DNA of 64,000 nucleotides from Gemmatimonadota bacterium (GTDB lineage Bacteria; Gemmatimonadota; Gemmatimonadetes; Longimicrobiales; Gaopeijiaceae), in assembly GCA_002724575.1 (NCBI GenBank), contig PBPC01000077.1, forward strand, positions 62,001-126,000, written 5' to 3'. Below are positions 1 through 64,000 of this stretch, piece by piece. Under the pieces are notes generated by a model that saw only the letters and a program-made list of their open reading frames with translations, was not told the origin of the DNA and made no database searches. Made by a program: the position numbers and the translations under genes. Numbering within the stretch: the stretch's first letter is position 1; the number at the start of each line of letters is the position of its first letter.

Positions 1-395
1 TCTTCAAATCCGAGGATTGGGCTTTCATCGTCTGCTACGGAATAAGTTGTTCGCCACTCCTCACCCACCTGCTGCGACCAGCTGTTGGCTACAACCCCGG
101 AACGAGAAGGTGGGACGCCCGTCGAAATCGATGAATGTCCTGCAGCGGTTTGAGTTGCTGCGAAAGGATGTGATGCGTTGGTGTACCGGTACCCCTCATC
201 GATCAAGCGCCGCAAGCCACCAGAAAAAGCTTCATCAAACTGGCTGAGCATGTCGCCGCGCAACTGGTCCACCACAAGTAAGACGACCAGGTTGGGGTCG
301 TCCGATTCCTGGGTACAACCCTGGCCGACAACTAACACCGCACCGAGCATAATACTGCCCGCAACATTCTGAATCCTGCTGTTCGGCTTGTTCAC
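1..395 (-). CDS. Alkaline phosphatase family / type I phosphodiesterase lipoprotein (C-terminus beyond the window)
   Basis: My translation of the reverse strand from GTG at 395: MNKPNSRIQNVAGSIMLGAVLVVGQGCTQESDDPNLVVLLVVDQLRGDMLSQFDEAFSGGLRRLIDEGYRYTNASHPFAATQTAAGHSSISTGVPPSRSGVVANSW... Lipobox-like GQGC, then the LVVVDQLRxD...A.T.TAAGHSSISTG pattern. Not in the supplied ORF track. Confidence 0.8.
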   Translation of the reverse strand, partial: MNKPNSRIQNVAGSIMLGAVLVVGQGCTQESDDPNLVVLLVVDQLRGDMLSQFDEAFSGGLRRLIDEGYRYTNASHPFAATQTAAGHSSISTGVPPSRSGVVANSWSQQVGEEWRTTYSVADDESPILGFE

Positions 396-589
396 TTTTT
401 CGTGCTAGGCTAAAGGGGGAAACTGGGGTAAGTGTACACCTCTAGATTTGAACCGCCATCCCCTACATGCTGACCTTGCGCTGCTTAACATTTGTTCCAA
501 CTGACATTCATGGGCACGCTATGCTGTTGACACTCCACGTCCTGAAATCTCTATTTCTTGCCCGTGCGTGCTCGCATGCTCAGTACTAA

Positions 590-662
590 TCCGGCGTAGC
601 TCAGTTGGTAGAGCAGATGACTGTTAATCATCGGGTCACAGGTTCGAGTCCTGTCGCCGGAG
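590..662 (+). tRNA. tRNA-Asn (GTT)
   Basis: Cloverleaf: acceptor TCCGGCG/CGCCGGA, D-arm GCTCAGTTGGTAGAGC, anticodon arm GATGA-CTGTTAA-TCATC (anticodon GTT), T-arm ACAGGTTCGAGTCCTGT. CCA not encoded. Confidence 0.96.
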
Positions 663-697
663 CTTGTGTATACTATAAAGCTAGGTCCGACTAGGAC

Positions 698-1420
698 TTA
701 CGCTATTCGCTTAGAAATCCACATCGTTCGGTACACGGCAGTACCTATCGCGCCCGTAGCGAGAATTATTAAGCCAGCGGCGAGAAGCATGCCTGGTTCA
801 TATCCGAGGATTGGATCAAGGATGCCGCCCAAGCCAACCAGAAGGATCCGTTCGGCCCTCTGCATAATACCCGCCTTGCATACGACCCCTAGGCTCTCAC
901 CTCTAGCGCGTGTGTAACTCACGAGCAGAGACCCTCCGATCGCTAGAGCAACCACGATCGTCAGAGTTACTGACTCACGGTAGAAAACCGCGAGTCCGAC
1001 GAATGCACTAACTTCAGCGAATCGGTCGAGGGTAGAATCAAGGAACGCACCCCTCGGTGACGCTAGTCCTTGACCTCGGGCGACTCTGCCATCTAAAACA
1101 TCAAGTGCTCCACTGAGGAGTAGGAGCCATCCACCAGGGTTGAGATTGCCATTTCCGAAACAGAAACCAGCCCCGACTCCGAGAGCCACCCCAGTCAGAT
1201 TGAATGCGAGGGGGGCGATTCTTAGCCCAATAGCTAGGCGCTCTACCGGACCTAAGAACCAATAGAGCCAGCTCCGCACGAATGAGCCAAGAAGAAAGTC
1301 TCCTCGATCACCAATCTCATTTTGGTCTTCCCGTCGATAAGCCCCAGTAACAACGAAGATAACTGACGAAAGGAAGGTTATACCAACGACAATCACTAAT
1401 CCCAAAAGTTCAGAACTCAA
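698..1420 (-). CDS. CDP-alcohol phosphatidyltransferase family protein
   Basis: Motif DVLDGRVARGQGLASPRGAFLDSTLDR fits DxxDGxxAR(x8)GxxxDxxxD; multiple hydrophobic segments. Confidence 0.88.
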   Translation of the reverse strand: MSSELLGLVIVVGITFLSSVIFVVTGAYRREDQNEIGDRGDFLLGSFVRSWLYWFLGPVERLAIGLRIAPLAFNLTGVALGVGAGFCFGNGNLNPGGWLLLLSGALDVLDGRVARGQGLASPRGAFLDSTLDRFAEVSAFVGLAVFYRESVTLTIVVALAIGGSLLVSYTRARGESLGVVCKAGIMQRAERILLVGLGGILDPILGYEPGMLLAAGLIILATGAIGTAVYRTMWISKRIA

Positions 1421-1466
1421 AGCTCGGCCTCATAATCCGGCAAGTAACTCGACTGTGCTCTGTTAG

Positions 1467-2420
1467 TCACTGGCGAAGATCCTTCTTCGGTCTCGAGAGG
1501 AAAAATGTGATTGCCCTGGGCCAAAGGAACAGCAGTGGAAATCGGCGTTCTAGCCATGTCAGCTTGATTTCCTGCCCGCTGTGTCGCTCCGCTTTTCTCA
1601 CTATATACGGTAACCATTCCTCAAAAGTCACAGTGTGCTTTAGGGTTCGTATCCCCATTCTCACTTTCGACCGCATGAAGTGCAATTGCCATCTCAGCGT
1701 TTCCCAAGTGCTGGAGGGTGCGGTTAATCGATACCGACCTTCCTCAGCTATCATGATCCCTTCTTGCTCTGCGTTAGAAAGCACAGGGCCAAGCACCTCG
1801 AGAAAGTGATCCGTCTGCGCTTCATAGGTGTGTTTGTGTCGGTCAGTCGCTTCTGGTCGAAATTCTCCTCGATAGCATACCTCAAGTATACGACGACCCA
1901 AACCGTCAGCATTGACTGGCTCAGTGAGGTAGGGGGCCATCCACATGAGTACGCGAGCTCTCGCACCCGCCATAACAGCTTCCACCCATTCCCTATCTTC
2001 ATCAGAGGCAACCCAGATAACTGCCATCCTCTGAACTAGTCTACTGAGTAGGTAGTGATCCTTAGGTCGTGGCCCGAGAGCACGTTCGAGATGATTTCGA
2101 GTAACGACATTACACTTCGCGACCCTGCCCGTGTCCTCTTCTGGGGAATAGGCAATCACATTGGGAGGTAAGATGTGCGCCATGGTTGATATCAAGCGCA
2201 CTGACCCCCGCAGGTTCCCTGAATTCTTGAGGGCAGAATAGAATGCTCTATAGTCGTCTACTAGGACAATGAAATCGTAAGCGCTATAGCGGTTAGGGCT
2301 CGTTCCATGGAGGTGTGAACCATACAGCAATACGCACCGCACCTGGCCTCCTCCTGCTTGCACGAGTCCACTTGCGAGCTCGCGAGCACCAACTAATCCC
2401 GACGCTACTCCATCTGTCAT
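1467..2420 (-). CDS. Tam41/Mmp37-like nucleotidyltransferase (candidate phosphatidate cytidylyltransferase)
   Basis: LLYGSHLHGTSPNRYSAYDFIVLVDDYRAFY...KCNVVTRNHLERAL...HYLLSRLVQRMAVIWV...ILEVCYRGEFRPEA resembles the recalled Tam41 YGSG...DFxxxVDD...KYGV...GRLQKP...YxGDFR pattern; sits between plsC-like and CDP-alcohol PT genes. Confidence 0.72.
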   Translation of the reverse strand: MTDGVASGLVGARELASGLVQAGGGQVRCVLLYGSHLHGTSPNRYSAYDFIVLVDDYRAFYSALKNSGNLRGSVRLISTMAHILPPNVIAYSPEEDTGRVAKCNVVTRNHLERALGPRPKDHYLLSRLVQRMAVIWVASDEDREWVEAVMAGARARVLMWMAPYLTEPVNADGLGRRILEVCYRGEFRPEATDRHKHTYEAQTDHFLEVLGPVLSNAEQEGIMIAEEGRYRLTAPSSTWETLRWQLHFMRSKVRMGIRTLKHTVTFEEWLPYIVRKAERHSGQEIKLTWLERRFPLLFLWPRAITFFLSRPKKDLRQ

Positions 2421-3262
2421 GCGACGGACTCTCCACGCATCTGGGCAAGGCCGGCCACCATCTGCTTCCGAACTTCTCCTATGAACGGATCCGGATCTAG
2501 TGTGGGGTCATTCCACTCAAGCTCACTCACGAATGCAACCTCACCATTCATCTCGTTTATGCCACTAAGAAAATTCTTGAACTTCGCATATTTCCAGAAG
2601 CCGTCTCCAACAAGTACATAGACCTTCCAGGCACGAGCCTGAAGGATCCGCCTGAGCCCCGCTTTCTTGAACCGACCGATATTACCATCCTTCGTCCTGG
2701 TCCCCTCTGGAAAAATCGCTACTGGCACCTCTGCCGTGCGGGCGACCTCACTAAGATTATCAGTCATTCCAAGGGCATCGCGTCGGTTTGCCGTAGGGTC
2801 AACGACTGGGTATTGATAGAGTCTGATCATGTGCGAGATTAGCGGAATCCAGCGCCTGTATCGTTTACGTGTAACAATTAAGGGGTATCCACCTCGCACT
2901 GATGTACATACCATCGGAATGTCTAGCAGGGATTGGTGGTTCATGATTATGAGGACCCCTGACTCAAAAGGGACCTGAGGTGGTGGGGCGATGCTTGCGC
3001 CACCCAAGAACACCATTGGCCTACTTGTGAGCCAAGCCATTGCCTGCATCCAAGCTCCCAGAACCCGTTTGCGACTTGAAGGTATGAGCCACACCAAAGG
3101 TCCTATGAGAAATCTCTGCACTAGATCGCATAAGACCATGCCTAAAGTCACGGCCAACAGAGATACCACCCCACGTAACTTCAAATGAGTCGTCTCCAAA
3201 AACAGAAAGGACTTCAGATTGACATGAAGCACACAAGAAACGCTAACCAGTTCTGCTGACAA
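2417..3262 (-). CDS. plsC: 1-acyl-sn-glycerol-3-phosphate acyltransferase (PlsC family)
   Basis: NHQSLLDIP (HX4D-like, NHQSxxD) and FPEGTRTKDG motifs; 4-nt overlap with the downstream gene. Confidence 0.85.
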   Translation of the reverse strand: MSAELVSVSCVLHVNLKSFLFLETTHLKLRGVVSLLAVTLGMVLCDLVQRFLIGPLVWLIPSSRKRVLGAWMQAMAWLTSRPMVFLGGASIAPPPQVPFESGVLIIMNHQSLLDIPMVCTSVRGGYPLIVTRKRYRRWIPLISHMIRLYQYPVVDPTANRRDALGMTDNLSEVARTAEVPVAIFPEGTRTKDGNIGRFKKAGLRRILQARAWKVYVLVGDGFWKYAKFKNFLSGINEMNGEVAFVSELEWNDPTLDPDPFIGEVRKQMVAGLAQMRGESVA

Positions 3263-3282
3263 GCATCAAGGTAAATAAGATT

Positions 3283-3960
3283 ATGAGCCTACCAGATCAC
3301 ACATACTACGGCTTCAAGAATTGCGTGGGAGCATTTTTCGAGATGCCGACTTCAGACGCGCGCGCGCTACTCCCCGCTCATCTTGAGCCACTTGAGATGC
3401 AGCATACCCGTAGCATTTTGGCCCTAACTGCATTTCAGTTTACTCAGAGTGAGGTGGGAGAGTATGAAGAGATCGTTCTGGCAGTAATTGTGCCCCCGAT
3501 GATTGAGGTTGATAAGCAAATCCCTAAGGCTGCCTTTTACCCCTTTATGGTCGGCACCTCCTCCGAGGCATCCCGGTTACACGCGATCGAACGTTGGCAC
3601 CTGCCGCACTACATGAAGGACCTGGAGATATCATTCACTGAATCTGAGTTGCAGATGGATGTGAACGTCCGTGATGGTGATGATTCAGTGCTTGATTTTA
3701 CTGTGACTAAACACGATTACGTGCCTTCGAAGAGCCTGTACAATGCATTTACAGTTGAGGACGACGGAGACAGACACTTCAAGGCAAACATCTACATGGA
3801 AGCCCCTCACTCGGAACACGAAGAGGAAAAAGGCTCTCTTACGCTATACAAACACCCAATGACGGAAGGGCTGACACTTGATGACGTCAACGCTTACCCC
3901 TTTCGTGAACAGTGGTACAAAGAGGGCCTGCAAACGTTCGAGCCCCTCCTGACCCTTTAG
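3283..3960 (+). CDS. Acetoacetate decarboxylase-like (ADC-fold) protein
   Basis: 225 aa; the layout FFEMPTSDARALLPAHLEPLEM...G..EEIVLAVIVPP resembles ADC-family proteins; no catalytic motif confirmed. Confidence 0.5.
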   Translation: MSLPDHTYYGFKNCVGAFFEMPTSDARALLPAHLEPLEMQHTRSILALTAFQFTQSEVGEYEEIVLAVIVPPMIEVDKQIPKAAFYPFMVGTSSEASRLHAIERWHLPHYMKDLEISFTESELQMDVNVRDGDDSVLDFTVTKHDYVPSKSLYNAFTVEDDGDRHFKANIYMEAPHSEHEEEKGSLTLYKHPMTEGLTLDDVNAYPFREQWYKEGLQTFEPLLTL

Positions 3961-3990
3961 CCGTAATTTCTCACCACGGATTGACGCCCA

Positions 3991-4932
3991 GTGAGCCGCC
4001 ACTTCGTCATCTTCAATCCAGCCGCAGGTAGGGGCCGCGGCCTCAAGAGGATTGAGGTCTACCGGGCCCTCTTAGCTGAGCACATAGGCCGGGTAACCTT
4101 TGCGGCAACCACTCGTGCCGGGGAAGAGCGCGATCTCGCAGATCAGGCCATTGCCCAAGGCTATAACATCATTGTCGCTGTTGGGGGTGACGGAACCTGG
4201 GGTAACGTTGCTGACCGCATTGCAGCCAGTGGTCGCGAGGACGTCGCTCTTGGAATCTTGCCGAATGGAACTGGTAATGACTTTGGGCGAAACCTTGGAT
4301 ATGACCCCTCAAGCCCTGAACAGGCAGTCCTCACTCTCGCAGCAGGACACATCCGCCCCGTAGATATGGGCCGGGTGGAAACCCTTAGCGCGGCTGAGAA
4401 CACACCTCATGTCATGGAACAAAGGAATTTCTTGAACTTGGTCGGCTTCGGTTTTGACATCGCAGTCATAGATGCTGCTGCTAGGGCACGGTTCTTAAAA
4501 GGTGAGTTGCTCTACAAGATCACCGCGCTCCAGCAGCTGTTCCGATTCACAGGTATCCGAGTGGGTATAACTGGGGAGAAGAGTGCGGCGCGAGACGGAC
4601 GTCATTTGATGCTGACCATCTCGAGTGGACGTTTTTTTGGAGGAGGATTCCCGATTGCGCCCGATGCGAGTGTTCAGGATGGATACCTCCACGCTTGTCG
4701 CATCCAAGATGCCCCTGCATTTACAAGGCTTAAGCTCTTTAATAGAGCGGAGCGCGGGCTCCACGTAAGCTCAGACCGGGTTGAGGTCTTGGCTGATAAA
4801 CGCTTTAGTCTAGAATTCGAGGAACCACCTCGCTTTGAAATGGACGGCGACGTGAGGCAGGCCGCAGGCAATACAGTCGAGGTGAGCATTTTACCACGGG
4901 TATTAGGAGTAGTGGCACCGGAGAGGCTTTGA
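3991..4932 (+). CDS. Diacylglycerol kinase family lipid kinase
   Basis: FVIFNPAAGRGRG, VAVGGDGTWGNVADR, LGILPNGTGNDFGRNLG motifs; GTG start. Confidence 0.92.
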   Translation: MSRHFVIFNPAAGRGRGLKRIEVYRALLAEHIGRVTFAATTRAGEERDLADQAIAQGYNIIVAVGGDGTWGNVADRIAASGREDVALGILPNGTGNDFGRNLGYDPSSPEQAVLTLAAGHIRPVDMGRVETLSAAENTPHVMEQRNFLNLVGFGFDIAVIDAAARARFLKGELLYKITALQQLFRFTGIRVGITGEKSAARDGRHLMLTISSGRFFGGGFPIAPDASVQDGYLHACRIQDAPAFTRLKLFNRAERGLHVSSDRVEVLADKRFSLEFEEPPRFEMDGDVRQAAGNTVEVSILPRVLGVVAPERL

Positions 4933-4935
4933 GAC

Positions 4936-5625
4936 CTACTCCTTCCTGAGACTGCCTCCACCTACGTGCCAGCGCTCCTCTGCCAACCACTTCGCATCCT
5001 CTTCATCATGGCTCACAAGGACAATCGGCACACTCCTATCTAGGGCCCAATCACTGACAAGCTCTGATAACTCACCTCGTAGAGGCCGATCAAGCGCTGA
5101 AAACGGCTCGTCAAGAAGCAAAAGCCTAGGTTTTGAAAGTAACGCCCGACCCAGTGCTACCCTCTGCCGCTCACCCCCAGAAAGCCTCCTGGACCGCCGA
5201 TCAAGCAAGTCCTCTATCTGAAGTAAAGCGGCGGTTTCTGAGACCCAATCAGGTAGTGCGCCCCCGTAGCTTAGGTTCTCTCGTACAGTCAGATGCGGGA
5301 AGAGAAGTGTCTCCTGAGGAACCCAACCTACCCGCCTATCCCACGAAGGGACCCATGTTCCATTCGAACTGTCCTGCCAGCAATGCTCCTTAACTAGCAC
5401 GGTTCCGTACGCTCGTCGTTCTACTCCTGCCAAAATTCTCAGGATCGTACTTTTTCCTGATCCTGAAGGACCCACTACAGCAATCCGGGTGCTCGCTGTA
5501 TTCAACTCGACCCTTAACCCTCCCCCGGTGAAGGGGATCTCTAGATCTAGGCCTAAATGGAAATTCGTGTCAGCGGGCATGTCGGTCTTCCAATCGACGT
5601 TTTTGTCTCCGTGAGAGCACCTCAA
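4936..5625 (-). CDS. modC: Molybdate ABC transporter ATP-binding protein
   Basis: Walker A GPSGSGKST, signature LSGGERQRVALGRAL, Walker B LLLLDEPFSALD; downstream of modAB. ATG at 5580 is an alternative start with less overlap. Confidence 0.85.
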   Translation of the reverse strand: MRCSHGDKNVDWKTDMPADTNFHLGLDLEIPFTGGGLRVELNTASTRIAVVGPSGSGKSTILRILAGVERRAYGTVLVKEHCWQDSSNGTWVPSWDRRVGWVPQETLLFPHLTVRENLSYGGALPDWVSETAALLQIEDLLDRRSRRLSGGERQRVALGRALLSKPRLLLLDEPFSALDRPLRGELSELVSDWALDRSVPIVLVSHDEEDAKWLAEERWHVGGGSLRKE

Positions 5626-7171
5626 ATCCTAGTAAGGCTATTAGCGAGATAATCACACTCGCACCCACCAATACCCAGACCGTCTCTCTTCCGGTCGGTG
5701 ACTCCAAGAGCGTATACACAGCGAGAGCGATTGTCCGGGTCGACCCTTCAACATTGCCTGCCAACACTACGGTGGCTCCGAACTCACCCAGGGAGCGCGC
5801 GAAAGCAAGGACTGCCCCGGCCGCAATTCCCGGCAAGGCCAGCGGTAGCGAGACACGGAAGAATGTTTTCCATGGAGAACACCCGAGTGTCCAGGACAAC
5901 TCTTCATACATCGGGTCTACTGCTTCAAATGCACCACGCACAGAGATCACATAAAGCGGTAGGCCTACGACCAATGCAGCAATCGACGCACCAAGTATCG
6001 TAAACGGCACGGGGAAGCCTATTGACGCTATTAGCCCTCCCAGGGGAGTAGAGGCCCCTAACACACTGAGAAGAAGGAAGCCGGTTACAACTGGCGGTAT
6101 AACCAGGGGGGCTGTGACGATAGTGGAGAGAACCGTTTTCCCGCGAAAATCACGGCGTGCAAGTACCCACCCGAGCCCTACGGCAGGGATTAGGCCCACC
6201 AAGGTTGCTAGGAAAGCAACGATAAGGGATAGACGTACCGCAGATGATACAGATGCCACTAAATCATCACCCGTATCTCCCGCGGCTTGCCCTTGTGATT
6301 CTCCGTCAGCTACAAAGGACTGAGGCGGGCTGAATCCCGCCTCTCTAAGGAACGGCTGCCCCGCGTCGCCTAAGACGAAGTTCACAAAATCAGCTGCCGA
6401 CTCTTCATGCGCTGTGGATCCTAGTGGAACTCCCCAATATTGAGCTTGTGGATATTCGGGTCCTTCAAAAACGAACGCTATGCTCACCGACGGCTCCGCT
6501 TCCGCATCCGTCCGATACACGATTCCGGCCGGGACCTCACCTCGTGCAACCCACTCCAAAGCCCCTCGTACTGACCCTCCTCTAACCACGTCCTTCTCGA
6601 TCTCTGACCAGACCCCTGCTTTTTCCAATGCTGTTCGAGCGTATTTCCCTGCGGGTACATTTTCACCAGCTAGGGCAATCCGCTCAAAACCCAATAGCAT
6701 GTCAGGCTCCAAAGGTACAGAAATATCTCGAGAAACGGCGATTACCAGTTCGTTGGCTGCAAAATGGACAGCGCTGCCAAGCGATACAGTTCCTTGCTCC
6801 TCGAGCCACCGGATCCACTGAGGGTCGGCGCTGAAGAAAATATCGCCGGCACCACTTTGTGAGGCCTGGACCGCTAGACGGGATGTCGCGTCAAATGAAA
6901 ATACTAGAGGGATCCCACCTAATCTTTCCCATTCATCCCCGATTCTTGGTAAGACATCGGCGAGGCTAGCTGCAGCAAGAACTAGCAGGACTGAGTCACT
7001 TGCTTGTTCTGTTGTGCGGGAGCCTCCCGTCAAGCTAGCCCCGTTGAGCTGCATCGGGGCCAGTAATACAGCCGACCAAATAGCTGCAAGTATACTCTTT
7101 TTTCTTAGCTCCCTGAGAGAGAGTGCTCGGGGCTGTACCCAGCGGGTGCTAGTCTTGGCTTTATGAAACAT
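5570..7171 (-). CDS. Fused molybdate-binding protein and permease (ModA-ModB)
   Basis: N-terminal ModA-like region (LAAASLADVLPRIGDEW...VVFSFDATSRLAVQASQSGAGDIFFSAD style) followed in the same ORF by a ModB-like permease (RLSLIVAFLATLVGLIPAVGLGWVLAR...LPLALPGIAAGAVLAFARSLGEFGATVVLAGN). Confidence 0.85.
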   Translation of the reverse strand: MFHKAKTSTRWVQPRALSLRELRKKSILAAIWSAVLLAPMQLNGASLTGGSRTTEQASDSVLLVLAAASLADVLPRIGDEWERLGGIPLVFSFDATSRLAVQASQSGAGDIFFSADPQWIRWLEEQGTVSLGSAVHFAANELVIAVSRDISVPLEPDMLLGFERIALAGENVPAGKYARTALEKAGVWSEIEKDVVRGGSVRGALEWVARGEVPAGIVYRTDAEAEPSVSIAFVFEGPEYPQAQYWGVPLGSTAHEESAADFVNFVLGDAGQPFLREAGFSPPQSFVADGESQGQAAGDTGDDLVASVSSAVRLSLIVAFLATLVGLIPAVGLGWVLARRDFRGKTVLSTIVTAPLVIPPVVTGFLLLSVLGASTPLGGLIASIGFPVPFTILGASIAALVVGLPLYVISVRGAFEAVDPMYEELSWTLGCSPWKTFFRVSLPLALPGIAAGAVLAFARSLGEFGATVVLAGNVEGSTRTIALAVYTLLESPTGRETVWVLVGASVIISLIALLGFEVLSRRQKRRLEDRHAR

Positions 7172-7255
7172 GGGGCCGCCAGGGTATCCCTAGGAGTAAC
7201 ACTGGACAAGGTGCTCTCCTTGCTCTAGCGCACTGTTCTTGCGTCTTTTCTCGCC

Positions 7256-7699
7256 ATGTCTTCGGCACCCAAGAACCAGCCTTTCTCCGAAACTCCCATC
7301 ACCGTTCGGAGCCCTGAACTTGACTCGTTTGGACATGTGAACCATGCCGTCTTCTTGAACTACCTGGAGCACGGCCGCTTTGAGGCACTTGAAAGAGCAG
7401 GTCTCTCTTGGTCCGGGTTAGACGAAACAGGTCGAAGCATATTCGTAGTCCGCATAGAGGTAGACTACCTTGAGGAAGTTAGGAGGGGCCAGCAACTCTT
7501 GGTCCGCACTTGGGCACAATCCTTTAGGAGAACCAGCATGGTTCTGGGACAAGAGATCGTGCGAAAAGAGGCCCCGGAAAGGGTTGTGGTACGAGCTGCC
7601 GTCACCGCTGTATGGATTGGGGCAAACCGAAGACCTCAACGTGTCCCAGAAGAGATCCAGAGAGGGCTGCTCGAAGATCTAAGCTTGAAGAACCTGTAG
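7256..7699 (+). CDS. Acyl-CoA thioesterase (4HBT/YbgC-like)
   Basis: VRSPELDSFGHVNHAVFLNYLEHGRFEAL hotdog thioesterase motif. Confidence 0.88.
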   Translation: MSSAPKNQPFSETPITVRSPELDSFGHVNHAVFLNYLEHGRFEALERAGLSWSGLDETGRSIFVVRIEVDYLEEVRRGQQLLVRTWAQSFRRTSMVLGQEIVRKEAPERVVVRAAVTAVWIGANRRPQRVPEEIQRGLLEDLSLKNL

Positions 7700-7728
7700 A
7701 ACTTGGACTAAAGAGTGAGCGTTCTTTG

Positions 7729-8466
7729 GTGAACTGGATCGGCAACGACGTTGTAGACCTTGAACATTCTAGCCTACACGGAAAACTGGAGAGCCGTCGA
7801 TTTCTGAAACGGGTTTTCACAAAGTCTGAACAAGCCATAATCGCCAGAGCAGGGAAATCTGATATTGAACTCTGGTGTCTTTGGGCCTGTAAAGAGGCGG
7901 CGTTTAAGGCATTTTCTAAGATTCTTCCAACTCCTCCCGCATTTATTCATTCTGCTTTTGAAGTGTCGTGGACCAGGATGATGCAGGGAGAAAGTTCGTG
8001 CACCAGAGTTGGGAATGTTGCCTATGAGGGGCTCTCAGTATCTGTATCTGTAGGTCTTTCAGAAGCCGTGCTTCACGCCTTCGCCTGGACGGGCCATCCT
8101 AACAATGCGATCCAGGGAGTTCCACCAGCCAAGCTATATCATGACGTTGCCCGACTAGACGAGCCCGGCACTCCATGGTCTGCCCCGTATTCTGAATTGC
8201 TCGAACAATTGACCTCAGAGGAACAGGCTGGAGTCCACTCTAGGGAGTCGGCGGCGGCTCGGATCGGAGTGAAGGCGTCTATAGCTAAAACATTCAACGT
8301 AGCCCCAGACCATCTTCAAGTTCTTCGGCCTCGGCGTCCTACTGGCCGAAGCCATCCCGTGCTAATTTTGGGGGGCAAGCCTAGCGGCATAGATATTTCA
8401 ATCTCTCACCATGGATGCTGGATTGGCTGGGCTTTTCTCGAAACGGACAATGATCGAAGAGAGTAG
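7729..8466 (+). CDS. 4'-phosphopantetheinyl transferase superfamily protein
   Basis: WIGNDVVDLE...RRFLKRVFTKSE...LWCLWACKEAAFKAFSK fits the PPTase GxDxxD and WxxKEAxxK pattern. GTG at 7729 chosen over the longer ORF start at 7612. Confidence 0.8.
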   Translation: MNWIGNDVVDLEHSSLHGKLESRRFLKRVFTKSEQAIIARAGKSDIELWCLWACKEAAFKAFSKILPTPPAFIHSAFEVSWTRMMQGESSCTRVGNVAYEGLSVSVSVGLSEAVLHAFAWTGHPNNAIQGVPPAKLYHDVARLDEPGTPWSAPYSELLEQLTSEEQAGVHSRESAAARIGVKASIAKTFNVAPDHLQVLRPRRPTGRSHPVLILGGKPSGIDISISHHGCWIGWAFLETDNDRRE

Positions 8467-8483
8467 GAGGGAGAGGTGCAGGC

Positions 8484-9077
8484 TTGCATCAGAGTGAAGG
8501 CCGAGACACTGTGGCGGAGATGACCTATAGAGATCAGTTGAAGCACTTGTTGTTAGAGCGCTCTATGCGTTTCGGTAACTTTACGCTCTCGAGTGGGGGC
8601 AGCTCCACCTATTACATCGATGCCCGACGCACAACAATGAGTGCTGAAGGCCAGGTGCTTATTGGTCGAGTAGGTTACGAGATCGTCTCACAGAGTGGTC
8701 TGGAGCCTACACATCTAGGCGGCCTCACAATGGGGGCTGACCCTATCTCGTATGCTATCGCTCACCGCAGTCATCTAGAGGGCCACCCTTTGGATGGGTT
8801 CTCCGTCCGAAAAAAAGCTAAACACCACGGTACCGGAAACCGCGTAGAGGGGGGGCTAGACCCATCTTCTCGTTGCCTTGTTATTGAAGACACCCTAACA
8901 ACTGGCAAAAGCACCCTCTCTGCAGTAGAGGCCTTGCGTGAGCACGGTGTAATCGTGGTAGGCGTTTTAACGCTAGTTGATCGCTCAGATAACGCGGAAG
9001 AACTCTTCCGTGAAATTGGCTTGCCTCTACTCTCGTTCTTCCCTGTGAAAGAATTACTGGACCAGAACCAGCGGTAA
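8484..9077 (+). CDS. pyrE: Orotate phosphoribosyltransferase
   Basis: FGNFTLSSGGSSTYYIDAR, VRKKAKHHGTGNRVEG, CLVIEDTLTTGKST (PRPP motif). ATG at 8520 is a likely start; ORF track begins at TTG 8484. Confidence 0.9.
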   Translation: MHQSEGRDTVAEMTYRDQLKHLLLERSMRFGNFTLSSGGSSTYYIDARRTTMSAEGQVLIGRVGYEIVSQSGLEPTHLGGLTMGADPISYAIAHRSHLEGHPLDGFSVRKKAKHHGTGNRVEGGLDPSSRCLVIEDTLTTGKSTLSAVEALREHGVIVVGVLTLVDRSDNAEELFREIGLPLLSFFPVKELLDQNQR

Positions 9078-9144
9078 AGAGGGAGGAGACTCTCGGACGA
9101 GAGGGGAGTTTTATCTTCGTTTAATCCAAACGATGCCTGCCGTT

Positions 9145-10260
9145 TTAGTCGAGCAACCTCAACGGCATCACTAGACACAGGTAGTCCAATTTCTCTAAAT
9201 CCTCCGACTCAGTAGGCTCTATTGTTACAGCTCTTTCAGGAGCCTTGAAGGCTATATCCACTTCATCTGTCGGCATATAACGAAGCACTTCTAGAAGATA
9301 GTTTGCATTAAATCCTATCTCGATCTCTTCCCCTTCATAACCGACCTCTAGCTCATCTTGGCCTTCTCCAAGATCAGGGGTAAGAACGTTTAAATGGAGT
9401 CTATTGTTTTCGAATTTAAGTCTTATTCTGTGTGTTTGGTCAGATGCTACCACCGCCATTCTTCGTACCGCTGATTCCAGTGCCTTTTTATCGACGGTTG
9501 CTACTTTGTCGTTATCTCTAGGTATAACCGCTTCATAATTTGGATAAGTTCCTTCTATCAGCCTCGTATATACTTCAGCAGTCCCAGCTTTAAAGCCTAA
9601 ATGGTTTCCACTTCGTGCCACTTCTAGCATTTCATCTTTCTTAAAAAGCCGTTGTACCTGCTGTAAGGCCGCCGGTGGTACAATAAAGTCAGCCGAGGAA
9701 GCATCCCCTGATTCCGCAGGAACACCCATCCGTGCTAGACGATGACCATTCGTCGAAACCATTCTCATCGCTCCATCACGAAGTTCCCATAAAACTCCGT
9801 TGAGTATTGGTCTACTCTCTTCGTTAGAAACTGCAAACGATGTGTGATGAATCAGACGGTTTACTTCCATCCCTGTTACACTCCAGCCTTCTTCAAAATC
9901 CACTTCTGGAAGTGAGGGGAATTCATCAGCTGCAAGACCATTTAACTTGAAATGGCCCCTTCCGCTCTTGAGTTCAATCTGGGTTCCTATCGTAGACACT
10001 TCAATCGGCTGATCCGGTAATTCCTTTGTGATTTCTTGAAGTTTCTTACCAGGAGCAGTCAAGCTCCCCTCTTCTCTTACATCAGCTGGAACTTGAATTC
10101 GAACTGCTACATCCAAATCCGTTCCACTCATCCAAACACTCCCATTTTCAGCCTGAAAAAGGATGTTCGATAACACTGGGAGTGTGGTTTTAGATGGGAT
10201 ACTTGCAGATACCGCTGCTAGACCATTGTGAAGGTTCTGTCGGGTAATTGTGAAGTTCAT
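9145..10260 (-). CDS. dnaN: DNA polymerase III sliding clamp beta subunit
   Basis: 371 aa; MNFTITRQNLHNGLAAVSASIPSKTTLPVLSNIL and C-terminal YLCLVMPLRL; downstream of dnaA. Confidence 0.97.
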   Translation of the reverse strand: MNFTITRQNLHNGLAAVSASIPSKTTLPVLSNILFQAENGSVWMSGTDLDVAVRIQVPADVREEGSLTAPGKKLQEITKELPDQPIEVSTIGTQIELKSGRGHFKLNGLAADEFPSLPEVDFEEGWSVTGMEVNRLIHHTSFAVSNEESRPILNGVLWELRDGAMRMVSTNGHRLARMGVPAESGDASSADFIVPPAALQQVQRLFKKDEMLEVARSGNHLGFKAGTAEVYTRLIEGTYPNYEAVIPRDNDKVATVDKKALESAVRRMAVVASDQTHRIRLKFENNRLHLNVLTPDLGEGQDELEVGYEGEEIEIGFNANYLLEVLRYMPTDEVDIAFKAPERAVTIEPTESEDLEKLDYLCLVMPLRLLD

Positions 10261-10335
10261 TTAGGCGGTTCCTAAAACGGACCGAGTAAGTTTCAACAGT
10301 GGTTAGATACTATGTATTCTTCTTAAAGAAAAACA

Positions 10336-10368
10336 TAGTAGTAGTAGTAAGTGTGGAAGTGTGGAAGA
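10336..10368 (+). promoter_or_regulatory. Candidate DnaA-trio-like element with adjacent degenerate DnaA-box-like repeats
   Basis: TAG TAG TAG TAG TAA (10336-10350), then TGTGGAAGT (10352-10360) and TGTGGAAGA (10360-10368) in the dnaA-dnaN intergenic region. Confidence 0.5.
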
Positions 10369-10488
10369 AAGATATAAGGACATCTCAATCTAGTAGGTTT
10401 TGTAAGTATATACGCTACTATGTCCTTAGGTTGAAAAGTGAAGGATTTTTTCACTAATAATCCAGAAAAATCACTGGTAAAATAAAAG

Positions 10489-10525
10489 TGTGGATAAGTC
10501 AGGCTTTATCCACGAGTTACCCACA
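10489..10525. promoter_or_regulatory. DnaA-box cluster (putative oriC component)
   Basis: TGTGGATAA at 10489-10497 (exact reverse complement of TTATCCACA), TTATCCACG at 10506-10514, TTACCCACA at 10517-10525. Confidence 0.75.
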
Positions 10526-10545
10526 GCCTACCTAGATGCGGTATC

Positions 10546-11928
10546 CTAACCGGTGAAGTCTTCTCTCACTGCGTGCACTAATTCCTTAAATACCGGATCC
10601 CTCTCCATCTCTTCCTCAACTTTTCGGATGGAGTGAATCACAGTCGAGTGGTCTCTTCCTCCAAAGAATTCTCCAATCCGGACAAGGGACAGATCAAAGG
10701 TTTCTTTGATAAGGAACATAGCAACCTGTCTAGGGACGGTTAAATCTTTGGTGCGCCGTTTGGAAGAGAGGGCGTCAGCGCGAACCCTCCACCTGCTAGC
10801 GACAATTTCCCTAATTCTTTCAGGAGAAAGAACTGGCCCTTTTTCTCGTTTTTGACCTAGGGATCCCCGGAACGCCGTTTTAGCTAGGTCGGGAGTAATT
10901 TCACGGTTGGTCAGTGAAGAGTACGCCAAAAGCTTAATTATCGCGCCTTCGAGCTCTCGAACAGAGGAGGTACACGAGTGGGCAATAAACTCAATCACTT
11001 CTGAGTCTAGGCTGAATCCGTCATCGGCTGCTTTCTTCTGTAGGATAGCCATCCGGGTTTCGTAGTCCGGCGGCTTCACGTCCACTACCAGGCCCCACTC
11101 AAAACGGGATACAAGTCGGCTCTCTAGGCCTGAGAGATCTTTAGGTGGCCGGTCGCTGGTTAGGACAATCTGGCGTTGCGCATCATAAAGAGCGTTGAAA
11201 GTGTGGAAGAACTCTTCCTGAGTCCGCTCTTTGCCCTCTAGGAAATGGATGTCGTCAACAAGCAGTAAGTCCATCTCGCGATACTGCTTTCTAAATGCTG
11301 CGGTTGTCCCCTGTTGGATAGACATGACCAGTTCGTTCATAAACTGCTCTGACGAGACATAACAGACACTCCTCAGAGGATTTTCGCTCCCCATGTGGTG
11401 TCCGATTGCATGCATCAGATGAGTCTTTCCTAGACCAACACCTCCATAAAGGAATAGGGGGTTGTAGGTTTTAGCCGGCCGATCAGCTACGGCTCTAGCA
11501 GCAGCAGCAGCAAGCTGGTTGTCGGCCCCGACCACGAACCGCTCGAAAGTGTAGCGGTCATTCAGCAATGGTGCGGTAATGGAGTCTGACGCAAGGGAAG
11601 GGATGTCCTCGTGAGCACTGTCCTCAGTGGCCAGAGTAGTAAGGTCGACCGAAGAAGCGGAGGCGGACGAACCCACAGCAGCACAGGTGACCGTGATTTT
11701 GATCGGCCTGCCGAGGATTGCTTCTGAAGAAGCAGACAGAACAGGGCCAAACTTGTCCTCAAGCCACTCGACATGGAAACGTGAAGGCACCTCAAGTTGC
11801 AATTCGTTTGAGGTGAAGGCGACAGCCACAGCAGGCTTAACCCATGTCTGATAGCTCTGCTCAGGAACAGAGGCCTGGACCGATTCTCGGATCCGACTCC
11901 ATAATTCTGGGGCAGTCAACTCCACCAT
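10546..11928 (-). CDS. dnaA: Chromosomal replication initiator protein
   Basis: NPLFLYGGVGLGKTHLMHAIGH, LLVDDIHFLEGKERTQEEFFHTFN, C-terminal FFGGRDHSTVIHSIRKVEE. Confidence 0.98.
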   Translation of the reverse strand: MVELTAPELWSRIRESVQASVPEQSYQTWVKPAVAVAFTSNELQLEVPSRFHVEWLEDKFGPVLSASSEAILGRPIKITVTCAAVGSSASASSVDLTTLATEDSAHEDIPSLASDSITAPLLNDRYTFERFVVGADNQLAAAAARAVADRPAKTYNPLFLYGGVGLGKTHLMHAIGHHMGSENPLRSVCYVSSEQFMNELVMSIQQGTTAAFRKQYREMDLLLVDDIHFLEGKERTQEEFFHTFNALYDAQRQIVLTSDRPPKDLSGLESRLVSRFEWGLVVDVKPPDYETRMAILQKKAADDGFSLDSEVIEFIAHSCTSSVRELEGAIIKLLAYSSLTNREITPDLAKTAFRGSLGQKREKGPVLSPERIREIVASRWRVRADALSSKRRTKDLTVPRQVAMFLIKETFDLSLVRIGEFFGGRDHSTVIHSIRKVEEEMERDPVFKELVHAVREDFTG

Positions 11929-12139
11929 ATCTCTTGGTCCGCAGGTGGAATCCAGGGTGGGGAATAGCTAGAGACTGGCAACATAGAGTAGGACGGGCCT
12001 GCATCATTCGAAGGTGGTACTGACGGGTGGGGCTAGCCGACCCGGGGGCGCCGAACCTACCAAGCGAAACTCAAAAAATCAAACTTCTAGTTTCTTGGGT
12101 TTATCCAAGGTCTCCGTGAAGCATTGAAGATCGCCACCG

Positions 12140-12169
12140 TTGACGCTTTCTCGCGGGCTCGGCTATCTT
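12140..12169 (+). promoter_or_regulatory. Candidate sigma70-type promoter for rnpA/rpmH
   Basis: TTGACG (12140-12145), 18-nt spacer, TATCTT (12164-12169); about 30 nt before the first start codon. Confidence 0.45.
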
Positions 12170-12198
12170 TTTCTGCTCGTTTCTGGATGTAAGATACA

Positions 12199-12747
12199 AT
12201 GGATTGGGCTACCCCCGATGAAGCCGACATACAAGCCGCGGAATCGCAAAAGACTCAACACGCATGGATTTCGTGCACGGATGAAAACCCGAGGCGGCCG
12301 CAGGGCCCTCAATCGTCGTCGGAGACGAGGTCGCGCTCGGCTAGTAGTCTCGATCGGCCGCAAGTAGCACCAGTCAGGGCGGACCGCTCGGAGCACTTCC
12401 CTAGAAGTGTCCGGATTCGGCGGAGCAATGAAATCCAGGAAATCCTCCGGCAAGGGAAACGGGAGCGTACGAGGAATCTTGAGATCTTTTTTGCCCGCCC
12501 TAAAGCATCATTTTCCCGGCTTGGTGTGATTGTGCCGAAACATGGACAACGCATTGTCGACCGGAACCGACTGAAAAGGCGATTGCGTGAAATCGGTCGG
12601 CAACGAGTGATCCCACATTTGAGCTCAAGGGGTCGCGAAGGAGATGTGCTTATTCGGGCTACCCGCTCAGCGTATAGGGCGAGCTTTGCTGACCTCAAAA
12701 GGGAAATAAACGAAGCGGTGGAGGGGTTTTGCTCAGAAAAATCCTGA
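12199..12747 (+). CDS. rnpA: Ribonuclease P protein component with N-terminal extension overlapping rpmH
   Basis: C-terminal RnpA region [17 protein letters not shown]...[28 protein letters not shown]. The only in-frame ATG/GTG/TTG before this domain is ATG 12199. Confidence 0.88.
12218..12367 (+). CDS. rpmH: 50S ribosomal protein L34
   Basis: [49 protein letters not shown] (49 aa); canonical L34. Confidence 0.97.
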
Positions 12748-12992
12748 TCGTGATGATCCGTGGGTACCAAGTTGGAATATCAACCTGGACACAACCAGCA
12801 TGCAGGTTTGTCCCTACGTGCTCTGAATATGCGACTGAAGTGATTCAACTGCATGGAGCCCTAAGGGGCACTTGGCTCGCTGTGCGACGCATCGGTCGTT
12901 GCCATCCTTGGGGTAGCTTTGGATCTGATCCTGTGCCCCCAGTGGAAATGAATTCGGCTAAGAGTGGGCGTGTGACCGAGAGGGCTCGATGA
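12729..12992 (+). CDS. yidD: Membrane protein insertion efficiency factor YidD
   Basis: LIRGYQ-like start, CRFVPTCSEYATEVI and GRCHPWG motifs; TTG start; between rnpA and yidC. Confidence 0.93.
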   Translation: MLRKILIVMIRGYQVGISTWTQPACRFVPTCSEYATEVIQLHGALRGTWLAVRRIGRCHPWGSFGSDPVPPVEMNSAKSGRVTERAR

Positions 12993-14707
12993 ACAGCCAA
13001 ACCCGCTTTGTCCTGGCAATAACCCTGATGTTTTTGGTGATGCTCACAACGAACGTCCTTTTTCCGCCGGTTATCCCTGACGAGCCTGCCTCACCTGATA
13101 GTGCTAGTGCTGCGGGAGCTGAGGTAACCACGGATAGAGAGTCTTCTGATCCAGTTCCTGCAATTCCAGAAATCGTTACATCTCCAAGTGAAGTGCCAGA
13201 AACAGTAGAGGATGCAGCACTCCCGGAAGAGCAAAGGGTCGTCGTGTCCAGCCCACTCTATCGGTTCGAGTTCTCCAGCTTCGGTGCAAGGCTACATGCA
13301 GCAGAAATGTCTCAATTCGAGCCATTAAACCATGACGGCTTGCTTGACTTGATCCCGGCTGGAGCGGAAGGGTATCTCGGACAAAAGCTGGTGGTTGGAT
13401 CCGATACACTGGATCTATCAAGGGTGCCGTTTACCGTCGAACCGGAAGGCGGCCTGGCGCTTGAGGCTGGCGAGGACGCACAGAGACTGCGCTTTACGTA
13501 TCAGCATCCTACAAGTGCGTTCAGGTTCGAGACCGAGTATGAGTTTAGTCCCGATGAATACACTGTCCGGGTCAGTGGGACAGCCTCGGGCTTGGATCGA
13601 CCTTTGCTTTTAACGGACCTAGGTGATGGGCTTGCTTTTGCTGAGGCAGACTCAGCTATGGAAGCACGTGAGATGGGATACGTATACAACCATGTCCAAG
13701 AGGGTATCGAAGAGACAACTACAAGTAATACAGAGCGAACAATTATTGAGGGCCCACTGCTGTGGGGAGCACTGCGCAACAAGTTCTTCCTTTTGGCAAT
13801 CCTTGCCGGAGAAAGCAATGAAGCGACCACAGCCGAGAACTACTTGGGGGGGCTGCTCGTTGAAGAGGGCCGACTACCGGAGCGGTTCCAGGTAACCGCT
13901 GCTCAAGTGGTCGGAGACGAGGGTGATTTCGCGTACCGGCTTTTCGTAGGACCTCAGGACTTCGAGATGCTGAGTGCACTCGGCTGGGATATGCAAAATG
14001 TGAACCCGTATGGTTGGCAGTTTTTCCAAACCATCCTGAAGCCGTTCGTTTCACTGATCACAAAGATTCTTATTTACGTCCACTCAACCTTCAATCTGGG
14101 GTATGGATGGGTGTTGATTCTGTTCGGTGTGGGCATGCGTATAGTGCTGTTCCCGCTGAACCAAAAAGCGATGAGGTCTCAGTTGAAAAATATGGCTGTA
14201 CAACCTCTCATGAAGGAGATTCAAGACAAGTACAAGGACAATCCTGAGAAGCTCACGAAGGAGATGAAGAAGCTTTACACCGAACATGGCTTCAATCCGT
14301 TCGGTGGATGTCTTCCTATGCTTCTACCGTGGCCCATGCTCATCGCGTTCTTTTTCGTATTCCAGAGTACAATTGAGTTGCGTGGTGTGCCTTTCTTGTG
14401 GTTACCTGATCTGTCAACCAAGGACCCGACCTACGTACTACCCTTATTCCTTGGTGTATCGATGTTCTTGATGCAGTACGTGAGCTTTAAGTCGATGGAT
14501 ACCCCGAATCCTCAAATGAAGATGATGATGTACATCTTTCCGCCTATGATGATCTTCATCTTCATGAACCTCGCGAGTGGGTTGAACCTCTACTACGCGA
14601 CAGCGAATGTTGCGACGATCCCTCAGCAGATGTACATCGCCAGGGAGCGAAAAAAGATGCAGGGCATGAAGCCTCTCGGCCGTTCCCCACCAAGCCCTAG
14701 CGGATAG
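12989..14707 (+). CDS. yidC: Membrane protein insertase YidC
   Basis: 572 aa; N-terminal TM, periplasmic domain, then NLGYGWVLILFGVGMRIVLFPLNQKAMRS and C-terminal 60KD_IMP region. Confidence 0.97.
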   Translation: MNSQTRFVLAITLMFLVMLTTNVLFPPVIPDEPASPDSASAAGAEVTTDRESSDPVPAIPEIVTSPSEVPETVEDAALPEEQRVVVSSPLYRFEFSSFGARLHAAEMSQFEPLNHDGLLDLIPAGAEGYLGQKLVVGSDTLDLSRVPFTVEPEGGLALEAGEDAQRLRFTYQHPTSAFRFETEYEFSPDEYTVRVSGTASGLDRPLLLTDLGDGLAFAEADSAMEAREMGYVYNHVQEGIEETTTSNTERTIIEGPLLWGALRNKFFLLAILAGESNEATTAENYLGGLLVEEGRLPERFQVTAAQVVGDEGDFAYRLFVGPQDFEMLSALGWDMQNVNPYGWQFFQTILKPFVSLITKILIYVHSTFNLGYGWVLILFGVGMRIVLFPLNQKAMRSQLKNMAVQPLMKEIQDKYKDNPEKLTKEMKKLYTEHGFNPFGGCLPMLLPWPMLIAFFFVFQSTIELRGVPFLWLPDLSTKDPTYVLPLFLGVSMFLMQYVSFKSMDTPNPQMKMMMYIFPPMMIFIFMNLASGLNLYYATANVATIPQQMYIARERKKMQGMKPLGRSPPSPSG

Positions 14708-14755
14708 GCTACGCGTAAGCGGCTCAACCGTTCTTTTCGAGGGAGCTAGACGAGT

Positions 14756-16123
14756 GTGGACGTAGACACGATTGCGGCCATTTCCACCGGACCCGGTGCT
14801 GGTGCAATCGCTATGGTCAGAATTTCGGGCCCGGTGTCTTCCGAGATACTTCTCCGGCTCGCACCAGCGCTAGAAGAGATGCCTGCTCCAAGAACAGCCA
14901 GTGTGGTAGACCTATGTGAGCCAGGTGATGGAGAGGTCATCGATAGGGCTGTCGCCACATACTATCGCTCGCCGGAGAGCTACACGGGTGAAGATGTCGT
15001 CGAGATCACTTGCCATGGGGGTGTCATAGGACCCCGTCTTGTCCTGAGCGCTTGTCTCGCAGCCGGAGCTCGGCAAGCGGAGGCTGGCGAATTCACGAAG
15101 AGAGCGTACCTGCGAGGGAAACTAGACCTCATCCAGGCAGAAGCTGTTTCAGACCTTATTGATGCCCGAAGCAGGGCTTTTCACCGTGCAGCACTGCGGC
15201 ATATGGAACACGGACTATCGACTAGAATCACAGCACTCCGTGAGAGTTTAGTCCGCCTAGAGGCCCTTCTGGTTCACCATATAGATTTTCCGGAAGAAGA
15301 CGAGCCGCCGGTGGCATTAGATGTGATCACAGAAGAAGCGAAAAGAGTTGTGCAAGAGCTGGATGCATTACTCGCCACAGCTCCGGAGGGGGAGCTGCTT
15401 CGAGAAGGGGCGCTCACTGTGTTTGCCGGACGGCCGAATGCAGGGAAATCCTCAGTATTCAATGCCTTGCTAGGTGAGGAGCGAGCAATTGTCACAGAAG
15501 AACCTGGAACGACTCGTGATGCACTAGAGGAGACAGTCCAGCTAGGTGGCTTCCCTTTCAGGCTGGTTGATACCGCAGGGCTTCGGGAATCGGATGGGCG
15601 CGTCGAACAACTCGGTATCGAAGTAGCACTAAGATATCTGAAGGGTGCCGACATCGTGCTCTTTTGCATTCCAGCTGCTGCGAAAACTTCGGCGGAAGAC
15701 AGGAAGTTTCTTGAAACCACCGCAGCACCTGTCGTGCTTCTGGAAACCAAGGCGGATCTAGCTGAAGGCCCTGAGCGGGACAGTACTGATCTCAAAGGGT
15801 TGGCCGGGGCAGTCCAGGTTTCAGCCCTGTCCGGACAGGGGCTAGACCAGATCCGGCAGCTTCTCCCAGAACTAGCCTATTCAGGATTAGTAGGGGGGCT
15901 GAGCGACCAGCCGGTCCTTACTCGCCAGCGCCACATTCGTGCCCTAAAAATCGCTCGCTCTGAGGTGGAACTTTTCAGGAACTCGCTTGAGGGCGGTCTC
16001 CCGGCGGAAATAGCTTCGACTCACCTTCGGCCAGCAGAGACAGCGCTGGAGGAAGTTCTAGGAGTGATTACCGTTGACGACGTCTTAGATGTAGTGTTCC
16101 GAGAGTTTTGTGTAGGAAAATGA
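14756..16123 (+). CDS. mnmE: tRNA modification GTPase MnmE
   Basis: DTIAAISTGPGAGAIAMVRISG, G1 GRPNAGKSS, DTAGLRE, C-terminal FCVGK; GTG start. Confidence 0.97.
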   Translation: MDVDTIAAISTGPGAGAIAMVRISGPVSSEILLRLAPALEEMPAPRTASVVDLCEPGDGEVIDRAVATYYRSPESYTGEDVVEITCHGGVIGPRLVLSACLAAGARQAEAGEFTKRAYLRGKLDLIQAEAVSDLIDARSRAFHRAALRHMEHGLSTRITALRESLVRLEALLVHHIDFPEEDEPPVALDVITEEAKRVVQELDALLATAPEGELLREGALTVFAGRPNAGKSSVFNALLGEERAIVTEEPGTTRDALEETVQLGGFPFRLVDTAGLRESDGRVEQLGIEVALRYLKGADIVLFCIPAAAKTSAEDRKFLETTAAPVVLLETKADLAEGPERDSTDLKGLAGAVQVSALSGQGLDQIRQLLPELAYSGLVGGLSDQPVLTRQRHIRALKIARSEVELFRNSLEGGLPAEIASTHLRPAETALEEVLGVITVDDVLDVVFREFCVGK

Positions 16124-16476
16124 CAAGGCGGGCGAGCGTGGCTGCAGATTATCGAACTGAAGGAGTGCCTAATAGCACTGACGAAAAAAAGGTAAGCGTT
16201 CCTGTGAGAGCTTATCGCGTTACAGGGCGAGTACAGGGTGTCGGCTTCCGGTGGTTCACCAGTAGGGCAGCGAAAGAGTTGGGGGTATCAGGGACAGTGT
16301 ATAATCATTCCGATGGCTCGGTCAGGGTTCATGTAAGAGGTGCCCTGACCCTGCTGAATCAACTAGAAACGATTCTTGCGAGAGGACCGGTGGCAGGAAA
16401 AGTAGAAGCCGTAGAGAGAGTAGAGCCGTCACAAACAGTTAAGGCTGATGGTTTTCGAATCGAGAGGACTCCGTAA
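16108..16476 (+). CDS. Acylphosphatase
   Basis: YRVTGRVQGVGFRWFTSRAAKELGVSGTVYNHSDGSVRVHVRG; true start may be internal. Confidence 0.88.
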   Translation: MCRKMTRRASVAADYRTEGVPNSTDEKKVSVPVRAYRVTGRVQGVGFRWFTSRAAKELGVSGTVYNHSDGSVRVHVRGALTLLNQLETILARGPVAGKVEAVERVEPSQTVKADGFRIERTP

Positions 16477-18377
16477 TGGAGCTGAGGTACGATGTAATTG
16501 TGGTTGGCGGAGGCCATGCCGGTGTTGAAGCGGCAGCCGCCTCCGCTAGGGCGGGTGTCCGAACCGTATTAATTACGCCAGATCTCAGCCGCATCGGACA
16601 AATGAGTTGTAACCCGGCTATTGGCGGTATCGCCAAGGGCGTAGTAGCACGGGAGGTCGACGTATTAGGAGGCGTTATGGGCCGTGCTACGGACGCTTCA
16701 CGGATCCAATTTCGCATGTTGAATCGATCAAAGGGGCCAGCAGTTTGGGGTCCGAGAGCTCAGTGTGACCGCAGCCTATACCCCGTAGCAGTGAGGCGCG
16801 TTCTCGATGAACTAGAGAACCTTGACCTCTTTCAGGAGATGGTGGGCGACCTGGTTCTTGAAGGTACCCGAGTGACAGGCGTGCGAACACAGGGGGGCAT
16901 CACCTTCTACGGGACGGCGGTTGTTATCACGGCTGGCACCTTTCTTCGTGGTCGGATTCATGTGGGCCAAGAAGCTGGTGTTGGGGCCGGTCGGGCCGGC
17001 GAGCCCCCTTCGATAGCGTTAGCAGAAGGTCTGGAAAGCCTCGGTCTAGAAATGGCTCGCTTCAAGACTGGCACGCCACCAAGAATCGATGGTCGCTCTG
17101 TCGATTTCAGCCGTGTGGAACGCCAGGATGGGGATGACCAAGGAATTCGATTTGCGGCGTATACAGAGGAGATCATTCCCGCCCAGAGGCCGTGCTGGAT
17201 CACTTGGGCATCAGACGGCCTGAAGAAGGTGGTAAGCGACAATCTTGAACAGAGTGCCCTTCATGGAGGAGAAATATCGGGTCGCGGGCCGCGTTACTGT
17301 CCTTCGATCGAAGATAAAGTTGTCCGATTCCCAAATGCTCCCCGACACCAGGTTTTCCTAGAGCCAGAAGGCCTACATACAACGGAGTTATATGTGAATG
17401 GGCTTTCGACTTCACTTCCCGCCAACGTGCAAAGGGATTTCTTGCAAACAGTTCCCGGGCTAGAAAGCGTTGTGATGACTAAGGCCGGCTACGCCATAGA
17501 GTACGACTATTTCCCTCCACACCAGCTTTTCCATTCACTTGAGCTGAAAGAGATTTCCGGACTCTTTTTCGCGGGCCAAATCAATGGGACAACTGGGTAC
17601 GAGGAGGCAGCGGGGCAGGGAGTTGTCGCTGGGATCAACGCTGCGCTCAAGGTCAAAGGGGAGGGGCCGTTCATACTCCGTCGGGACCAGGCCTATATAG
17701 GAGTATTGATAGATGATCTAGTTACGCGTGGCGTTGATGAACCCTATAGGCTCTTCACGTCTCGAGCGGAATTCAGGCTACTTCTCCGCCAGGACAATGC
17801 GGTACGTCGCTTGGGCCCCTTAGCACGAGAGGTCGGACTACTCACTAAAGAACAGACACAGGTACTCAAGGATCGCCTTGATCAGGAAAACAAGCTTGTT
17901 GCTTGGTTCCACAATACGACACTTGCTCCAAAAGATGCCGATCCATTACTCGTTGAAGCAGGATCGGAGCCGCTTTCGGGGTCAGTGAAGGCTGTAGAGC
18001 TTCTTCGGAGGCCTGGGGTCCGTGCGAGAGACCTCCTGGGTGCAGCTAGTGCAGATAGCGAAATTGCAGAGGCAAAAGAGGGGCTGAGAACGGGGGTGCT
18101 CAGGGCTGTTGAGGTCGAATTGAAGTACGAGGGGTATGTGGAGCGCGAACGAGAGAGAGCTGCTAGGCTAGCGGAACAGTCTAAGGTATTGCTGGACTAT
18201 GACTTACCGTACTTAGAGTTCGAGACATTGTCCTATGAGTCACGAGAGAAACTGGCTCGCATAAAGCCAGAAACGTTCGCCCAGGCAGCCAGGGTCCCGG
18301 GGGTATCACCGGCGGACCTCCAGAATCTGTTACTTGAGGTCCGGCGAGCACATACCAGGGAGAAGCAGTCTGGCTAA
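16476..18377 (+). CDS. mnmG: tRNA uridine-5-carboxymethylaminomethyl modification enzyme MnmG
   Basis: YDVIVVGGGHAGVEAAAASARAG, MSCNPAIGGIAKG, LFFAGQINGTTGYEEAAGQG. Confidence 0.97.
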   Translation: MELRYDVIVVGGGHAGVEAAAASARAGVRTVLITPDLSRIGQMSCNPAIGGIAKGVVAREVDVLGGVMGRATDASRIQFRMLNRSKGPAVWGPRAQCDRSLYPVAVRRVLDELENLDLFQEMVGDLVLEGTRVTGVRTQGGITFYGTAVVITAGTFLRGRIHVGQEAGVGAGRAGEPPSIALAEGLESLGLEMARFKTGTPPRIDGRSVDFSRVERQDGDDQGIRFAAYTEEIIPAQRPCWITWASDGLKKVVSDNLEQSALHGGEISGRGPRYCPSIEDKVVRFPNAPRHQVFLEPEGLHTTELYVNGLSTSLPANVQRDFLQTVPGLESVVMTKAGYAIEYDYFPPHQLFHSLELKEISGLFFAGQINGTTGYEEAAGQGVVAGINAALKVKGEGPFILRRDQAYIGVLIDDLVTRGVDEPYRLFTSRAEFRLLLRQDNAVRRLGPLAREVGLLTKEQTQVLKDRLDQENKLVAWFHNTTLAPKDADPLLVEAGSEPLSGSVKAVELLRRPGVRARDLLGAASADSEIAEAKEGLRTGVLRAVEVELKYEGYVERERERAARLAEQSKVLLDYDLPYLEFETLSYESREKLARIKPETFAQAARVPGVSPADLQNLLLEVRRAHTREKQSG

Positions 18378-18413
18378 GTGATTGGGCCCCAACGACTTAT
18401 GGGTTCTCTAGAA

Positions 18414-18437
18414 AAATTGTTTCACGTGAAACAATTT
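18414..18437. promoter_or_regulatory. parS: parS centromere site
   Basis: 24-bp perfect palindrome AAATTGTTTCACGTGAAACAATTT containing the canonical 16-mer TGTTTCACGTGAAACA (18418-18433). Confidence 0.95.
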
Positions 18438-18475
18438 CTTGGTTGTGCTGAGCCCGCCGTTACCCGAACGGGTGG

Positions 18476-18928
18476 CTACTTACGGAGGAGTTCAAGATGC
18501 GCGAGCGCAGGGTCTTCTTGACCGTCGAAGTCAAAGTCAAATTCGGTATCGCCGTCTAGGATCAATACGGTGTCGCCAACAAATTGGTAAGCTGAGACCT
18601 CATTCTCCCTACTTGGGAACTCTCGATTCAGGGTGACCGTGTTGGCGGTTGCAGAGATGGTGCCCATTTCCGTTTGTCCTAGGCCCGCATAAATCAGAAT
18701 TGCCGTGTAGCTACCGCTGGGTTGAATGTTGAGGTCAAAGGTCCCTCCGAGCTGAATAAGATCGATGGAAACCTGGTCTGACACGGAGCTAGTCAACACG
18801 AATGCAGTTGCCGTCCAATCACCAACGAACGCCTCAATCAAGGGGTCGGGGCCAGTAGGTGCTGGGTCCCCGCACCCAGCGAGGGATAACAAGAGCAGTG
18901 ATAGTACTCTACTTGGGCGTTTTCGCAT
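18476..18928 (-). CDS. Putative lipoprotein of unknown function (lipocalin-like?)
   Basis: MRKRPSRVLSLLLLSLAGCGDP lipobox; beta-rich mature sequence with an acidic DGDTEFDFDFDGQEDP segment. Confidence 0.6.
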   Translation of the reverse strand: MRKRPSRVLSLLLLSLAGCGDPAPTGPDPLIEAFVGDWTATAFVLTSSVSDQVSIDLIQLGGTFDLNIQPSGSYTAILIYAGLGQTEMGTISATANTVTLNREFPSRENEVSAYQFVGDTVLILDGDTEFDFDFDGQEDPALAHLELLRK

Positions 18929-19129
18929 TCAGGTTCTCCAGTGCATTGCTTCTCTACCTATAAGACATTTTCTATCTCTAAGGCGTTGAGAATCTATGGA
19001 GGTTAGCGTGAAAGTCCGAGGCCAGTGGATAAATCTGTGCGCGTTGGCTTTCGGGGTTACGCGTTATAACCATATATTCTTAGCTCTCTGGCTCTGCTAG
19101 AGCAGAATGTTTTTAGTTTTTGGGGGCGC

Positions 19130-19933
19130 ATGCCGCACGTTATAGCGATCGCTAATCAGAAAGGTGGGGTTGGAAAAAGTACCACAGCGATCAATCTTGG
19201 TGCCTCCCTGGCTGTGGCTGAAAAGCGCACGCTCGTTATTGACATTGACCCCCAGGCAAATGCTACGAGCGGCTTAGGCATTGAAACTAATGATCAACAC
19301 AAGACGATTTATGACGTATTAGTTCGAAGAATCCCCATAAAAGACACAATTGTCAGAGAACTTCACTTTCCGTGCCTAGACGTCATTGCTTCAACCCGGG
19401 ACCTCGTAGGAGCGGAGATCGAACTGGTCGGCGCCACGAATCGGGAAACGGTTTTAAGAGATGCGCTAGCCACTGTTCGAGGCCAGTACGACTACGTCCT
19501 CATGGATTGCCCGCCTTCTTTGGGACTTCTTACTCTTAACACCCTTATAGCTGCAGACTCAGTACTTATCCCCATTCAGTGTGAATTTTATGCGCTAGAA
19601 GGTATGACCCAGCTACTGAATACTGTGCGCCTGGTTCAGAGATCTCTAAATTCTCGACTTCACATTGAAGGGGTATTGCTGACGATGTTTGATGGTCGAC
19701 TGAACCTGTCAAAACAGGTAGCGGCCGAGGCACGGGAATACTTTGGTGCCAAGGTGTATCGGACGGCGATACCCAGAAACGTTAGGCTAGCCGAGGCCCC
19801 GAGCTTTGGAAGACCAATCGTGCTTTATGATGTCCTGTCTAGAGGCGCACAGGCTTACCTCGAGCTCGCTCAAGAAGTGATGGCGCAAAGGCATAGAGTA
19901 ACCAGTGCTTCTCCCCCGGTACTTTCGGCATGA
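19130..19933 (+). CDS. parA: Chromosome partitioning ATPase ParA/Soj
   Basis: IAIANQKGGVGKSTTAINLGASLA deviant Walker A; DYVLMDCPPSLGLLTLN. Confidence 0.97.
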   Translation: MPHVIAIANQKGGVGKSTTAINLGASLAVAEKRTLVIDIDPQANATSGLGIETNDQHKTIYDVLVRRIPIKDTIVRELHFPCLDVIASTRDLVGAEIELVGATNRETVLRDALATVRGQYDYVLMDCPPSLGLLTLNTLIAADSVLIPIQCEFYALEGMTQLLNTVRLVQRSLNSRLHIEGVLLTMFDGRLNLSKQVAAEAREYFGAKVYRTAIPRNVRLAEAPSFGRPIVLYDVLSRGAQAYLELAQEVMAQRHRVTSASPPVLSA

Positions 19934-20808
19934 GCCACGACCGTCTGGGGAAGGGACTCGGAGCACTGCTCGGTGATTATTTAGAGCCCGAGTTACAGCC
20001 CGGGGAAGTACAAAAGCTTAGGATTGCTTCAGTTCTGCCAAATCCAATGCAGCCTCGCAGGAGTTTTGTCCAGGCTGAATTGGAAGAACTGGCAGCCTCG
20101 ATTGCAGAGAATGGCCTTTTGCAGCCTATCGTTGTTCGTGCAGCAGCAGGTGCGGATAACTATGAACTGATCGCTGGTGAAAGACGTCTGCGCGCGGTTG
20201 GGATCCTAGGGTGGGATGAGGTACCGGTGATTGTGCGGGAGGCATCTGACCGAACTCTCCTAGTTCTGGCCCTTGTGGAAAATCTTCAGCGAGAGGCCCT
20301 CAATCCGCTTGAAGAGGCCGAAGGGTACGCTTCTTTGGGCGAACAGTTTAACATGAAGCAAGCAGATATCGCAGCTGCAGTTGGCAAAGACCGTTCAACA
20401 GTCTCAAATTTACTTAGGCTCCTTAAGCTGCCCGTCTCAGTTCGGAGGTTGGTGGAGAGGGGCGGCCTGTCGGCAGGTCATGCTCGAGCGCTGCTGGCTG
20501 TGGATGACCCGGTACGAGCAGCAGAATTAGGACAGCAGGCAGCCAAAGAAGGTTGGTCGGTAAGAGAAGTAGAACGAAGAGTGAGCGCTACTTCAAGAAA
20601 GAAGCGAAAGCGGAAAAGCACCGCGACCTCAGACCCAATAGTGAAAGCCTTCGAGGGCCAGCTACGAGATCACTTTTCTACGAGAGTTACCATTCGGGAA
20701 CAGGCAGGCCGCAAGGGCTCTATCGAAATTCAGTACCATGGACCTGAGGATTTCGAGCGGATATACGAACTGATGACTGGCCAGGACTCTTCTAGGGTTG
20801 GTGGATGA
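19930..20808 (+). CDS. parB: Chromosome partitioning protein ParB
   Basis: LGKGLGALLGD, NPMQPRRSF, LIAGERRLRA, LVENLQREALNPLEEA; HTH around KQADIAAAVGKDRSTVSNLLRLLKLP. Confidence 0.97.
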   Translation: MSHDRLGKGLGALLGDYLEPELQPGEVQKLRIASVLPNPMQPRRSFVQAELEELAASIAENGLLQPIVVRAAAGADNYELIAGERRLRAVGILGWDEVPVIVREASDRTLLVLALVENLQREALNPLEEAEGYASLGEQFNMKQADIAAAVGKDRSTVSNLLRLLKLPVSVRRLVERGGLSAGHARALLAVDDPVRAAELGQQAAKEGWSVREVERRVSATSRKKRKRKSTATSDPIVKAFEGQLRDHFSTRVTIREQAGRKGSIEIQYHGPEDFERIYELMTGQDSSRVGG

Positions 20809-21587
20809 GCCCACTGGCTCGGCGGGATTTCACGATCATGGTGGTCCCAGAAGACGGAAGTGTAAGTCATTCGTACCGAGTCACTTACAAGCGTTTACGC
20901 TTCATGATGGGGGTCGGGATCATAGCAGGGATCACGTTCATCGGTATGGCGGGAAGTTGGTGGTATCTCGCTGCTCGTGCATCGCACGTTAATGACCTTG
21001 AAGCCCGCCTGGAGGTTATGGGGAGTGAGCAAGTTCGGCTCGAGGCGATAGCTGCCGACTTAGCGACAGCGGAGGCACAATATGCTCGCCTCAGGTCCCT
21101 TCTGGCGCCCAACTTGCCGCTTGACGATGGGGGCATATGGCTCCCCGCCTCCGAAGCGAGCAATAGCGGTTCTGGGTTGGCGGAAGCGGCGGGTGCTCTA
21201 GCCACTATACCTAGTGTATGGCCACTGACGGAGAGCGGGATCATAACCCAAGGGCTCCTTCGGGGGGCAGGGGGAAGGCACCCGGGGCTGGATATAGCGG
21301 TGCCGACCGATTCATATATTAGGGCTGCAGGTGGAGGAAGAGTCGTTGAAGTCGGTACGGACGAAGTTTACGGGCTGTTCGTGGTAATTGACCACAGTGA
21401 AGGATATAGCACAGTTTATGCCCATACTTCAGCTCAAATGGTTGAACAGGGACAACAAGTAAGGGAGCGGGAAGTTATAGCGCTGAGCGGATCCAGTGGG
21501 CAATCGACGGCACCACATCTCCACTTTGAAATTCACTTAAACGGGGATGCAGTCGATCCCCTGACGATGGTTGAGCAGCCCAATTAG
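20805..21587 (+). CDS. M23 family metallopeptidase, membrane-anchored
   Basis: N-terminal TM plus coiled-coil; C-terminal GRHPGLDIAVPTDS...HSEGYSTVYAHTS...APHLHFEIHLNG (HxH and HxxxD-type LytM motifs). Confidence 0.92.
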   Translation: MSPLARRDFTIMVVPEDGSVSHSYRVTYKRLRFMMGVGIIAGITFIGMAGSWWYLAARASHVNDLEARLEVMGSEQVRLEAIAADLATAEAQYARLRSLLAPNLPLDDGGIWLPASEASNSGSGLAEAAGALATIPSVWPLTESGIITQGLLRGAGGRHPGLDIAVPTDSYIRAAGGGRVVEVGTDEVYGLFVVIDHSEGYSTVYAHTSAQMVEQGQQVREREVIALSGSSGQSTAPHLHFEIHLNGDAVDPLTMVEQPN

Positions 21588-21649
21588 TGCCCGCGCGAGA
21601 AGTTGCGATTACTTTCTTGCCCGGAGAGTCCAAACCTCAAAGAGGCTGA

Positions 21650-22054
21650 ATGGCAAGTCAACGAAGCGGCAATAAGCCTTCCCCCGAGGCGCTCATCTCT
21701 ATTATTGGGCCAGGTATGACCGTCGTAGGGGACTGTGAAACTGAGGGTTCACTAAGAATAGAAGGAAATATTGCGGGTAGTATCCGAGCCGGAAAAGCGG
21801 TGGTAGTGGGAGAGAACGCTTGGGTTAAGGGGGACATCAGCACGCAGGATGCCGTTCTGTCAGGGAAGGTTACCGGTACTATCGTGGCCGAATCACGGCT
21901 CGAAGTAAAAGCGAGTAGCCAGATTGAGGGAGATGTCCACGCCCGCCGCTTGCAGCTTGAGGAGGGCGCGGTCCTAAATGGGACCGTAAACATGGGTGGT
22001 GCATCAAAGGGCACCGGGACCGAGATCTCTCGCGGGGAAACTCCGAGGAGCTAA
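21650..22054 (+). CDS. Bactofilin family polymer-forming protein
   Basis: SIIGPGMTVVGDCETEGSLRIEGNIAGSIRAGKAVVVGENAWVKGDI beta-helical repeats (DUF583). Confidence 0.92.
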   Translation: MASQRSGNKPSPEALISIIGPGMTVVGDCETEGSLRIEGNIAGSIRAGKAVVVGENAWVKGDISTQDAVLSGKVTGTIVAESRLEVKASSQIEGDVHARRLQLEEGAVLNGTVNMGGASKGTGTEISRGETPRS

Positions 22055-22202
22055 GGAGGCGAATCTTTTCCCCGGTGTTACTGCAAGACTTGGCTGACCG
22101 GGGGTTATAATAGGCCCGGCTCGAGATAGAGCATAACTCATTGTGCTACAACACTTTAAGAATAAATGGGCGCGACAAGATCGTTCACCCGTATAATCCA
22201 AT

Positions 22203-22961
22203 ATGAAATTAGAATCTATATTCCAATATCTTGATGGTTTCCTGCTAGTCGATGGGTACCCTGACTATCCACAATCAGTGAATGGCGTTCAGGTGGACGG
22301 GTCAGGAGAAGTAAAACACGTCGCTGTTGCTGTAGATGCTTCTGAAGCAACGATCAACGAAGCGGTCGACCTAGGGGCAGATCTGCTGATCGTGCACCAC
22401 GGTTTATTTTGGAAGGGGTTGCAGCCGCTCACCGGTCGCTATTTCCGTAAGGTCAGGAAGTTGATCGAGGGGGAGGTTGCTCTGTACTCCTGCCATCTAC
22501 CATTGGATAGCCATCCAGAGGTCGGGAACTGCATTCTACTGGCAAAATCGTTAGGGTTGGAGATCGAGGGACGATTCGGGGACCACCAAGGGGTTAACGT
22601 AGGTTGGTGGGGAAGGAAAGAGGGAGGTGCGGAGGCCGCCGTGCTTGTGCAGGAACTAGAGGTAGTACTCAATGGTCCGGTTCGGCTGGTAAAGGGTGGC
22701 CCAAAAGTGATGGAGAAGATCGGGGTGGTGACGGGAGCTGGAGGGTCCTTCATAGAGGAGTCAGTTGCTCTAGGTCTAGATGCTCTGGTTACAGGTGAGA
22801 TGAATCATGCAGAGTATTTTGATGCGATGGAACTTGGGATATCTGTGTTGCTGGGAGGGCACTATGCGACGGAGACGTTTGGAGTGAGGGCGTTGGGGGC
22901 CCACCTGGAAGAACGATTCGATCTAACGTGGGAGTTCTTGGAACAGCCTACCGGATTCTAG
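22203..22961 (+). CDS. Nif3-like dinuclear metal centre hexameric protein
   Basis: VNGVQVDGSGEVKHVAVAVDAS, LLIVHHGLFW, HLPLDSHPEVGN, GGHYATETFGVRAL. Confidence 0.92.
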   Translation: MKLESIFQYLDGFLLVDGYPDYPQSVNGVQVDGSGEVKHVAVAVDASEATINEAVDLGADLLIVHHGLFWKGLQPLTGRYFRKVRKLIEGEVALYSCHLPLDSHPEVGNCILLAKSLGLEIEGRFGDHQGVNVGWWGRKEGGAEAAVLVQELEVVLNGPVRLVKGGPKVMEKIGVVTGAGGSFIEESVALGLDALVTGEMNHAEYFDAMELGISVLLGGHYATETFGVRALGAHLEERFDLTWEFLEQPTGF

Positions 22962-23137
22962 AAATGTTGGATGCCAGTGTCGTAGGCACCTGCCATCTAG
23001 ATTCGCCCTAGTTACTCGAAAACCGCTACAGGGATTCCGTTGCAAGCGTTTCAGCGCTACGGTACCATCTTCTGCCGAATCAATCACCGTGCTTGGTCCC
23101 GGAATCGCCGGGCCTCTTAGGTATGGAAGGAGTTTCA

Positions 23138-25429
23138 ATGACTCGACGTTTGAGTGCGATCCTTAGCGTCTTCATTATCTTAACCCCCTCGCTCACAGCT
23201 CAGCGCATTCCTTCCCCGCAGCAGTATTTCGGGTTTGAAATGGGATCAGACCGAAGATTGGCAAACTGGGACGAGTTGAGCTCATACTATGAAGAACTCG
23301 CTGAAAACAGCCAGCGAGTAATTGTTGACACTCTTGGGGCCACAACAACTGGCCAACCTTTCGTGATGCTTACGATCACGAGCCCCGAAAACCATGCGCG
23401 ACTTGCAGAGCTAAGAGACATCCAAATGAAGTTGGCAGATCCGAGGATGATCTCAAGTGAGTCAGAGCTCGACCAGCTTTTCGATGATGGTAAGGCTGTA
23501 GCGATGATCACTCACGGTATCCATTCGACAGAGGTAGGCCCAAGCCAGATGGCAGCCCGCCTGGCTTACACCATGGCCTCGTCTAATGAAGAGAGAATCC
23601 TCGAGATTCTGGAAAACGTGATCTTCCTGCAGATTCCGTCACTGAATCCAGATGGTCTCCAGTGGGTTAATGATTGGTATAATGAGCATGTAAGGACGCA
23701 GTTCGAGGCAGCTCCCCTTCCTTGGCTGTACCACTTTTATACCGGACATGACAACAACCGAGACTGGTATGCGTTCACCCAAGACGAGACCATTCTTACG
23801 GTGGGTGCTCAGAATGCCTGGCATCCGCACATAGTACATGATGTGCACCAGATGGGAGGTAATGGTGCACGGATATTCTTTCCACCCTATATCGAGCCCT
23901 GGGAACCAAATATCGATCCGGCTCTCACTACGGCGGTCAGCCAGCTTGGTACCTACATGGCTGCTGAGTTAACAGCTCAGGGGAAAAGGGGAGTCGTGGT
24001 GAACGCCCAATACGATGCGTTTACTCCTGCTCGGGCCTATATGCACTATCACGGCGCTGCTCGCATTCTTTCGGAGACTGCCTCGGCACGGATGGCGTCG
24101 CCGACGACCATCCCGCCCGAGGTATTAGGCCCCGGCCGGAACTTCGATGCGAGTCAGCGGTCTTGGAATTTTCCCAATCCTTGGGAAGGCGGTGCCTGGG
24201 GATTGCCAGATATTGTGGATTACCAGTACTCCGGAGCCCTGGCGCTGCTCACTAATGCAGCCAAGAACCGGCGCTTCTGGCTAGAGAACTTCTATGGTGT
24301 CAACAAGCGCGCAGTGGACAAGTGGGATGCTTGGCCTGATGCCTGGGTCATCCCAGGTAATCAGGAAAACCAAACCGGTGTGAACTACGCACTCCGGTCG
24401 CTTGTTATGTCAGAAGTGGAGGTAGCTGAGGCGCGGGAAGCTTTTTCCGTGGATGGCGTGGACTTCCCTGCTGGGAGCTATGTCATCCCAATGAATCAGC
24501 CATACGCAGGCTTTGCAAATTCAATGTTGGAGGTGCAGCAATACCCGGATTTGCGGGAATATCCGGGAGGGCCACCTCAGCGTCCTTATGACGTAACTGC
24601 GCACACATTCGGTTATTTGCTCGATTTTGAGGCTATTGAGGTTGAGGGGAGCATCAGGGTTGAGTTATCCGAACCTATCGCAGCACCAGATTTTGACTTT
24701 CAATTGCCACCGCACCTTAATGGGTCCGATGCACCGCGAGTGGCGATGTACAAGTCCTGGCAAGAGCCAATGCCAGCAGGATGGCAGCGCTGGGTTCTGG
24801 ACCAGCATGGTATGGCGTATGACACCCTTCATGATGCGGATATTCATAGTGGTGCCTTGGATGACTACGATGTCCTACTCTTCCAGGCTCAGGACGGTAA
24901 CTCCATTAGAAACGGATTCCGCAGAGGAGAACTGCCTCGCCAATATACGGGTGGTTTGGGTGACCAGGGGGTTCAGGCGGTTAGTGACTTTGTGCGAAAT
25001 GGGGGACGTGTTATCGCCATTGAGGCCGCAACGGACTTTATCGCTGAACTCTTTGACCTAGATATCTCTAATCTCACTTCGGGCCTTCCGAACACACAAT
25101 TCTATATCCCCGGGTCGATCCTAAGGCTTGAACTCGATTCAGTATCAGAAATTAACGAAGGTATGAGAGATGAAATTTCTGCGTGGTACTGGCGGAGTAG
25201 TATGGCATACGAAGTCGATGATCCAAGGATTCGAATTGTTGCCCGCTATGGGCAGGGTGACCCCCTACTCTCAGGGTGGGTACTTGGTGGAGAACACATC
25301 GCAGGAGAGGCTGCTATCCTAGAGGCTGATATTGGTGAGGGTTCATTGGTCCTGTTTGGTTTCCAGCCGAATTATCGTGCACAAACTGTTGCAACATGGC
25401 CCTTATTGTTTAATGCGATGAGGAAATGA
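23138..25429 (+). CDS. Secreted M14 family zinc carboxypeptidase
   Basis: Signal peptide MTRRLSAILSVFIILTPSLTAQ; ITHGIHSTEVGPSQMA (HxxE), IPSLNPDGLQ. ORF opens upstream at 23093. Confidence 0.85.
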   Translation: MTRRLSAILSVFIILTPSLTAQRIPSPQQYFGFEMGSDRRLANWDELSSYYEELAENSQRVIVDTLGATTTGQPFVMLTITSPENHARLAELRDIQMKLADPRMISSESELDQLFDDGKAVAMITHGIHSTEVGPSQMAARLAYTMASSNEERILEILENVIFLQIPSLNPDGLQWVNDWYNEHVRTQFEAAPLPWLYHFYTGHDNNRDWYAFTQDETILTVGAQNAWHPHIVHDVHQMGGNGARIFFPPYIEPWEPNIDPALTTAVSQLGTYMAAELTAQGKRGVVVNAQYDAFTPARAYMHYHGAARILSETASARMASPTTIPPEVLGPGRNFDASQRSWNFPNPWEGGAWGLPDIVDYQYSGALALLTNAAKNRRFWLENFYGVNKRAVDKWDAWPDAWVIPGNQENQTGVNYALRSLVMSEVEVAEAREAFSVDGVDFPAGSYVIPMNQPYAGFANSMLEVQQYPDLREYPGGPPQRPYDVTAHTFGYLLDFEAIEVEGSIRVELSEPIAAPDFDFQLPPHLNGSDAPRVAMYKSWQEPMPAGWQRWVLDQHGMAYDTLHDADIHSGALDDYDVLLFQAQDGNSIRNGFRRGELPRQYTGGLGDQGVQAVSDFVRNGGRVIAIEAATDFIAELFDLDISNLTSGLPNTQFYIPGSILRLELDSVSEINEGMRDEISAWYWRSSMAYEVDDPRIRIVARYGQGDPLLSGWVLGGEHIAGEAAILEADIGEGSLVLFGFQPNYRAQTVATWPLLFNAMRK

Positions 25430-26214
25430 CTACTCCAGTATGCTCTAAGTGCGGTAAGGCCGCTTCGGGAAACTTCTGTCAGGAATGTGGAGCTAAAGTT
25501 GAGGGGTACTTCTGTCAGGAGTGTGGGGCGCAGATTAGCGCAACAGCCAAGTATTGTAACCGATGTGGAAACCAAATCAGCGTAAGCGAACATCGGGCTG
25601 CAGCTACTGCCACCCTTGGTGGCAAGAATCTCCCTTGGTGGATTGCGGGGACGGCGATGTTCGCACTTATCGCTATGCTGGGTATACAAATGATGCAACG
25701 AGGGGGGCCATCTATTCCACCGGCAGCTCCAGTCACAGGCCAGTCTGGCGGTGGGGCAATGACTGGCTCGCCTCCGGACTTATCAACCATGACACCGGTG
25801 GAGGCGGCAAACCGCCTTTTTAATAGAGTAATGACGGCCGTTGCGGCTGGGGATTCGACCGAAGCTCAACAGTTCATGCCTATGGCCATTGGTGCTTATG
25901 AGCGAGCACGGCCCCTGGATCACGATGGCCTTTTTCATCTTTCAATGCTCCAGCGTACGGCGATGCAACTTGAGGCTGCCCTAGGAACCGCAGAAGAGAT
26001 TCTAGAGGACAATCCAAACCACTTACTCGGGTTGAGTGCTGCGGCAAAAGCTGCGGTGGAGCTAGGGTTGGGCGATATAGCTGCAGCATACTATGAACAT
26101 GTGCTTGAGGTCTATGAGTCACAGATGGGGCAGGATATTCCGGAATACATGGACCATGCTCCGATCACCGATAGCCTCAAGGCTGAAGCTGAAGCGTTCC
26201 TAGGTGGTCGCTAA
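25426..26214 (+). CDS. Zinc-ribbon, single-TM protein with TPR-like C-terminus
   Basis: CSKCGKAASGNFCQECGAKVEGYFCQECGAQISATAKYCNRCG; TM WWIAGTAMFALIAMLG; helical repeat tail; 4-nt overlap with the preceding gene. Confidence 0.7.
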   Translation: MTTPVCSKCGKAASGNFCQECGAKVEGYFCQECGAQISATAKYCNRCGNQISVSEHRAAATATLGGKNLPWWIAGTAMFALIAMLGIQMMQRGGPSIPPAAPVTGQSGGGAMTGSPPDLSTMTPVEAANRLFNRVMTAVAAGDSTEAQQFMPMAIGAYERARPLDHDGLFHLSMLQRTAMQLEAALGTAEEILEDNPNHLLGLSAAAKAAVELGLGDIAAAYYEHVLEVYESQMGQDIPEYMDHAPITDSLKAEAEAFLGGR

Positions 26215-26250
26215 GAAGGAGACCAGGAAGATACAGATAGGGTTCTGGGG

Positions 26251-27237
26251 ATGAGAGTATTCGTGACGGGAGGCACTGGCCTTCTCGGTTCGCACCTGGC
26301 TGAAGAACTGCGCTCTTGTGGGCAAGATGTAGTTGCTCTTAATCGATGTGGATCTGACGCAGCCTTCCTTAGGTCCCAAGGCTGTATTCTGGTAGAAGGT
26401 GACGTGCAGGATGATATTGAATCTCTTGCCGAACTAATGGCTGGGTGCACACATCTTGTACACTCTGCTGCAATTGTATACGGCGGTAAGTCTTGGCCGA
26501 AGGTCCGAGCTGTAAACGTTGATGGGACACGAAACGTCCTTATGGCTGCTGTAAGAGCTGGAATTAACTTTGCAGTTCATGTTTCATCAGTTGTGGTCTA
26601 TGGGATCGTGGACGGGAATGTTACCGAGGACACGCCACTTGATGGGCGGATCCACAATGATGACCTCTATGCTCGTTCCAAACGTCAGGCAGAGGTGGTA
26701 GCGCGGGAGATTGAAGAAAAGCACGGATTGCCTGTGTCAGTAGTTCGCCCCTGCGGAGTCTATGGTGAGAGGGACCGACTCACAGCATTAACAGTGGCGA
26801 AGTTCCTGAGATTGCCCATTGTACCCCTATTAGGATCAGGAAGAAATACCATCCCGGTGGTCTATTCAGGAAATGTAGCCCACGCCTTACGGTTGGTGCT
26901 TGAGTCGGCTCGCGGGGGCACCACATATGATGTCGGATTCGACATACCGCTTAGCCAACGAGCTATGTTAGAGGACCTCGCAAGTGGCCTTGGTAAACGG
27001 CCGCGCTTTCTGGCTACGCCAGCGAGCCTGATTCGGAAGGGAGCTCGGGTACTCGACAGAGTTGGGGCATTCATCCCAGGAGTGGAGCATCTTTCAATCT
27101 CTAGGGTGGCTGAGTTTGCTCTTGGTGAAAATCCGTATGTATCAAAGCGGCTTCGCGAAGAGTTGGGCTGGGATCCTCCCTACCGTCATAAGGACGCCCT
27201 CATACGCACAGGTCAGTGGCTTACTAGGCACACCTGA
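26251..27237 (+). CDS. NAD-dependent epimerase/dehydratase (extended SDR)
   Basis: MRVFVTGGTGLLGSHLAEEL; VHSAAIV; YARSKRQAE (YxxxK). Confidence 0.9.
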   Translation: MRVFVTGGTGLLGSHLAEELRSCGQDVVALNRCGSDAAFLRSQGCILVEGDVQDDIESLAELMAGCTHLVHSAAIVYGGKSWPKVRAVNVDGTRNVLMAAVRAGINFAVHVSSVVVYGIVDGNVTEDTPLDGRIHNDDLYARSKRQAEVVAREIEEKHGLPVSVVRPCGVYGERDRLTALTVAKFLRLPIVPLLGSGRNTIPVVYSGNVAHALRLVLESARGGTTYDVGFDIPLSQRAMLEDLASGLGKRPRFLATPASLIRKGARVLDRVGAFIPGVEHLSISRVAEFALGENPYVSKRLREELGWDPPYRHKDALIRTGQWLTRHT

Positions 27238-27271
27238 GAATGATCATGATACCGGAATACGCAGATAAAGG

Positions 27272-28018
27272 ATGGTCATGAAGCAAATGAAGACAGAACT
27301 CGAACCTGACAGGTACCGCGAGGGTGCAACACAAGATGAACGCCTGCTTGAACGCGTCGAAGACCTTCAAGCCATGGGCATGGATGCGTGGCGCATTTTT
27401 CGAATCATGGGTGAGTTTGTCGAAGGGTTTGAGGAGATGTCAGAGATCGGTCCGGCAGTCTCGATCTTTGGTTCTGCTCGAGCGAATTCCGATACACCTA
27501 TGTACCAAGAATGTGTAGAAACGGCTCGTCTACTCGGGGAAGCAGGATTTGCGATTATCACTGGTGGCGGTCCAGGTATGATGGAGGCGGCAAACCGAGG
27601 AGCAAAAGAGGGGGGTGCTACCTCAGTCGGATGTAATATTGAGCTTCCTTTCGAACAGGAGAGCAACGATTTCATAGATGTCTCAATCGACTTTCGTTAC
27701 TTCTTTGTCAGAAAGACAATGTTCGTAAAATACGCTGAGGCTTTCGTGATTTTCCCAGGAGGCTTCGGAACTATGGATGAACTCTTCGAGTCACTCACGC
27801 TCATTCAAACCCATAAGGTTCGACACTTTCCTCTTGTACTTTTTGGGTCGGAGTATTGGGGCGGTCTGCTCGACTGGCTTCGTGATACGATGGTTGATGA
27901 AGGGAAAATCACTCAAGAAGATCTGGACATGATTTTCGTCACGAATGATCCGGTGGATGCCCGGGACCATATAGTGGCCGGGTATAAGACTCGTATGGCA
28001 GCCTTAAGCAGCTCTTAG
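27272..28018 (+). CDS. LOG family / TIGR00730 Rossmann-fold protein
   Basis: ITGGGPGMMEAANRGAKEGG and FPGGFGTMDELFE motifs. Confidence 0.92.
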   Translation: MVMKQMKTELEPDRYREGATQDERLLERVEDLQAMGMDAWRIFRIMGEFVEGFEEMSEIGPAVSIFGSARANSDTPMYQECVETARLLGEAGFAIITGGGPGMMEAANRGAKEGGATSVGCNIELPFEQESNDFIDVSIDFRYFFVRKTMFVKYAEAFVIFPGGFGTMDELFESLTLIQTHKVRHFPLVLFGSEYWGGLLDWLRDTMVDEGKITQEDLDMIFVTNDPVDARDHIVAGYKTRMAALSSS

Positions 28019-29034
28019 AGAGCCTTCAGGATTCTTGGATGCATTATTTTCTTCCACAACGGTGGAATAACCCCCAGCCAAAAACATCCGTAGTATCCAG
28101 TAGGTAACTGTGGAGCACTTTCGAACGGTTGCAGTTTCCAGAAGGGTTCGCTGGCTTTTAGATGATGTGCCGGATGCCTTGTTAGCTCCAGTAAGGTCCA
28201 GCGTGACCACCGCTCTTCTGCTTGCCAAGAGTGAGATTCAGTTTGTCTCTCATCAAGCTCTCGTTTCAAGCCGTAATGGCGAATATAGTTGATATACTCA
28301 AGCAAAAAGATTGCAAATCCAGCTTGCAACAAGAAAGCGCCCAGTACTGCGCTGTCAAAGAAGATATAAATCATTACCAGAAGGGTTACTTGAATAATAC
28401 TCCCCTGAATCACAGGGTTCTTGAGCGCCTTCTTTCCCTTTCGTTCATGAATGCTAATGGCATCTAGGTATTGACCTGGAATAGTGCGTAGGATGAAAGC
28501 CCAGAGTGATTCACCAAAGAAAGCTGTAGCAGGATCTTCAGAGGTAGCAACAAGCTTGTGGTGCGTATAGTTGTGCTCGGTAGTGAAATGTAAATAAAGG
28601 ACTGAAAGCAGATTCAGCCGGCCAATCCACCAACCACTCGATCCAGGCCTTTTGTGTCCAAGTTCGTGGGCCACAATGATTCCTGAGACTCCGGATGTGA
28701 GCCCAGTACTAAGCGCTGCTATCCAAGAAGTCCACGCATTACCATCGATTCCAGCCCTATAAAACAAGGCTGCTAGCGCAATAAACTGAAGTGTAGCGTG
28801 AACGTAAAGCAGAATTTCGAATGGAAGTCCAGAGGCTCTTGGTGGCCTAGGTGTTCTTGTCTTTCCTAGTGCTAGATCCAGGACTGGTCCTACTCCTAGC
28901 ACAAAGACAAGCCCCCCAAAAACCCACCAGTCACCCTCCAGGTTACACAGGATGACAAGTATGGGATTGATCAGGCCCATCAGGTGCCAAGCCCAGGACT
29001 CTGGCTTCAGTGTTTCGTTACCCTGACGACTCAT
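28015..29034 (-). CDS. AlkB-like integral membrane alkane 1-monooxygenase
   Basis: Histidine boxes HELGHK, EHNYTHH, and NYIRHYGL; several TM segments. Confidence 0.82.
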   Translation of the reverse strand: MSRQGNETLKPESWAWHLMGLINPILVILCNLEGDWWVFGGLVFVLGVGPVLDLALGKTRTPRPPRASGLPFEILLYVHATLQFIALAALFYRAGIDGNAWTSWIAALSTGLTSGVSGIIVAHELGHKRPGSSGWWIGRLNLLSVLYLHFTTEHNYTHHKLVATSEDPATAFFGESLWAFILRTIPGQYLDAISIHERKGKKALKNPVIQGSIIQVTLLVMIYIFFDSAVLGAFLLQAGFAIFLLEYINYIRHYGLKRELDERQTESHSWQAEERWSRWTLLELTRHPAHHLKASEPFWKLQPFESAPQLPTGYYGCFWLGVIPPLWKKIMHPRILKAL

Positions 29035-29218
29035 AGTCCGAAGATAGCTATAGGGCGACCCCTCCTGGCAATCAGATTCGATTTGGAGAGAGATGGCCCG
29101 GAGGCTGTCCTTGTAAAAAAACCCTTACTCTGGCTACCTTTTCATGCTCTGCTATCGGGCTATCTAATCGAAAACATTGTGTGCCTGATGGCTTGGTGAC
29201 ACTGCGCTTGCTCCTGGG

Positions 29219-30370
29219 TTGACCACCACGACTCGGGATCCCGGCTGGAGGATGACCGTGGTCACTACCACGAAAGATACGAGCCGTGGTTATGCCCCTT
29301 CAGGGAAAGACTCGGGCGTCGTAAAGCCCAAGGGAACACCCAATATTCGGGCTCATGTAGGATTGGAAACAGTCGAAATACAGTCACGTAAACCTGATTG
29401 GCTAAAAGTCCGCTCGCCTGGTGGTTCGAACTACCTGAGGCTAAAGCGTTTAATGCGAGCTGAGGGTTTGCATACGGTTTGTGAAGAAGCAGGATGCCCA
29501 AATATCGGGGAGTGTTGGGAAGCAGGTACAGCGACATTCATGATCTTAGGGGATGTTTGTACCCGAGCCTGTAAGTACTGCGGCGTAGCCCATGGGATGC
29601 CCAATAACCTAGATCTCGACGAGCCTAGACGGGTAGCCGAGACTGTGGCCCGCTTGCGGCTAGAGCATGTGGTGATCACCAGTGTTAATCGGGATGAGCT
29701 TTCAGATGGTGGTGCTGGAATCTATGCTGAGACCATTCGTCGAATTCAGGAATGCGTTTCTTCCTGTTCTGTCGAGGTCCTTATCCCGGACTTCAAGGGC
29801 GATGAGGAAGCGCTTCGAGTGGTTGTTGAGGCCGGTCCAGCGATCATAGGGCACAATCTCGAAACAGTAGAGCGACTGCACCCAGATGTGCGGCCAGGTG
29901 GTCGCTATTGGCGTTCGATTTCTTATCTCGGAGCTGCCAAGCGGATCGATCCACGGATACTCACTAAGACGGGGATAATCTTGGGGATGGGCGAGGAGTT
30001 TGCCGAGGTTAAGCAGGCGATGGCTGACCTAAGGTCGGCAGCGGTGGACATCCTTACGCTAGGTCAATATTTGAGACCGTCCTCTATGCATATACCAGTG
30101 GCTCGCTGGGTAAGCCCAGATGAGTTTGCAGAGCTCAAGCATATTGGAGAAGTAGAATATGGCTTTAAGCATGTTGAAGCTGGCCCATTAGTGCGCTCAA
30201 GCTATCATGCAAAGGAGCAAGCACGAGAAGTGGAAGCTGGGACCCCAGGAGTAATTCAAGAGATCATTGAAGGTGATGTTCTCGCACCCGCCGAAGTTAG
30301 CTTTGAGTTCGTTCAGCTCGAGGTCGGCCGGCCTGGCCGTCGCCCGATTCAGGGAGCTTCAGATGGCTAA
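29219..30370 (+). CDS. lipA: Lipoyl synthase
   Basis: CEEAGCPNIGECWEAGTATFMILGDVCTRACKYCGV (both Cys clusters), TVERLHPDVRPGGRYWRS; start codon uncertain. Confidence 0.96.
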   Translation: MTTTTRDPGWRMTVVTTTKDTSRGYAPSGKDSGVVKPKGTPNIRAHVGLETVEIQSRKPDWLKVRSPGGSNYLRLKRLMRAEGLHTVCEEAGCPNIGECWEAGTATFMILGDVCTRACKYCGVAHGMPNNLDLDEPRRVAETVARLRLEHVVITSVNRDELSDGGAGIYAETIRRIQECVSSCSVEVLIPDFKGDEEALRVVVEAGPAIIGHNLETVERLHPDVRPGGRYWRSISYLGAAKRIDPRILTKTGIILGMGEEFAEVKQAMADLRSAAVDILTLGQYLRPSSMHIPVARWVSPDEFAELKHIGEVEYGFKHVEAGPLVRSSYHAKEQAREVEAGTPGVIQEIIEGDVLAPAEVSFEFVQLEVGRPGRRPIQGASDG

Positions 30371-31433
30371 GATCAAGGCTAATAAAAGCAGCGCGGCCAA
30401 TAAGGAGGGGGTGCTCGCTCGCCATGGGGTTAGTGGAAAACTCGCACTAGAACTTATGCAGGACATGCTTCTATATAGGCGCTATGAAGAAAAGGCCGAA
30501 GAAAGTTATGCGATTGGTAAAATCGGAGGCTTCTGTCATCTCCACATCGGACAGGAAGCTGGCGCAGCCGGCGTGATTAAAGTGCTTCAGCCAGAGGATT
30601 ATGTTATCAGTGCGTACCGATCCCATACACAGGCTATCGCAAAGGGTATTAGCCCTAACGCAGTTATGGCCGAGCTATATGGTCGTGTGGGAGGAGTTTC
30701 TAAAGGGAAGGGCGGATCTATGCACCTTTTTGGCAGAGATGCCCGCTTTCTCGGAGGCCATGGTATTGTTGGAGGACAAGTTCCTCTGGCTACTGGTATC
30801 GGCTGGAAGATCAAATACAGTGGGGAGAGCTTGGTTTGCGTATGCTTCATGGGAGACGCAACTGTAAATCAGGGGGGCTTTCACGAGTCTCTCAATATGG
30901 CCGCTGTATGGGAGCTCCCCGTGATCTATGTGGTCGAAAACAATGAATATGGTATGGGCACAGCTTTTGATCGGGTCTCTAAGACTGAGATTTCGATGAG
31001 GTCTGTGCCCTTTGATATTCCGGCCAGTTCTGTGAATGGTCAGGATGTGCTCTCAACGTTCGAGCATTTCCGTAACCTTACGGAGGAAGTCCGAGCGGGT
31101 GGCGGTCCACGCTTGGTAGAGCTGCGCACATACCGGTTCCGTGGACATTCCATGTCAGATCCCGTTTCTGGCACCTATAGGTCGACTGAGGAGGTGGAGC
31201 GCCATAAGGAAGAGAGTGATCCAATAGCAATTCTTCGGGACCAGCTTTTTGCTGAGGGCATACTTGATCAGGACACGCTTGAGGGGATGGACGCTAAGGC
31301 AAAGACAATCGCAGCAGAAGCCGCTGATTTTGCTGACGAGTCGCCCCTACCTGAGCCTGGGGCACTGTATGAGGATGTTTGGGGTGAGACCAATGCTCAC
31401 GGTCGCCTTTTTTTCGATGGACGACGAACATGA
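30363..31433 (+). CDS. pdhA: Pyruvate dehydrogenase E1 component alpha subunit
   Basis: YRSHTQAIAKG, GKGGSMHLF, GDATVNQGGFHESLNMA (TPP motif); ATG 30363 preferred over ORF start 30267. Confidence 0.94.
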   Translation: MAKIKANKSSAANKEGVLARHGVSGKLALELMQDMLLYRRYEEKAEESYAIGKIGGFCHLHIGQEAGAAGVIKVLQPEDYVISAYRSHTQAIAKGISPNAVMAELYGRVGGVSKGKGGSMHLFGRDARFLGGHGIVGGQVPLATGIGWKIKYSGESLVCVCFMGDATVNQGGFHESLNMAAVWELPVIYVVENNEYGMGTAFDRVSKTEISMRSVPFDIPASSVNGQDVLSTFEHFRNLTEEVRAGGGPRLVELRTYRFRGHSMSDPVSGTYRSTEEVERHKEESDPIAILRDQLFAEGILDQDTLEGMDAKAKTIAAEAADFADESPLPEPGALYEDVWGETNAHGRLFFDGRRT

Positions 31434-31480
31434 GCATCTTATCAGCCACAGTTGCTTTCTTGGCCGGAGGGTCCTCTTAA

Positions 31481-32461
31481 ATGGCTACCATGACCTATCG
31501 CGATGCGCTCAATGAAGCGCTCCGCGAGGAGATGGACCGAGATCCTGACGTTTTCCTCATGGGTGAAGAAGTCGCTGAGTATGATGGAGCCTATAAGGTC
31601 TCCAAGGGCCTGTTAGATGTTTTTGGTGACCAACGCATCGTGGATGCCCCAATCAGTGAGCTAGGCTTTGCCGGTCTAGGTGTTGGAGCAGCGATGGCAG
31701 GACTTCGGCCGGTCATAGAATTCATGACCTTTAATTTTGCTTACTTAGCGATCGACCAAATCATTAATAACGCGTCAAAGCTGTGCTATATGTCAGGAGG
31801 TCAGTTTAAGGTTCCAATTACGTTTCGAGGCCCTAATGGGCCGGCGCTGCAGCTTGGAGCCCAGCACTCTCAGGCGTGTGAGACATATTACCTGCATGCT
31901 CCAGGCTGTAAGGTTGTAACACCAGCGACACCTGCTGATGCCAAGGGGCTCCTTAAGGCATCGATACGTGATGATGACCCAGTAGCTTTCATGGAGGGTG
32001 AACTACTCTATAATTTTAAAGGGGAAGTACCAGAAGGAGATGACTTTGTTATACCCCTCGGTGTAGCTGACCTCAAACGCCCGGGCTCTGACGTCTCAAT
32101 CATCACCCACGGTAAAATGGTACACCTAGCTCTCCAGGCCTCAGATAAGCTTGAGGGTGAGGGGATTAAGGCAGAGGTGCTCGACCTTCGCACCGTTCGA
32201 CCTCTCGACGTAGAGGCGATCCTTGAGACGGTCCAGAAGACAAATCGCGTAGTATATTTAGAAGAAAGCTGGCCTTATGCGGGCACAGGAGCACAGGTCG
32301 TCTCAATCATTCAGGAAGAAGCGTTCGATCATTTGGATGCTCCGGTGCTTAGAGTACCCCAAGCCGATGTACCTATGCCCTATGCTAAGAACCTTGAGGC
32401 ATTAGCCAAGCCAAATGCAGCGCGAGTGGTTGAGGCATGTAAGAAGGTGCTTTACCGATGA
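31481..32461 (+). CDS. pdhB: Pyruvate dehydrogenase E1 component beta subunit
   Basis: TYRDALNEALREEMDRDPDVFLMGEEVAEYDGAYKVSKGL; adjacent to pdhA. Confidence 0.96.
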   Translation: MATMTYRDALNEALREEMDRDPDVFLMGEEVAEYDGAYKVSKGLLDVFGDQRIVDAPISELGFAGLGVGAAMAGLRPVIEFMTFNFAYLAIDQIINNASKLCYMSGGQFKVPITFRGPNGPALQLGAQHSQACETYYLHAPGCKVVTPATPADAKGLLKASIRDDDPVAFMEGELLYNFKGEVPEGDDFVIPLGVADLKRPGSDVSIITHGKMVHLALQASDKLEGEGIKAEVLDLRTVRPLDVEAILETVQKTNRVVYLEESWPYAGTGAQVVSIIQEEAFDHLDAPVLRVPQADVPMPYAKNLEALAKPNAARVVEACKKVLYR

Positions 32462-32566
32462 CACGGATGATTCCTATTTCACTGCGACCTAGCCTAGCAA
32501 GAGGGTGTAGGTGCACTCTAGAGGGGAGTTGCGCCCTTTCTGGGACGCTCTGGAGGTGAAAAGGAT

Positions 32567-33805
32567 ATGGTGACCAAGGTTCATATGGAGGCTCTGTCTC
32601 CCACTATGGAAGAGGGCCAGCTTGTTCAATGGCTTAAATCCGAAGGTGAAGAGGTTTCCAGTGGTGATATCTTGGCTGAGATCGAGACAGACAAGGCCAC
32701 GATGGAGTTGGTCGCACGAGGGGACGGGATTCTCCGGAAGATTTTCCTGGATGCCGGCGGTGTATCAGCGGTTGGGTCTGTAATCGCTGTAATCGCGTCT
32801 GCTGACGAAGATATATCGGGAATTGAAGAAGGCTCGGACGGGGATGGAGCACAGCAAGCTTTACCAGCAGAGTTATCTCCTGAAACAATACAAGAGCCTG
32901 AAGTGGAAACCACTTCAGAAGTCAGTGCTACTACTCAAGGTACTGGTAGCGTTAAGGCGTCTCCACTTGCTCGTAGACTAGCGGCTGAGATGGGGGTGGA
33001 TCTCTCAGCGATTAAGGGGTCTGGCCCAGGAGGGCGGGTTGTCAAAAGAGACCTTGAAGGGGCGACGACTGCTAGTTCGACTGGAGCAGTGACGACGATG
33101 TGGGCATCTGACGAGAACGAATACGAAGATGTACCAACCTCACAGATGCGGAAATCAATTGCGAAGAGGCTTGTTACATCGATCGGTCCTGTGCCGACTT
33201 TCTACCTTACCGTAGAAGTAGATATGAATCGTGTGATAGAGGCTCGGGAAAGCATGAACACCATGCTCGAAGACGACGGCTATCGCATTTCGGTTAATGA
33301 TATTGTCTTAAAGGCAGTAGCAGCTGCACTTCGGCAACATCCCAATTGTAATGCACAGTGGCATGAGAACTTTGTGCGTCGCTTCAATGCAGTTCACCTA
33401 GGTGTCGCTGTTGCAATTGACGAAGGTCTTATTACGCCAGTTATCAGGGATGCACACGCTAAGGGCATTATGCAGATCGCCTCTGAAGTGCGTGAATTAG
33501 CTGGTAGAGCGCGGACAAAGAAGCTCATGCCTGATGAATACACTGGCTCGACATTCTCAGTGTCTAATCTTGGGATGTTTGGCATACAAGAGTTCACTGC
33601 GATCATTAATCCACCCGAGGCAGGCATACTAGCAGTGGGCAGTATTGAAGAGAGTGCCGTGGTTGTTAACGGAGAGGTTAAGGTATGCCCGCGTATGCGG
33701 ATCACGATGAGCTGTGACCACCGCGTGATCGATGGTGCCCAGGGTGCACGCTTCCTCGCTACGCTGAAATCTATGCTTGAGGAGCCAACAGCCATTCTGC
33801 TCTAG
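32567..33805 (+). CDS. pdhC: Pyruvate dehydrogenase E2, dihydrolipoamide acetyltransferase
   Basis: Lipoyl motif EIETDKATMELV, E3-binding SPLARRLAAEMGVDLSAIKGSGPGGRV, catalytic SCDHRVIDGAQGARFL. Confidence 0.95.
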   Translation: MVTKVHMEALSPTMEEGQLVQWLKSEGEEVSSGDILAEIETDKATMELVARGDGILRKIFLDAGGVSAVGSVIAVIASADEDISGIEEGSDGDGAQQALPAELSPETIQEPEVETTSEVSATTQGTGSVKASPLARRLAAEMGVDLSAIKGSGPGGRVVKRDLEGATTASSTGAVTTMWASDENEYEDVPTSQMRKSIAKRLVTSIGPVPTFYLTVEVDMNRVIEARESMNTMLEDDGYRISVNDIVLKAVAAALRQHPNCNAQWHENFVRRFNAVHLGVAVAIDEGLITPVIRDAHAKGIMQIASEVRELAGRARTKKLMPDEYTGSTFSVSNLGMFGIQEFTAIINPPEAGILAVGSIEESAVVVNGEVKVCPRMRITMSCDHRVIDGAQGARFLATLKSMLEEPTAILL

Positions 33806-33816
33806 GCCGATGGGCT

Positions 33817-35541
33817 TTGAGTGAAGTCCATCGAACCATCACGTTATTTTTTTGTGGGAGGCCTTGGGTGTCTATACGAATCAAACCCCTAGTAGCTGTG
33901 ATGTGGCTCTCTGGCGCCGTAACCGCGTGTAACTCAATAACTCCTGATCCCGCCGACCTTATTCTGGTTGATGGTGCTGTAATTACTCTATCCAACCAGG
34001 ATGTAGTTGAGGCTCTGGCGGTTCGCGATGAGCGCATTATCGCGATTGGATCGAATGCTGACATTCGAGAATATCAGGGCCCACAAACATACGTCATAGA
34101 ACTGGCCGGTCGCACGGTTATCCCCGGTCTCACTGATAACCACTTTCATGGGATTGGAGGCGGTGGCGGGGTTGATCTGGCTGGGGCTCGTTCTTTACAA
34201 GAAGTCTTGAGTGCAATCTCTACTCGTGCCGAAGAAACGCCTCCGGGTGATGTGATTGTCACAAATAGTGATTGGCATGAAGGACAGCTTGACGAGCAAC
34301 GATTGCCATACCGTGATGACCTCGACCAAGCGACTCAGGAGCATCCAGTCGTCGTGATCAGGGGCGGGCATGAGTACGTGCTCAATAGTGCTGCGCTGGC
34401 GTATTGGGATATTGATGAATCGAGTCAAGCCGTGGAGGGTGGTCGGATTGGTAGATACGTGGATGGTCGGCTCAACGGTGAGCTTGTGGATCGCGCGAAG
34501 GGTTTGGTGCAACTCCCCTTAGTGGAGGATCGGAGTTCTGCTGAAATCCAAGAGGATCTCCTAGAGGGTCATAGGATTCTCAGCAGTCGTGGGATTACTT
34601 CAATCCGTTATCCGGGAGCCTCTCCGGAGATGTACGACATGCTCTTAGCTCTCCGAGAGGAAGATCGACTAAACATTCGAGTCGACTTTCTTTACCGTGG
34701 TCCGAGGTCTGGGTCACCAGAGGTATTGAATGAGGTGATGCAGGAGTGGACCCAAGAAGAGGGCGATGATTTCTGGTTACGAGTGGGTGGGGTAAAACTT
34801 GGGGTTGATGGTGGCTTTGAGGGTGGGCTAATGAGAGAGCCGTATGAGGAGCCCTGGGGAGAAGGCGGTACATTTTATGGACTCCAAACGCTGCCACGTG
34901 AAAGCTTTCTAGAGACTGTACAAGTGCTGCATTCAGCCGGTTGGCGTGTTGCGACACACGCAGTGGGCGATGCAGCTATCGATTTAGTGCTCGATGCCTA
35001 CGAAGCTGTAAACGCAGAGTCTTCGATAGCCTTGTCCCGCTGGGTAATCGAGCACGGATTCATACCCCGTAGCGACCAGCTCCCTCGAATGAAAGATTTG
35101 GGCTTAGCTGTGTCGGCACAAAACCATTTGTATCTCGCAGCTCCTAGCTTGATGAAATATTGGGGGGAAGAGCGGGCCGCATGGACGACTCCTGTGCGAA
35201 CGTACCTCGACAACGAAATACCGCTTTCCTTAGGAACAGACTCTCCTGTTGTCCCTTACGACCCTTGGTGGGTTCTACACCATTTTACCACGAGGGAAAC
35301 GATCAGTAGCGGTGTGGTTGGTGCGGACCAAAAACTTTCGCGCGACGAAGCTCTCCGGGCAGCTACTGAGGGCTATGCCTATCTCACATTCTCAGAAGAT
35401 CATAGGGGCACGCTGGCTGTAGGTAAGTTAGCAGACCTTGCTGTCACAGCAGAGAATTATCTCACATGTGCAGATCCGTGCCTCGAAACGATGTTGATTG
35501 ACATCACAATTGTCGGTGGTCGAATAGTCTGGGAGCGTTAG
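33817..35541 (+). CDS. Amidohydrolase (YtcJ-like), probably exported
   Basis: ILVDGAVITLSNQDVVEALAVRDERIIAIG, GRTVIPGLTDNHFH, ATHAVGDAAIDLVLDAYE, SLGTDSPVVPYDPWW; hydrophobic N-terminus ending VTACNS. Confidence 0.88.
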   Translation: MSEVHRTITLFFCGRPWVSIRIKPLVAVMWLSGAVTACNSITPDPADLILVDGAVITLSNQDVVEALAVRDERIIAIGSNADIREYQGPQTYVIELAGRTVIPGLTDNHFHGIGGGGGVDLAGARSLQEVLSAISTRAEETPPGDVIVTNSDWHEGQLDEQRLPYRDDLDQATQEHPVVVIRGGHEYVLNSAALAYWDIDESSQAVEGGRIGRYVDGRLNGELVDRAKGLVQLPLVEDRSSAEIQEDLLEGHRILSSRGITSIRYPGASPEMYDMLLALREEDRLNIRVDFLYRGPRSGSPEVLNEVMQEWTQEEGDDFWLRVGGVKLGVDGGFEGGLMREPYEEPWGEGGTFYGLQTLPRESFLETVQVLHSAGWRVATHAVGDAAIDLVLDAYEAVNAESSIALSRWVIEHGFIPRSDQLPRMKDLGLAVSAQNHLYLAAPSLMKYWGEERAAWTTPVRTYLDNEIPLSLGTDSPVVPYDPWWVLHHFTTRETISSGVVGADQKLSRDEALRAATEGYAYLTFSEDHRGTLAVGKLADLAVTAENYLTCADPCLETMLIDITIVGGRIVWER

Positions 35542-35636
35542 GGCTGAGCCTCTCCCCCTCGCGATTCGGGACCTTCCTACTGTAGGTTGCATATCGACTT
35601 CATCGGATAACTCAACTCACAGCAAGAGGGGCTCAG

Positions 35637-37676
35637 ATGTCTGCTCCCACTTTCCATTCTCGGGCGCCTTGGTTCTTGGTGCTCATAGCAGCTGCTCTGC
35701 CGTCTTTAGCTAGCAGCCAAACAGACGCGGTGACGAAGAAGCTTACACTTGAGATGTATCTCGATCTTGAGAGTGTCTCTAATCCGCAGATCTCACCTGA
35801 TGGTGCTCGTATCGTCTACACTCGTGGATGGGTCGATAAGATGAACGACCGCCGAGAATCGTCGATATGGATTATGAATGCTGATGGGAGCAAGAACCAT
35901 TTCCTTGTTGATGGTTCAGGCCCGCTTTGGTCACCTGATGGAACCCGCATTGCCTATACTGCTAGGGGTGAGCCCGAGGGATCGCAGATCTTTGTCCGAT
36001 GGATGGATGATGAGGGTGCAACGACTCAGATTACCCGTTTAGAGAAGGGTCCGGGTGGCATTGCTTGGTCGCCTGATGGAGAGTCGCTCTCCTTTTCAAT
36101 GAATGTTGATGGTGAGCCTGCATGGAGTGTCAGTCCACCGGGCCGACCTGATGGTGCTACTTGGACTGAAGGTCCGAAGGTGGTGACAAGGGCAGATTAC
36201 CGTCAGGACCGACAAGGCTTCGTCGATGAGGGTTGGCAACATATTTTCGTCGTACCTGCTGAAGGCGGCACTCCGCGTCAGCTCACTAACGGTGATTGGA
36301 ATCACTCATCAGGGCGTTGGACAGCAGATGGGAACGAACTCCTTTTTTCCTCTCTGCGCACGGAAGATTCAGAGCTCTCGTGGCGCGAATCAGAAATTTA
36401 CGCAGTCAATGTAGCTACAGAAGAGATCCGCCAGCTCACGACCCGTCGTGGCCAAGACACGAGCCCTCTCCCGTCACCCCGTGGTGACCTGGTCGCATAT
36501 CGCGGTAGCGATTTCAACACTGATACTTACCGGAATTCTGGTGTCTATGTGATGAATGTGGACGGCTCGGGTTCGCGGCTCATTTCTGGTGATTTCGATC
36601 GTAATATCAATAGCATGGAGTGGGCACACGACGGGAGTGGAGTATATGTCACTGTTAGCTACCAGGGTGCCCGCAACGTGCACTTTATATCTGTTCAAGG
36701 AGCTGTCAGCGAGGTCACTAGCGGTGCTCACATGCTCGGACTTAGCTCATTCACTGATCAAGGTTTTGCTGTAGCTACGCTCTCAAGCCCCCAAGTTCCA
36801 GCCGACATTGTTTCATTTGATCTTGATGGGCCCATCACATTCCGACAACTAACGAACGTGAATGATGACATTATGGCAGGCGTCACACTCGGCGATGTAG
36901 AAGAAATCTGGTACGAATCGCTTGACGGGTTCCAGATACAAGGGTGGATAATCAAGCCCCCAGATTTTGATCCCGGTGAACAATATCCCTTAATGCTGAG
37001 CATTCATGGCGGGCCCCACGGGATGTACAACGTAGGATTCAACTTTGCATGGCAGGAACACGCTGCGAACGGTTATGTGATCCTTTATACCAATCCGCGC
37101 GGTAGTTCTGGGTACGGCAGTCCATTTGGTAATGCGATCAAGAATGCATATCCCGGTAAAGACTTTAATGACTTAATGAATGGCGTTGATCTAGTAATTT
37201 CGCGAGGGTATATCGATGAGCAGAATATGTTCGTCTATGGTTGTTCAGGTGGGGGAGTTCTTACTTCCTGGGTAGTCGGGCACACCGACCGTTTCGCGGC
37301 TGCTTCGGCTAATTGCCCGGTCACGAATTGGCTATCATTTGTCGGTACAACCGACGGCATAGGATGGTATAGGAATTTCGAAAAATTCCCCTGGGACGAT
37401 CCGAGCGAGCATCTGCGCCGGTCACCACTCATGTATGTTGGGAACGTTACAACTCCTACAATGTTAATGACCGGTGTGGGTGATCTCCGCACCCCGATGC
37501 CACAAACTGAAGAGTACTATGCTGCGCTGAAGGTGATGGGTGTGGAGACAGCCATGATCCGTTTCAATAATGAATGGCATGGTACATCGAGTACGCCATC
37601 TAATTTTCTCCGTACTCAGTTGTTTTTAAGGGAGTGGTTTAAGCGGTATGAACAAGGGCGTAGCATCACGTTCTAA
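35637..37676 (+). CDS. S9 family prolyl oligopeptidase, exported
   Basis: Signal peptide; WSPDG beta-propeller repeats; YGCSGGGVLTSWVVGHTDRFAAASA catalytic Ser region. Confidence 0.93.
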   Translation: MSAPTFHSRAPWFLVLIAAALPSLASSQTDAVTKKLTLEMYLDLESVSNPQISPDGARIVYTRGWVDKMNDRRESSIWIMNADGSKNHFLVDGSGPLWSPDGTRIAYTARGEPEGSQIFVRWMDDEGATTQITRLEKGPGGIAWSPDGESLSFSMNVDGEPAWSVSPPGRPDGATWTEGPKVVTRADYRQDRQGFVDEGWQHIFVVPAEGGTPRQLTNGDWNHSSGRWTADGNELLFSSLRTEDSELSWRESEIYAVNVATEEIRQLTTRRGQDTSPLPSPRGDLVAYRGSDFNTDTYRNSGVYVMNVDGSGSRLISGDFDRNINSMEWAHDGSGVYVTVSYQGARNVHFISVQGAVSEVTSGAHMLGLSSFTDQGFAVATLSSPQVPADIVSFDLDGPITFRQLTNVNDDIMAGVTLGDVEEIWYESLDGFQIQGWIIKPPDFDPGEQYPLMLSIHGGPHGMYNVGFNFAWQEHAANGYVILYTNPRGSSGYGSPFGNAIKNAYPGKDFNDLMNGVDLVISRGYIDEQNMFVYGCSGGGVLTSWVVGHTDRFAAASANCPVTNWLSFVGTTDGIGWYRNFEKFPWDDPSEHLRRSPLMYVGNVTTPTMLMTGVGDLRTPMPQTEEYYAALKVMGVETAMIRFNNEWHGTSSTPSNFLRTQLFLREWFKRYEQGRSITF

Positions 37677-37696
37677 GCGCCTACTGGTATCAGTTG

Positions 37697-37742
37697 AAAG
37701 CTAGAGGGGCCGGAACGATCTCACCGGCTCCTCTAGCTTTTG
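37697..37742 (+). terminator. Rho-independent terminator after the S9 peptidase gene
   Basis: AAAGCTAGAGGGGCCGG-aacgatctca-CCGGCTCCTCTAGCTTTT; roughly 16-17 bp stem with one G:U, followed by T run. Confidence 0.88.
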
Positions 37743-37884
37743 ATTTAGGCATACCGAACGCTGGACCTGCTTTACGGTTGTATTCACTTTACCCCCCTTC
37801 CCACTCTATCTACCTTCGTAGCCCCTGGGAATCGGAGTTCGTCTAGGGGGCATTTTCTGCCCCTGTTTCTTACAGAGAGGCATC

Positions 37885-39297
37885 TTGTCCGATAAGAAAA
37901 GTGAGCACTTCGATCTTATTGTCGTAGGTAGCGGTCCGGGTGGTTACGTAGCCGCGATCCGAGCGGCACAGTTGGGTTTGACAGCAGCGTGTATAGAGAA
38001 GGACGAACTCGGGGGCGTTTGCCTCAATATCGGCTGTATCCCTACGAAAGCTTTGCTTTCGAGTGCCTTGCTTGTTAGTGAAATGGCTGGTGCCCACAAG
38101 CACGGTATTATTGCTAAAGATGTTTCTTTCGACTTAGGCCCTGCTCAGGCCCGTAGCCGTCAAGTAGCTGCTCAAATGGCGAAAGGTATTGCTCACCTTT
38201 TCAAGAAAAACAAGGTCACACACTTAAGGGGTGTTGGTCGGCTCAAGGGTCGTGGAAAAATAGAACTGGAGACGGAGGGCGGATCAAAGACCGTCTACGA
38301 AGCTAAGAACATCATCTTGGCTACTGGATCTAGGCCCCGGGATTTACCGGTCCTTAAAATTGATGAAGACCGGATCTGGTCTTCAACCGGAGCACTAATG
38401 CAGGAAAAGGCCCCGGAATCACTATTCATTGTAGGAGCGGGTGCGATCGGCATGGAGTTTGCCGATGTGTATAACGCCTATGGGAGCAAGGTCACCGTAG
38501 TTGAGGCGATGGACAGAATCCTCCCGCTCGAGGATGCGGAAGTCTCAAGCTTTATGGAACGTCTCTACAAGAAGCGAGGGATGGAGATCCATACGGAGGC
38601 ACGGTTCAAGAAAGCGAAGACCAATAAACATGGTGTATCTGTAACGTTTGAAGACAGTAAGGGCGACGAGCAGACTTTGGAGGTTGACTATGTCCTATCT
38701 GCCGTAGGGCGTGTTCCTAATTCTGAGGATATTGGTCTTGATTCGGTAAACGCTAAAGTGGATGAACATGGGTTTGTTCTCGTTGACCGACATCTCTCCA
38801 CGAATGTTACGGGGCTTTACGCAATCGGTGACGTGGCAGGCCATCAACTTTTGGCGCACAAGGCTAGTCACGAAGGGATTACTTGTGTTGAGCACATAGC
38901 CGGACTTGGCCATGGGACGGTGGACTACGATAACGTGCCGAATTGTACGTACTGCCACCCAGAGGTCGCTTCTGTGGGGCTCACAGAGTTACAGGCGAAG
39001 GAAATGGGCTATGACATAGAGGTTGGAAAATTTCCTTGGGCCGCGATTGGTCGGGCGGTTGCGTCTGGACACTCAGATGGCTTCATAAAGGTCATTCGTG
39101 ACAAGCAGTTCTCAGAGATTCTCGGTGCACACATAGTAGGACCCCATGCTACTGAGCTGATCGCTGAGTTTGTTGTAGGACGCCATCTAGAGTCTACGGT
39201 TGAGGAATTAGAAAAGGCGATGCACCCCCATCCAACGTTATCAGAAGGAGTAGCTGAAAGTGCACTCGCATCCTTGGGCCGGCCGATCCATATCTAA
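37885..39297 (+). CDS. lpdA: Dihydrolipoyl dehydrogenase (E3)
   Basis: FDLIVVGSGPGGYVAAIRAAQLG, GGVCLNIGCIPTKALL, C-terminal HPHPTLSEGVAESA; TTG start. Confidence 0.96.
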   Translation: MSDKKSEHFDLIVVGSGPGGYVAAIRAAQLGLTAACIEKDELGGVCLNIGCIPTKALLSSALLVSEMAGAHKHGIIAKDVSFDLGPAQARSRQVAAQMAKGIAHLFKKNKVTHLRGVGRLKGRGKIELETEGGSKTVYEAKNIILATGSRPRDLPVLKIDEDRIWSSTGALMQEKAPESLFIVGAGAIGMEFADVYNAYGSKVTVVEAMDRILPLEDAEVSSFMERLYKKRGMEIHTEARFKKAKTNKHGVSVTFEDSKGDEQTLEVDYVLSAVGRVPNSEDIGLDSVNAKVDEHGFVLVDRHLSTNVTGLYAIGDVAGHQLLAHKASHEGITCVEHIAGLGHGTVDYDNVPNCTYCHPEVASVGLTELQAKEMGYDIEVGKFPWAAIGRAVASGHSDGFIKVIRDKQFSEILGAHIVGPHATELIAEFVVGRHLESTVEELEKAMHPHPTLSEGVAESALASLGRPIHI

Positions 39298-39375
39298 GAA
39301 TCGGTTATTGCTGAACTAGGGGCCTGGGTCAGAATGTTGGTCAGTTTGTGCGAAAGAGGGGTCAGCCCACCTTTC

Positions 39376-40608
39376 TCAAGTCGATTGCAGGCCTGCTGTT
39401 AGTTCAACCGTAATCCCTCGAATCTCTAAAACCCGCAATAGTGCCTCGCCTATCTTATTGTTTGGTGTCGATGCCCCCGCGGTGATCCCTAAATCGAAAG
39501 CACCCCGAGGAAGCCAATCCTTATCCAGGACCTCTTCAGCAACTGGGTCCAGCTCGACCTTGTGTTTGATTGTGCCAGTCCCAACATCGATACACGATGC
39601 ATCCTGAATGTGGAATGTAGATGTGTATTGTCGACAAAGGTGGGCAAGGTGATTTGTGTTTGAGGAATTGTAACCACCGATCACGAGCATTAAATCCGGT
39701 GGTTCCTCCATCATTTCCTTTACGGCGTCCTGCCGTTCTTGTGTGGCTGAGCAGATTGTTCCAAAAGATCTGAAATGAACACTGCCGTGTTCCTCATCAA
39801 AACGCTCAACAATGGCCTCGCGAATTTTGGCACCAATTGCCATCGATTCACTGGCCAGCATCGTTGTTTGATTGGCCACCCCGATACACGCTAAGTCGAC
39901 TTCCGGATCAAAATCCGCAGATACCTTCATCTTGAAGTGAGCCTTGAAATCTTCAGTCTTAAGATGCCCAGGGCGCTTCGTTATGTAGTCGCATAGGAGG
40001 TCGGCTTCGACCATGTCCCGAACAATGATGTACTTGCCTCCAGGGTGCTTATTGACCTGAGATGCTGTCGCACGGGATTCCTCATGAGTGTACTTACCAT
40101 GAATAACTGCGGTGAATCCATCCCGAGCGTAGTTTTCGACACGTTTCCAGACGTGGAGCACTGACCCACAGGTAGTGTCTACCAAAATGCACCCGATCCC
40201 CCGAAGTGTCTCAAAATCATTCAAGGTGACACCAAAAGCTGGTAGGATCACAACGTCTGCTTTATCCACAGGTGAAAAGTCAAAGAGACCAGTGTCATCT
40301 GGATAAATGAAGGAGATCCCCATTTCTGTCATCCGCTGGTTGACGTGCGGATTGTGAATGATTTCACCAACGAGATAAATCTTCTTATCTGGGAACTTAT
40401 GAACAGTTTCATACGCATAATCGATCGCACGATCAACGCCATAACAGAAACCAAATTCTTGAGCTAGGCGCACTGTCACATCCCCGAAGGTGTCTGCATA
40501 ACCACGTGCTCGAATACGCTCTACTAAAGCGGAGTGGTATTCAGCATCAATAAGGGGCTGCATCTCCTTCTTGAGGCCAAAGCCCTTACGAAAGTAGGTC
40601 TGCTCCAT
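39376..40608 (-). CDS. ispH: 4-hydroxy-3-methylbut-2-enyl diphosphate reductase (long form)
   Basis: EFGFCYGVDRAIDYAYE, VGEIIHNPHVNQRM, VDTTCGSVLHVWKRVE, GGYNSSNTNHL. Confidence 0.92.
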   Translation of the reverse strand: MEQTYFRKGFGLKKEMQPLIDAEYHSALVERIRARGYADTFGDVTVRLAQEFGFCYGVDRAIDYAYETVHKFPDKKIYLVGEIIHNPHVNQRMTEMGISFIYPDDTGLFDFSPVDKADVVILPAFGVTLNDFETLRGIGCILVDTTCGSVLHVWKRVENYARDGFTAVIHGKYTHEESRATASQVNKHPGGKYIIVRDMVEADLLCDYITKRPGHLKTEDFKAHFKMKVSADFDPEVDLACIGVANQTTMLASESMAIGAKIREAIVERFDEEHGSVHFRSFGTICSATQERQDAVKEMMEEPPDLMLVIGGYNSSNTNHLAHLCRQYTSTFHIQDASCIDVGTGTIKHKVELDPVAEEVLDKDWLPRGAFDLGITAGASTPNNKIGEALLRVLEIRGITVELTAGLQST

Positions 40609-40794
40609 ACTTGCCTTGCGGTAATCTTAAATTGTCAGTGAGATCGGATACCCCGTCTAGCATTGACCGATCCCGGGAGCTGTTTTCATGATTATATGTT
40701 CGGGTGAATTGTTGGATTACAGAAGGGGGCAAGCAAGCCGAACTGGTTGGGTTCATAGTGGGGCTGCAGTCGGCGGCCAGGAACCCAAGGTTTA

Positions 40795-40826
40795 GGTACA
40801 AGGGTACAAGGGTACAAGGGTACATG
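40795..40826 (+). repeat. 8-bp tandem repeat, 4 units (GGTACAAG x3 + GGTACATG)
   Basis: ggtacaag ggtacaag ggtacaag ggtacatg read directly; the last unit contains the likely ATG (40824) of the FxsA-family gene. Confidence 0.95.
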
Positions 40827-41369
40827 GGTCTACTTGGGCGTCTCGCCTTTTTGTTCATAATCGTACCGATCATAGAGTTAATGATTCTTATCGAACTCGG
40901 TCGGGTTTTAGGTCTCTTCCCAACGCTTCTTGTGATTCTGTTAACCGGAGCGGGTGGTACAATCCTCGCACGGTTAGAAGGACTGAGGGTCTTTTTTCAG
41001 TTTCGGCAATCACTAGCACAGGCACAAATTCCCGGTCAAGCCATACTCGATGGGTTATCTGTCCTCATTGGGGGAGCCTTCCTAATCACACCTGGTGTAC
41101 TCACTGACATTTTAGGGTTTTCTCTGCTTTTGCCCCCCTCCAGGCGATGGTTGCAACGTCGGGTACGTTCTCGACTTGAACAGAAAATCAAGGATGGCAG
41201 CATTCATATGGTAAGCATGGGGTCGGGTCACGGATTTGGAGCAGGCCATCCTGGTTCAACAAGGCGTAATGTTTGGACATCGGAAGACATTGACCCAAGG
41301 GCACAAAAAGGTACGCAAGAGCGTCAGGCTTTTAGGAATGAGATCGTATTTGAGCCCGAGGAACAGTAA
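40824..41369 (+). CDS. FxsA family membrane protein
   Basis: LFIIVPIIELMILIELGRVLGLFPTLLVILLTGAGGTILAR...GAFLITPGVLTDILGFSLLLPPSR; ATG 40824 preferred over ORF start 40704. Confidence 0.85.
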   Translation: MGLLGRLAFLFIIVPIIELMILIELGRVLGLFPTLLVILLTGAGGTILARLEGLRVFFQFRQSLAQAQIPGQAILDGLSVLIGGAFLITPGVLTDILGFSLLLPPSRRWLQRRVRSRLEQKIKDGSIHMVSMGSGHGFGAGHPGSTRRNVWTSEDIDPRAQKGTQERQAFRNEIVFEPEEQ

Positions 41370-41373
41370 GTAG

Positions 41374-43050
41374 TTACAGGTTCGCTAAATCCAGGGTTGG
41401 GAGGAGCTTTGCAGGTTGCCGGTGTCGGGTTGCTTGCTCATATGCATAGGCGATTCTGATCAGGGTCCCTTCACTCCAGGCCCTTCCAAAGAAGAGGATT
41501 CCGGTCGGCAAACCGTGGACGTATCCGTTAGGCACTGTAATGCTGGGATACCCTGCAATTGCGGCTGGCCCAGAGCTCCCGTTGCTGGATACGTCACGGT
41601 TTACGAGATCGATTTTCCAAGCAGGACGCGTCGTTGGTGCAATGATCGCATCAAGTCGATGTTCTTCCATGACTGCATCGATTCCCTCATCCTGCGAGAG
41701 GCGTCGGGCAAGTTCCTTTGATTCAAGGTACTCACTTGAATCCAGCGATCCCTTTTCTTCTGCTTCGAGAAAGGTTTCCTGGCCAAAGTAGGGCATCTCC
41801 CGATCAGCATTGGATTCATTGAAGGCGATGATGTCTGCAAGTGTAGCCATACCATTTGGCTTACCGGACATTTCTAAATAGGCAGCGAGGTCAGCTTTCA
41901 ATTCATACAGCAGCACCTGAAAAGAAGGCTCCCCCATGCTTTCTCTTGTAGGGATATTTGTGGGATCTACGATTGTGGCTCCTTCTGCTGACATTGAGCG
42001 AATCGCTTCCTCCATGAGTTGGTCCACATCGGGCTGTGCGCCGAAATAGCTGCGCTCAACTCCTATCCGAACACCGCGAAGTCCATCCCGATCGAGAAAC
42101 GACGTATAGTCGGTACCGACGAAATCAGCTGAGGGAATCGTCATGGGATCACTGGGATCGGGCCCGACTAGAGCTGTCAGCATCGCAGCAGCGTCAGCAA
42201 CACTACGGGTCATCGGGCCTGCTGTGTCTTGGGTGTGGGCGATGGGAATGATACCAGAACGACCAACCAAGCCAACTGTGGGTTTTAGGCCAACAATGCC
42301 GTTTACAGAGGACGGACATACGACCGAGCCGTTCGTTTCTGTGCCAATTGCTCCTGCACAAAAATTCGCCGAGACAGAAGCACCGGATCCGGAAGAAGAC
42401 CCACACGGGTTACGATCTACTGCGAAGGCATTTCCACACTGTCCGCCCCGCCCGCTCCAGCCTGAACTTGATCGAGATGACCTAATATTTGCCCACTCGG
42501 ATAAATTGGCTTTCGCAAGAATAATTGCTCCTGCTTCCCGGAGTTTCGCGGCGACATGACTGTCTTTTGCTGCGACATGACCTTCCAATGCATAAGATCC
42601 CGCAGTCGTGGTCATTAGGTCAGCAGTATCGATGTTGTCTTTGAGGACGATCGGGATGCCGTGTAACGGACTTCGGACAACTCCATTTTCTCTTTCCTCA
42701 TCTAGCTCTTTGGCAATTAAGAGTGCATCCGAGTTTGTTTCGATGATTGACCGAAGCTTGGGTCCTTCGCGGTCCAGGGCGGCTATGCGATCGAGGTATA
42801 GTTGGGTGATCTCGACAGAAGTCCGTCGACCCGAAGCCATATCTTCTGCTAGGCCGCTAAATGTGGCCTCTTCGAGTTCAAATGTTTCATTCACCCACCA
42901 GGAACCTTCGCTGTTAACAGTTTCTTGGGAGTTTCTTGCTTCGCAGGCTGTTGACCCAACGACAGCGGTAGCAACCGCCCCTAGCCCTCCGAGTTTCATA
43001 AATTCGCGTCGATCAAGGTTGGTCACGCCGCCGTTATGCTTCGAATTCAC
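41374..43050 (-). CDS. Amidase (amidase signature family), exported
   Basis: LHGIPIVLKDNID; GSSSGSGASVSANFCAGAIGTETNGSVVCPSS signature; N-terminal DRREFMKLGGLGAVATAVVGSTAC. Confidence 0.92.
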   Translation of the reverse strand: MNSKHNGGVTNLDRREFMKLGGLGAVATAVVGSTACEARNSQETVNSEGSWWVNETFELEEATFSGLAEDMASGRRTSVEITQLYLDRIAALDREGPKLRSIIETNSDALLIAKELDEERENGVVRSPLHGIPIVLKDNIDTADLMTTTAGSYALEGHVAAKDSHVAAKLREAGAIILAKANLSEWANIRSSRSSSGWSGRGGQCGNAFAVDRNPCGSSSGSGASVSANFCAGAIGTETNGSVVCPSSVNGIVGLKPTVGLVGRSGIIPIAHTQDTAGPMTRSVADAAAMLTALVGPDPSDPMTIPSADFVGTDYTSFLDRDGLRGVRIGVERSYFGAQPDVDQLMEEAIRSMSAEGATIVDPTNIPTRESMGEPSFQVLLYELKADLAAYLEMSGKPNGMATLADIIAFNESNADREMPYFGQETFLEAEEKGSLDSSEYLESKELARRLSQDEGIDAVMEEHRLDAIIAPTTRPAWKIDLVNRDVSSNGSSGPAAIAGYPSITVPNGYVHGLPTGILFFGRAWSEGTLIRIAYAYEQATRHRQPAKLLPTLDLANL

Positions 43051-43205
43051 TTTTTCCTCCCCGAGTTGCCGCTCCGGTGATCAGTTACTGGGAAGCTGAT
43101 GTGCCATTGGGTATCCGAGCAAGCTAGAGCTGAGAGATCCCGGGTCTTGGCCATCTGGGAGAGCCACGGATAGCTTTGGATTCCGAACCCCATGTCCCAA
43201 CCTGA

Positions 43206-44279
43206 GTGACCATGAGCCAAGATATTTCATTCCTGAAACAACTTCTTGATGCTGCAGGACCATCAGGATTCGAGTTTCGTGCCGGACGTGTATGGCGCAC
43301 CGAAGCGTCAACATTCGCAGGACAAGTAGATGTTGATGCGACGGGGAATTCTTTTGCCATGCTAAATGAGTCTGGTAACCCACACGTTATGCTTGCAGGG
43401 CACATCGACGAAATTGGACTCCAGATCACCCATGTTGATGAAGAGGGGTATTTGTATGTAGCTGAAATTGGTGGCTGGGACCCCCAAGTTCTGGTTGGCC
43501 AGCGGGTAGCCATATTAGGAAAGAGCGCTGAAGTGCCGGGAGTTATTGGGAAAAAAGCTATCCATCTCATGACTCCAGAAGATCGTGAGAAAGCATCCAA
43601 AACTCGGAAGCTTTGGGTTGATGTGGGTGCTTCTAGCAGGGATGAGGTGGTTTCTCTCGGAATCCGCGTGGGAGACCCTATCGTTTTAGCTCAGAGTATG
43701 ATCCACCTGGCGGGGAATCGGATCGCGAGTCGTGCGATCGATAACCGGATTGGCGCGTTCATCGTACTTGAAGCGATTAGAATGCTGTCAGACGATTTGC
43801 CAGCTGCGCGAGTAACGGCTGTTGCAACTGCCCAGGAGGAGATTGGGCAAAGCGGGGGTGGCGCCAGAGCGAGTGCCTACCGACTAGACCCCGACGTAGC
43901 AATTGTGGTTGATGTGACGTTCAGTACAGATGTTCCAGATGTGGAGAAGAAGGAGCTGGGCGAACATAGACTGGGCGGTGGGCCGGTATTAAGTCGTGGC
44001 TCGGCCTCACATAACTCAGTGTTTGAAATGCTTGCCAGTGTGGCAGAAGAGGAAGCGATCCCATATACGATCCAGGCTTCTCCGAAGTCTACACGGACGG
44101 ACGCGGATGGCATTCACCTGACGAGAGGTGGTGTTCCTACGGGTCTTATTTCAGTACCTAATCGCTACATGCATTCTCCGAATGAAGTCGTAAGTGTCGA
44201 TGACCTCTTCAATACTGCGAAGCTAATTGCAGCTTTTGTACGCAGGCTTAAGGTGGAGACAGACTTCACACCGAGGTAA
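43206..44279 (+). CDS. M42 family metallopeptidase
   Basis: MLAGHIDEIGLQITHVDEEGYL, SRAIDNRIGAFI, ATAQEEIGQSGG; likely start 43212. Confidence 0.92.
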   Translation: MTMSQDISFLKQLLDAAGPSGFEFRAGRVWRTEASTFAGQVDVDATGNSFAMLNESGNPHVMLAGHIDEIGLQITHVDEEGYLYVAEIGGWDPQVLVGQRVAILGKSAEVPGVIGKKAIHLMTPEDREKASKTRKLWVDVGASSRDEVVSLGIRVGDPIVLAQSMIHLAGNRIASRAIDNRIGAFIVLEAIRMLSDDLPAARVTAVATAQEEIGQSGGGARASAYRLDPDVAIVVDVTFSTDVPDVEKKELGEHRLGGGPVLSRGSASHNSVFEMLASVAEEEAIPYTIQASPKSTRTDADGIHLTRGGVPTGLISVPNRYMHSPNEVVSVDDLFNTAKLIAAFVRRLKVETDFTPR

Positions 44280-44453
44280 GGAGCATAGCTCAGTACCGTT
44301 GACGCTTTCGGGACCCCATTCTACCCTTCGTTCCCTACCGTCGGGATGATTGTTCCCGTCGGTTCGCAGGGTACTGGTAGAAAATGCGTTCAAACCGGGC
44401 CCTCTCACCCGACCGCACTAATGTGGTCATGACGTTCTAACGGATGTGACGGA

Positions 44454-44927
44454 ATGCCTTTAGATGCTGGACAGTTAGTAATGGAGTTGCAAGAAATGCG
44501 TGATGATGGGCACCTATCTGACGCGATCTTGCGTCGCGCCATTCGATCTATTGAGGAAGCAGATGACCGCTACAGTTGGGTTGGAGCATACCTCTTGAAC
44601 GAAGCGGAACAGGAACTCTGGCTCCACAATTATGTTGGCCCTGGAACTGAGCACGCGAAGATTCCAGTAGGCACAGGAGTATGCGGTCGTGCAATAGAGC
44701 AGCGTACGAATTTGAATATTGCTGATGTGTCTACAGAGGAAAATTACTTAGCGTGTTCACCAGACGTACAATCTGAGCTTGTCGTTTTGATACGAGCGGG
44801 ATCCGACATTTTTGGTCAAATCGATATCGATTCCGACGAGCCGGCAGCCTTCACAGAAGAAGATGAGATTGCCGTCATAAGCATAGCAGATAAGCTAGCT
44901 GAGCAATTGGCCGCCGAGAGAAGATAG
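44454..44927 (+). CDS. GAF domain protein (fRMsr-like)
   Basis: YSWVGAYLL, IPVGTGVCGRAIEQ, ADVSTEENYLACSPDVQSELVVLI, GQIDIDSDEPAAFTEEDE. Confidence 0.8.
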   Translation: MPLDAGQLVMELQEMRDDGHLSDAILRRAIRSIEEADDRYSWVGAYLLNEAEQELWLHNYVGPGTEHAKIPVGTGVCGRAIEQRTNLNIADVSTEENYLACSPDVQSELVVLIRAGSDIFGQIDIDSDEPAAFTEEDEIAVISIADKLAEQLAAERR

Positions 44928-44946
44928 TGGGGACCGGGAGGATGCC

Positions 44947-45699
44947 CTGAGGCTGAGGCCTAACTGTGTAAATGCAGGGAATGCAGGTCTATTTACGCTT
45001 GATGGGACTCGTACCTATATCGTAGGACGGGAAAAGGTAGCGATTATTGACCCCGGGCCTGATCTGGAGAGCCATATAAGAGCATTGGCTTTAGCTGTTC
45101 GGGATGCTCATCACAAGAAGATCATTCTTACCCACGGTCATTCGGATCACGCAGAATCAGCGAGTTCACTTTCGGTGGCAATAGATTCTGAGGTGTGGGG
45201 TCCAGCGGGTGTGGAGTGCGTTAGTCACATACTTGCAGATGGCGATGAGATCACAACTGACGATGGAAATTTGATCGCGGTGGGCACACCTGGTCATACA
45301 CCCGAGCACTTATCGTTTTACTGGGAAGCACAGCGAGCACTTTTCGCAGGCGACCATCTTTTGGGTAAGGGCGACACAACATGGGTGGCTGATTATCCGG
45401 GCTGTATATCTGATTATCTGAACTCAATTGATCGATTACGTATGCTCCGCCTTTCGGTGATTTATCCAGCTCACGGACCCCCTATAGAAAATCCAACTGA
45501 AGCGTTGAGCCGCTTCGAAAGTCATCGCCTAGCTCGCATCCAACAGGTTGAGGAGGCGTTGGAACATCATCCTAGTATGGCCACTGAAGAGTTGGTGGGC
45601 TTCGTATATGGAGACACTCTTCCTACTGGAATGGAGCGTGCGGCCCTTAAGAGTCTGGAGGCGCTTCGGGAACATGTACAGACTCTTAGAGAAGCCTGA
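44947..45699 (+). CDS. MBL-fold metallo-hydrolase (LACTB2-like); start uncertain
   Basis: TLDGTRTYIVGREKVAIIDPGP read in frame upstream of the ORF-track start 45085; LTHGHSDHAES, AVGTPGHTPEHLSFY, LFAGDHLL. CTG 44947 is a guess. Confidence 0.8.
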   Translation: MRLRPNCVNAGNAGLFTLDGTRTYIVGREKVAIIDPGPDLESHIRALALAVRDAHHKKIILTHGHSDHAESASSLSVAIDSEVWGPAGVECVSHILADGDEITTDDGNLIAVGTPGHTPEHLSFYWEAQRALFAGDHLLGKGDTTWVADYPGCISDYLNSIDRLRMLRLSVIYPAHGPPIENPTEALSRFESHRLARIQQVEEALEHHPSMATEELVGFVYGDTLPTGMERAALKSLEALREHVQTLREA

Positions 45700-45745
45700 C
45701 AGGTAACCTGTTGCATCTCTACTCGTAGGCAGGGTATCCTCGGGC

Positions 45746-47191
45746 ATGACTCGACCTCTTCCTTCCACTGTCGTCAGCGATCTGGCTGAGATCGTTGGCC
45801 ATGAACACGTCATCACGGACCCTGAACGTCTGCTCGTATATGAATCTGACGGCCTCACCGCATATCGAAGGCCACCGCGAGCAGTGGTTCTGCCATCGTC
45901 AACTGAAGAAATTTCTGCTGTAGTTGAACTCTTGCATAGCAATGGTATAGAGGTAATTCCTCGCGGAGCAGGTACAGGCTTATCTGGTGGTGCATTGACT
46001 ACACCCGAAGGCGTCATAGTTGGTACTGCTCGTATGAATCGCATTTTGAAGATTGATGTAGAAAACAGACTTGCGATTGCTCAACCCGGTGTCATTAATG
46101 CTCGTTTGACCGAAGCCACGAATCCTTACGGTCTCTATTATGCCCCCGACCCATCCTCTCAGAGTACGTGCACGCTTGGTGGAAATGTTGCTGAAAATTC
46201 AGGGGGGCCTCATTGCCTGAAGTACGGTGTCACTGCTCGTTACGTTACCGGGCTCACGGTGGTATTAGCGGGGGGTCGGATCGTACAGCTCGGGGGTGTG
46301 GGACGTGATCCGTATTCAACACTGGACTTAGTCGGTCTGTTCGTGGGCTCTGAGGGTTGCTTTGGCATAGCGACTGAAATCGAAATCCGCCTGCTGCCAA
46401 TTACTGAAGGCGTGCGAACTCTGCTTGGAATCTTTGAATCGGTTGAGTCAGCAGGCCGAGCAGTCACGAAAATCATGGCTTCTGGTTTGATGCCCGCAGC
46501 GGTGGAAATTGTGGATGGGCCGACAATCGAGGCGGTTGAAGCGAGTGTATTTGCTGCTGGTTATCCACTTGAGGCCGGAGCCGCTCTCGTAATTGAATTC
46601 GACGGCACTGAAGCTGGGCTTGATCTAGATGCTGATCGAGCTGAGAAGTGCTGTCTTGAAGAGGGGGCCATCGAAGTTCAGAGGGCCACTGATCCGGAGC
46701 ACCGCGTGAAGCTCTGGAGGGCTCGGAAAAAAGCATTCGGAGCAATGGGACGGATTGCCCCTGACCTGCTTGTTCAGGATGCGACAGTGCCTCGGACCAA
46801 GCTTCCTGAAGTTCTGGCAGGTATTGACGATATAGGGAATCGATATGGTCTGAAGATAGCCAATGTATTCCATGCTGGTGATGGCAATCTGCATCCAAAC
46901 ATCTTATTCGACCGCCAGAATCAGAATGAACTCGAGTTGGTTGAGCTTGCTTCAAAAGAAATCATGCAACTTTGTGTGGATGCTGGTGGCACGATAACGG
47001 GCGAGCATGGAGTGGGTGTAGACAAACGGGAATATATGACGCTGGTTCATGGGCCTGCTGAGTTGGAAGCAATGGCGGCGGCGAAGCGAGTTTTCGACCC
47101 GGCCTCACTATTCAACCCTGGAAAAGTGCTGCCCGACGTAGAGGGAGAAGGGACGACGAAGAGTGAGAAGATATTGGCCATGGGCGAATGA
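45746..47191 (+). CDS. glcD: Glycolate oxidase subunit GlcD-like FAD-linked oxidase
   Basis: PRGAGTGLSGGA, GGNVAENSGGPHCLKYGVT, NVFHAGDGNLHP, GEHGVGVDKREYM. Confidence 0.93.
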   Translation: MTRPLPSTVVSDLAEIVGHEHVITDPERLLVYESDGLTAYRRPPRAVVLPSSTEEISAVVELLHSNGIEVIPRGAGTGLSGGALTTPEGVIVGTARMNRILKIDVENRLAIAQPGVINARLTEATNPYGLYYAPDPSSQSTCTLGGNVAENSGGPHCLKYGVTARYVTGLTVVLAGGRIVQLGGVGRDPYSTLDLVGLFVGSEGCFGIATEIEIRLLPITEGVRTLLGIFESVESAGRAVTKIMASGLMPAAVEIVDGPTIEAVEASVFAAGYPLEAGAALVIEFDGTEAGLDLDADRAEKCCLEEGAIEVQRATDPEHRVKLWRARKKAFGAMGRIAPDLLVQDATVPRTKLPEVLAGIDDIGNRYGLKIANVFHAGDGNLHPNILFDRQNQNELELVELASKEIMQLCVDAGGTITGEHGVGVDKREYMTLVHGPAELEAMAAAKRVFDPASLFNPGKVLPDVEGEGTTKSEKILAMGE

Positions 47192-48420
47192 GAGTCGATC
47201 TAACTGATTCACTCTCTAGCCTCTTGCCTAAGGAGGCCTTCGGCTTCTCAGTGCCGTCAAGTTTACCGGCTGCACTGCGTACCGATGTGGAAACGATTAT
47301 TGCACCAGGATCAGTAGAAGAAGTGGCAATGTTACTTCAGTGGGCGTCTGAGCGAGGGGTTGGTGTGGTGCCCATCGGAACAGGGGGACACACGTATCCC
47401 CGTTGTCCGAGTGACCCATTCATAGTGCTGACGACTTCGCGTCTCAACGAGATCCAGCACTATGAGCCGGCAGACTTAACAATGGCTGCAGGTGCCGGAG
47501 TATTGATCCGGGATCTTGCAACTGAAATGGCTATTCATGGGCAGTGGCTTCCCTTTGATCCACCGGACGTGCGCAACAGGACCTTGGGAGGCCTTGTAGC
47601 AACAGGCCTAAGCGGTCCGCTTTGGGCAGGTTATGGTCAACTAAGGAACCATGTTCTGGGGGCCACAATCGTATGTGGGAATGGGCAGACAGTGAGGCTT
47701 GGCGGGAAGGTCGTCAAAAACGTAGCGGGTTTTGACATTCTAAAACCGATGGTGGGCAGCCGTGGTGAGCTCGCGATTATCACTTCTGCTACTGTAAGGA
47801 TTTTCCCATTGCCGGTCTTAGACCGGCTCCTTGTCCTGGAGGCTGCTGACATCTCTGAGCTTGTACCTACTGCGCGGGCTATTGCTACGGCACCGATCAT
47901 GCCTGCTTCGGTTAGTCTCAGGGCGACCTCGAATAGAAGTAGGCTTCTGGTCCGCTTACATGGGGCTCAGGTCTCGGTGGATTCTGATCAGAAGAGCCTC
48001 GAAAAGCATACGAGTGTCTCTTTTGAGGTCAGGGATTCTCCTGAGGATCAGTCTTTGATGTTGGAAGAAAGAGGGGGTGGTATGAATACAGAACCTGCGG
48101 TTCGGGTATGGGCACTCCCCTCTCGAATAGACGCGCTATTGGATGTTCTTAAACAGGTCCCAGGGGCGAGTTTGAACGCAGATGTGTACGGCGGATCAGT
48201 TCGGGTTTATCTACCTGAGCAAATATCGGACATCGAGTCTAGCCTTACAGGCCTACAAAAGGATATCGAAGAATTGGGTGGTACCATGCGAGCGCTCCAA
48301 ATTCCCGCTGAAGTCAATGCTTCCGCATACTTCACTAAGCCTTTAGCCGATGAAGGGGAGCTTGCTAGCGGTCTGAAGCGTGCATTTGACCCACAATCCA
48401 TACTGTGGGGCATCGGGTGA
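47188..48420 (+). CDS. glcE: Glycolate oxidase subunit GlcE-like FAD-binding protein
   Basis: VPIGTGGHTYP, RTLGGLVATGLSGP, GGKVVKNVAGFDILKPMVGSRGELAII; 4-nt overlap with glcD. Confidence 0.88.
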   Translation: MRVDLTDSLSSLLPKEAFGFSVPSSLPAALRTDVETIIAPGSVEEVAMLLQWASERGVGVVPIGTGGHTYPRCPSDPFIVLTTSRLNEIQHYEPADLTMAAGAGVLIRDLATEMAIHGQWLPFDPPDVRNRTLGGLVATGLSGPLWAGYGQLRNHVLGATIVCGNGQTVRLGGKVVKNVAGFDILKPMVGSRGELAIITSATVRIFPLPVLDRLLVLEAADISELVPTARAIATAPIMPASVSLRATSNRSRLLVRLHGAQVSVDSDQKSLEKHTSVSFEVRDSPEDQSLMLEERGGGMNTEPAVRVWALPSRIDALLDVLKQVPGASLNADVYGGSVRVYLPEQISDIESSLTGLQKDIEELGGTMRALQIPAEVNASAYFTKPLADEGELASGLKRAFDPQSILWGIG

Positions 48421-49754
48421 AGGGCACGCCGGCATACGAGGCGCTCGGACAGGCTCTGGACGCACAAAGGGAACGCTTGCTTCCTTGCGTGCATTGCGGA
48501 TTTTGCCTCCCTGCCTGTCCAACATACAACCGCCTCGGGAATGAGGCGGATTCGCCGAGAGGTCGCCTGCATCTCATTCAGGCAGTTGTTGAGGGAAGGC
48601 TTGAGCCCAGTTCTGAGGCATTCAGAACACATATTGATCGTTGTTTAGGTTGCCGAGCCTGTGAGCCAGTTTGTCCTTCCGGAGTCGAATATGGAACCCT
48701 ACTTGAGCTTGCACGTGAGACGGCGACCCAGGCAGTGCCGCCAGGCTTGCCTACTAGATTCTTGCTCAAGGTTTTAGGAACTCCTGTACTACGGATCCCC
48801 TTTTTCTTTATAGGACGCCTGCTTCGAGGAACTGGCTTTGCTGCACTGGGGGCCACCGTTCTCCCTTCATACGGCCCCTTTAGGGCGGTCCGTCTCGGTC
48901 TTGCAATGTTGGCCTCAACTAGGCGTTGGCAGCTAATGGACTCGAAAGAGTCGATGGCAGGAATCGCCGATTCAGGAAGCCTTGACATTAGCCAAAAAAG
49001 CAGGGTTGCAGTTCTCTTGGGTTGTGTTCAGGAGGGACTTTTTAGGCGCATCAATAGTGCTACTGCGCGTGTTCTAGAGGCGAACGGGTACGAGGTGGTA
49101 ACGGTAGGAGGCCAGGACTGCTGCGGGGCTCTACATGCGCATGGAGGAGACCTCGAAAGCGCACGGACGCTAGCCCGCTCAAACATAAGGGTGTTTGAGG
49201 CATCAGGGGCGGACCTCATTGCTGTAAATGCAGCGGGGTGTGGGGCAACTATGAAGGATTACGGAATCCTCCTCGAAGAAGATCCGGATTTCGCTCAAAG
49301 AGCTAAAGAAGTCGCGTCCTCCGTGAGAGATGTGACGGAGATACTAGATAGTTCAGGCCTCAGGACTGGTGCTAGTGTCCCGTGTAAGATTGCGTATGAC
49401 CATCCCTGTCACCTACTTCACGCCCAGGGTGTGGAGCGTGCACCAATTACTGTGCTCAAGGCCGTGCCAGATGCTGAAGTTCACGTAGTCGCAGGGGCTG
49501 AGGAATGTTGTGGAGGCGCTGGGATTTATGGCATCACGCATCCTAAACTCGGTGGTTTAATTGGTGGAGATAAGGTGTCTGCAGTTAGGGCCTGCTCTGC
49601 GGACGCAGTTGCTACTCCTAATCCCGGTTGCATGATGCAGATTGGTGCTGGTCTCCGGTTAGAGGCCTCTAACGAAGGTGTGATCCATCCGGTTGAGCTG
49701 CTTGATGAGAGTTATCGCAGAGCGGGATTCTATAGAGCTGGAGGCGTTGAGTGA
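48405..49754 (+). CDS. glcF: Glycolate oxidase iron-sulfur subunit GlcF-like
   Basis: CVHCGFCLPACPTYNRLG and CLGCRACEPVCPSGV ferredoxin motifs; CCGALHAHGG and EECCGGAGIYG CCG domains. Confidence 0.92.
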   Translation: MGHRVKGTPAYEALGQALDAQRERLLPCVHCGFCLPACPTYNRLGNEADSPRGRLHLIQAVVEGRLEPSSEAFRTHIDRCLGCRACEPVCPSGVEYGTLLELARETATQAVPPGLPTRFLLKVLGTPVLRIPFFFIGRLLRGTGFAALGATVLPSYGPFRAVRLGLAMLASTRRWQLMDSKESMAGIADSGSLDISQKSRVAVLLGCVQEGLFRRINSATARVLEANGYEVVTVGGQDCCGALHAHGGDLESARTLARSNIRVFEASGADLIAVNAAGCGATMKDYGILLEEDPDFAQRAKEVASSVRDVTEILDSSGLRTGASVPCKIAYDHPCHLLHAQGVERAPITVLKAVPDAEVHVVAGAEECCGGAGIYGITHPKLGGLIGGDKVSAVRACSADAVATPNPGCMMQIGAGLRLEASNEGVIHPVELLDESYRRAGFYRAGGVE

Positions 49755-50929
49755 CGGAGGTGGGAGATAGGGCTAGGGCAATTTTGGCTCACTTGGAAGA
49801 TCAAGTAGACGCGATGGTTGAGATGTTAGTGGATCTCGCGTCTCATGAATCCCCCAGTGATGTACCTGAATCTCAGGTCGGAGTTCAAGGTCGATTAACG
49901 GATGTTCTTGAGGAAATGCACTTTAAGGTCCGACACGTGCCGGGACGAGAAACTGGGGGACACCTTCTCGCAGTGCCAAGAAATCGAGATCGAGGTATGC
50001 CGGTCCAATTACTTGTCGGTCATACAGATACTGTTTGGCCTATTGGGACTACCGATTCCATGCCAGTTGTGATAGAAAATGGAATAGTTCACGGTCCGGG
50101 TACCTTTGATATGAAGGGTGGTATCGTACAAGCGATTTTTGCTCTACGTGCCATCCGATCTTTGGGTTTTGAATTTCCTGCTACCCCTATCTGCTTCATT
50201 AACTCAGATGAAGAGATTGGTAGCCCTGAGTCCCAGAGGTACGTGCGAATGATCTCAAGAGCTTCTGCCAGGGCATTCATTCTTGAACCCGGGTTAGGCA
50301 CGGACGGAAAACTCAAGACAGCTCGAAAGGGTGTTGGACGTTTCCGTGTGCTTATCTATGGTGAGGCTGCGCACTCTGGGTTGGATCCTACGAGTGGAGC
50401 CTCTGCCATACAGGAACTGGCCAATGTAGTGCATCAACTACATGGCCTGACTGATCTCGAGAGAGGTATTACGGTGAACGTTGGCGTTGTCCAAGGCGGT
50501 ACGCGTGTCAACGTTAAGGCGGCAGAGGCGGAAGCAGAGGTGGATGTTCGAGTTGCGTCCATGGATGACGGAGAAGCAGTCACGCGCGCAATTCGAGGGT
50601 TAACCCCCAGAACGCCGGGTACATCACTTGAGGTCTCAGGGGGTATCCAGGCTCCTCCGCTAGAGCGGACCCCCCGGAATCGCAGGCTCTGGGAAGCTGC
50701 TCTAGCAGCAGGGAACCGACTGGGCATCGAACTGGAAGAGGGCACTTCTGGAGGTGCATCTGACGGGAACACTACGAGTCAATACGCTGCAACCCTTGAT
50801 GGCCTCGGCTCGCTTGGAGATGGTGCCCACGCTCTACATGAACATGTTGTCGCGAAGGCCCTACCGAGCCGTGCAGCTCTATTAGCTGAACTTCTGCTTA
50901 GTCCCGTCTCCGCGGGTGATGAATGCTAG
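49751..50929 (+). CDS. M20 family peptidase (carboxypeptidase G2-like); possible N-succinyl-L-amino acid hydrolase
   Basis: LLVGHTDTVWPIGT, GPGTFDMKGGIVQ, INSDEEIGSPES, SGGASDGN. Confidence 0.88.
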   Translation: MTEVGDRARAILAHLEDQVDAMVEMLVDLASHESPSDVPESQVGVQGRLTDVLEEMHFKVRHVPGRETGGHLLAVPRNRDRGMPVQLLVGHTDTVWPIGTTDSMPVVIENGIVHGPGTFDMKGGIVQAIFALRAIRSLGFEFPATPICFINSDEEIGSPESQRYVRMISRASARAFILEPGLGTDGKLKTARKGVGRFRVLIYGEAAHSGLDPTSGASAIQELANVVHQLHGLTDLERGITVNVGVVQGGTRVNVKAAEAEAEVDVRVASMDDGEAVTRAIRGLTPRTPGTSLEVSGGIQAPPLERTPRNRRLWEAALAAGNRLGIELEEGTSGGASDGNTTSQYAATLDGLGSLGDGAHALHEHVVAKALPSRAALLAELLLSPVSAGDEC

Positions 50930-51762
50930 CCGGCCAAGAAGCTAGCTCACACATAATTCGCCCATTTGAGACGATGCAGGAATTTCACGACTGTGTTGAA
51001 CTTCAAGAACAGACATGGGGTCGTGGTTTTTCCGAGCGAGTTCCAACTGCGATTCTTAAAGTTTCTCAGATTTTGGGTGGCGTGGCAGCTGGCGCGTATA
51101 GTGAAGATGGAAACCTGGACGGGTTCGTATTTGGTATGACTGGGGTCAGGGACGGAGAACTCGTGCATTGGTCAGATATGCTTGCAGTTACTGAACATGC
51201 GCGAGATTCAGGTTTAGGCACACGGCTTAAGGTTTACCAGCGAGAGCAGGTACTAGCACTGAGTGTTGAGAAGATGCTCTGGACATTCGACCCTCTGCAG
51301 TCACGCAATGCTCACCTCAATTTTGCAAAATTAGGGATCGTGGTCCGGGAGTACGTGGAAAACATGTATGGGGAAACGGACTCCCCACTTCATCGAGGGG
51401 TAGGAACCGACCGGCTTATCGCTTTGTGGGAATTAAACTCGATTCGTGCATCTGGTCGGTTGGCAGGAAGGAAGCCTCCAGTCCAGCCGCCGGAGGGTGC
51501 CTCTCAGGTTCTATCTGAGACAGGGCGTCACTCTTTACCAGAGCCAGGGGTACCAGACCTGGGAAGTAAGGAAAAAGAAGTCCTGGTGGCAATTCCATCA
51601 GATATCGTGCAGGTGATGGATTTAGATATCAGCCTTGCACGCCGCTGGCGCGAAGCTACACGAGAGGTCTTGGTTCACTATATGAGTAAGGGGTACGAGG
51701 TGCATGAGATCTTCTGGGGAGAGCGAACTTCAGATTATCTGTTAGTGCATCCTGAGATGTGA
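50923..51762 (+). CDS. GNAT-like acetyltransferase (COG3375-like); possible amino-acid N-succinyltransferase
   Basis: VHWSDMLAVTEHARDSGLGTRLKVYQREQ (GNAT motif A), FDPLQSRNAHLNFAKLGIV; overlaps the M20 gene. Confidence 0.78.
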   Translation: MLAGQEASSHIIRPFETMQEFHDCVELQEQTWGRGFSERVPTAILKVSQILGGVAAGAYSEDGNLDGFVFGMTGVRDGELVHWSDMLAVTEHARDSGLGTRLKVYQREQVLALSVEKMLWTFDPLQSRNAHLNFAKLGIVVREYVENMYGETDSPLHRGVGTDRLIALWELNSIRASGRLAGRKPPVQPPEGASQVLSETGRHSLPEPGVPDLGSKEKEVLVAIPSDIVQVMDLDISLARRWREATREVLVHYMSKGYEVHEIFWGERTSDYLLVHPEM

Positions 51763-51845
51763 TGACCTTATACCCAGTCGCCGACTAGGATAGGAAGGCG
51801 ACCAATATTTTAGGACGTTCCACTTATCAGAAGAGCAGAAGCCAA

Positions 51846-52964
51846 TTGGCCGGAGATCGGATGAAGATCGAGCGAGCAACTCTGCGGGAGATCCCGCTTC
51901 GCCTCAAAGAATTTTTCGAGATTAGTAGTGGGGGTCAGCAGGACCGGCGTATCCTCCTGCTAACCCTTTGTGGGGAAGGGCTCGAAGGCTGGAGTGAGTG
52001 TGTCGCATCGGAAGATCCTTCATACGCGTATGAGACGACCGAAACTGCCTGGCATATTCTCACCGACTATATCCTCCCTGAGATCATTGGAGGTCAAGCA
52101 GATGCACCTGAGAAAATTCTGGATCCGGTCCATTGGATTAGGGGTCACCCTATGGCAAGGGCTGCCGTTGAGATGGCAGGGTGGGACTTAGCAGCACGAG
52201 CGGAAGGGGTCTCACTCTCGCAGAAGCTTGGTGGTGAGCGAGAGCACATACCGGTTGGTGTCAGCGTGGGAATCAAGCCGACAGATGACGAACTGCACGA
52301 CCAGGTCCAGAGTTATATCGAAGAGGGCTACGCTCGGGTGAAAATCAAGATCAAACCAGGTCGAGACATTCAGATGCTTGCAGGCTTGCGAGAACGCTTT
52401 CCAGATGTCGCATTCATGGTCGACGCTAATTCCGCTTATTCATTAGCTGATATCGACCGATTAAGAGAGTTCGATGCCCTTAGTTTGATGATGATTGAGC
52501 AGCCACTGTCGTATAGTGATTTTCTCGAACACGCTCGTCTTCAGGAGCAAATCGAAACGCCAGTTTGTCTGGACGAGTCGATCAAGTCTGAGGGTGATCT
52601 CGCGCTCGCACTTCATCTTGGAAGCTGCAGAATCGTTAACATCAAACCCGGTCGGGTGGGTGGACTCTCTGTAAGCCGCGGGATTCACGACACGATGCGT
52701 TCAGCTGGCTTACCAGTCTGGTGTGGTGGGATGCTTGAGTCAGGAGTAGGGCGTGCTCACAATGTGGCTCTGGCATCCTTACCCGGTTTCACACTTCCAG
52801 GAGATATCTCAGCAAGTCGTCGCTATTGGGAGCGTGACATCGTATCGCCTGAATTTGAAGTAGAAGATGGAGTTATGAAGGTTCCTAGTGGCCCTGGCAT
52901 CGGAGTGGACCTAGATCTAGATCGCATTCAGAGCCTAACAGTTCGTGAGGTGTCCTTCAGTTAA
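51846..52964 (+). CDS. o-Succinylbenzoate synthase / N-succinylamino acid racemase family enolase
   Basis: RVKIKIKPG (KxK), FMVDANSAYS, MIEQPLS, CLDESIKS, RIVNIKPGRVGG. Confidence 0.9.
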   Translation: MAGDRMKIERATLREIPLRLKEFFEISSGGQQDRRILLLTLCGEGLEGWSECVASEDPSYAYETTETAWHILTDYILPEIIGGQADAPEKILDPVHWIRGHPMARAAVEMAGWDLAARAEGVSLSQKLGGEREHIPVGVSVGIKPTDDELHDQVQSYIEEGYARVKIKIKPGRDIQMLAGLRERFPDVAFMVDANSAYSLADIDRLREFDALSLMMIEQPLSYSDFLEHARLQEQIETPVCLDESIKSEGDLALALHLGSCRIVNIKPGRVGGLSVSRGIHDTMRSAGLPVWCGGMLESGVGRAHNVALASLPGFTLPGDISASRRYWERDIVSPEFEVEDGVMKVPSGPGIGVDLDLDRIQSLTVREVSFS

Positions 52965-53578
52965 GTCGACTCTTCACTTGGCTCGTCGGCGAGAAGCTGT
53001 TGTGAGGGGGGCGCTTGATACTCTGCTGGTCGCAAGTCGACGGTTACTTGGACCTGTATGTGGCCCATATCTGCCCGGTCTCGGATTGCATCTCTAACCC
53101 GCGGCTCGAGCTTTTGGTACGCCGCAAGGACGCCACCCCGCAGTTCTTTGCGAAGAACCTTTAAAGCGTTTACGTCCGCCCGACTAGTTTTGGTTTCTCT
53201 TTTCGCATCCGCGACTTCGTACGGGCGAATTTCAAACGGGGAAACGCCGACATCATCGAATCGATCATGGTCCAGGTATTGGACAGAAATACTCACATCC
53301 CCGCGGGCATGGTGGTGATGGATATCACCGACGGCTTGGAATCGAGCAGCTAACCTGCCCATTTCTGAGCGTTGAGCAGCCTTCGTATATGCTTTCTCCA
53401 GAACTGCGAAGATCCGCCTAAGACGTTCGGATGTCGTAGCATCAACATCAGGCATCTCAGTTTCTAAGTCTCGACCTAGTGCCTGTCGATCGACCTGAAA
53501 GCGTGCGCTCTCCGCATCGCGATTTCTGGCTCGATCGATATTATCGAGAATCCGGTCTGGATTGGTCCGGTAGCTCAT
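52961..53578 (-). CDS. Hypothetical protein
   Basis: 205-aa charged soluble ORF, convergent with a 4-nt overlap with the NSAR-like gene; no family recognised. Confidence 0.6.
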   Translation of the reverse strand: MSYRTNPDRILDNIDRARNRDAESARFQVDRQALGRDLETEMPDVDATTSERLRRIFAVLEKAYTKAAQRSEMGRLAARFQAVGDIHHHHARGDVSISVQYLDHDRFDDVGVSPFEIRPYEVADAKRETKTSRADVNALKVLRKELRGGVLAAYQKLEPRVRDAIRDRADMGHIQVQVTVDLRPAEYQAPPSQQLLADEPSEEST

Positions 53579-53695
53579 ATGATTGTTTAGAGAAGCACTG
53601 TAATTAAAGGTTAGTTATAACACGTAAAGATAGAGGAACTTGAGCATAAGAGGATACAGGGTCGTCATCGAACGGCCAAGGACAGGCGACCGCAT

Positions 53696-54415
53696 ATGGA
53701 TCAAGTCGGGCAAGAATCGAACGCGGAAAAACGGATGAATGCGATTGATCTGGTCGAGATACCCGGAAGTCATAGGCGTTTCTTGGACACATTCTTCAGC
53801 CCTGCGAAGATGGGCGCATATCTGGCTGCTGAGCCCAGGTGGGTTGTGGCTTTAGTGGTTAGCGTAGCGCTTATGGGTCTGCAGGTAGTCCTGATTCCAC
53901 CAGAAGTTTGGGAGAGCTTGATGAGAGAGCAGTCACTCGCCCAAGGTGGCCCGCCACTTTCAATGCCGGATTGGGTTGCGGATTGGATGGGTATTTTAGC
54001 GGCAGTTGGGGCGGTGATGACTACAGCGATAGCTATACCGATAGGAGCGGGATTCCTCACGGTTATCTTCGCTTTCGTTCTTGGAGACGAAGGGAGCTAC
54101 CGACAATACCTTGCGGTTACTGCCCACTCGTTTTTCATTCCGGCGCTTGTTGGGTTTCTTATCACACCTCTTAAGATTGCGACTCAAGACCCTCAGTTGA
54201 CGCTTAACCTTGGAAGTTTCTTTTTCTTTCTTCCTTCCGGATACTGGCTTGGGGTGCTCACAGCTATGGATCTGACTCAGATATGGTCGTCATTAGTTAT
54301 TGCTCAAGGAGCCCACTGTATCGACAAGAGAAGGAGCTTCAGGAGTGCCGTCGTAATCCTTTTAAGCCTGATGTTAGCTATGGCGCTCATAGTCGGGCGC
54401 TTTATGCCGAACTAA
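53696..54415 (+). CDS. Yip1-like multi-pass membrane protein
   Basis: FFSPAKMGAYLAAEPRWVVALVVSVALMGLQVVL and 5 hydrophobic segments. Confidence 0.65.
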   Translation: MDQVGQESNAEKRMNAIDLVEIPGSHRRFLDTFFSPAKMGAYLAAEPRWVVALVVSVALMGLQVVLIPPEVWESLMREQSLAQGGPPLSMPDWVADWMGILAAVGAVMTTAIAIPIGAGFLTVIFAFVLGDEGSYRQYLAVTAHSFFIPALVGFLITPLKIATQDPQLTLNLGSFFFFLPSGYWLGVLTAMDLTQIWSSLVIAQGAHCIDKRRSFRSAVVILLSLMLAMALIVGRFMPN

Positions 54416-54425
54416 GTACTGACGC

Positions 54426-56285
54426 GTGAATGCTCCTCGGCCGAAGGTCGTCGGATGGATAATCGTTGGTGCATCGGTAACAGCAGCGGTGTTCCACTTG
54501 TATGCTGCGGGCTTCTCACCTTTTACAGCACTGGTACAGAGACCGGTTCATCTCGCATTGATGGCAACTCTAGGGTTCTTGGGTGTGGGTGTGCAGTTCC
54601 GCCGGAGCCGAGCAAAAGAAGGAGAGCTTGATCAAGAAACTGGGCCACCTCGTATCGGCCCACTCAATTATGTGCTTGCTGGCCTATCGGTATTGGCGTG
54701 TCTCTATCTGGCCTCTGAGAACCAGGAACTTGTAAGTCGTTCTGGTAATCCGACGCTCCTCGACCTGGTCGCTGGTGGCGTGATGGTGGTCTTGGTGCTG
54801 GAGCTTGCTCGTCGAGCAACAGGGTGGGGTCTGGTCACTGTATGTATCATGGCCCTGGTCTATGCAGTCAGTGGTCCATACCTACCTGGCTTCCTCGCTC
54901 ATCGCGGGTACGGAGTCACTCGGATTGTGGAACAACTCTTTCTCTCAACCGAGGGAATATGGGGTGTGCCGCTCGGTGTCTCAGCGGATTTCGTCTATCT
55001 CTTTGTTCTTTTTGGTGTCGTCCTGGATACCGCAGGTGGGGGTGCCCTCCTCATTGCGTTAGCAAATAAGGTGGCGGGGAGAACTCGAGGTGGCCCCGCT
55101 AAGACGGCGGCAGTAGCGAGTGCGTTTATGGGCTCACTGTCGGGTAGCGCAGTCGCAAATGTGGTAACGACAGGCACATTCACTATTCCCCTGATGAAGC
55201 GAGCAGGCTTCCGACCATTTTTTGCTGGCGCGATTGAAGCAGCAGCAAGCACGGGTGGCCAATTAATGCCACCTGTGATGGGAGCCGGAGCCTTCATTCT
55301 CGCTACCTGGACGAATATCCCGTACTTGGAGGTCGCTGCAGCAGCCGTCATTCCGGCGATCCTATACTATGCAGCCCTTTTGGCCGCCATCCATTTTCGG
55401 GCTTCTGCAATGGGTATCGAGCCGGCCAGGGAAGTAACCCCAGAGAAAATAAGAGATAAACTGCATCTATTACTGCCCCTGGGGGCCATAGTGCTGCTCC
55501 TGGCGATGGGGCGCTCACCGATGAGGGCAGCTTTCTGGGGAGTGACATCCGCTTTAGTCATGGCCTGTCTTCGACCCGCCACTCGGCCCTCATTGCCTGA
55601 ATTGGGCGAGGTGATGGAGCGTGCGGGCCGCGGTGCTGTTCAGGTTGCTGCTGCATGTGCTGCAGCCGGGGTTGTGGTAGGAGTGGCATCACTGACGGGC
55701 ATTGGGCTCAGGATGTCGGAACTAATAGTCACAATTTCAGGCGGCAATCTTCTAGCAGCTCTTATGCTCACAGCGATAGGCTCAATTATTCTTGGTATGG
55801 GGCTCCCAACAACTGCTGCATACGTTGTCCTTGCAGCGCTTGGTGCTCCAGCGTTGGTACAACTCGGCGTTCCATTGCTTGCAGCCCATCTATTTATTTT
55901 CTACTTCGGCTGTATTTCCAATGTGACACCTCCGGTTTCTTTGGCGGCCTTTGCGGCCGCAGGTATTTCTGGATCCCCAGCGCTCAAGACGGCTGTGTCT
56001 GCTGCGCTCCTTGCAGGGGCGGGATTCCTGGTGCCGTTTATGTTTGTATACGGGCCGGAACTACTTCTGATAGGCAGCCCTGTCGAAATCATGCTGGCTT
56101 TTGTGACTGGTCTATTAGGGGTCATTGCGCTCGCATCTTCAGGTATGGGATATGCCCGCCGCCCGCTCAGAGTTTGGGAACGAGCGATCGCTCTATGCGC
56201 TGCCCTATTGTTAGTCGCGACTGGACTCCCGACAGATGTCGTCGGTTTGCTTCTATTAGGGTTTATCTTTACTTCCCGTCGTTGA
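54426..56285 (+). CDS. TRAP transporter fused permease (TAXI-type 4TM/12TM)
   Basis: SAVANVVTTGTFTIPLMKRAGF, GAIEAAASTGGQLMPPVMGAGAFI, GMGLPTTAAYVVLAALGAPALV. Confidence 0.92.
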   Translation: MNAPRPKVVGWIIVGASVTAAVFHLYAAGFSPFTALVQRPVHLALMATLGFLGVGVQFRRSRAKEGELDQETGPPRIGPLNYVLAGLSVLACLYLASENQELVSRSGNPTLLDLVAGGVMVVLVLELARRATGWGLVTVCIMALVYAVSGPYLPGFLAHRGYGVTRIVEQLFLSTEGIWGVPLGVSADFVYLFVLFGVVLDTAGGGALLIALANKVAGRTRGGPAKTAAVASAFMGSLSGSAVANVVTTGTFTIPLMKRAGFRPFFAGAIEAAASTGGQLMPPVMGAGAFILATWTNIPYLEVAAAAVIPAILYYAALLAAIHFRASAMGIEPAREVTPEKIRDKLHLLLPLGAIVLLLAMGRSPMRAAFWGVTSALVMACLRPATRPSLPELGEVMERAGRGAVQVAAACAAAGVVVGVASLTGIGLRMSELIVTISGGNLLAALMLTAIGSIILGMGLPTTAAYVVLAALGAPALVQLGVPLLAAHLFIFYFGCISNVTPPVSLAAFAAAGISGSPALKTAVSAALLAGAGFLVPFMFVYGPELLLIGSPVEIMLAFVTGLLGVIALASSGMGYARRPLRVWERAIALCAALLLVATGLPTDVVGLLLLGFIFTSRR

Positions 56286-56336
56286 CGTACAGTCAAACCA
56301 TTGTTTGTTAGTTAGAATGGACGTCACTTCCATGGC

Positions 56337-57296
56337 TTGATTCAAATGCGAGTTGGTCGAGTGAAAATACTGTGTAATAAACCCGCCACTTCTCTGTTGG
56401 CATGCCTCTGTTTATTGGCTGGCTGTGGAGATGGGCAGCAATTCTTGTCATTGGGGACCGCTGGGACCGGAGGGATCTATTATCCCCTTGGTGGTGCGTT
56501 GGCGAGTCGTATGTCACTAGCTGATCCCATAAGGCAGTACACTGCAGAGGTTAGTGGCGGTTCAGTAGAGAATATTAACCGACTTGCTGATGGCCAGATG
56601 GACCTTGGGATGGTTCTGGCAGTGACTGCATACCAGGCACAATTTGGTTCAGGTGATATGGAGCCCGTACCTGGCCTCAGGATTGTTGCTCCGTTGTATC
56701 CGAATCTCACACACGTGATGGTACCACGGAATTCTACGGATGTAGGGATTGGAGATCTCGGTGGTAAGAGAGTCTCAGTTGGGCCTCCAGGAAGTGGTAC
56801 AGAACAGATGGCCCGCCATCTGTTGGCAGCACATGGCCTGACGTACGACGATGTGGAACCCCGCTACCTATCTTTCAGCGAATCTTCGTCAGCACTCCGG
56901 GATGGAGCTATTGATGCAGCGGTGATTTCTGTGGGCTACCCTGCAGCTGCTGTGCTTGAGGCAACAACCACAGCAGGTGTCCGACTGCTACCGGTCGATC
57001 CTGAAGTTATAACGTCGATGAGAGAGGAACATCCCTACTATTCAGTCGCTGAGATTCCAGCCGGAGCCTACCCAGGGGTGGACGAAACCCTCACAACGGC
57101 AGCAGTACATAATTGGATTGTTGCTATGGATACGCTGGATGATGAGGTGGTTGAGATCCTGCTGAACATTCTCGCGAATGATAGGGCATCACTGGAACAA
57201 GTACACGACATGGCTGCTCAGATTGACCTTGCTCGACTTTCAAGTGCACCGATCACGCTCCATGCTGCCACCGAACGCTGGGTGGTCAATAGATAG
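56337..57296 (+). CDS. TAXI family TRAP transporter solute-binding subunit
   Basis: LGTAGTGGIYYPLGGALASRM; ENINRLADGQMDLGMV; VSVGPPGSGTEQMARHLLAAHGL; lipobox LLAGCGD. Confidence 0.93.
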   Translation: MIQMRVGRVKILCNKPATSLLACLCLLAGCGDGQQFLSLGTAGTGGIYYPLGGALASRMSLADPIRQYTAEVSGGSVENINRLADGQMDLGMVLAVTAYQAQFGSGDMEPVPGLRIVAPLYPNLTHVMVPRNSTDVGIGDLGGKRVSVGPPGSGTEQMARHLLAAHGLTYDDVEPRYLSFSESSSALRDGAIDAAVISVGYPAAAVLEATTTAGVRLLPVDPEVITSMREEHPYYSVAEIPAGAYPGVDETLTTAAVHNWIVAMDTLDDEVVEILLNILANDRASLEQVHDMAAQIDLARLSSAPITLHAATERWVVNR

Positions 57297-60092
57297 ATGT
57301 TCCTAGCTAGCGGATGCTCTAAGTCTCCCCTTTTGGTGGTTCTGGCTTCGGCCGTCCTCGTTCCACAGGAGTCACTGACACAGGATATTCAGGAGCCCCA
57401 GTCGTTGGGCCGAATAACACCTGCAGAAGCTTACTCTGATAAGAAATCTGATAAGCTTGCCGAGGAATTTTCGAATGAGGCTCTTGATGCTACCCGAAAA
57501 CTCGGACCGATTGAAATCGACGGCCGTATCAATGAGCCAGATTGGGAGATGGCGAAAGTCTTTACAGGATTCACAGCGAAGGAACCGATAGAAGGCGAGC
57601 CAGCGAAGGATGATACAGAGGTGAGAGTTCTTCTCGGTGACGGGGCGATCTGGATTGGAGCTCGGATGTGGGATTCTAAGCCGGAGGAGATCGTGTCACG
57701 GCTTACTCGGCGTGACTCTGACGGGATCTTTGACAAATTCTCCGTACATCTTGATCCAAATCGTGATCATCTAACGGGGTACATCTTCTCGTTGAGCGTC
57801 GCGAATGTTCAGCGAGACCACTACGTATACGATGATGACAAGCTGGATGGTGCATGGGATGCCGTTTGGTCCTCTGCGGTCCAGAGAGATGAGGATGGTT
57901 GGTCCGCAGAGATCCGTATTCCGCTCTCTCAGATTCGTTACGAAGCAAGCGATGATCTCCAAACTTGGGGCATCAATTTCTATCGCCGGCGTGTCGCTAG
58001 TGCAGAAGAATCCTACTACGCCCTGCTCTCAAAACTTGAGAAAGGCATCGCGAGCCGGATGGCGGAGATGGAAGGTGTGTTAGTAGACAGCCCATCTCGA
58101 CGCTTTGAGCTTCTTCCCTACGCCGTCAGTAATTACCACAGTGCACCCGCTACCCCGGGTGACCCATTTTTTGATGGCACCGCTACAAATGGGAGAATTG
58201 GTCTTGATCTAAGCTATGGCCTAGGGGCCTCGTTTACCCTAGATGCCACAATCAACCCTGATTTCGGTCAAGTAGAAGCCGACCCCGCTGTGATTAATCT
58301 CAGCGCATTTGAGACATTTCAAGGTGAACGACGCCCATTCTTCGTTGAAGACGCGCGAATCTTCGACTTCACACTGTCGGGCAAGAACAATCAGCTCTTT
58401 TACAGCCGGCGGGTTGGTCGTGCTCCGCACGGTCGCCCCCCCTACGAAGCGGAGCATAGCCAAGTCCCTGAGAATGCTACGATTCTTGGTGCTGCAAAGC
58501 TGTCAGGAAGAACTGCTAAAGGTCTTTCTGTTGGTGTTCTAGGTGCGGTCACTGGAGATGAGTTCGGTCAGGGAGTTTTTGGTGATGGATCAGAAAGCAA
58601 GTTCCTTGTCGAACCCCGGTCAGAGGTAGGGGTGCTGAGTCTTGCAAAAGACTTCGGTGATGGAGCTTCGCAGGTCCGAGGCCTAGTGAGCGGCTTACGT
58701 CGAGCGCTCCCCAGCGACGAATCCTATAACTGGCTGGCATCATCGGCTTTTAATGGAGGCCTCCGACTTGACCACCGGTGGCGGGATGGGAAGTACGGAA
58801 TGTTTGCCTATGTGACGGGTAGTCATGTGCGAGGAGCCGAAGAAGCAATAACAAGAATTCAAAAGGCAAGTAATCACTACTTCCAGCGGCCAGATGCGAC
58901 TCGGGCATCCTTAGATGAGACGGCCACTGCAATTAGTGGACTTGCCTGGCGTTTGAATTTGGAAAAACGGGAGGGTGAGCACTGGACGGGATCAGTCTGG
59001 AGTTCTCAGATCACTAACGGCTTCGAGATCAATGAATTGGGTTTTTATCCCACCGGGGAGCGACTCGACGCTGGTGCAAGGATCAATTACAAGGAGATCG
59101 TGCCGGGACGACTGTTTCGGAGCTATAGCTTTGGTGGCTGGACTTATCACAACTGGAGCCACGAAGTACTCGACGACCTTTGGTCTGGTGGATCATGGCG
59201 TGATGCCAGGGTCCGGGGTGCCTTTACTGCAAATGCTAACGGTCAATTCCTGAACTACTGGAATCTCCGAACTAGTGGGACGTATACACCTCGAGCGATG
59301 AGCCGGTCTGCCACTCGCGGGGGTCCAATGATGATGCGTCCGGGTTCTACGAAGTGGTCGGTTAACCTAAGCAGTGATCGGCGGAAGCCGGTGAGCTTCG
59401 GCTCTCATTTTGAGATGGAGGATGACCGCCAGGGTGTCGGTGGTGGTTGGACAGTCCGAAGTGATGTGAAAGTTCAACCCTCCGAAAGACTTCAAGTTGT
59501 AGTAACTCCGAGGTATAACGAAGACAATTCAGGGCACCAGTATGTTTCTGCTACAGAAACCCTGCCCTATAGCCCAACATTCGGAGTTCGTTACCTCTTT
59601 GCTGACCTTAGTCGGCGTACGGTATCAATGGAAACCCGGTTAGATTGGACTTTTACTCCAAGGCTATCGCTGCAGCTTTTTGCACAGCCCCTGCTGTCTT
59701 CGGGTGACTACGTTCAGTACAAGCAACTGGCCACGTCGAAGTCCTATGATTTCTTAGAATTCAATCCAGGAGCAGGCTTTAACATAGAAGGAGGAGTAGC
59801 CTGTCCAGGGATCTGCGATTTGGAAGGCAGGCAGTATGTCGACTTCGATGGCGATGGCACGGCAGACTATTCCTTCCGTGATCGAGACTTCAATGTGCGC
59901 TCCCTGGTGGGTAACGCTGTACTGCGTTGGGAATACAGGCCGGGTTCTACTGTGTTCCTAGTGTGGCAACGCAGGCAGTCTGATTACGCGTTCGCGGGGA
60001 ACTTGGATTTCCAGAGAGACGCTACTGCTCTCTTTGAGGCGCCAGCTGACAACAGATTCATCATCAAGATGAACTACTGGCTCGGACTGTGA
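57297..60092 (+). CDS. DUF5916-type outer-membrane beta-barrel protein with CBM9-like N-terminus
   Basis: IEIDGRINEPDWEMA; VHLDPNRDHLTGYIFSLSVANVQRDHYVYDD; WSAEIRIPLSQIRY; DFGQVEADPAVINLSAFETFQGERRPFFVE; C-terminal barrel. Confidence 0.85.
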   Translation: MFLASGCSKSPLLVVLASAVLVPQESLTQDIQEPQSLGRITPAEAYSDKKSDKLAEEFSNEALDATRKLGPIEIDGRINEPDWEMAKVFTGFTAKEPIEGEPAKDDTEVRVLLGDGAIWIGARMWDSKPEEIVSRLTRRDSDGIFDKFSVHLDPNRDHLTGYIFSLSVANVQRDHYVYDDDKLDGAWDAVWSSAVQRDEDGWSAEIRIPLSQIRYEASDDLQTWGINFYRRRVASAEESYYALLSKLEKGIASRMAEMEGVLVDSPSRRFELLPYAVSNYHSAPATPGDPFFDGTATNGRIGLDLSYGLGASFTLDATINPDFGQVEADPAVINLSAFETFQGERRPFFVEDARIFDFTLSGKNNQLFYSRRVGRAPHGRPPYEAEHSQVPENATILGAAKLSGRTAKGLSVGVLGAVTGDEFGQGVFGDGSESKFLVEPRSEVGVLSLAKDFGDGASQVRGLVSGLRRALPSDESYNWLASSAFNGGLRLDHRWRDGKYGMFAYVTGSHVRGAEEAITRIQKASNHYFQRPDATRASLDETATAISGLAWRLNLEKREGEHWTGSVWSSQITNGFEINELGFYPTGERLDAGARINYKEIVPGRLFRSYSFGGWTYHNWSHEVLDDLWSGGSWRDARVRGAFTANANGQFLNYWNLRTSGTYTPRAMSRSATRGGPMMMRPGSTKWSVNLSSDRRKPVSFGSHFEMEDDRQGVGGGWTVRSDVKVQPSERLQVVVTPRYNEDNSGHQYVSATETLPYSPTFGVRYLFADLSRRTVSMETRLDWTFTPRLSLQLFAQPLLSSGDYVQYKQLATSKSYDFLEFNPGAGFNIEGGVACPGICDLEGRQYVDFDGDGTADYSFRDRDFNVRSLVGNAVLRWEYRPGSTVFLVWQRRQSDYAFAGNLDFQRDATALFEAPADNRFIIKMNYWLGL

Positions 60093-60107
60093 GCAGGAGT
60101 ACTTCGG

Positions 60108-60329
60108 GTGAAGATTAACCCTTGGTGGATAGCCGGCTTTGTAATGCTACTGGCTTTCTTGCCGATGATGTACAAGCTGCTGGTGGGACTCATGGGGATT
60201 GCGTTCGTGCTCAACCGCTTTCTAACCAGGATTATAGGATTGCTGGATACGGGGAGTCGTGTTAAAGCGATGGTTGACGACTTAAACGAAAAGAACGAAA
60301 ACGAAATCATCATTGAGGATTCTGAGTAA
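60108..60329 (+). CDS. Small membrane protein of unknown function
   Basis: 73 aa; two hydrophobic stretches, charged tail; 15 nt after DUF5916. Confidence 0.45.
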   Translation: MKINPWWIAGFVMLLAFLPMMYKLLVGLMGIAFVLNRFLTRIIGLLDTGSRVKAMVDDLNEKNENEIIIEDSE

Positions 60330-60376
60330 TCTCACTCAGTTCCATCCCCTGAGTAGAGTACCCCTGCCAACCGTGC

Positions 60377-61558
60377 CTAGTTGTCGCCTGAAAACCCATT
60401 TCTGGGCATGTCCGGGATAATACGCAGAGCATTCTCGTAGTAGACCTTTCGGAGCACTTCATCGGGCAGCCCCATTCCATAGAGCTTCCAGAAAGCGTGG
60501 TAATCCCTGTAGTAGTCGAAGTACTCGTCCTCTGTCTCAAATCCCCGCCAATAATAAGGGTATTCATCGGGCTGGAATGAGTCCTTACCAAATAGGATGC
60601 GGTCCTGATACTTGATGAAGAAGTCGCGTGCAAAACGGGGTTGTCTCCCAAGGTCATAAAGCACTGCACCGACTTCTGCATAGACGTTTGGGAAGCGGTC
60701 GAAAAGTTCGCCCAGTCTACCCAAGTCTTGTGTATACCAACTCATGTGAGCCAGCACCCACGTTGTGTTTGGATGTCTCTCGAGCATGCGGTCACGTTCA
60801 TCCATGAGTTCATCAAATTCTGGAAAACGTGCACGATCATTAAAGCGCCGGTTGGGAAAGAGTGCCATTTCAAGCCAGCGTTCGTTCTCGAAATCGAGAG
60901 GCTCAAAAAATTCTGCTGGGTCGCCGGTATGGATGAATACCGGTATCCCTAAGCGGCCCGCGGTTTGCCATACAACATCGAGTTCCGGGTCATCCATTTG
61001 TAGGCGACTACCGTCAGTCTTACGTGTAGAAAGCCCGAATCCTTTATTAATTTCACCGATACCAACTGCTCCAGCAGTGACATCTTCTTCCAACTGAGAT
61101 GCGATCCGGGTGCCAGATCCTGGGCCAACACTTCGGAGGTCAACAGTGGTGAAAAAAACGAATCGGTCTTGCATTCCTGCAGCCCGGACTGCCTGGATTT
61201 GCCGTGTTAATGAGGCTCCAGAACTTCCTCGGGCCTGCACCATCACCTGAAGGTTTAGTTCGTCCATTGCTGTGACGACACTCTGGATAGTGTTGGGATT
61301 GTTCAATGCAGGAGGGTGGCCGTGGAAATCCACGGCTGGGAACTTTGCTCGAGGAACCTCGTGTTCTGGAACCACTAGGGTTGATTGAGGTTTGTACTCC
61401 AGAATTGTCGGTGGAGGAATCTGCGGAGTACGGTTCCGTCTGTTGATCTGAGCCTGGCCCTGTTGATTTGGAATGCAAAGTGAGAGGAACAAAAAGAGAA
61501 AGGCCAAGCGCATCTTCACAGCTCCATTCGCATAAATTGGGATAAGGTGTAAACGCAT
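60377..61558 (-). CDS. Exported amidohydrolase (amidohydro_2-like)
   Basis: Signal peptide; FPAVDFHGHPPALN, VFIHTGDPAEFFEP, WVLAHMSWYTQDLGRLGELFDRFPNVYAEVGAVLYDLGRQPR, ILFGKDSFQPDEY. Confidence 0.88.
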   Translation of the reverse strand: MRLHLIPIYANGAVKMRLAFLFLFLSLCIPNQQGQAQINRRNRTPQIPPPTILEYKPQSTLVVPEHEVPRAKFPAVDFHGHPPALNNPNTIQSVVTAMDELNLQVMVQARGSSGASLTRQIQAVRAAGMQDRFVFFTTVDLRSVGPGSGTRIASQLEEDVTAGAVGIGEINKGFGLSTRKTDGSRLQMDDPELDVVWQTAGRLGIPVFIHTGDPAEFFEPLDFENERWLEMALFPNRRFNDRARFPEFDELMDERDRMLERHPNTTWVLAHMSWYTQDLGRLGELFDRFPNVYAEVGAVLYDLGRQPRFARDFFIKYQDRILFGKDSFQPDEYPYYWRGFETEDEYFDYYRDYHAFWKLYGMGLPDEVLRKVYYENALRIIPDMPRNGFSGDN

Positions 61559-61584
61559 ACTTCGATTGGAAGGCTAACGCAATC

Positions 61585-62079
61585 TCAGCGCTCGACTGCG
61601 ATTCCCATTACTTCAAAGCGTGCTTCTCTTAATAAGGTGCCAGACCCGAGGAAGGCTCGTGCTGGGAATTCAGCTGAGAAGTAAGTCCGGTAGACTTCGT
61701 TGAACGTGTCGTAGAAAGCCACATCGGAGCAATAAACTTGAACTAACACAAGGTCATCCATGCTCATCCCAGCAGCTTGAAGTTGGGCCTGTATGTTATT
61801 CAAGACATTTCTGGCCTCCGCATCTACTGCCGAGGGCACCTCGCCGTTGGCATCCAACCCTAGCGTGCCTGAGATATAGAGGGTGTTTCCTGCTAGTACT
61901 GCACCGCTGAAGGGGCCACCGCTTTCGTTCACGGTGCGAGGATTGATGTAGGTGACCTCCTCTTGCGCATTGAGCTTAGTTGAGGAGAGTCCGAGAAGCA
62001 CAGCAAATATTGCGAAAAAGTATAGTTGGGTTCTCATAGCACTAGATCTGGGGTGAAGGAGATGTGGCCTTGTTGACAA
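61585..62079 (-). CDS. RidA family protein with N-terminal signal peptide
   Basis: MRTQLYFFAIFAVLLGLSSTKLNAQE then GPFSGAVLAGNTLYISGTLGLDANGEVP...NVLNNIQAQLQAAGMSMDDLVLVQVY; likely start 62037. Confidence 0.88.
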   Translation of the reverse strand: MSTRPHLLHPRSSAMRTQLYFFAIFAVLLGLSSTKLNAQEEVTYINPRTVNESGGPFSGAVLAGNTLYISGTLGLDANGEVPSAVDAEARNVLNNIQAQLQAAGMSMDDLVLVQVYCSDVAFYDTFNEVYRTYFSAEFPARAFLGSGTLLREARFEVMGIAVER

Positions 62080-62377
62080 AGGATGCTAGAAGCTGGAGCC
62101 CCTAGATGGCAACGCTATTTGGCACGAGAAGCGGGGTTTCCTTATCCGAGGACCTTAAGTGCGGGCAAGACGGTATTAGCTCAACTCTTGCCTAGCCCTG
62201 CGATGCTTGCTAGGCATCTCGACCCTAGTGTTCGTCCAGCTAGCACTAAATGTACAGATTCTTAGTCTGTTGATAACAAATCAGGACAGTCTACTGACTA
62301 ATTGTCTACTGCTGAACATTCTATGGATAACTGGAGATTATAGAGATGTGCCCTCTTAGATGTCATGAGAACTTAGC

Positions 62378-63418
62378 GTGAGCAGCCGAACCGCTGTTGT
62401 GCTACTCGGTTTTGGGGAACCGGAGGGTGTGGATCAAGAAGAAGTCACTGGCTTCTTGGAACGAATTTTTCTGGCAAATGCTGGCTTAGAGGACCAAAGT
62501 CCCGGAGGTGCGGAAGCTAGGGCGCGGTTCTTAGCCAATGCACGTGCCCCAGCGCTGACGGAAATATATCAGGCTATAGGTGGCTCCCCTCTAATGTCTC
62601 AACTCCAAGCCAAGCGTGAGGGTTTGGAGGAAGAGTTGGCCCGGCGCGATCTGGAAATACCTGTCACGTTAGGCACTCAGTTTCTGGCTCCATCGATCAG
62701 TGATGCAGTGGCATGGTGTCAGGAGCATGAGATTGAACGGATAGTTGGCCTTACCACATATCCAGTGTGTGGGCGCTCGACGACGGTAGCTTCTCTCGAT
62801 GAGCTTTCTAGAGAGGTATTAGCCCGGCAGAGCTTTGCCGAGGTGGTCGCTGTTGGTGGATGGCACGCTCATCCAGATTTTGCTGGGATCTGGGAAGTAG
62901 CAATCAGAGAGCATGCCCAAAGAGTGGGGGTGGAATTACTCGAGCCTGGTTCTCTCCTCTACTTCAGCGCGCATGGTACCCCCCTCAAGTATCTGGAGAA
63001 GCTACCATACACGCACTATGTCGAAGCTTTGTGTTCTGCTATCGCCAATTCCCTTGGGGATGTGAAGTATGTCCTCGGATACCAAAACCATGGAAACCGT
63101 CCTATCCCTTGGGTAGAGCCCGATAATGAGACACTCATGCCTAGCTTGGAGGCTGATCGGGTTGTAGTTGTACCAATCAGCTTCATACAAGAACAATCTG
63201 AAACACTATCGGAGCTGGATCATGACCTATCTGAGCTAGCAAGATCTCAAGGGTTAGAATTTTATCGGGTCCCAGTACCTCATGATTCACCAGCACTGCT
63301 GGAACTCATGGCAGATCTAGTCGAGGCAGCACTGGTTTCCCCGGGGGCTGAACTCTTAAGAGGTTGTAACTGTAACCCAGGAGCCTGGTGTACAAATGGG
63401 GGTGCGAATGGATCTTGA
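62378..63418 (+). CDS. hemH: Ferrochelatase family protein
   Basis: VVLLGFGEPEGVDQEEV, IGGSPLMSQ, YFSAHGTPLKYLEK, GYQNHGNRPIPWVEP; next to hemA. Confidence 0.85.
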   Translation: MSSRTAVVLLGFGEPEGVDQEEVTGFLERIFLANAGLEDQSPGGAEARARFLANARAPALTEIYQAIGGSPLMSQLQAKREGLEEELARRDLEIPVTLGTQFLAPSISDAVAWCQEHEIERIVGLTTYPVCGRSTTVASLDELSREVLARQSFAEVVAVGGWHAHPDFAGIWEVAIREHAQRVGVELLEPGSLLYFSAHGTPLKYLEKLPYTHYVEALCSAIANSLGDVKYVLGYQNHGNRPIPWVEPDNETLMPSLEADRVVVVPISFIQEQSETLSELDHDLSELARSQGLEFYRVPVPHDSPALLELMADLVEAALVSPGAELLRGCNCNPGAWCTNGGANGS

Positions 63419-63629
63419 ATCTAAGGGGGACTTGAAGTGGACGCTCTGGAGTGCTTTAATCTCGTTCGCTGCTTTTGCCGGTGTAACGGCCACACAGGCC
63501 GTGGCTGAAGGGGGAGACCCCCTAGAACATTGGGGCGTGATCGTTGCGCTCGGCGTTATCGGCGGTACGGTCGGCGGACTCGTCGGCCCCATGATTCGCG
63601 GCATAAGCTTACGCTTCAGGAAGCGTTGA
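63396..63629 (+). CDS. Small predicted membrane protein between hemH and hemA
   Basis: 77 aa; WTLWSALISFAAFAGVTATQAVA and WGVIVALGVIGGTVGGLVGPMI; overlaps the 3' end of hemH. Confidence 0.5.
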   Translation: MGVRMDLESKGDLKWTLWSALISFAAFAGVTATQAVAEGGDPLEHWGVIVALGVIGGTVGGLVGPMIRGISLRFRKR

Positions 63630-63672
63630 GCGGAACTGTCGCCCAGTCACGGGAATCTTTACCCTACCGACC

Positions 63673-64000
63673 ATGCCAAAAACGACACCTGCCAGAGAAA
63701 GCAGTGCCACTCTTCTAGTACTGGGTGCGAGCCATCATACGTCCAGCGTGGAGCGCCTCGAATCTTTCGCGCGTGGAGCAGAAAGATTACGTCGACGATT
63801 TGAAGACTCCTGGGAAGGCGGCTCAGAGCCACCGATCAGGGAAATGACAGTGTTGGCCACGTGCAATCGGGTTGAAATTTACGCAGTTGTCGACCCGGCC
63901 CATGAGGATGCGGCAGCTCGTTTGATCGCCGGAGAAGTTTTTGTGCATGCAGAGTCTGTTTGCTCTGACGTCTCTTACCAACTGAGGGATGCAGACGCCA
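63673..64000 (+). CDS. hemA: Glutamyl-tRNA reductase (5' part, truncated by window edge)
   Basis: My translation from ATG 63673: MPKTTPARESSATLLVLGASHHTSSVERLES...MTVLATCNRVEIYAVV; conserved GASHHTSS and ATCNRVEIY. Confidence 0.92.
   Translation, partial: MPKTTPARESSATLLVLGASHHTSSVERLESFARGAERLRRRFEDSWEGGSEPPIREMTVLATCNRVEIYAVVDPAHEDAAARLIAGEVFVHAESVCSDVSYQLRDADA

Follow-up and report, generated by a model that had tools for sequence, protein, structure and literature searches.

Tam41 (TAMM41) is the mitochondrial CDP-DAG synthase. In Caulobacter, CpgB is a proven ceramide kinase (PMC10331486), and genetics shows CpgC (CC_1161 / CCNA_01219) to be needed on the way from ceramide-1-phosphate to the first head-group lipid; the CC_1161 mutant produces neither CPG nor CPG2 and is complemented (PMC11324152). 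For CC_1161, an InterPro CDP-DAG-synthase domain was noted, and the same study proposed an "NDP-activated ceramide" (PMC11324152); a May 2026 preprint describes CpgC as converting ceramide-1-phosphate to ceramide phosphoglycerate "via an unidentified mechanism" (PMC13228409). In the inositol phosphoceramide pathway of Bacteroides (BT_1522-1526), inositol phosphate is placed first on DAG, from which an AUR1-like synthase transfers it to ceramide (PMC9246714, PMC8791184). The inositol-phosphate-binding residues of the PIP synthase MtPIPS are S132, K135, R155 and R195 (PMC4634129).

Here, we compare with these systems a locus of a marine Gemmatimonadota bacterium in which a nucleotidyltransferase (NTase) gene lies between genes for an acyltransferase and a CDP-alcohol phosphatidyltransferase. 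The window is the whole stretch of DNA that was analysed, 64,000 nucleotides of contig PBPC01000077.1.

Organization of the locus

A preliminary description of the window had proposed a tight minus-strand operon of plsC-like, NTase and CDP-alcohol phosphatidyltransferase genes, and all three ORFs were present as described. The PlsC-like (LPLAT) acyltransferase gene (2417-3262, minus strand; PF01553, E 1.4e-16) encodes HX4D (NHQSLLD) and FPEGTR motifs, and its true start is probably at about 3199, where the first residue of close homologues is encoded, and not at 3262. Its stop overlaps the start of the NTase gene (1467-2420, minus strand, 317 aa) by 4 nt (ATGA), and 46 nt separate the NTase gene from that of the CDP-alcohol phosphatidyltransferase (698-1420, minus strand; PF01066, E 4.5e-13). 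The motifs that had been read in the NTase, YGSH, SAYDFIVLVDD, KCNVV, LVQRM and YRGEFR, were all found in the 1467-2420 product.

It was found that the conserved block exceeds these three genes, as a divergent gene for an ADC-like (acetoacetate-decarboxylase-fold) protein (3283-3960, plus strand) and a YegS/BmrU-family lipid kinase gene (3991-4932, plus strand; TIGR00147, 137 bits, above the cut-off; PF00781, E 2e-29) adjoin the operon across the phylum. The recurring order, seen in 30 loci, is lipid kinase and ADC-like genes in one half and plsC-like, NTase and CDP-OH-P transferase genes in the other, the halves being divergent; the plsC-like gene beside the NTase is conserved in 21 loci. Among 249 Gemmatimonadota genomes, 41 have a relative of the NTase. 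The NTase and the locus-type transferase occur together in 40 genomes; the two exceptions (G212 and G229) each have a contig break inside the locus. This co-conservation is far above chance.

The ADC-like product matched PF06314 under the cut-off (E 2e-6), and its Foldseek matches were ADC/MppR (E 4e-10). No invariant lysine was found in the alignment of this family, so that ADC activity is doubtful for the 3283-3960 product although the fold is that of ADC.

Beyond the kinase gene, an ATPase gene (4936-5625) overlaps a single 533-aa ORF (5570-7171, minus strand) that combines a PF13531 molybdate-type substrate-binding domain (residues 62-280) with a PF00528 ABC permease domain (331-524), a fused ModA-ModB arrangement that is kept in the genus. 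Farther along, dnaN-like, dnaA-like and rnpA-like ORFs lie at 9145-12747, followed by YidC-like (12989) and MnmE-like (14756) ORFs, all named from their translations. Because the sign of the GC skew switches at about 10 kb, the replication origin probably lies in the dnaN/dnaA region, about 8 kb from the lipid operon. At a locus of another genus (L154; G122:C22:11000-27500), genes for serine palmitoyltransferase (SPT), the ADC-like protein and the kinase are likewise a few genes from dnaA/dnaN.

Relationship of the NTase to Tam41

The preliminary description had read the NTase as a Tam41-type protein that should match PF09139. For the window sequence on its own this was not the case: a single-sequence Pfam search gave no PF09139 match up to E 10, and the corresponding NCBIfam and PDB searches yielded nothing useful, so that family profiles were needed. 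At the level of the family, PF09139 was reached by 11 of 35 members scanned singly (best E 4.6e-6), and the sole matches in a PF09139 search of 150 genomes of the phylum were two members of the NTase family, at 20 bits vs a cut-off of 24. When a profile of the aligned 35 Gemmatimonadota sequences was compared with the PDB, the best match was Tam41 of S. pombe (6ig2), over about 210 residues and with E 0.008; the alignment pairs YGS, D..V-D, the lysine in KCNVV, the arginine in LVQRM and E-x-R in YRGEFR with Tam41 residues. The Tam41 match improved to E 1.4e-4 when proteobacterial members (see below) were added to the profile. A profile of the proteobacterial half alone had no match in the PDB, and the six proteobacterial NTases had none in Pfam; therefore, the link to Tam41 depends on the Gemmatimonadota sequences and on the profile in which both halves are combined.

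The suggested comparison of an AlphaFold model with Tam41 bore out the resemblance at the level of the fold. Using an AlphaFold2 model of the NTase (pLDDT 88), the first five PDB structures ranked by Foldseek were all bacterial or yeast Tam41 (E 5e-8 to 2e-5, TM 0.5-0.58), the best being 7ecd (E 5.4e-8), and the first match to another protein had E 6e-4, with antibiotic and defence nucleotidyltransferases ranking behind Tam41. As in Tam41/TAMM41 (PF09139) and FbTam41 (7ecd), an NTase fold is followed by a C-terminal helical region, and YGS, D..VDD, K, R and G-[DE]-x-R elements are present. Loss of the metal- or CTP-binding residues had been named as a sign against the Tam41 reading, and it was found that the GS, D..VDD, K, R and [DE]-x-R positions are conserved: G34, S35, D49, K102, R127, E186 and R188 (window numbering) are invariant or nearly so in the 35 members, and are invariant also when the proteobacterial members are included. 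Because the two are distantly related (12-16% identity, TM about 0.5), the profiles and the predicted structure lead us to regard the NTase as a Tam41-like, remote homologue and not as a certified PF09139 member.

It is very improbable that the NTase is no lipid cytidylyltransferase at all, but an enzyme for the modification of a protein or of another small molecule, or a regulatory relative of the antibiotic-type nucleotidyltransferases. Weak matches of individual members to Polbeta (11/35, best 0.0014) and to streptomycin adenylyltransferase (6/35, best 8.5e-5) point in that direction, whereas the full-length Foldseek and profile matches are to Tam41, the catalytic residues do not vary between members from the two phyla, and the NTase gene is surrounded by lipid genes.

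CdsA in genomes with the NTase

The preliminary description had placed the NTase in the CDP-DAG synthase position and proposed a search of the genome for cdsA. A CdsA was found in the same genome (PF01148, E 1e-50), with a GHGGILDR motif and in an frr-uppS-cdsA-dxr context, and CdsA is present in 247 of 249 genomes of the phylum, including all those that have the NTase. Given this co-occurrence, a replacement of CdsA by the NTase is not supported, and the earlier assignment was abandoned; because CdsA is present, CDP-DAG needs no second enzyme. The same genome has a PgsA gene beside cinA and a PssA gene beside a Psd-like gene (names read from the sequences). The NTase thus differs from Tam41 in that it does not replace CdsA and is linked to sphingolipid genes, as described below, and also in that its single sequence is under Pfam detection.

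The NTase could nevertheless be a true Tam41-type CDP-DAG synthase that works alongside CdsA and provides the neighbouring PIP-synthase-like enzyme with a dedicated pool of CDP-DAG. The PlsC-like protein and the lipid kinase would then make phosphatidic acid (PA), the NTase would convert it to CDP-DAG, and phosphatidylinositol phosphate would be the product, which is the pathway of the preliminary description. The sole experimentally known activity of Tam41, including one Tam41 from Firmicutes, is CDP-DAG synthesis (PMC11646218), and the plsC-like gene in the operon agrees with this reading; the near universality of CdsA in the phylum argues against it. On balance, we consider a dedicated CDP-DAG pool unlikely, for reasons that include the properties of the transferase and the gene linkages given in the following sections.

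The CDP-alcohol phosphatidyltransferase and MIPS

The 698-1420 product is predicted to be a PIP-synthase paralogue that transfers a CDP-lipid onto inositol phosphate. Its NCBIfam matches were to archaetidylinositol-P synthase (NF040950, 125 vs a cut-off of 180 bits) and PIP synthase (NF045883, 100 vs a cut-off of 170 bits), and profile matches in the PDB were to RsPIPS (5d92, E 5.6e-22) and MtPIPS (6h53, E 2e-20). Like these enzymes, it is a class I CDP-alcohol phosphotransferase, in which the signature aspartates D107, D110, D128 and D132 (D1xxD2G1xxAR...G2xxxD3xxxD4) are invariant over 34 locus and 28 canonical sequences. The residues S168, R171, R191 and R231, which correspond to S132, K135, R155 and R195 of MtPIPS, are also invariant in the 34 locus transferases and the 28 MIPS-linked PIP synthases, the arginine at the K135 position being common to the locus transferases and the phylum's own PIP synthases.

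Unlike the MIPS-linked PIP synthases of the phylum, the locus transferases form a clade of their own (split 100/100), and they differ from canonical PIPS at positions 71, 74, 174 and 189, of which 71 and 189 correspond to the donor-side residues D31 and P153 of MtPIPS. This residue pattern fits the use of the same acceptor with a different lipid donor, and drift of a paralogue could also give it. With respect to a dedicated CDP-DAG pool, the intact PIP-synthase-like residues are as expected, and the locus enzyme could stand in for the separate MIPS-linked PIP synthase in the genomes that are without one (about two thirds of those with the NTase, judged by match counts), but the donor-side positions are unlike those of canonical PIP synthases.

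MIPS was found in 41/41 NTase genomes; as a correlate of the NTase it is weak, since it is near universal (227/249 genomes; 41/41 vs 186/208, p 0.03). The MIPS gene of the window genome (G000:C98:21443-22663, L070) has no adjoining PIP synthase gene, and 28 of 30 other MIPS loci have one. By match counts, about two thirds of the NTase genomes have the locus-type transferase only and have kept MIPS.

Association with serine palmitoyltransferase

When the NTase and SPT were scored across the 249 genomes, both were present in 38, the NTase only in 3, SPT only in 8, and neither in 200 (Fisher p 2e-33, genomes being counted as independent and relatedness left uncorrected). Within one genus, the corresponding numbers were 5, 0, 1 and 12 (p 7e-4), and because the pattern holds inside a single genus, the effect of shared ancestry appears to be limited. 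In deeper lineages the SPT gene sits between the ADC-like and PlsC-like genes, inside the NTase locus, and in the SPT loci examined the ADC-like gene directly follows SPT, often overlapping it, with the kinase gene commonly next. The three congeners of the window's organism have the SPT-ADC pair elsewhere in the genome. SPT was not detected in the metagenome-assembled genome of the window itself, which is 88.7% complete, nor in the NTase-bearing genomes G075 (one contig) and G127.

The alignments and database scores identify the alpha-oxoamine synthase of these loci as an SPT, closer to SPT than to BioF, KBL or ALAS. Its best PDB match was Sphingobacterium SPT (3a2b) with 304 bits, vs 257 for the nearest non-SPT alpha-oxoamine synthase; the TFSKS lysine motif is present in the aligned sequence, and NCBIfam SPT models rank first, yet under their cut-off.

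The ADC-fold family (window 3283-3960; L145:9230-9889), which overlaps the end of the SPT gene, is present in two copies in the window's genus, one with SPT and the other with the kinase. It is possible that this family is a new partner of bacterial SPT.

NTase relatives in Pseudomonadota

Searches of plasmids with tblastn found the NTase, annotated as "hypothetical protein", in Roseomonas, Diaphorobacter, Pseudomonas and Qipengyuania. An hhalign comparison of the Gemmatimonadota half of the family with six plasmid proteins from these four genera gave a probability of 100% and E 2.6e-39. The gene order on the Roseomonas plasmids, metallophosphoesterase, CDP-alcohol transferase, diacylglycerol kinase-like, NTase, SPT and ACP, is that of Caulobacter CC_1158-1163 (PMC11324152), with the NTase in the place of CpgC. 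In a second phylum, that of the genome bearing locus L008, which behaves like Pseudomonadota, the NTase was found in 27 of 399 genomes. Among 26 Pseudomonadota-like NTase neighbourhoods, a lipid kinase gene is directly upstream in 25, and SPT lies within 8 kb in 16.

Judged by synteny, the NTase would belong to the family of Caulobacter CpgC, whose gene position, in a kinase-NTase pair beside SPT, is shared by its Roseomonas relatives. The window's operon differs from that of CpgC in that its kinase is of the YegS type, its transferase is PIP-synthase-like and not CpgA-like, and PlsC-like and ADC-like genes are added. Comparison of the window kinase with the CpgB-type kinase of Roseomonas revealed no recognisable orthology, and an orthologous relationship between the two is not supported; a ceramide kinase activity of the window kinase is therefore one that we infer. 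The tight linkage to SPT, together with the ceramide genes beside the relatives in Pseudomonadota, is not expected if the NTase provides a dedicated CDP-DAG pool.

On a Qipengyuania citrea plasmid (L181), the kinase and NTase genes form a bare pair with no SPT or CDP-alcohol transferase gene nearby, which suggests that the two are a minimal functional unit. At L008, NTase, PlsC-like, SPT, ADC-like and kinase genes occur together; no CDP-OH-P transferase gene was found beside this NTase and no MIPS match in its genome, and it follows that inositol is not universal.

Proposed pathway

From the observed family memberships, linkage, co-occurrence and residue conservation, we infer a lipid substrate, a pathway order and a product. 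We estimate a probability of roughly 55% that the operon encodes the head-group steps of a pathway for bacterial phospho-sphingolipids, leading from CDP-ceramide to ceramide phosphoinositol phosphate. In this pathway, SPT, whose gene is in the locus in deeper lineages and at another site of the genome in the window's genus, would begin the synthesis of the long-chain base and ceramide, and the YegS-type kinase would form ceramide-1-phosphate (or the phosphate of a sphingoid base). The Tam41-like NTase would then transfer CMP from CTP onto ceramide-1-phosphate to give CDP-ceramide, from which the PIP-synthase paralogue would transfer ceramide-phosphate onto the myo-inositol-phosphate supplied by MIPS, giving ceramide phosphoinositol phosphate. 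N- or O-acylation are candidate roles for the PlsC-like acyltransferase; CerS, CerR and a (PIP) phosphatase were not located.

The preliminary description had instead proposed a route from lysoPA through PA to CDP-DAG. This route would not lead one to expect the linkage of the block to SPT and a lipid kinase or an NTase family that fits the CpgC position. Because of these two results and the presence of CdsA, ceramide-1-phosphate is the more likely lipid substrate, rather than PA.

The NTase may also activate another lipid of the pathway, for example a sphingoid-base phosphate that has yet to be N-acylated, with the PlsC-like protein acylating later, or it may use a different nucleotide. Such a variant is somewhat less probable even than a dedicated CDP-DAG pool. 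It would account for the position of the plsC-like gene immediately upstream of the NTase and for a ceramide synthase not having been identified, and the nucleotide was left open ("NDP-activated") in the Caulobacter work (PMC11324152). However, Tam41 uses CTP, CDP-alcohol phosphatidyltransferases use CDP donors, and the kinase partner in Caulobacter phosphorylates ceramide (PMC10331486).

Discussion

The proposed CDP-ceramide pathway resembles that of Bacteroides in being a bacterial route to an inositol sphingolipid that involves MIPS and a PIPS-type enzyme. In contrast to Bacteroides, no AUR1-like gene was recognised in the NTase loci, and it seems to be the lipid itself that is activated. 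The NTP transferase of the alternate Bacteroides cluster was considered as a counterpart of the NTase and rejected, as it is phosphocholine-cytidylyltransferase-like and not Tam41-like (PMC9246714). If the partner transferase takes inositol phosphate, as is plausible, the CDP must sit on the lipid and not on the head group.

A more general proposal, which we put forward tentatively and at slightly less than even odds, is that bacteria have a CDP-ceramide route in which a Tam41-fold CTP:ceramide-1-phosphate cytidylyltransferase feeds a PIP-synthase paralogue, CpgC being of the same enzyme class. In the literature collection searched, no paper combined "CDP-ceramide" and "bacteria". Membership of CpgC in the NTase family would explain its mechanism. 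A Tam41 fold for the CpgC family would make the attachment of a head group to ceramide-1-phosphate in bacteria directly testable. If the proposal is true, inositol sphingolipids would be made by a second route in addition to the AUR1-like one, and the Tam41 family would have a bacterial sphingolipid branch.
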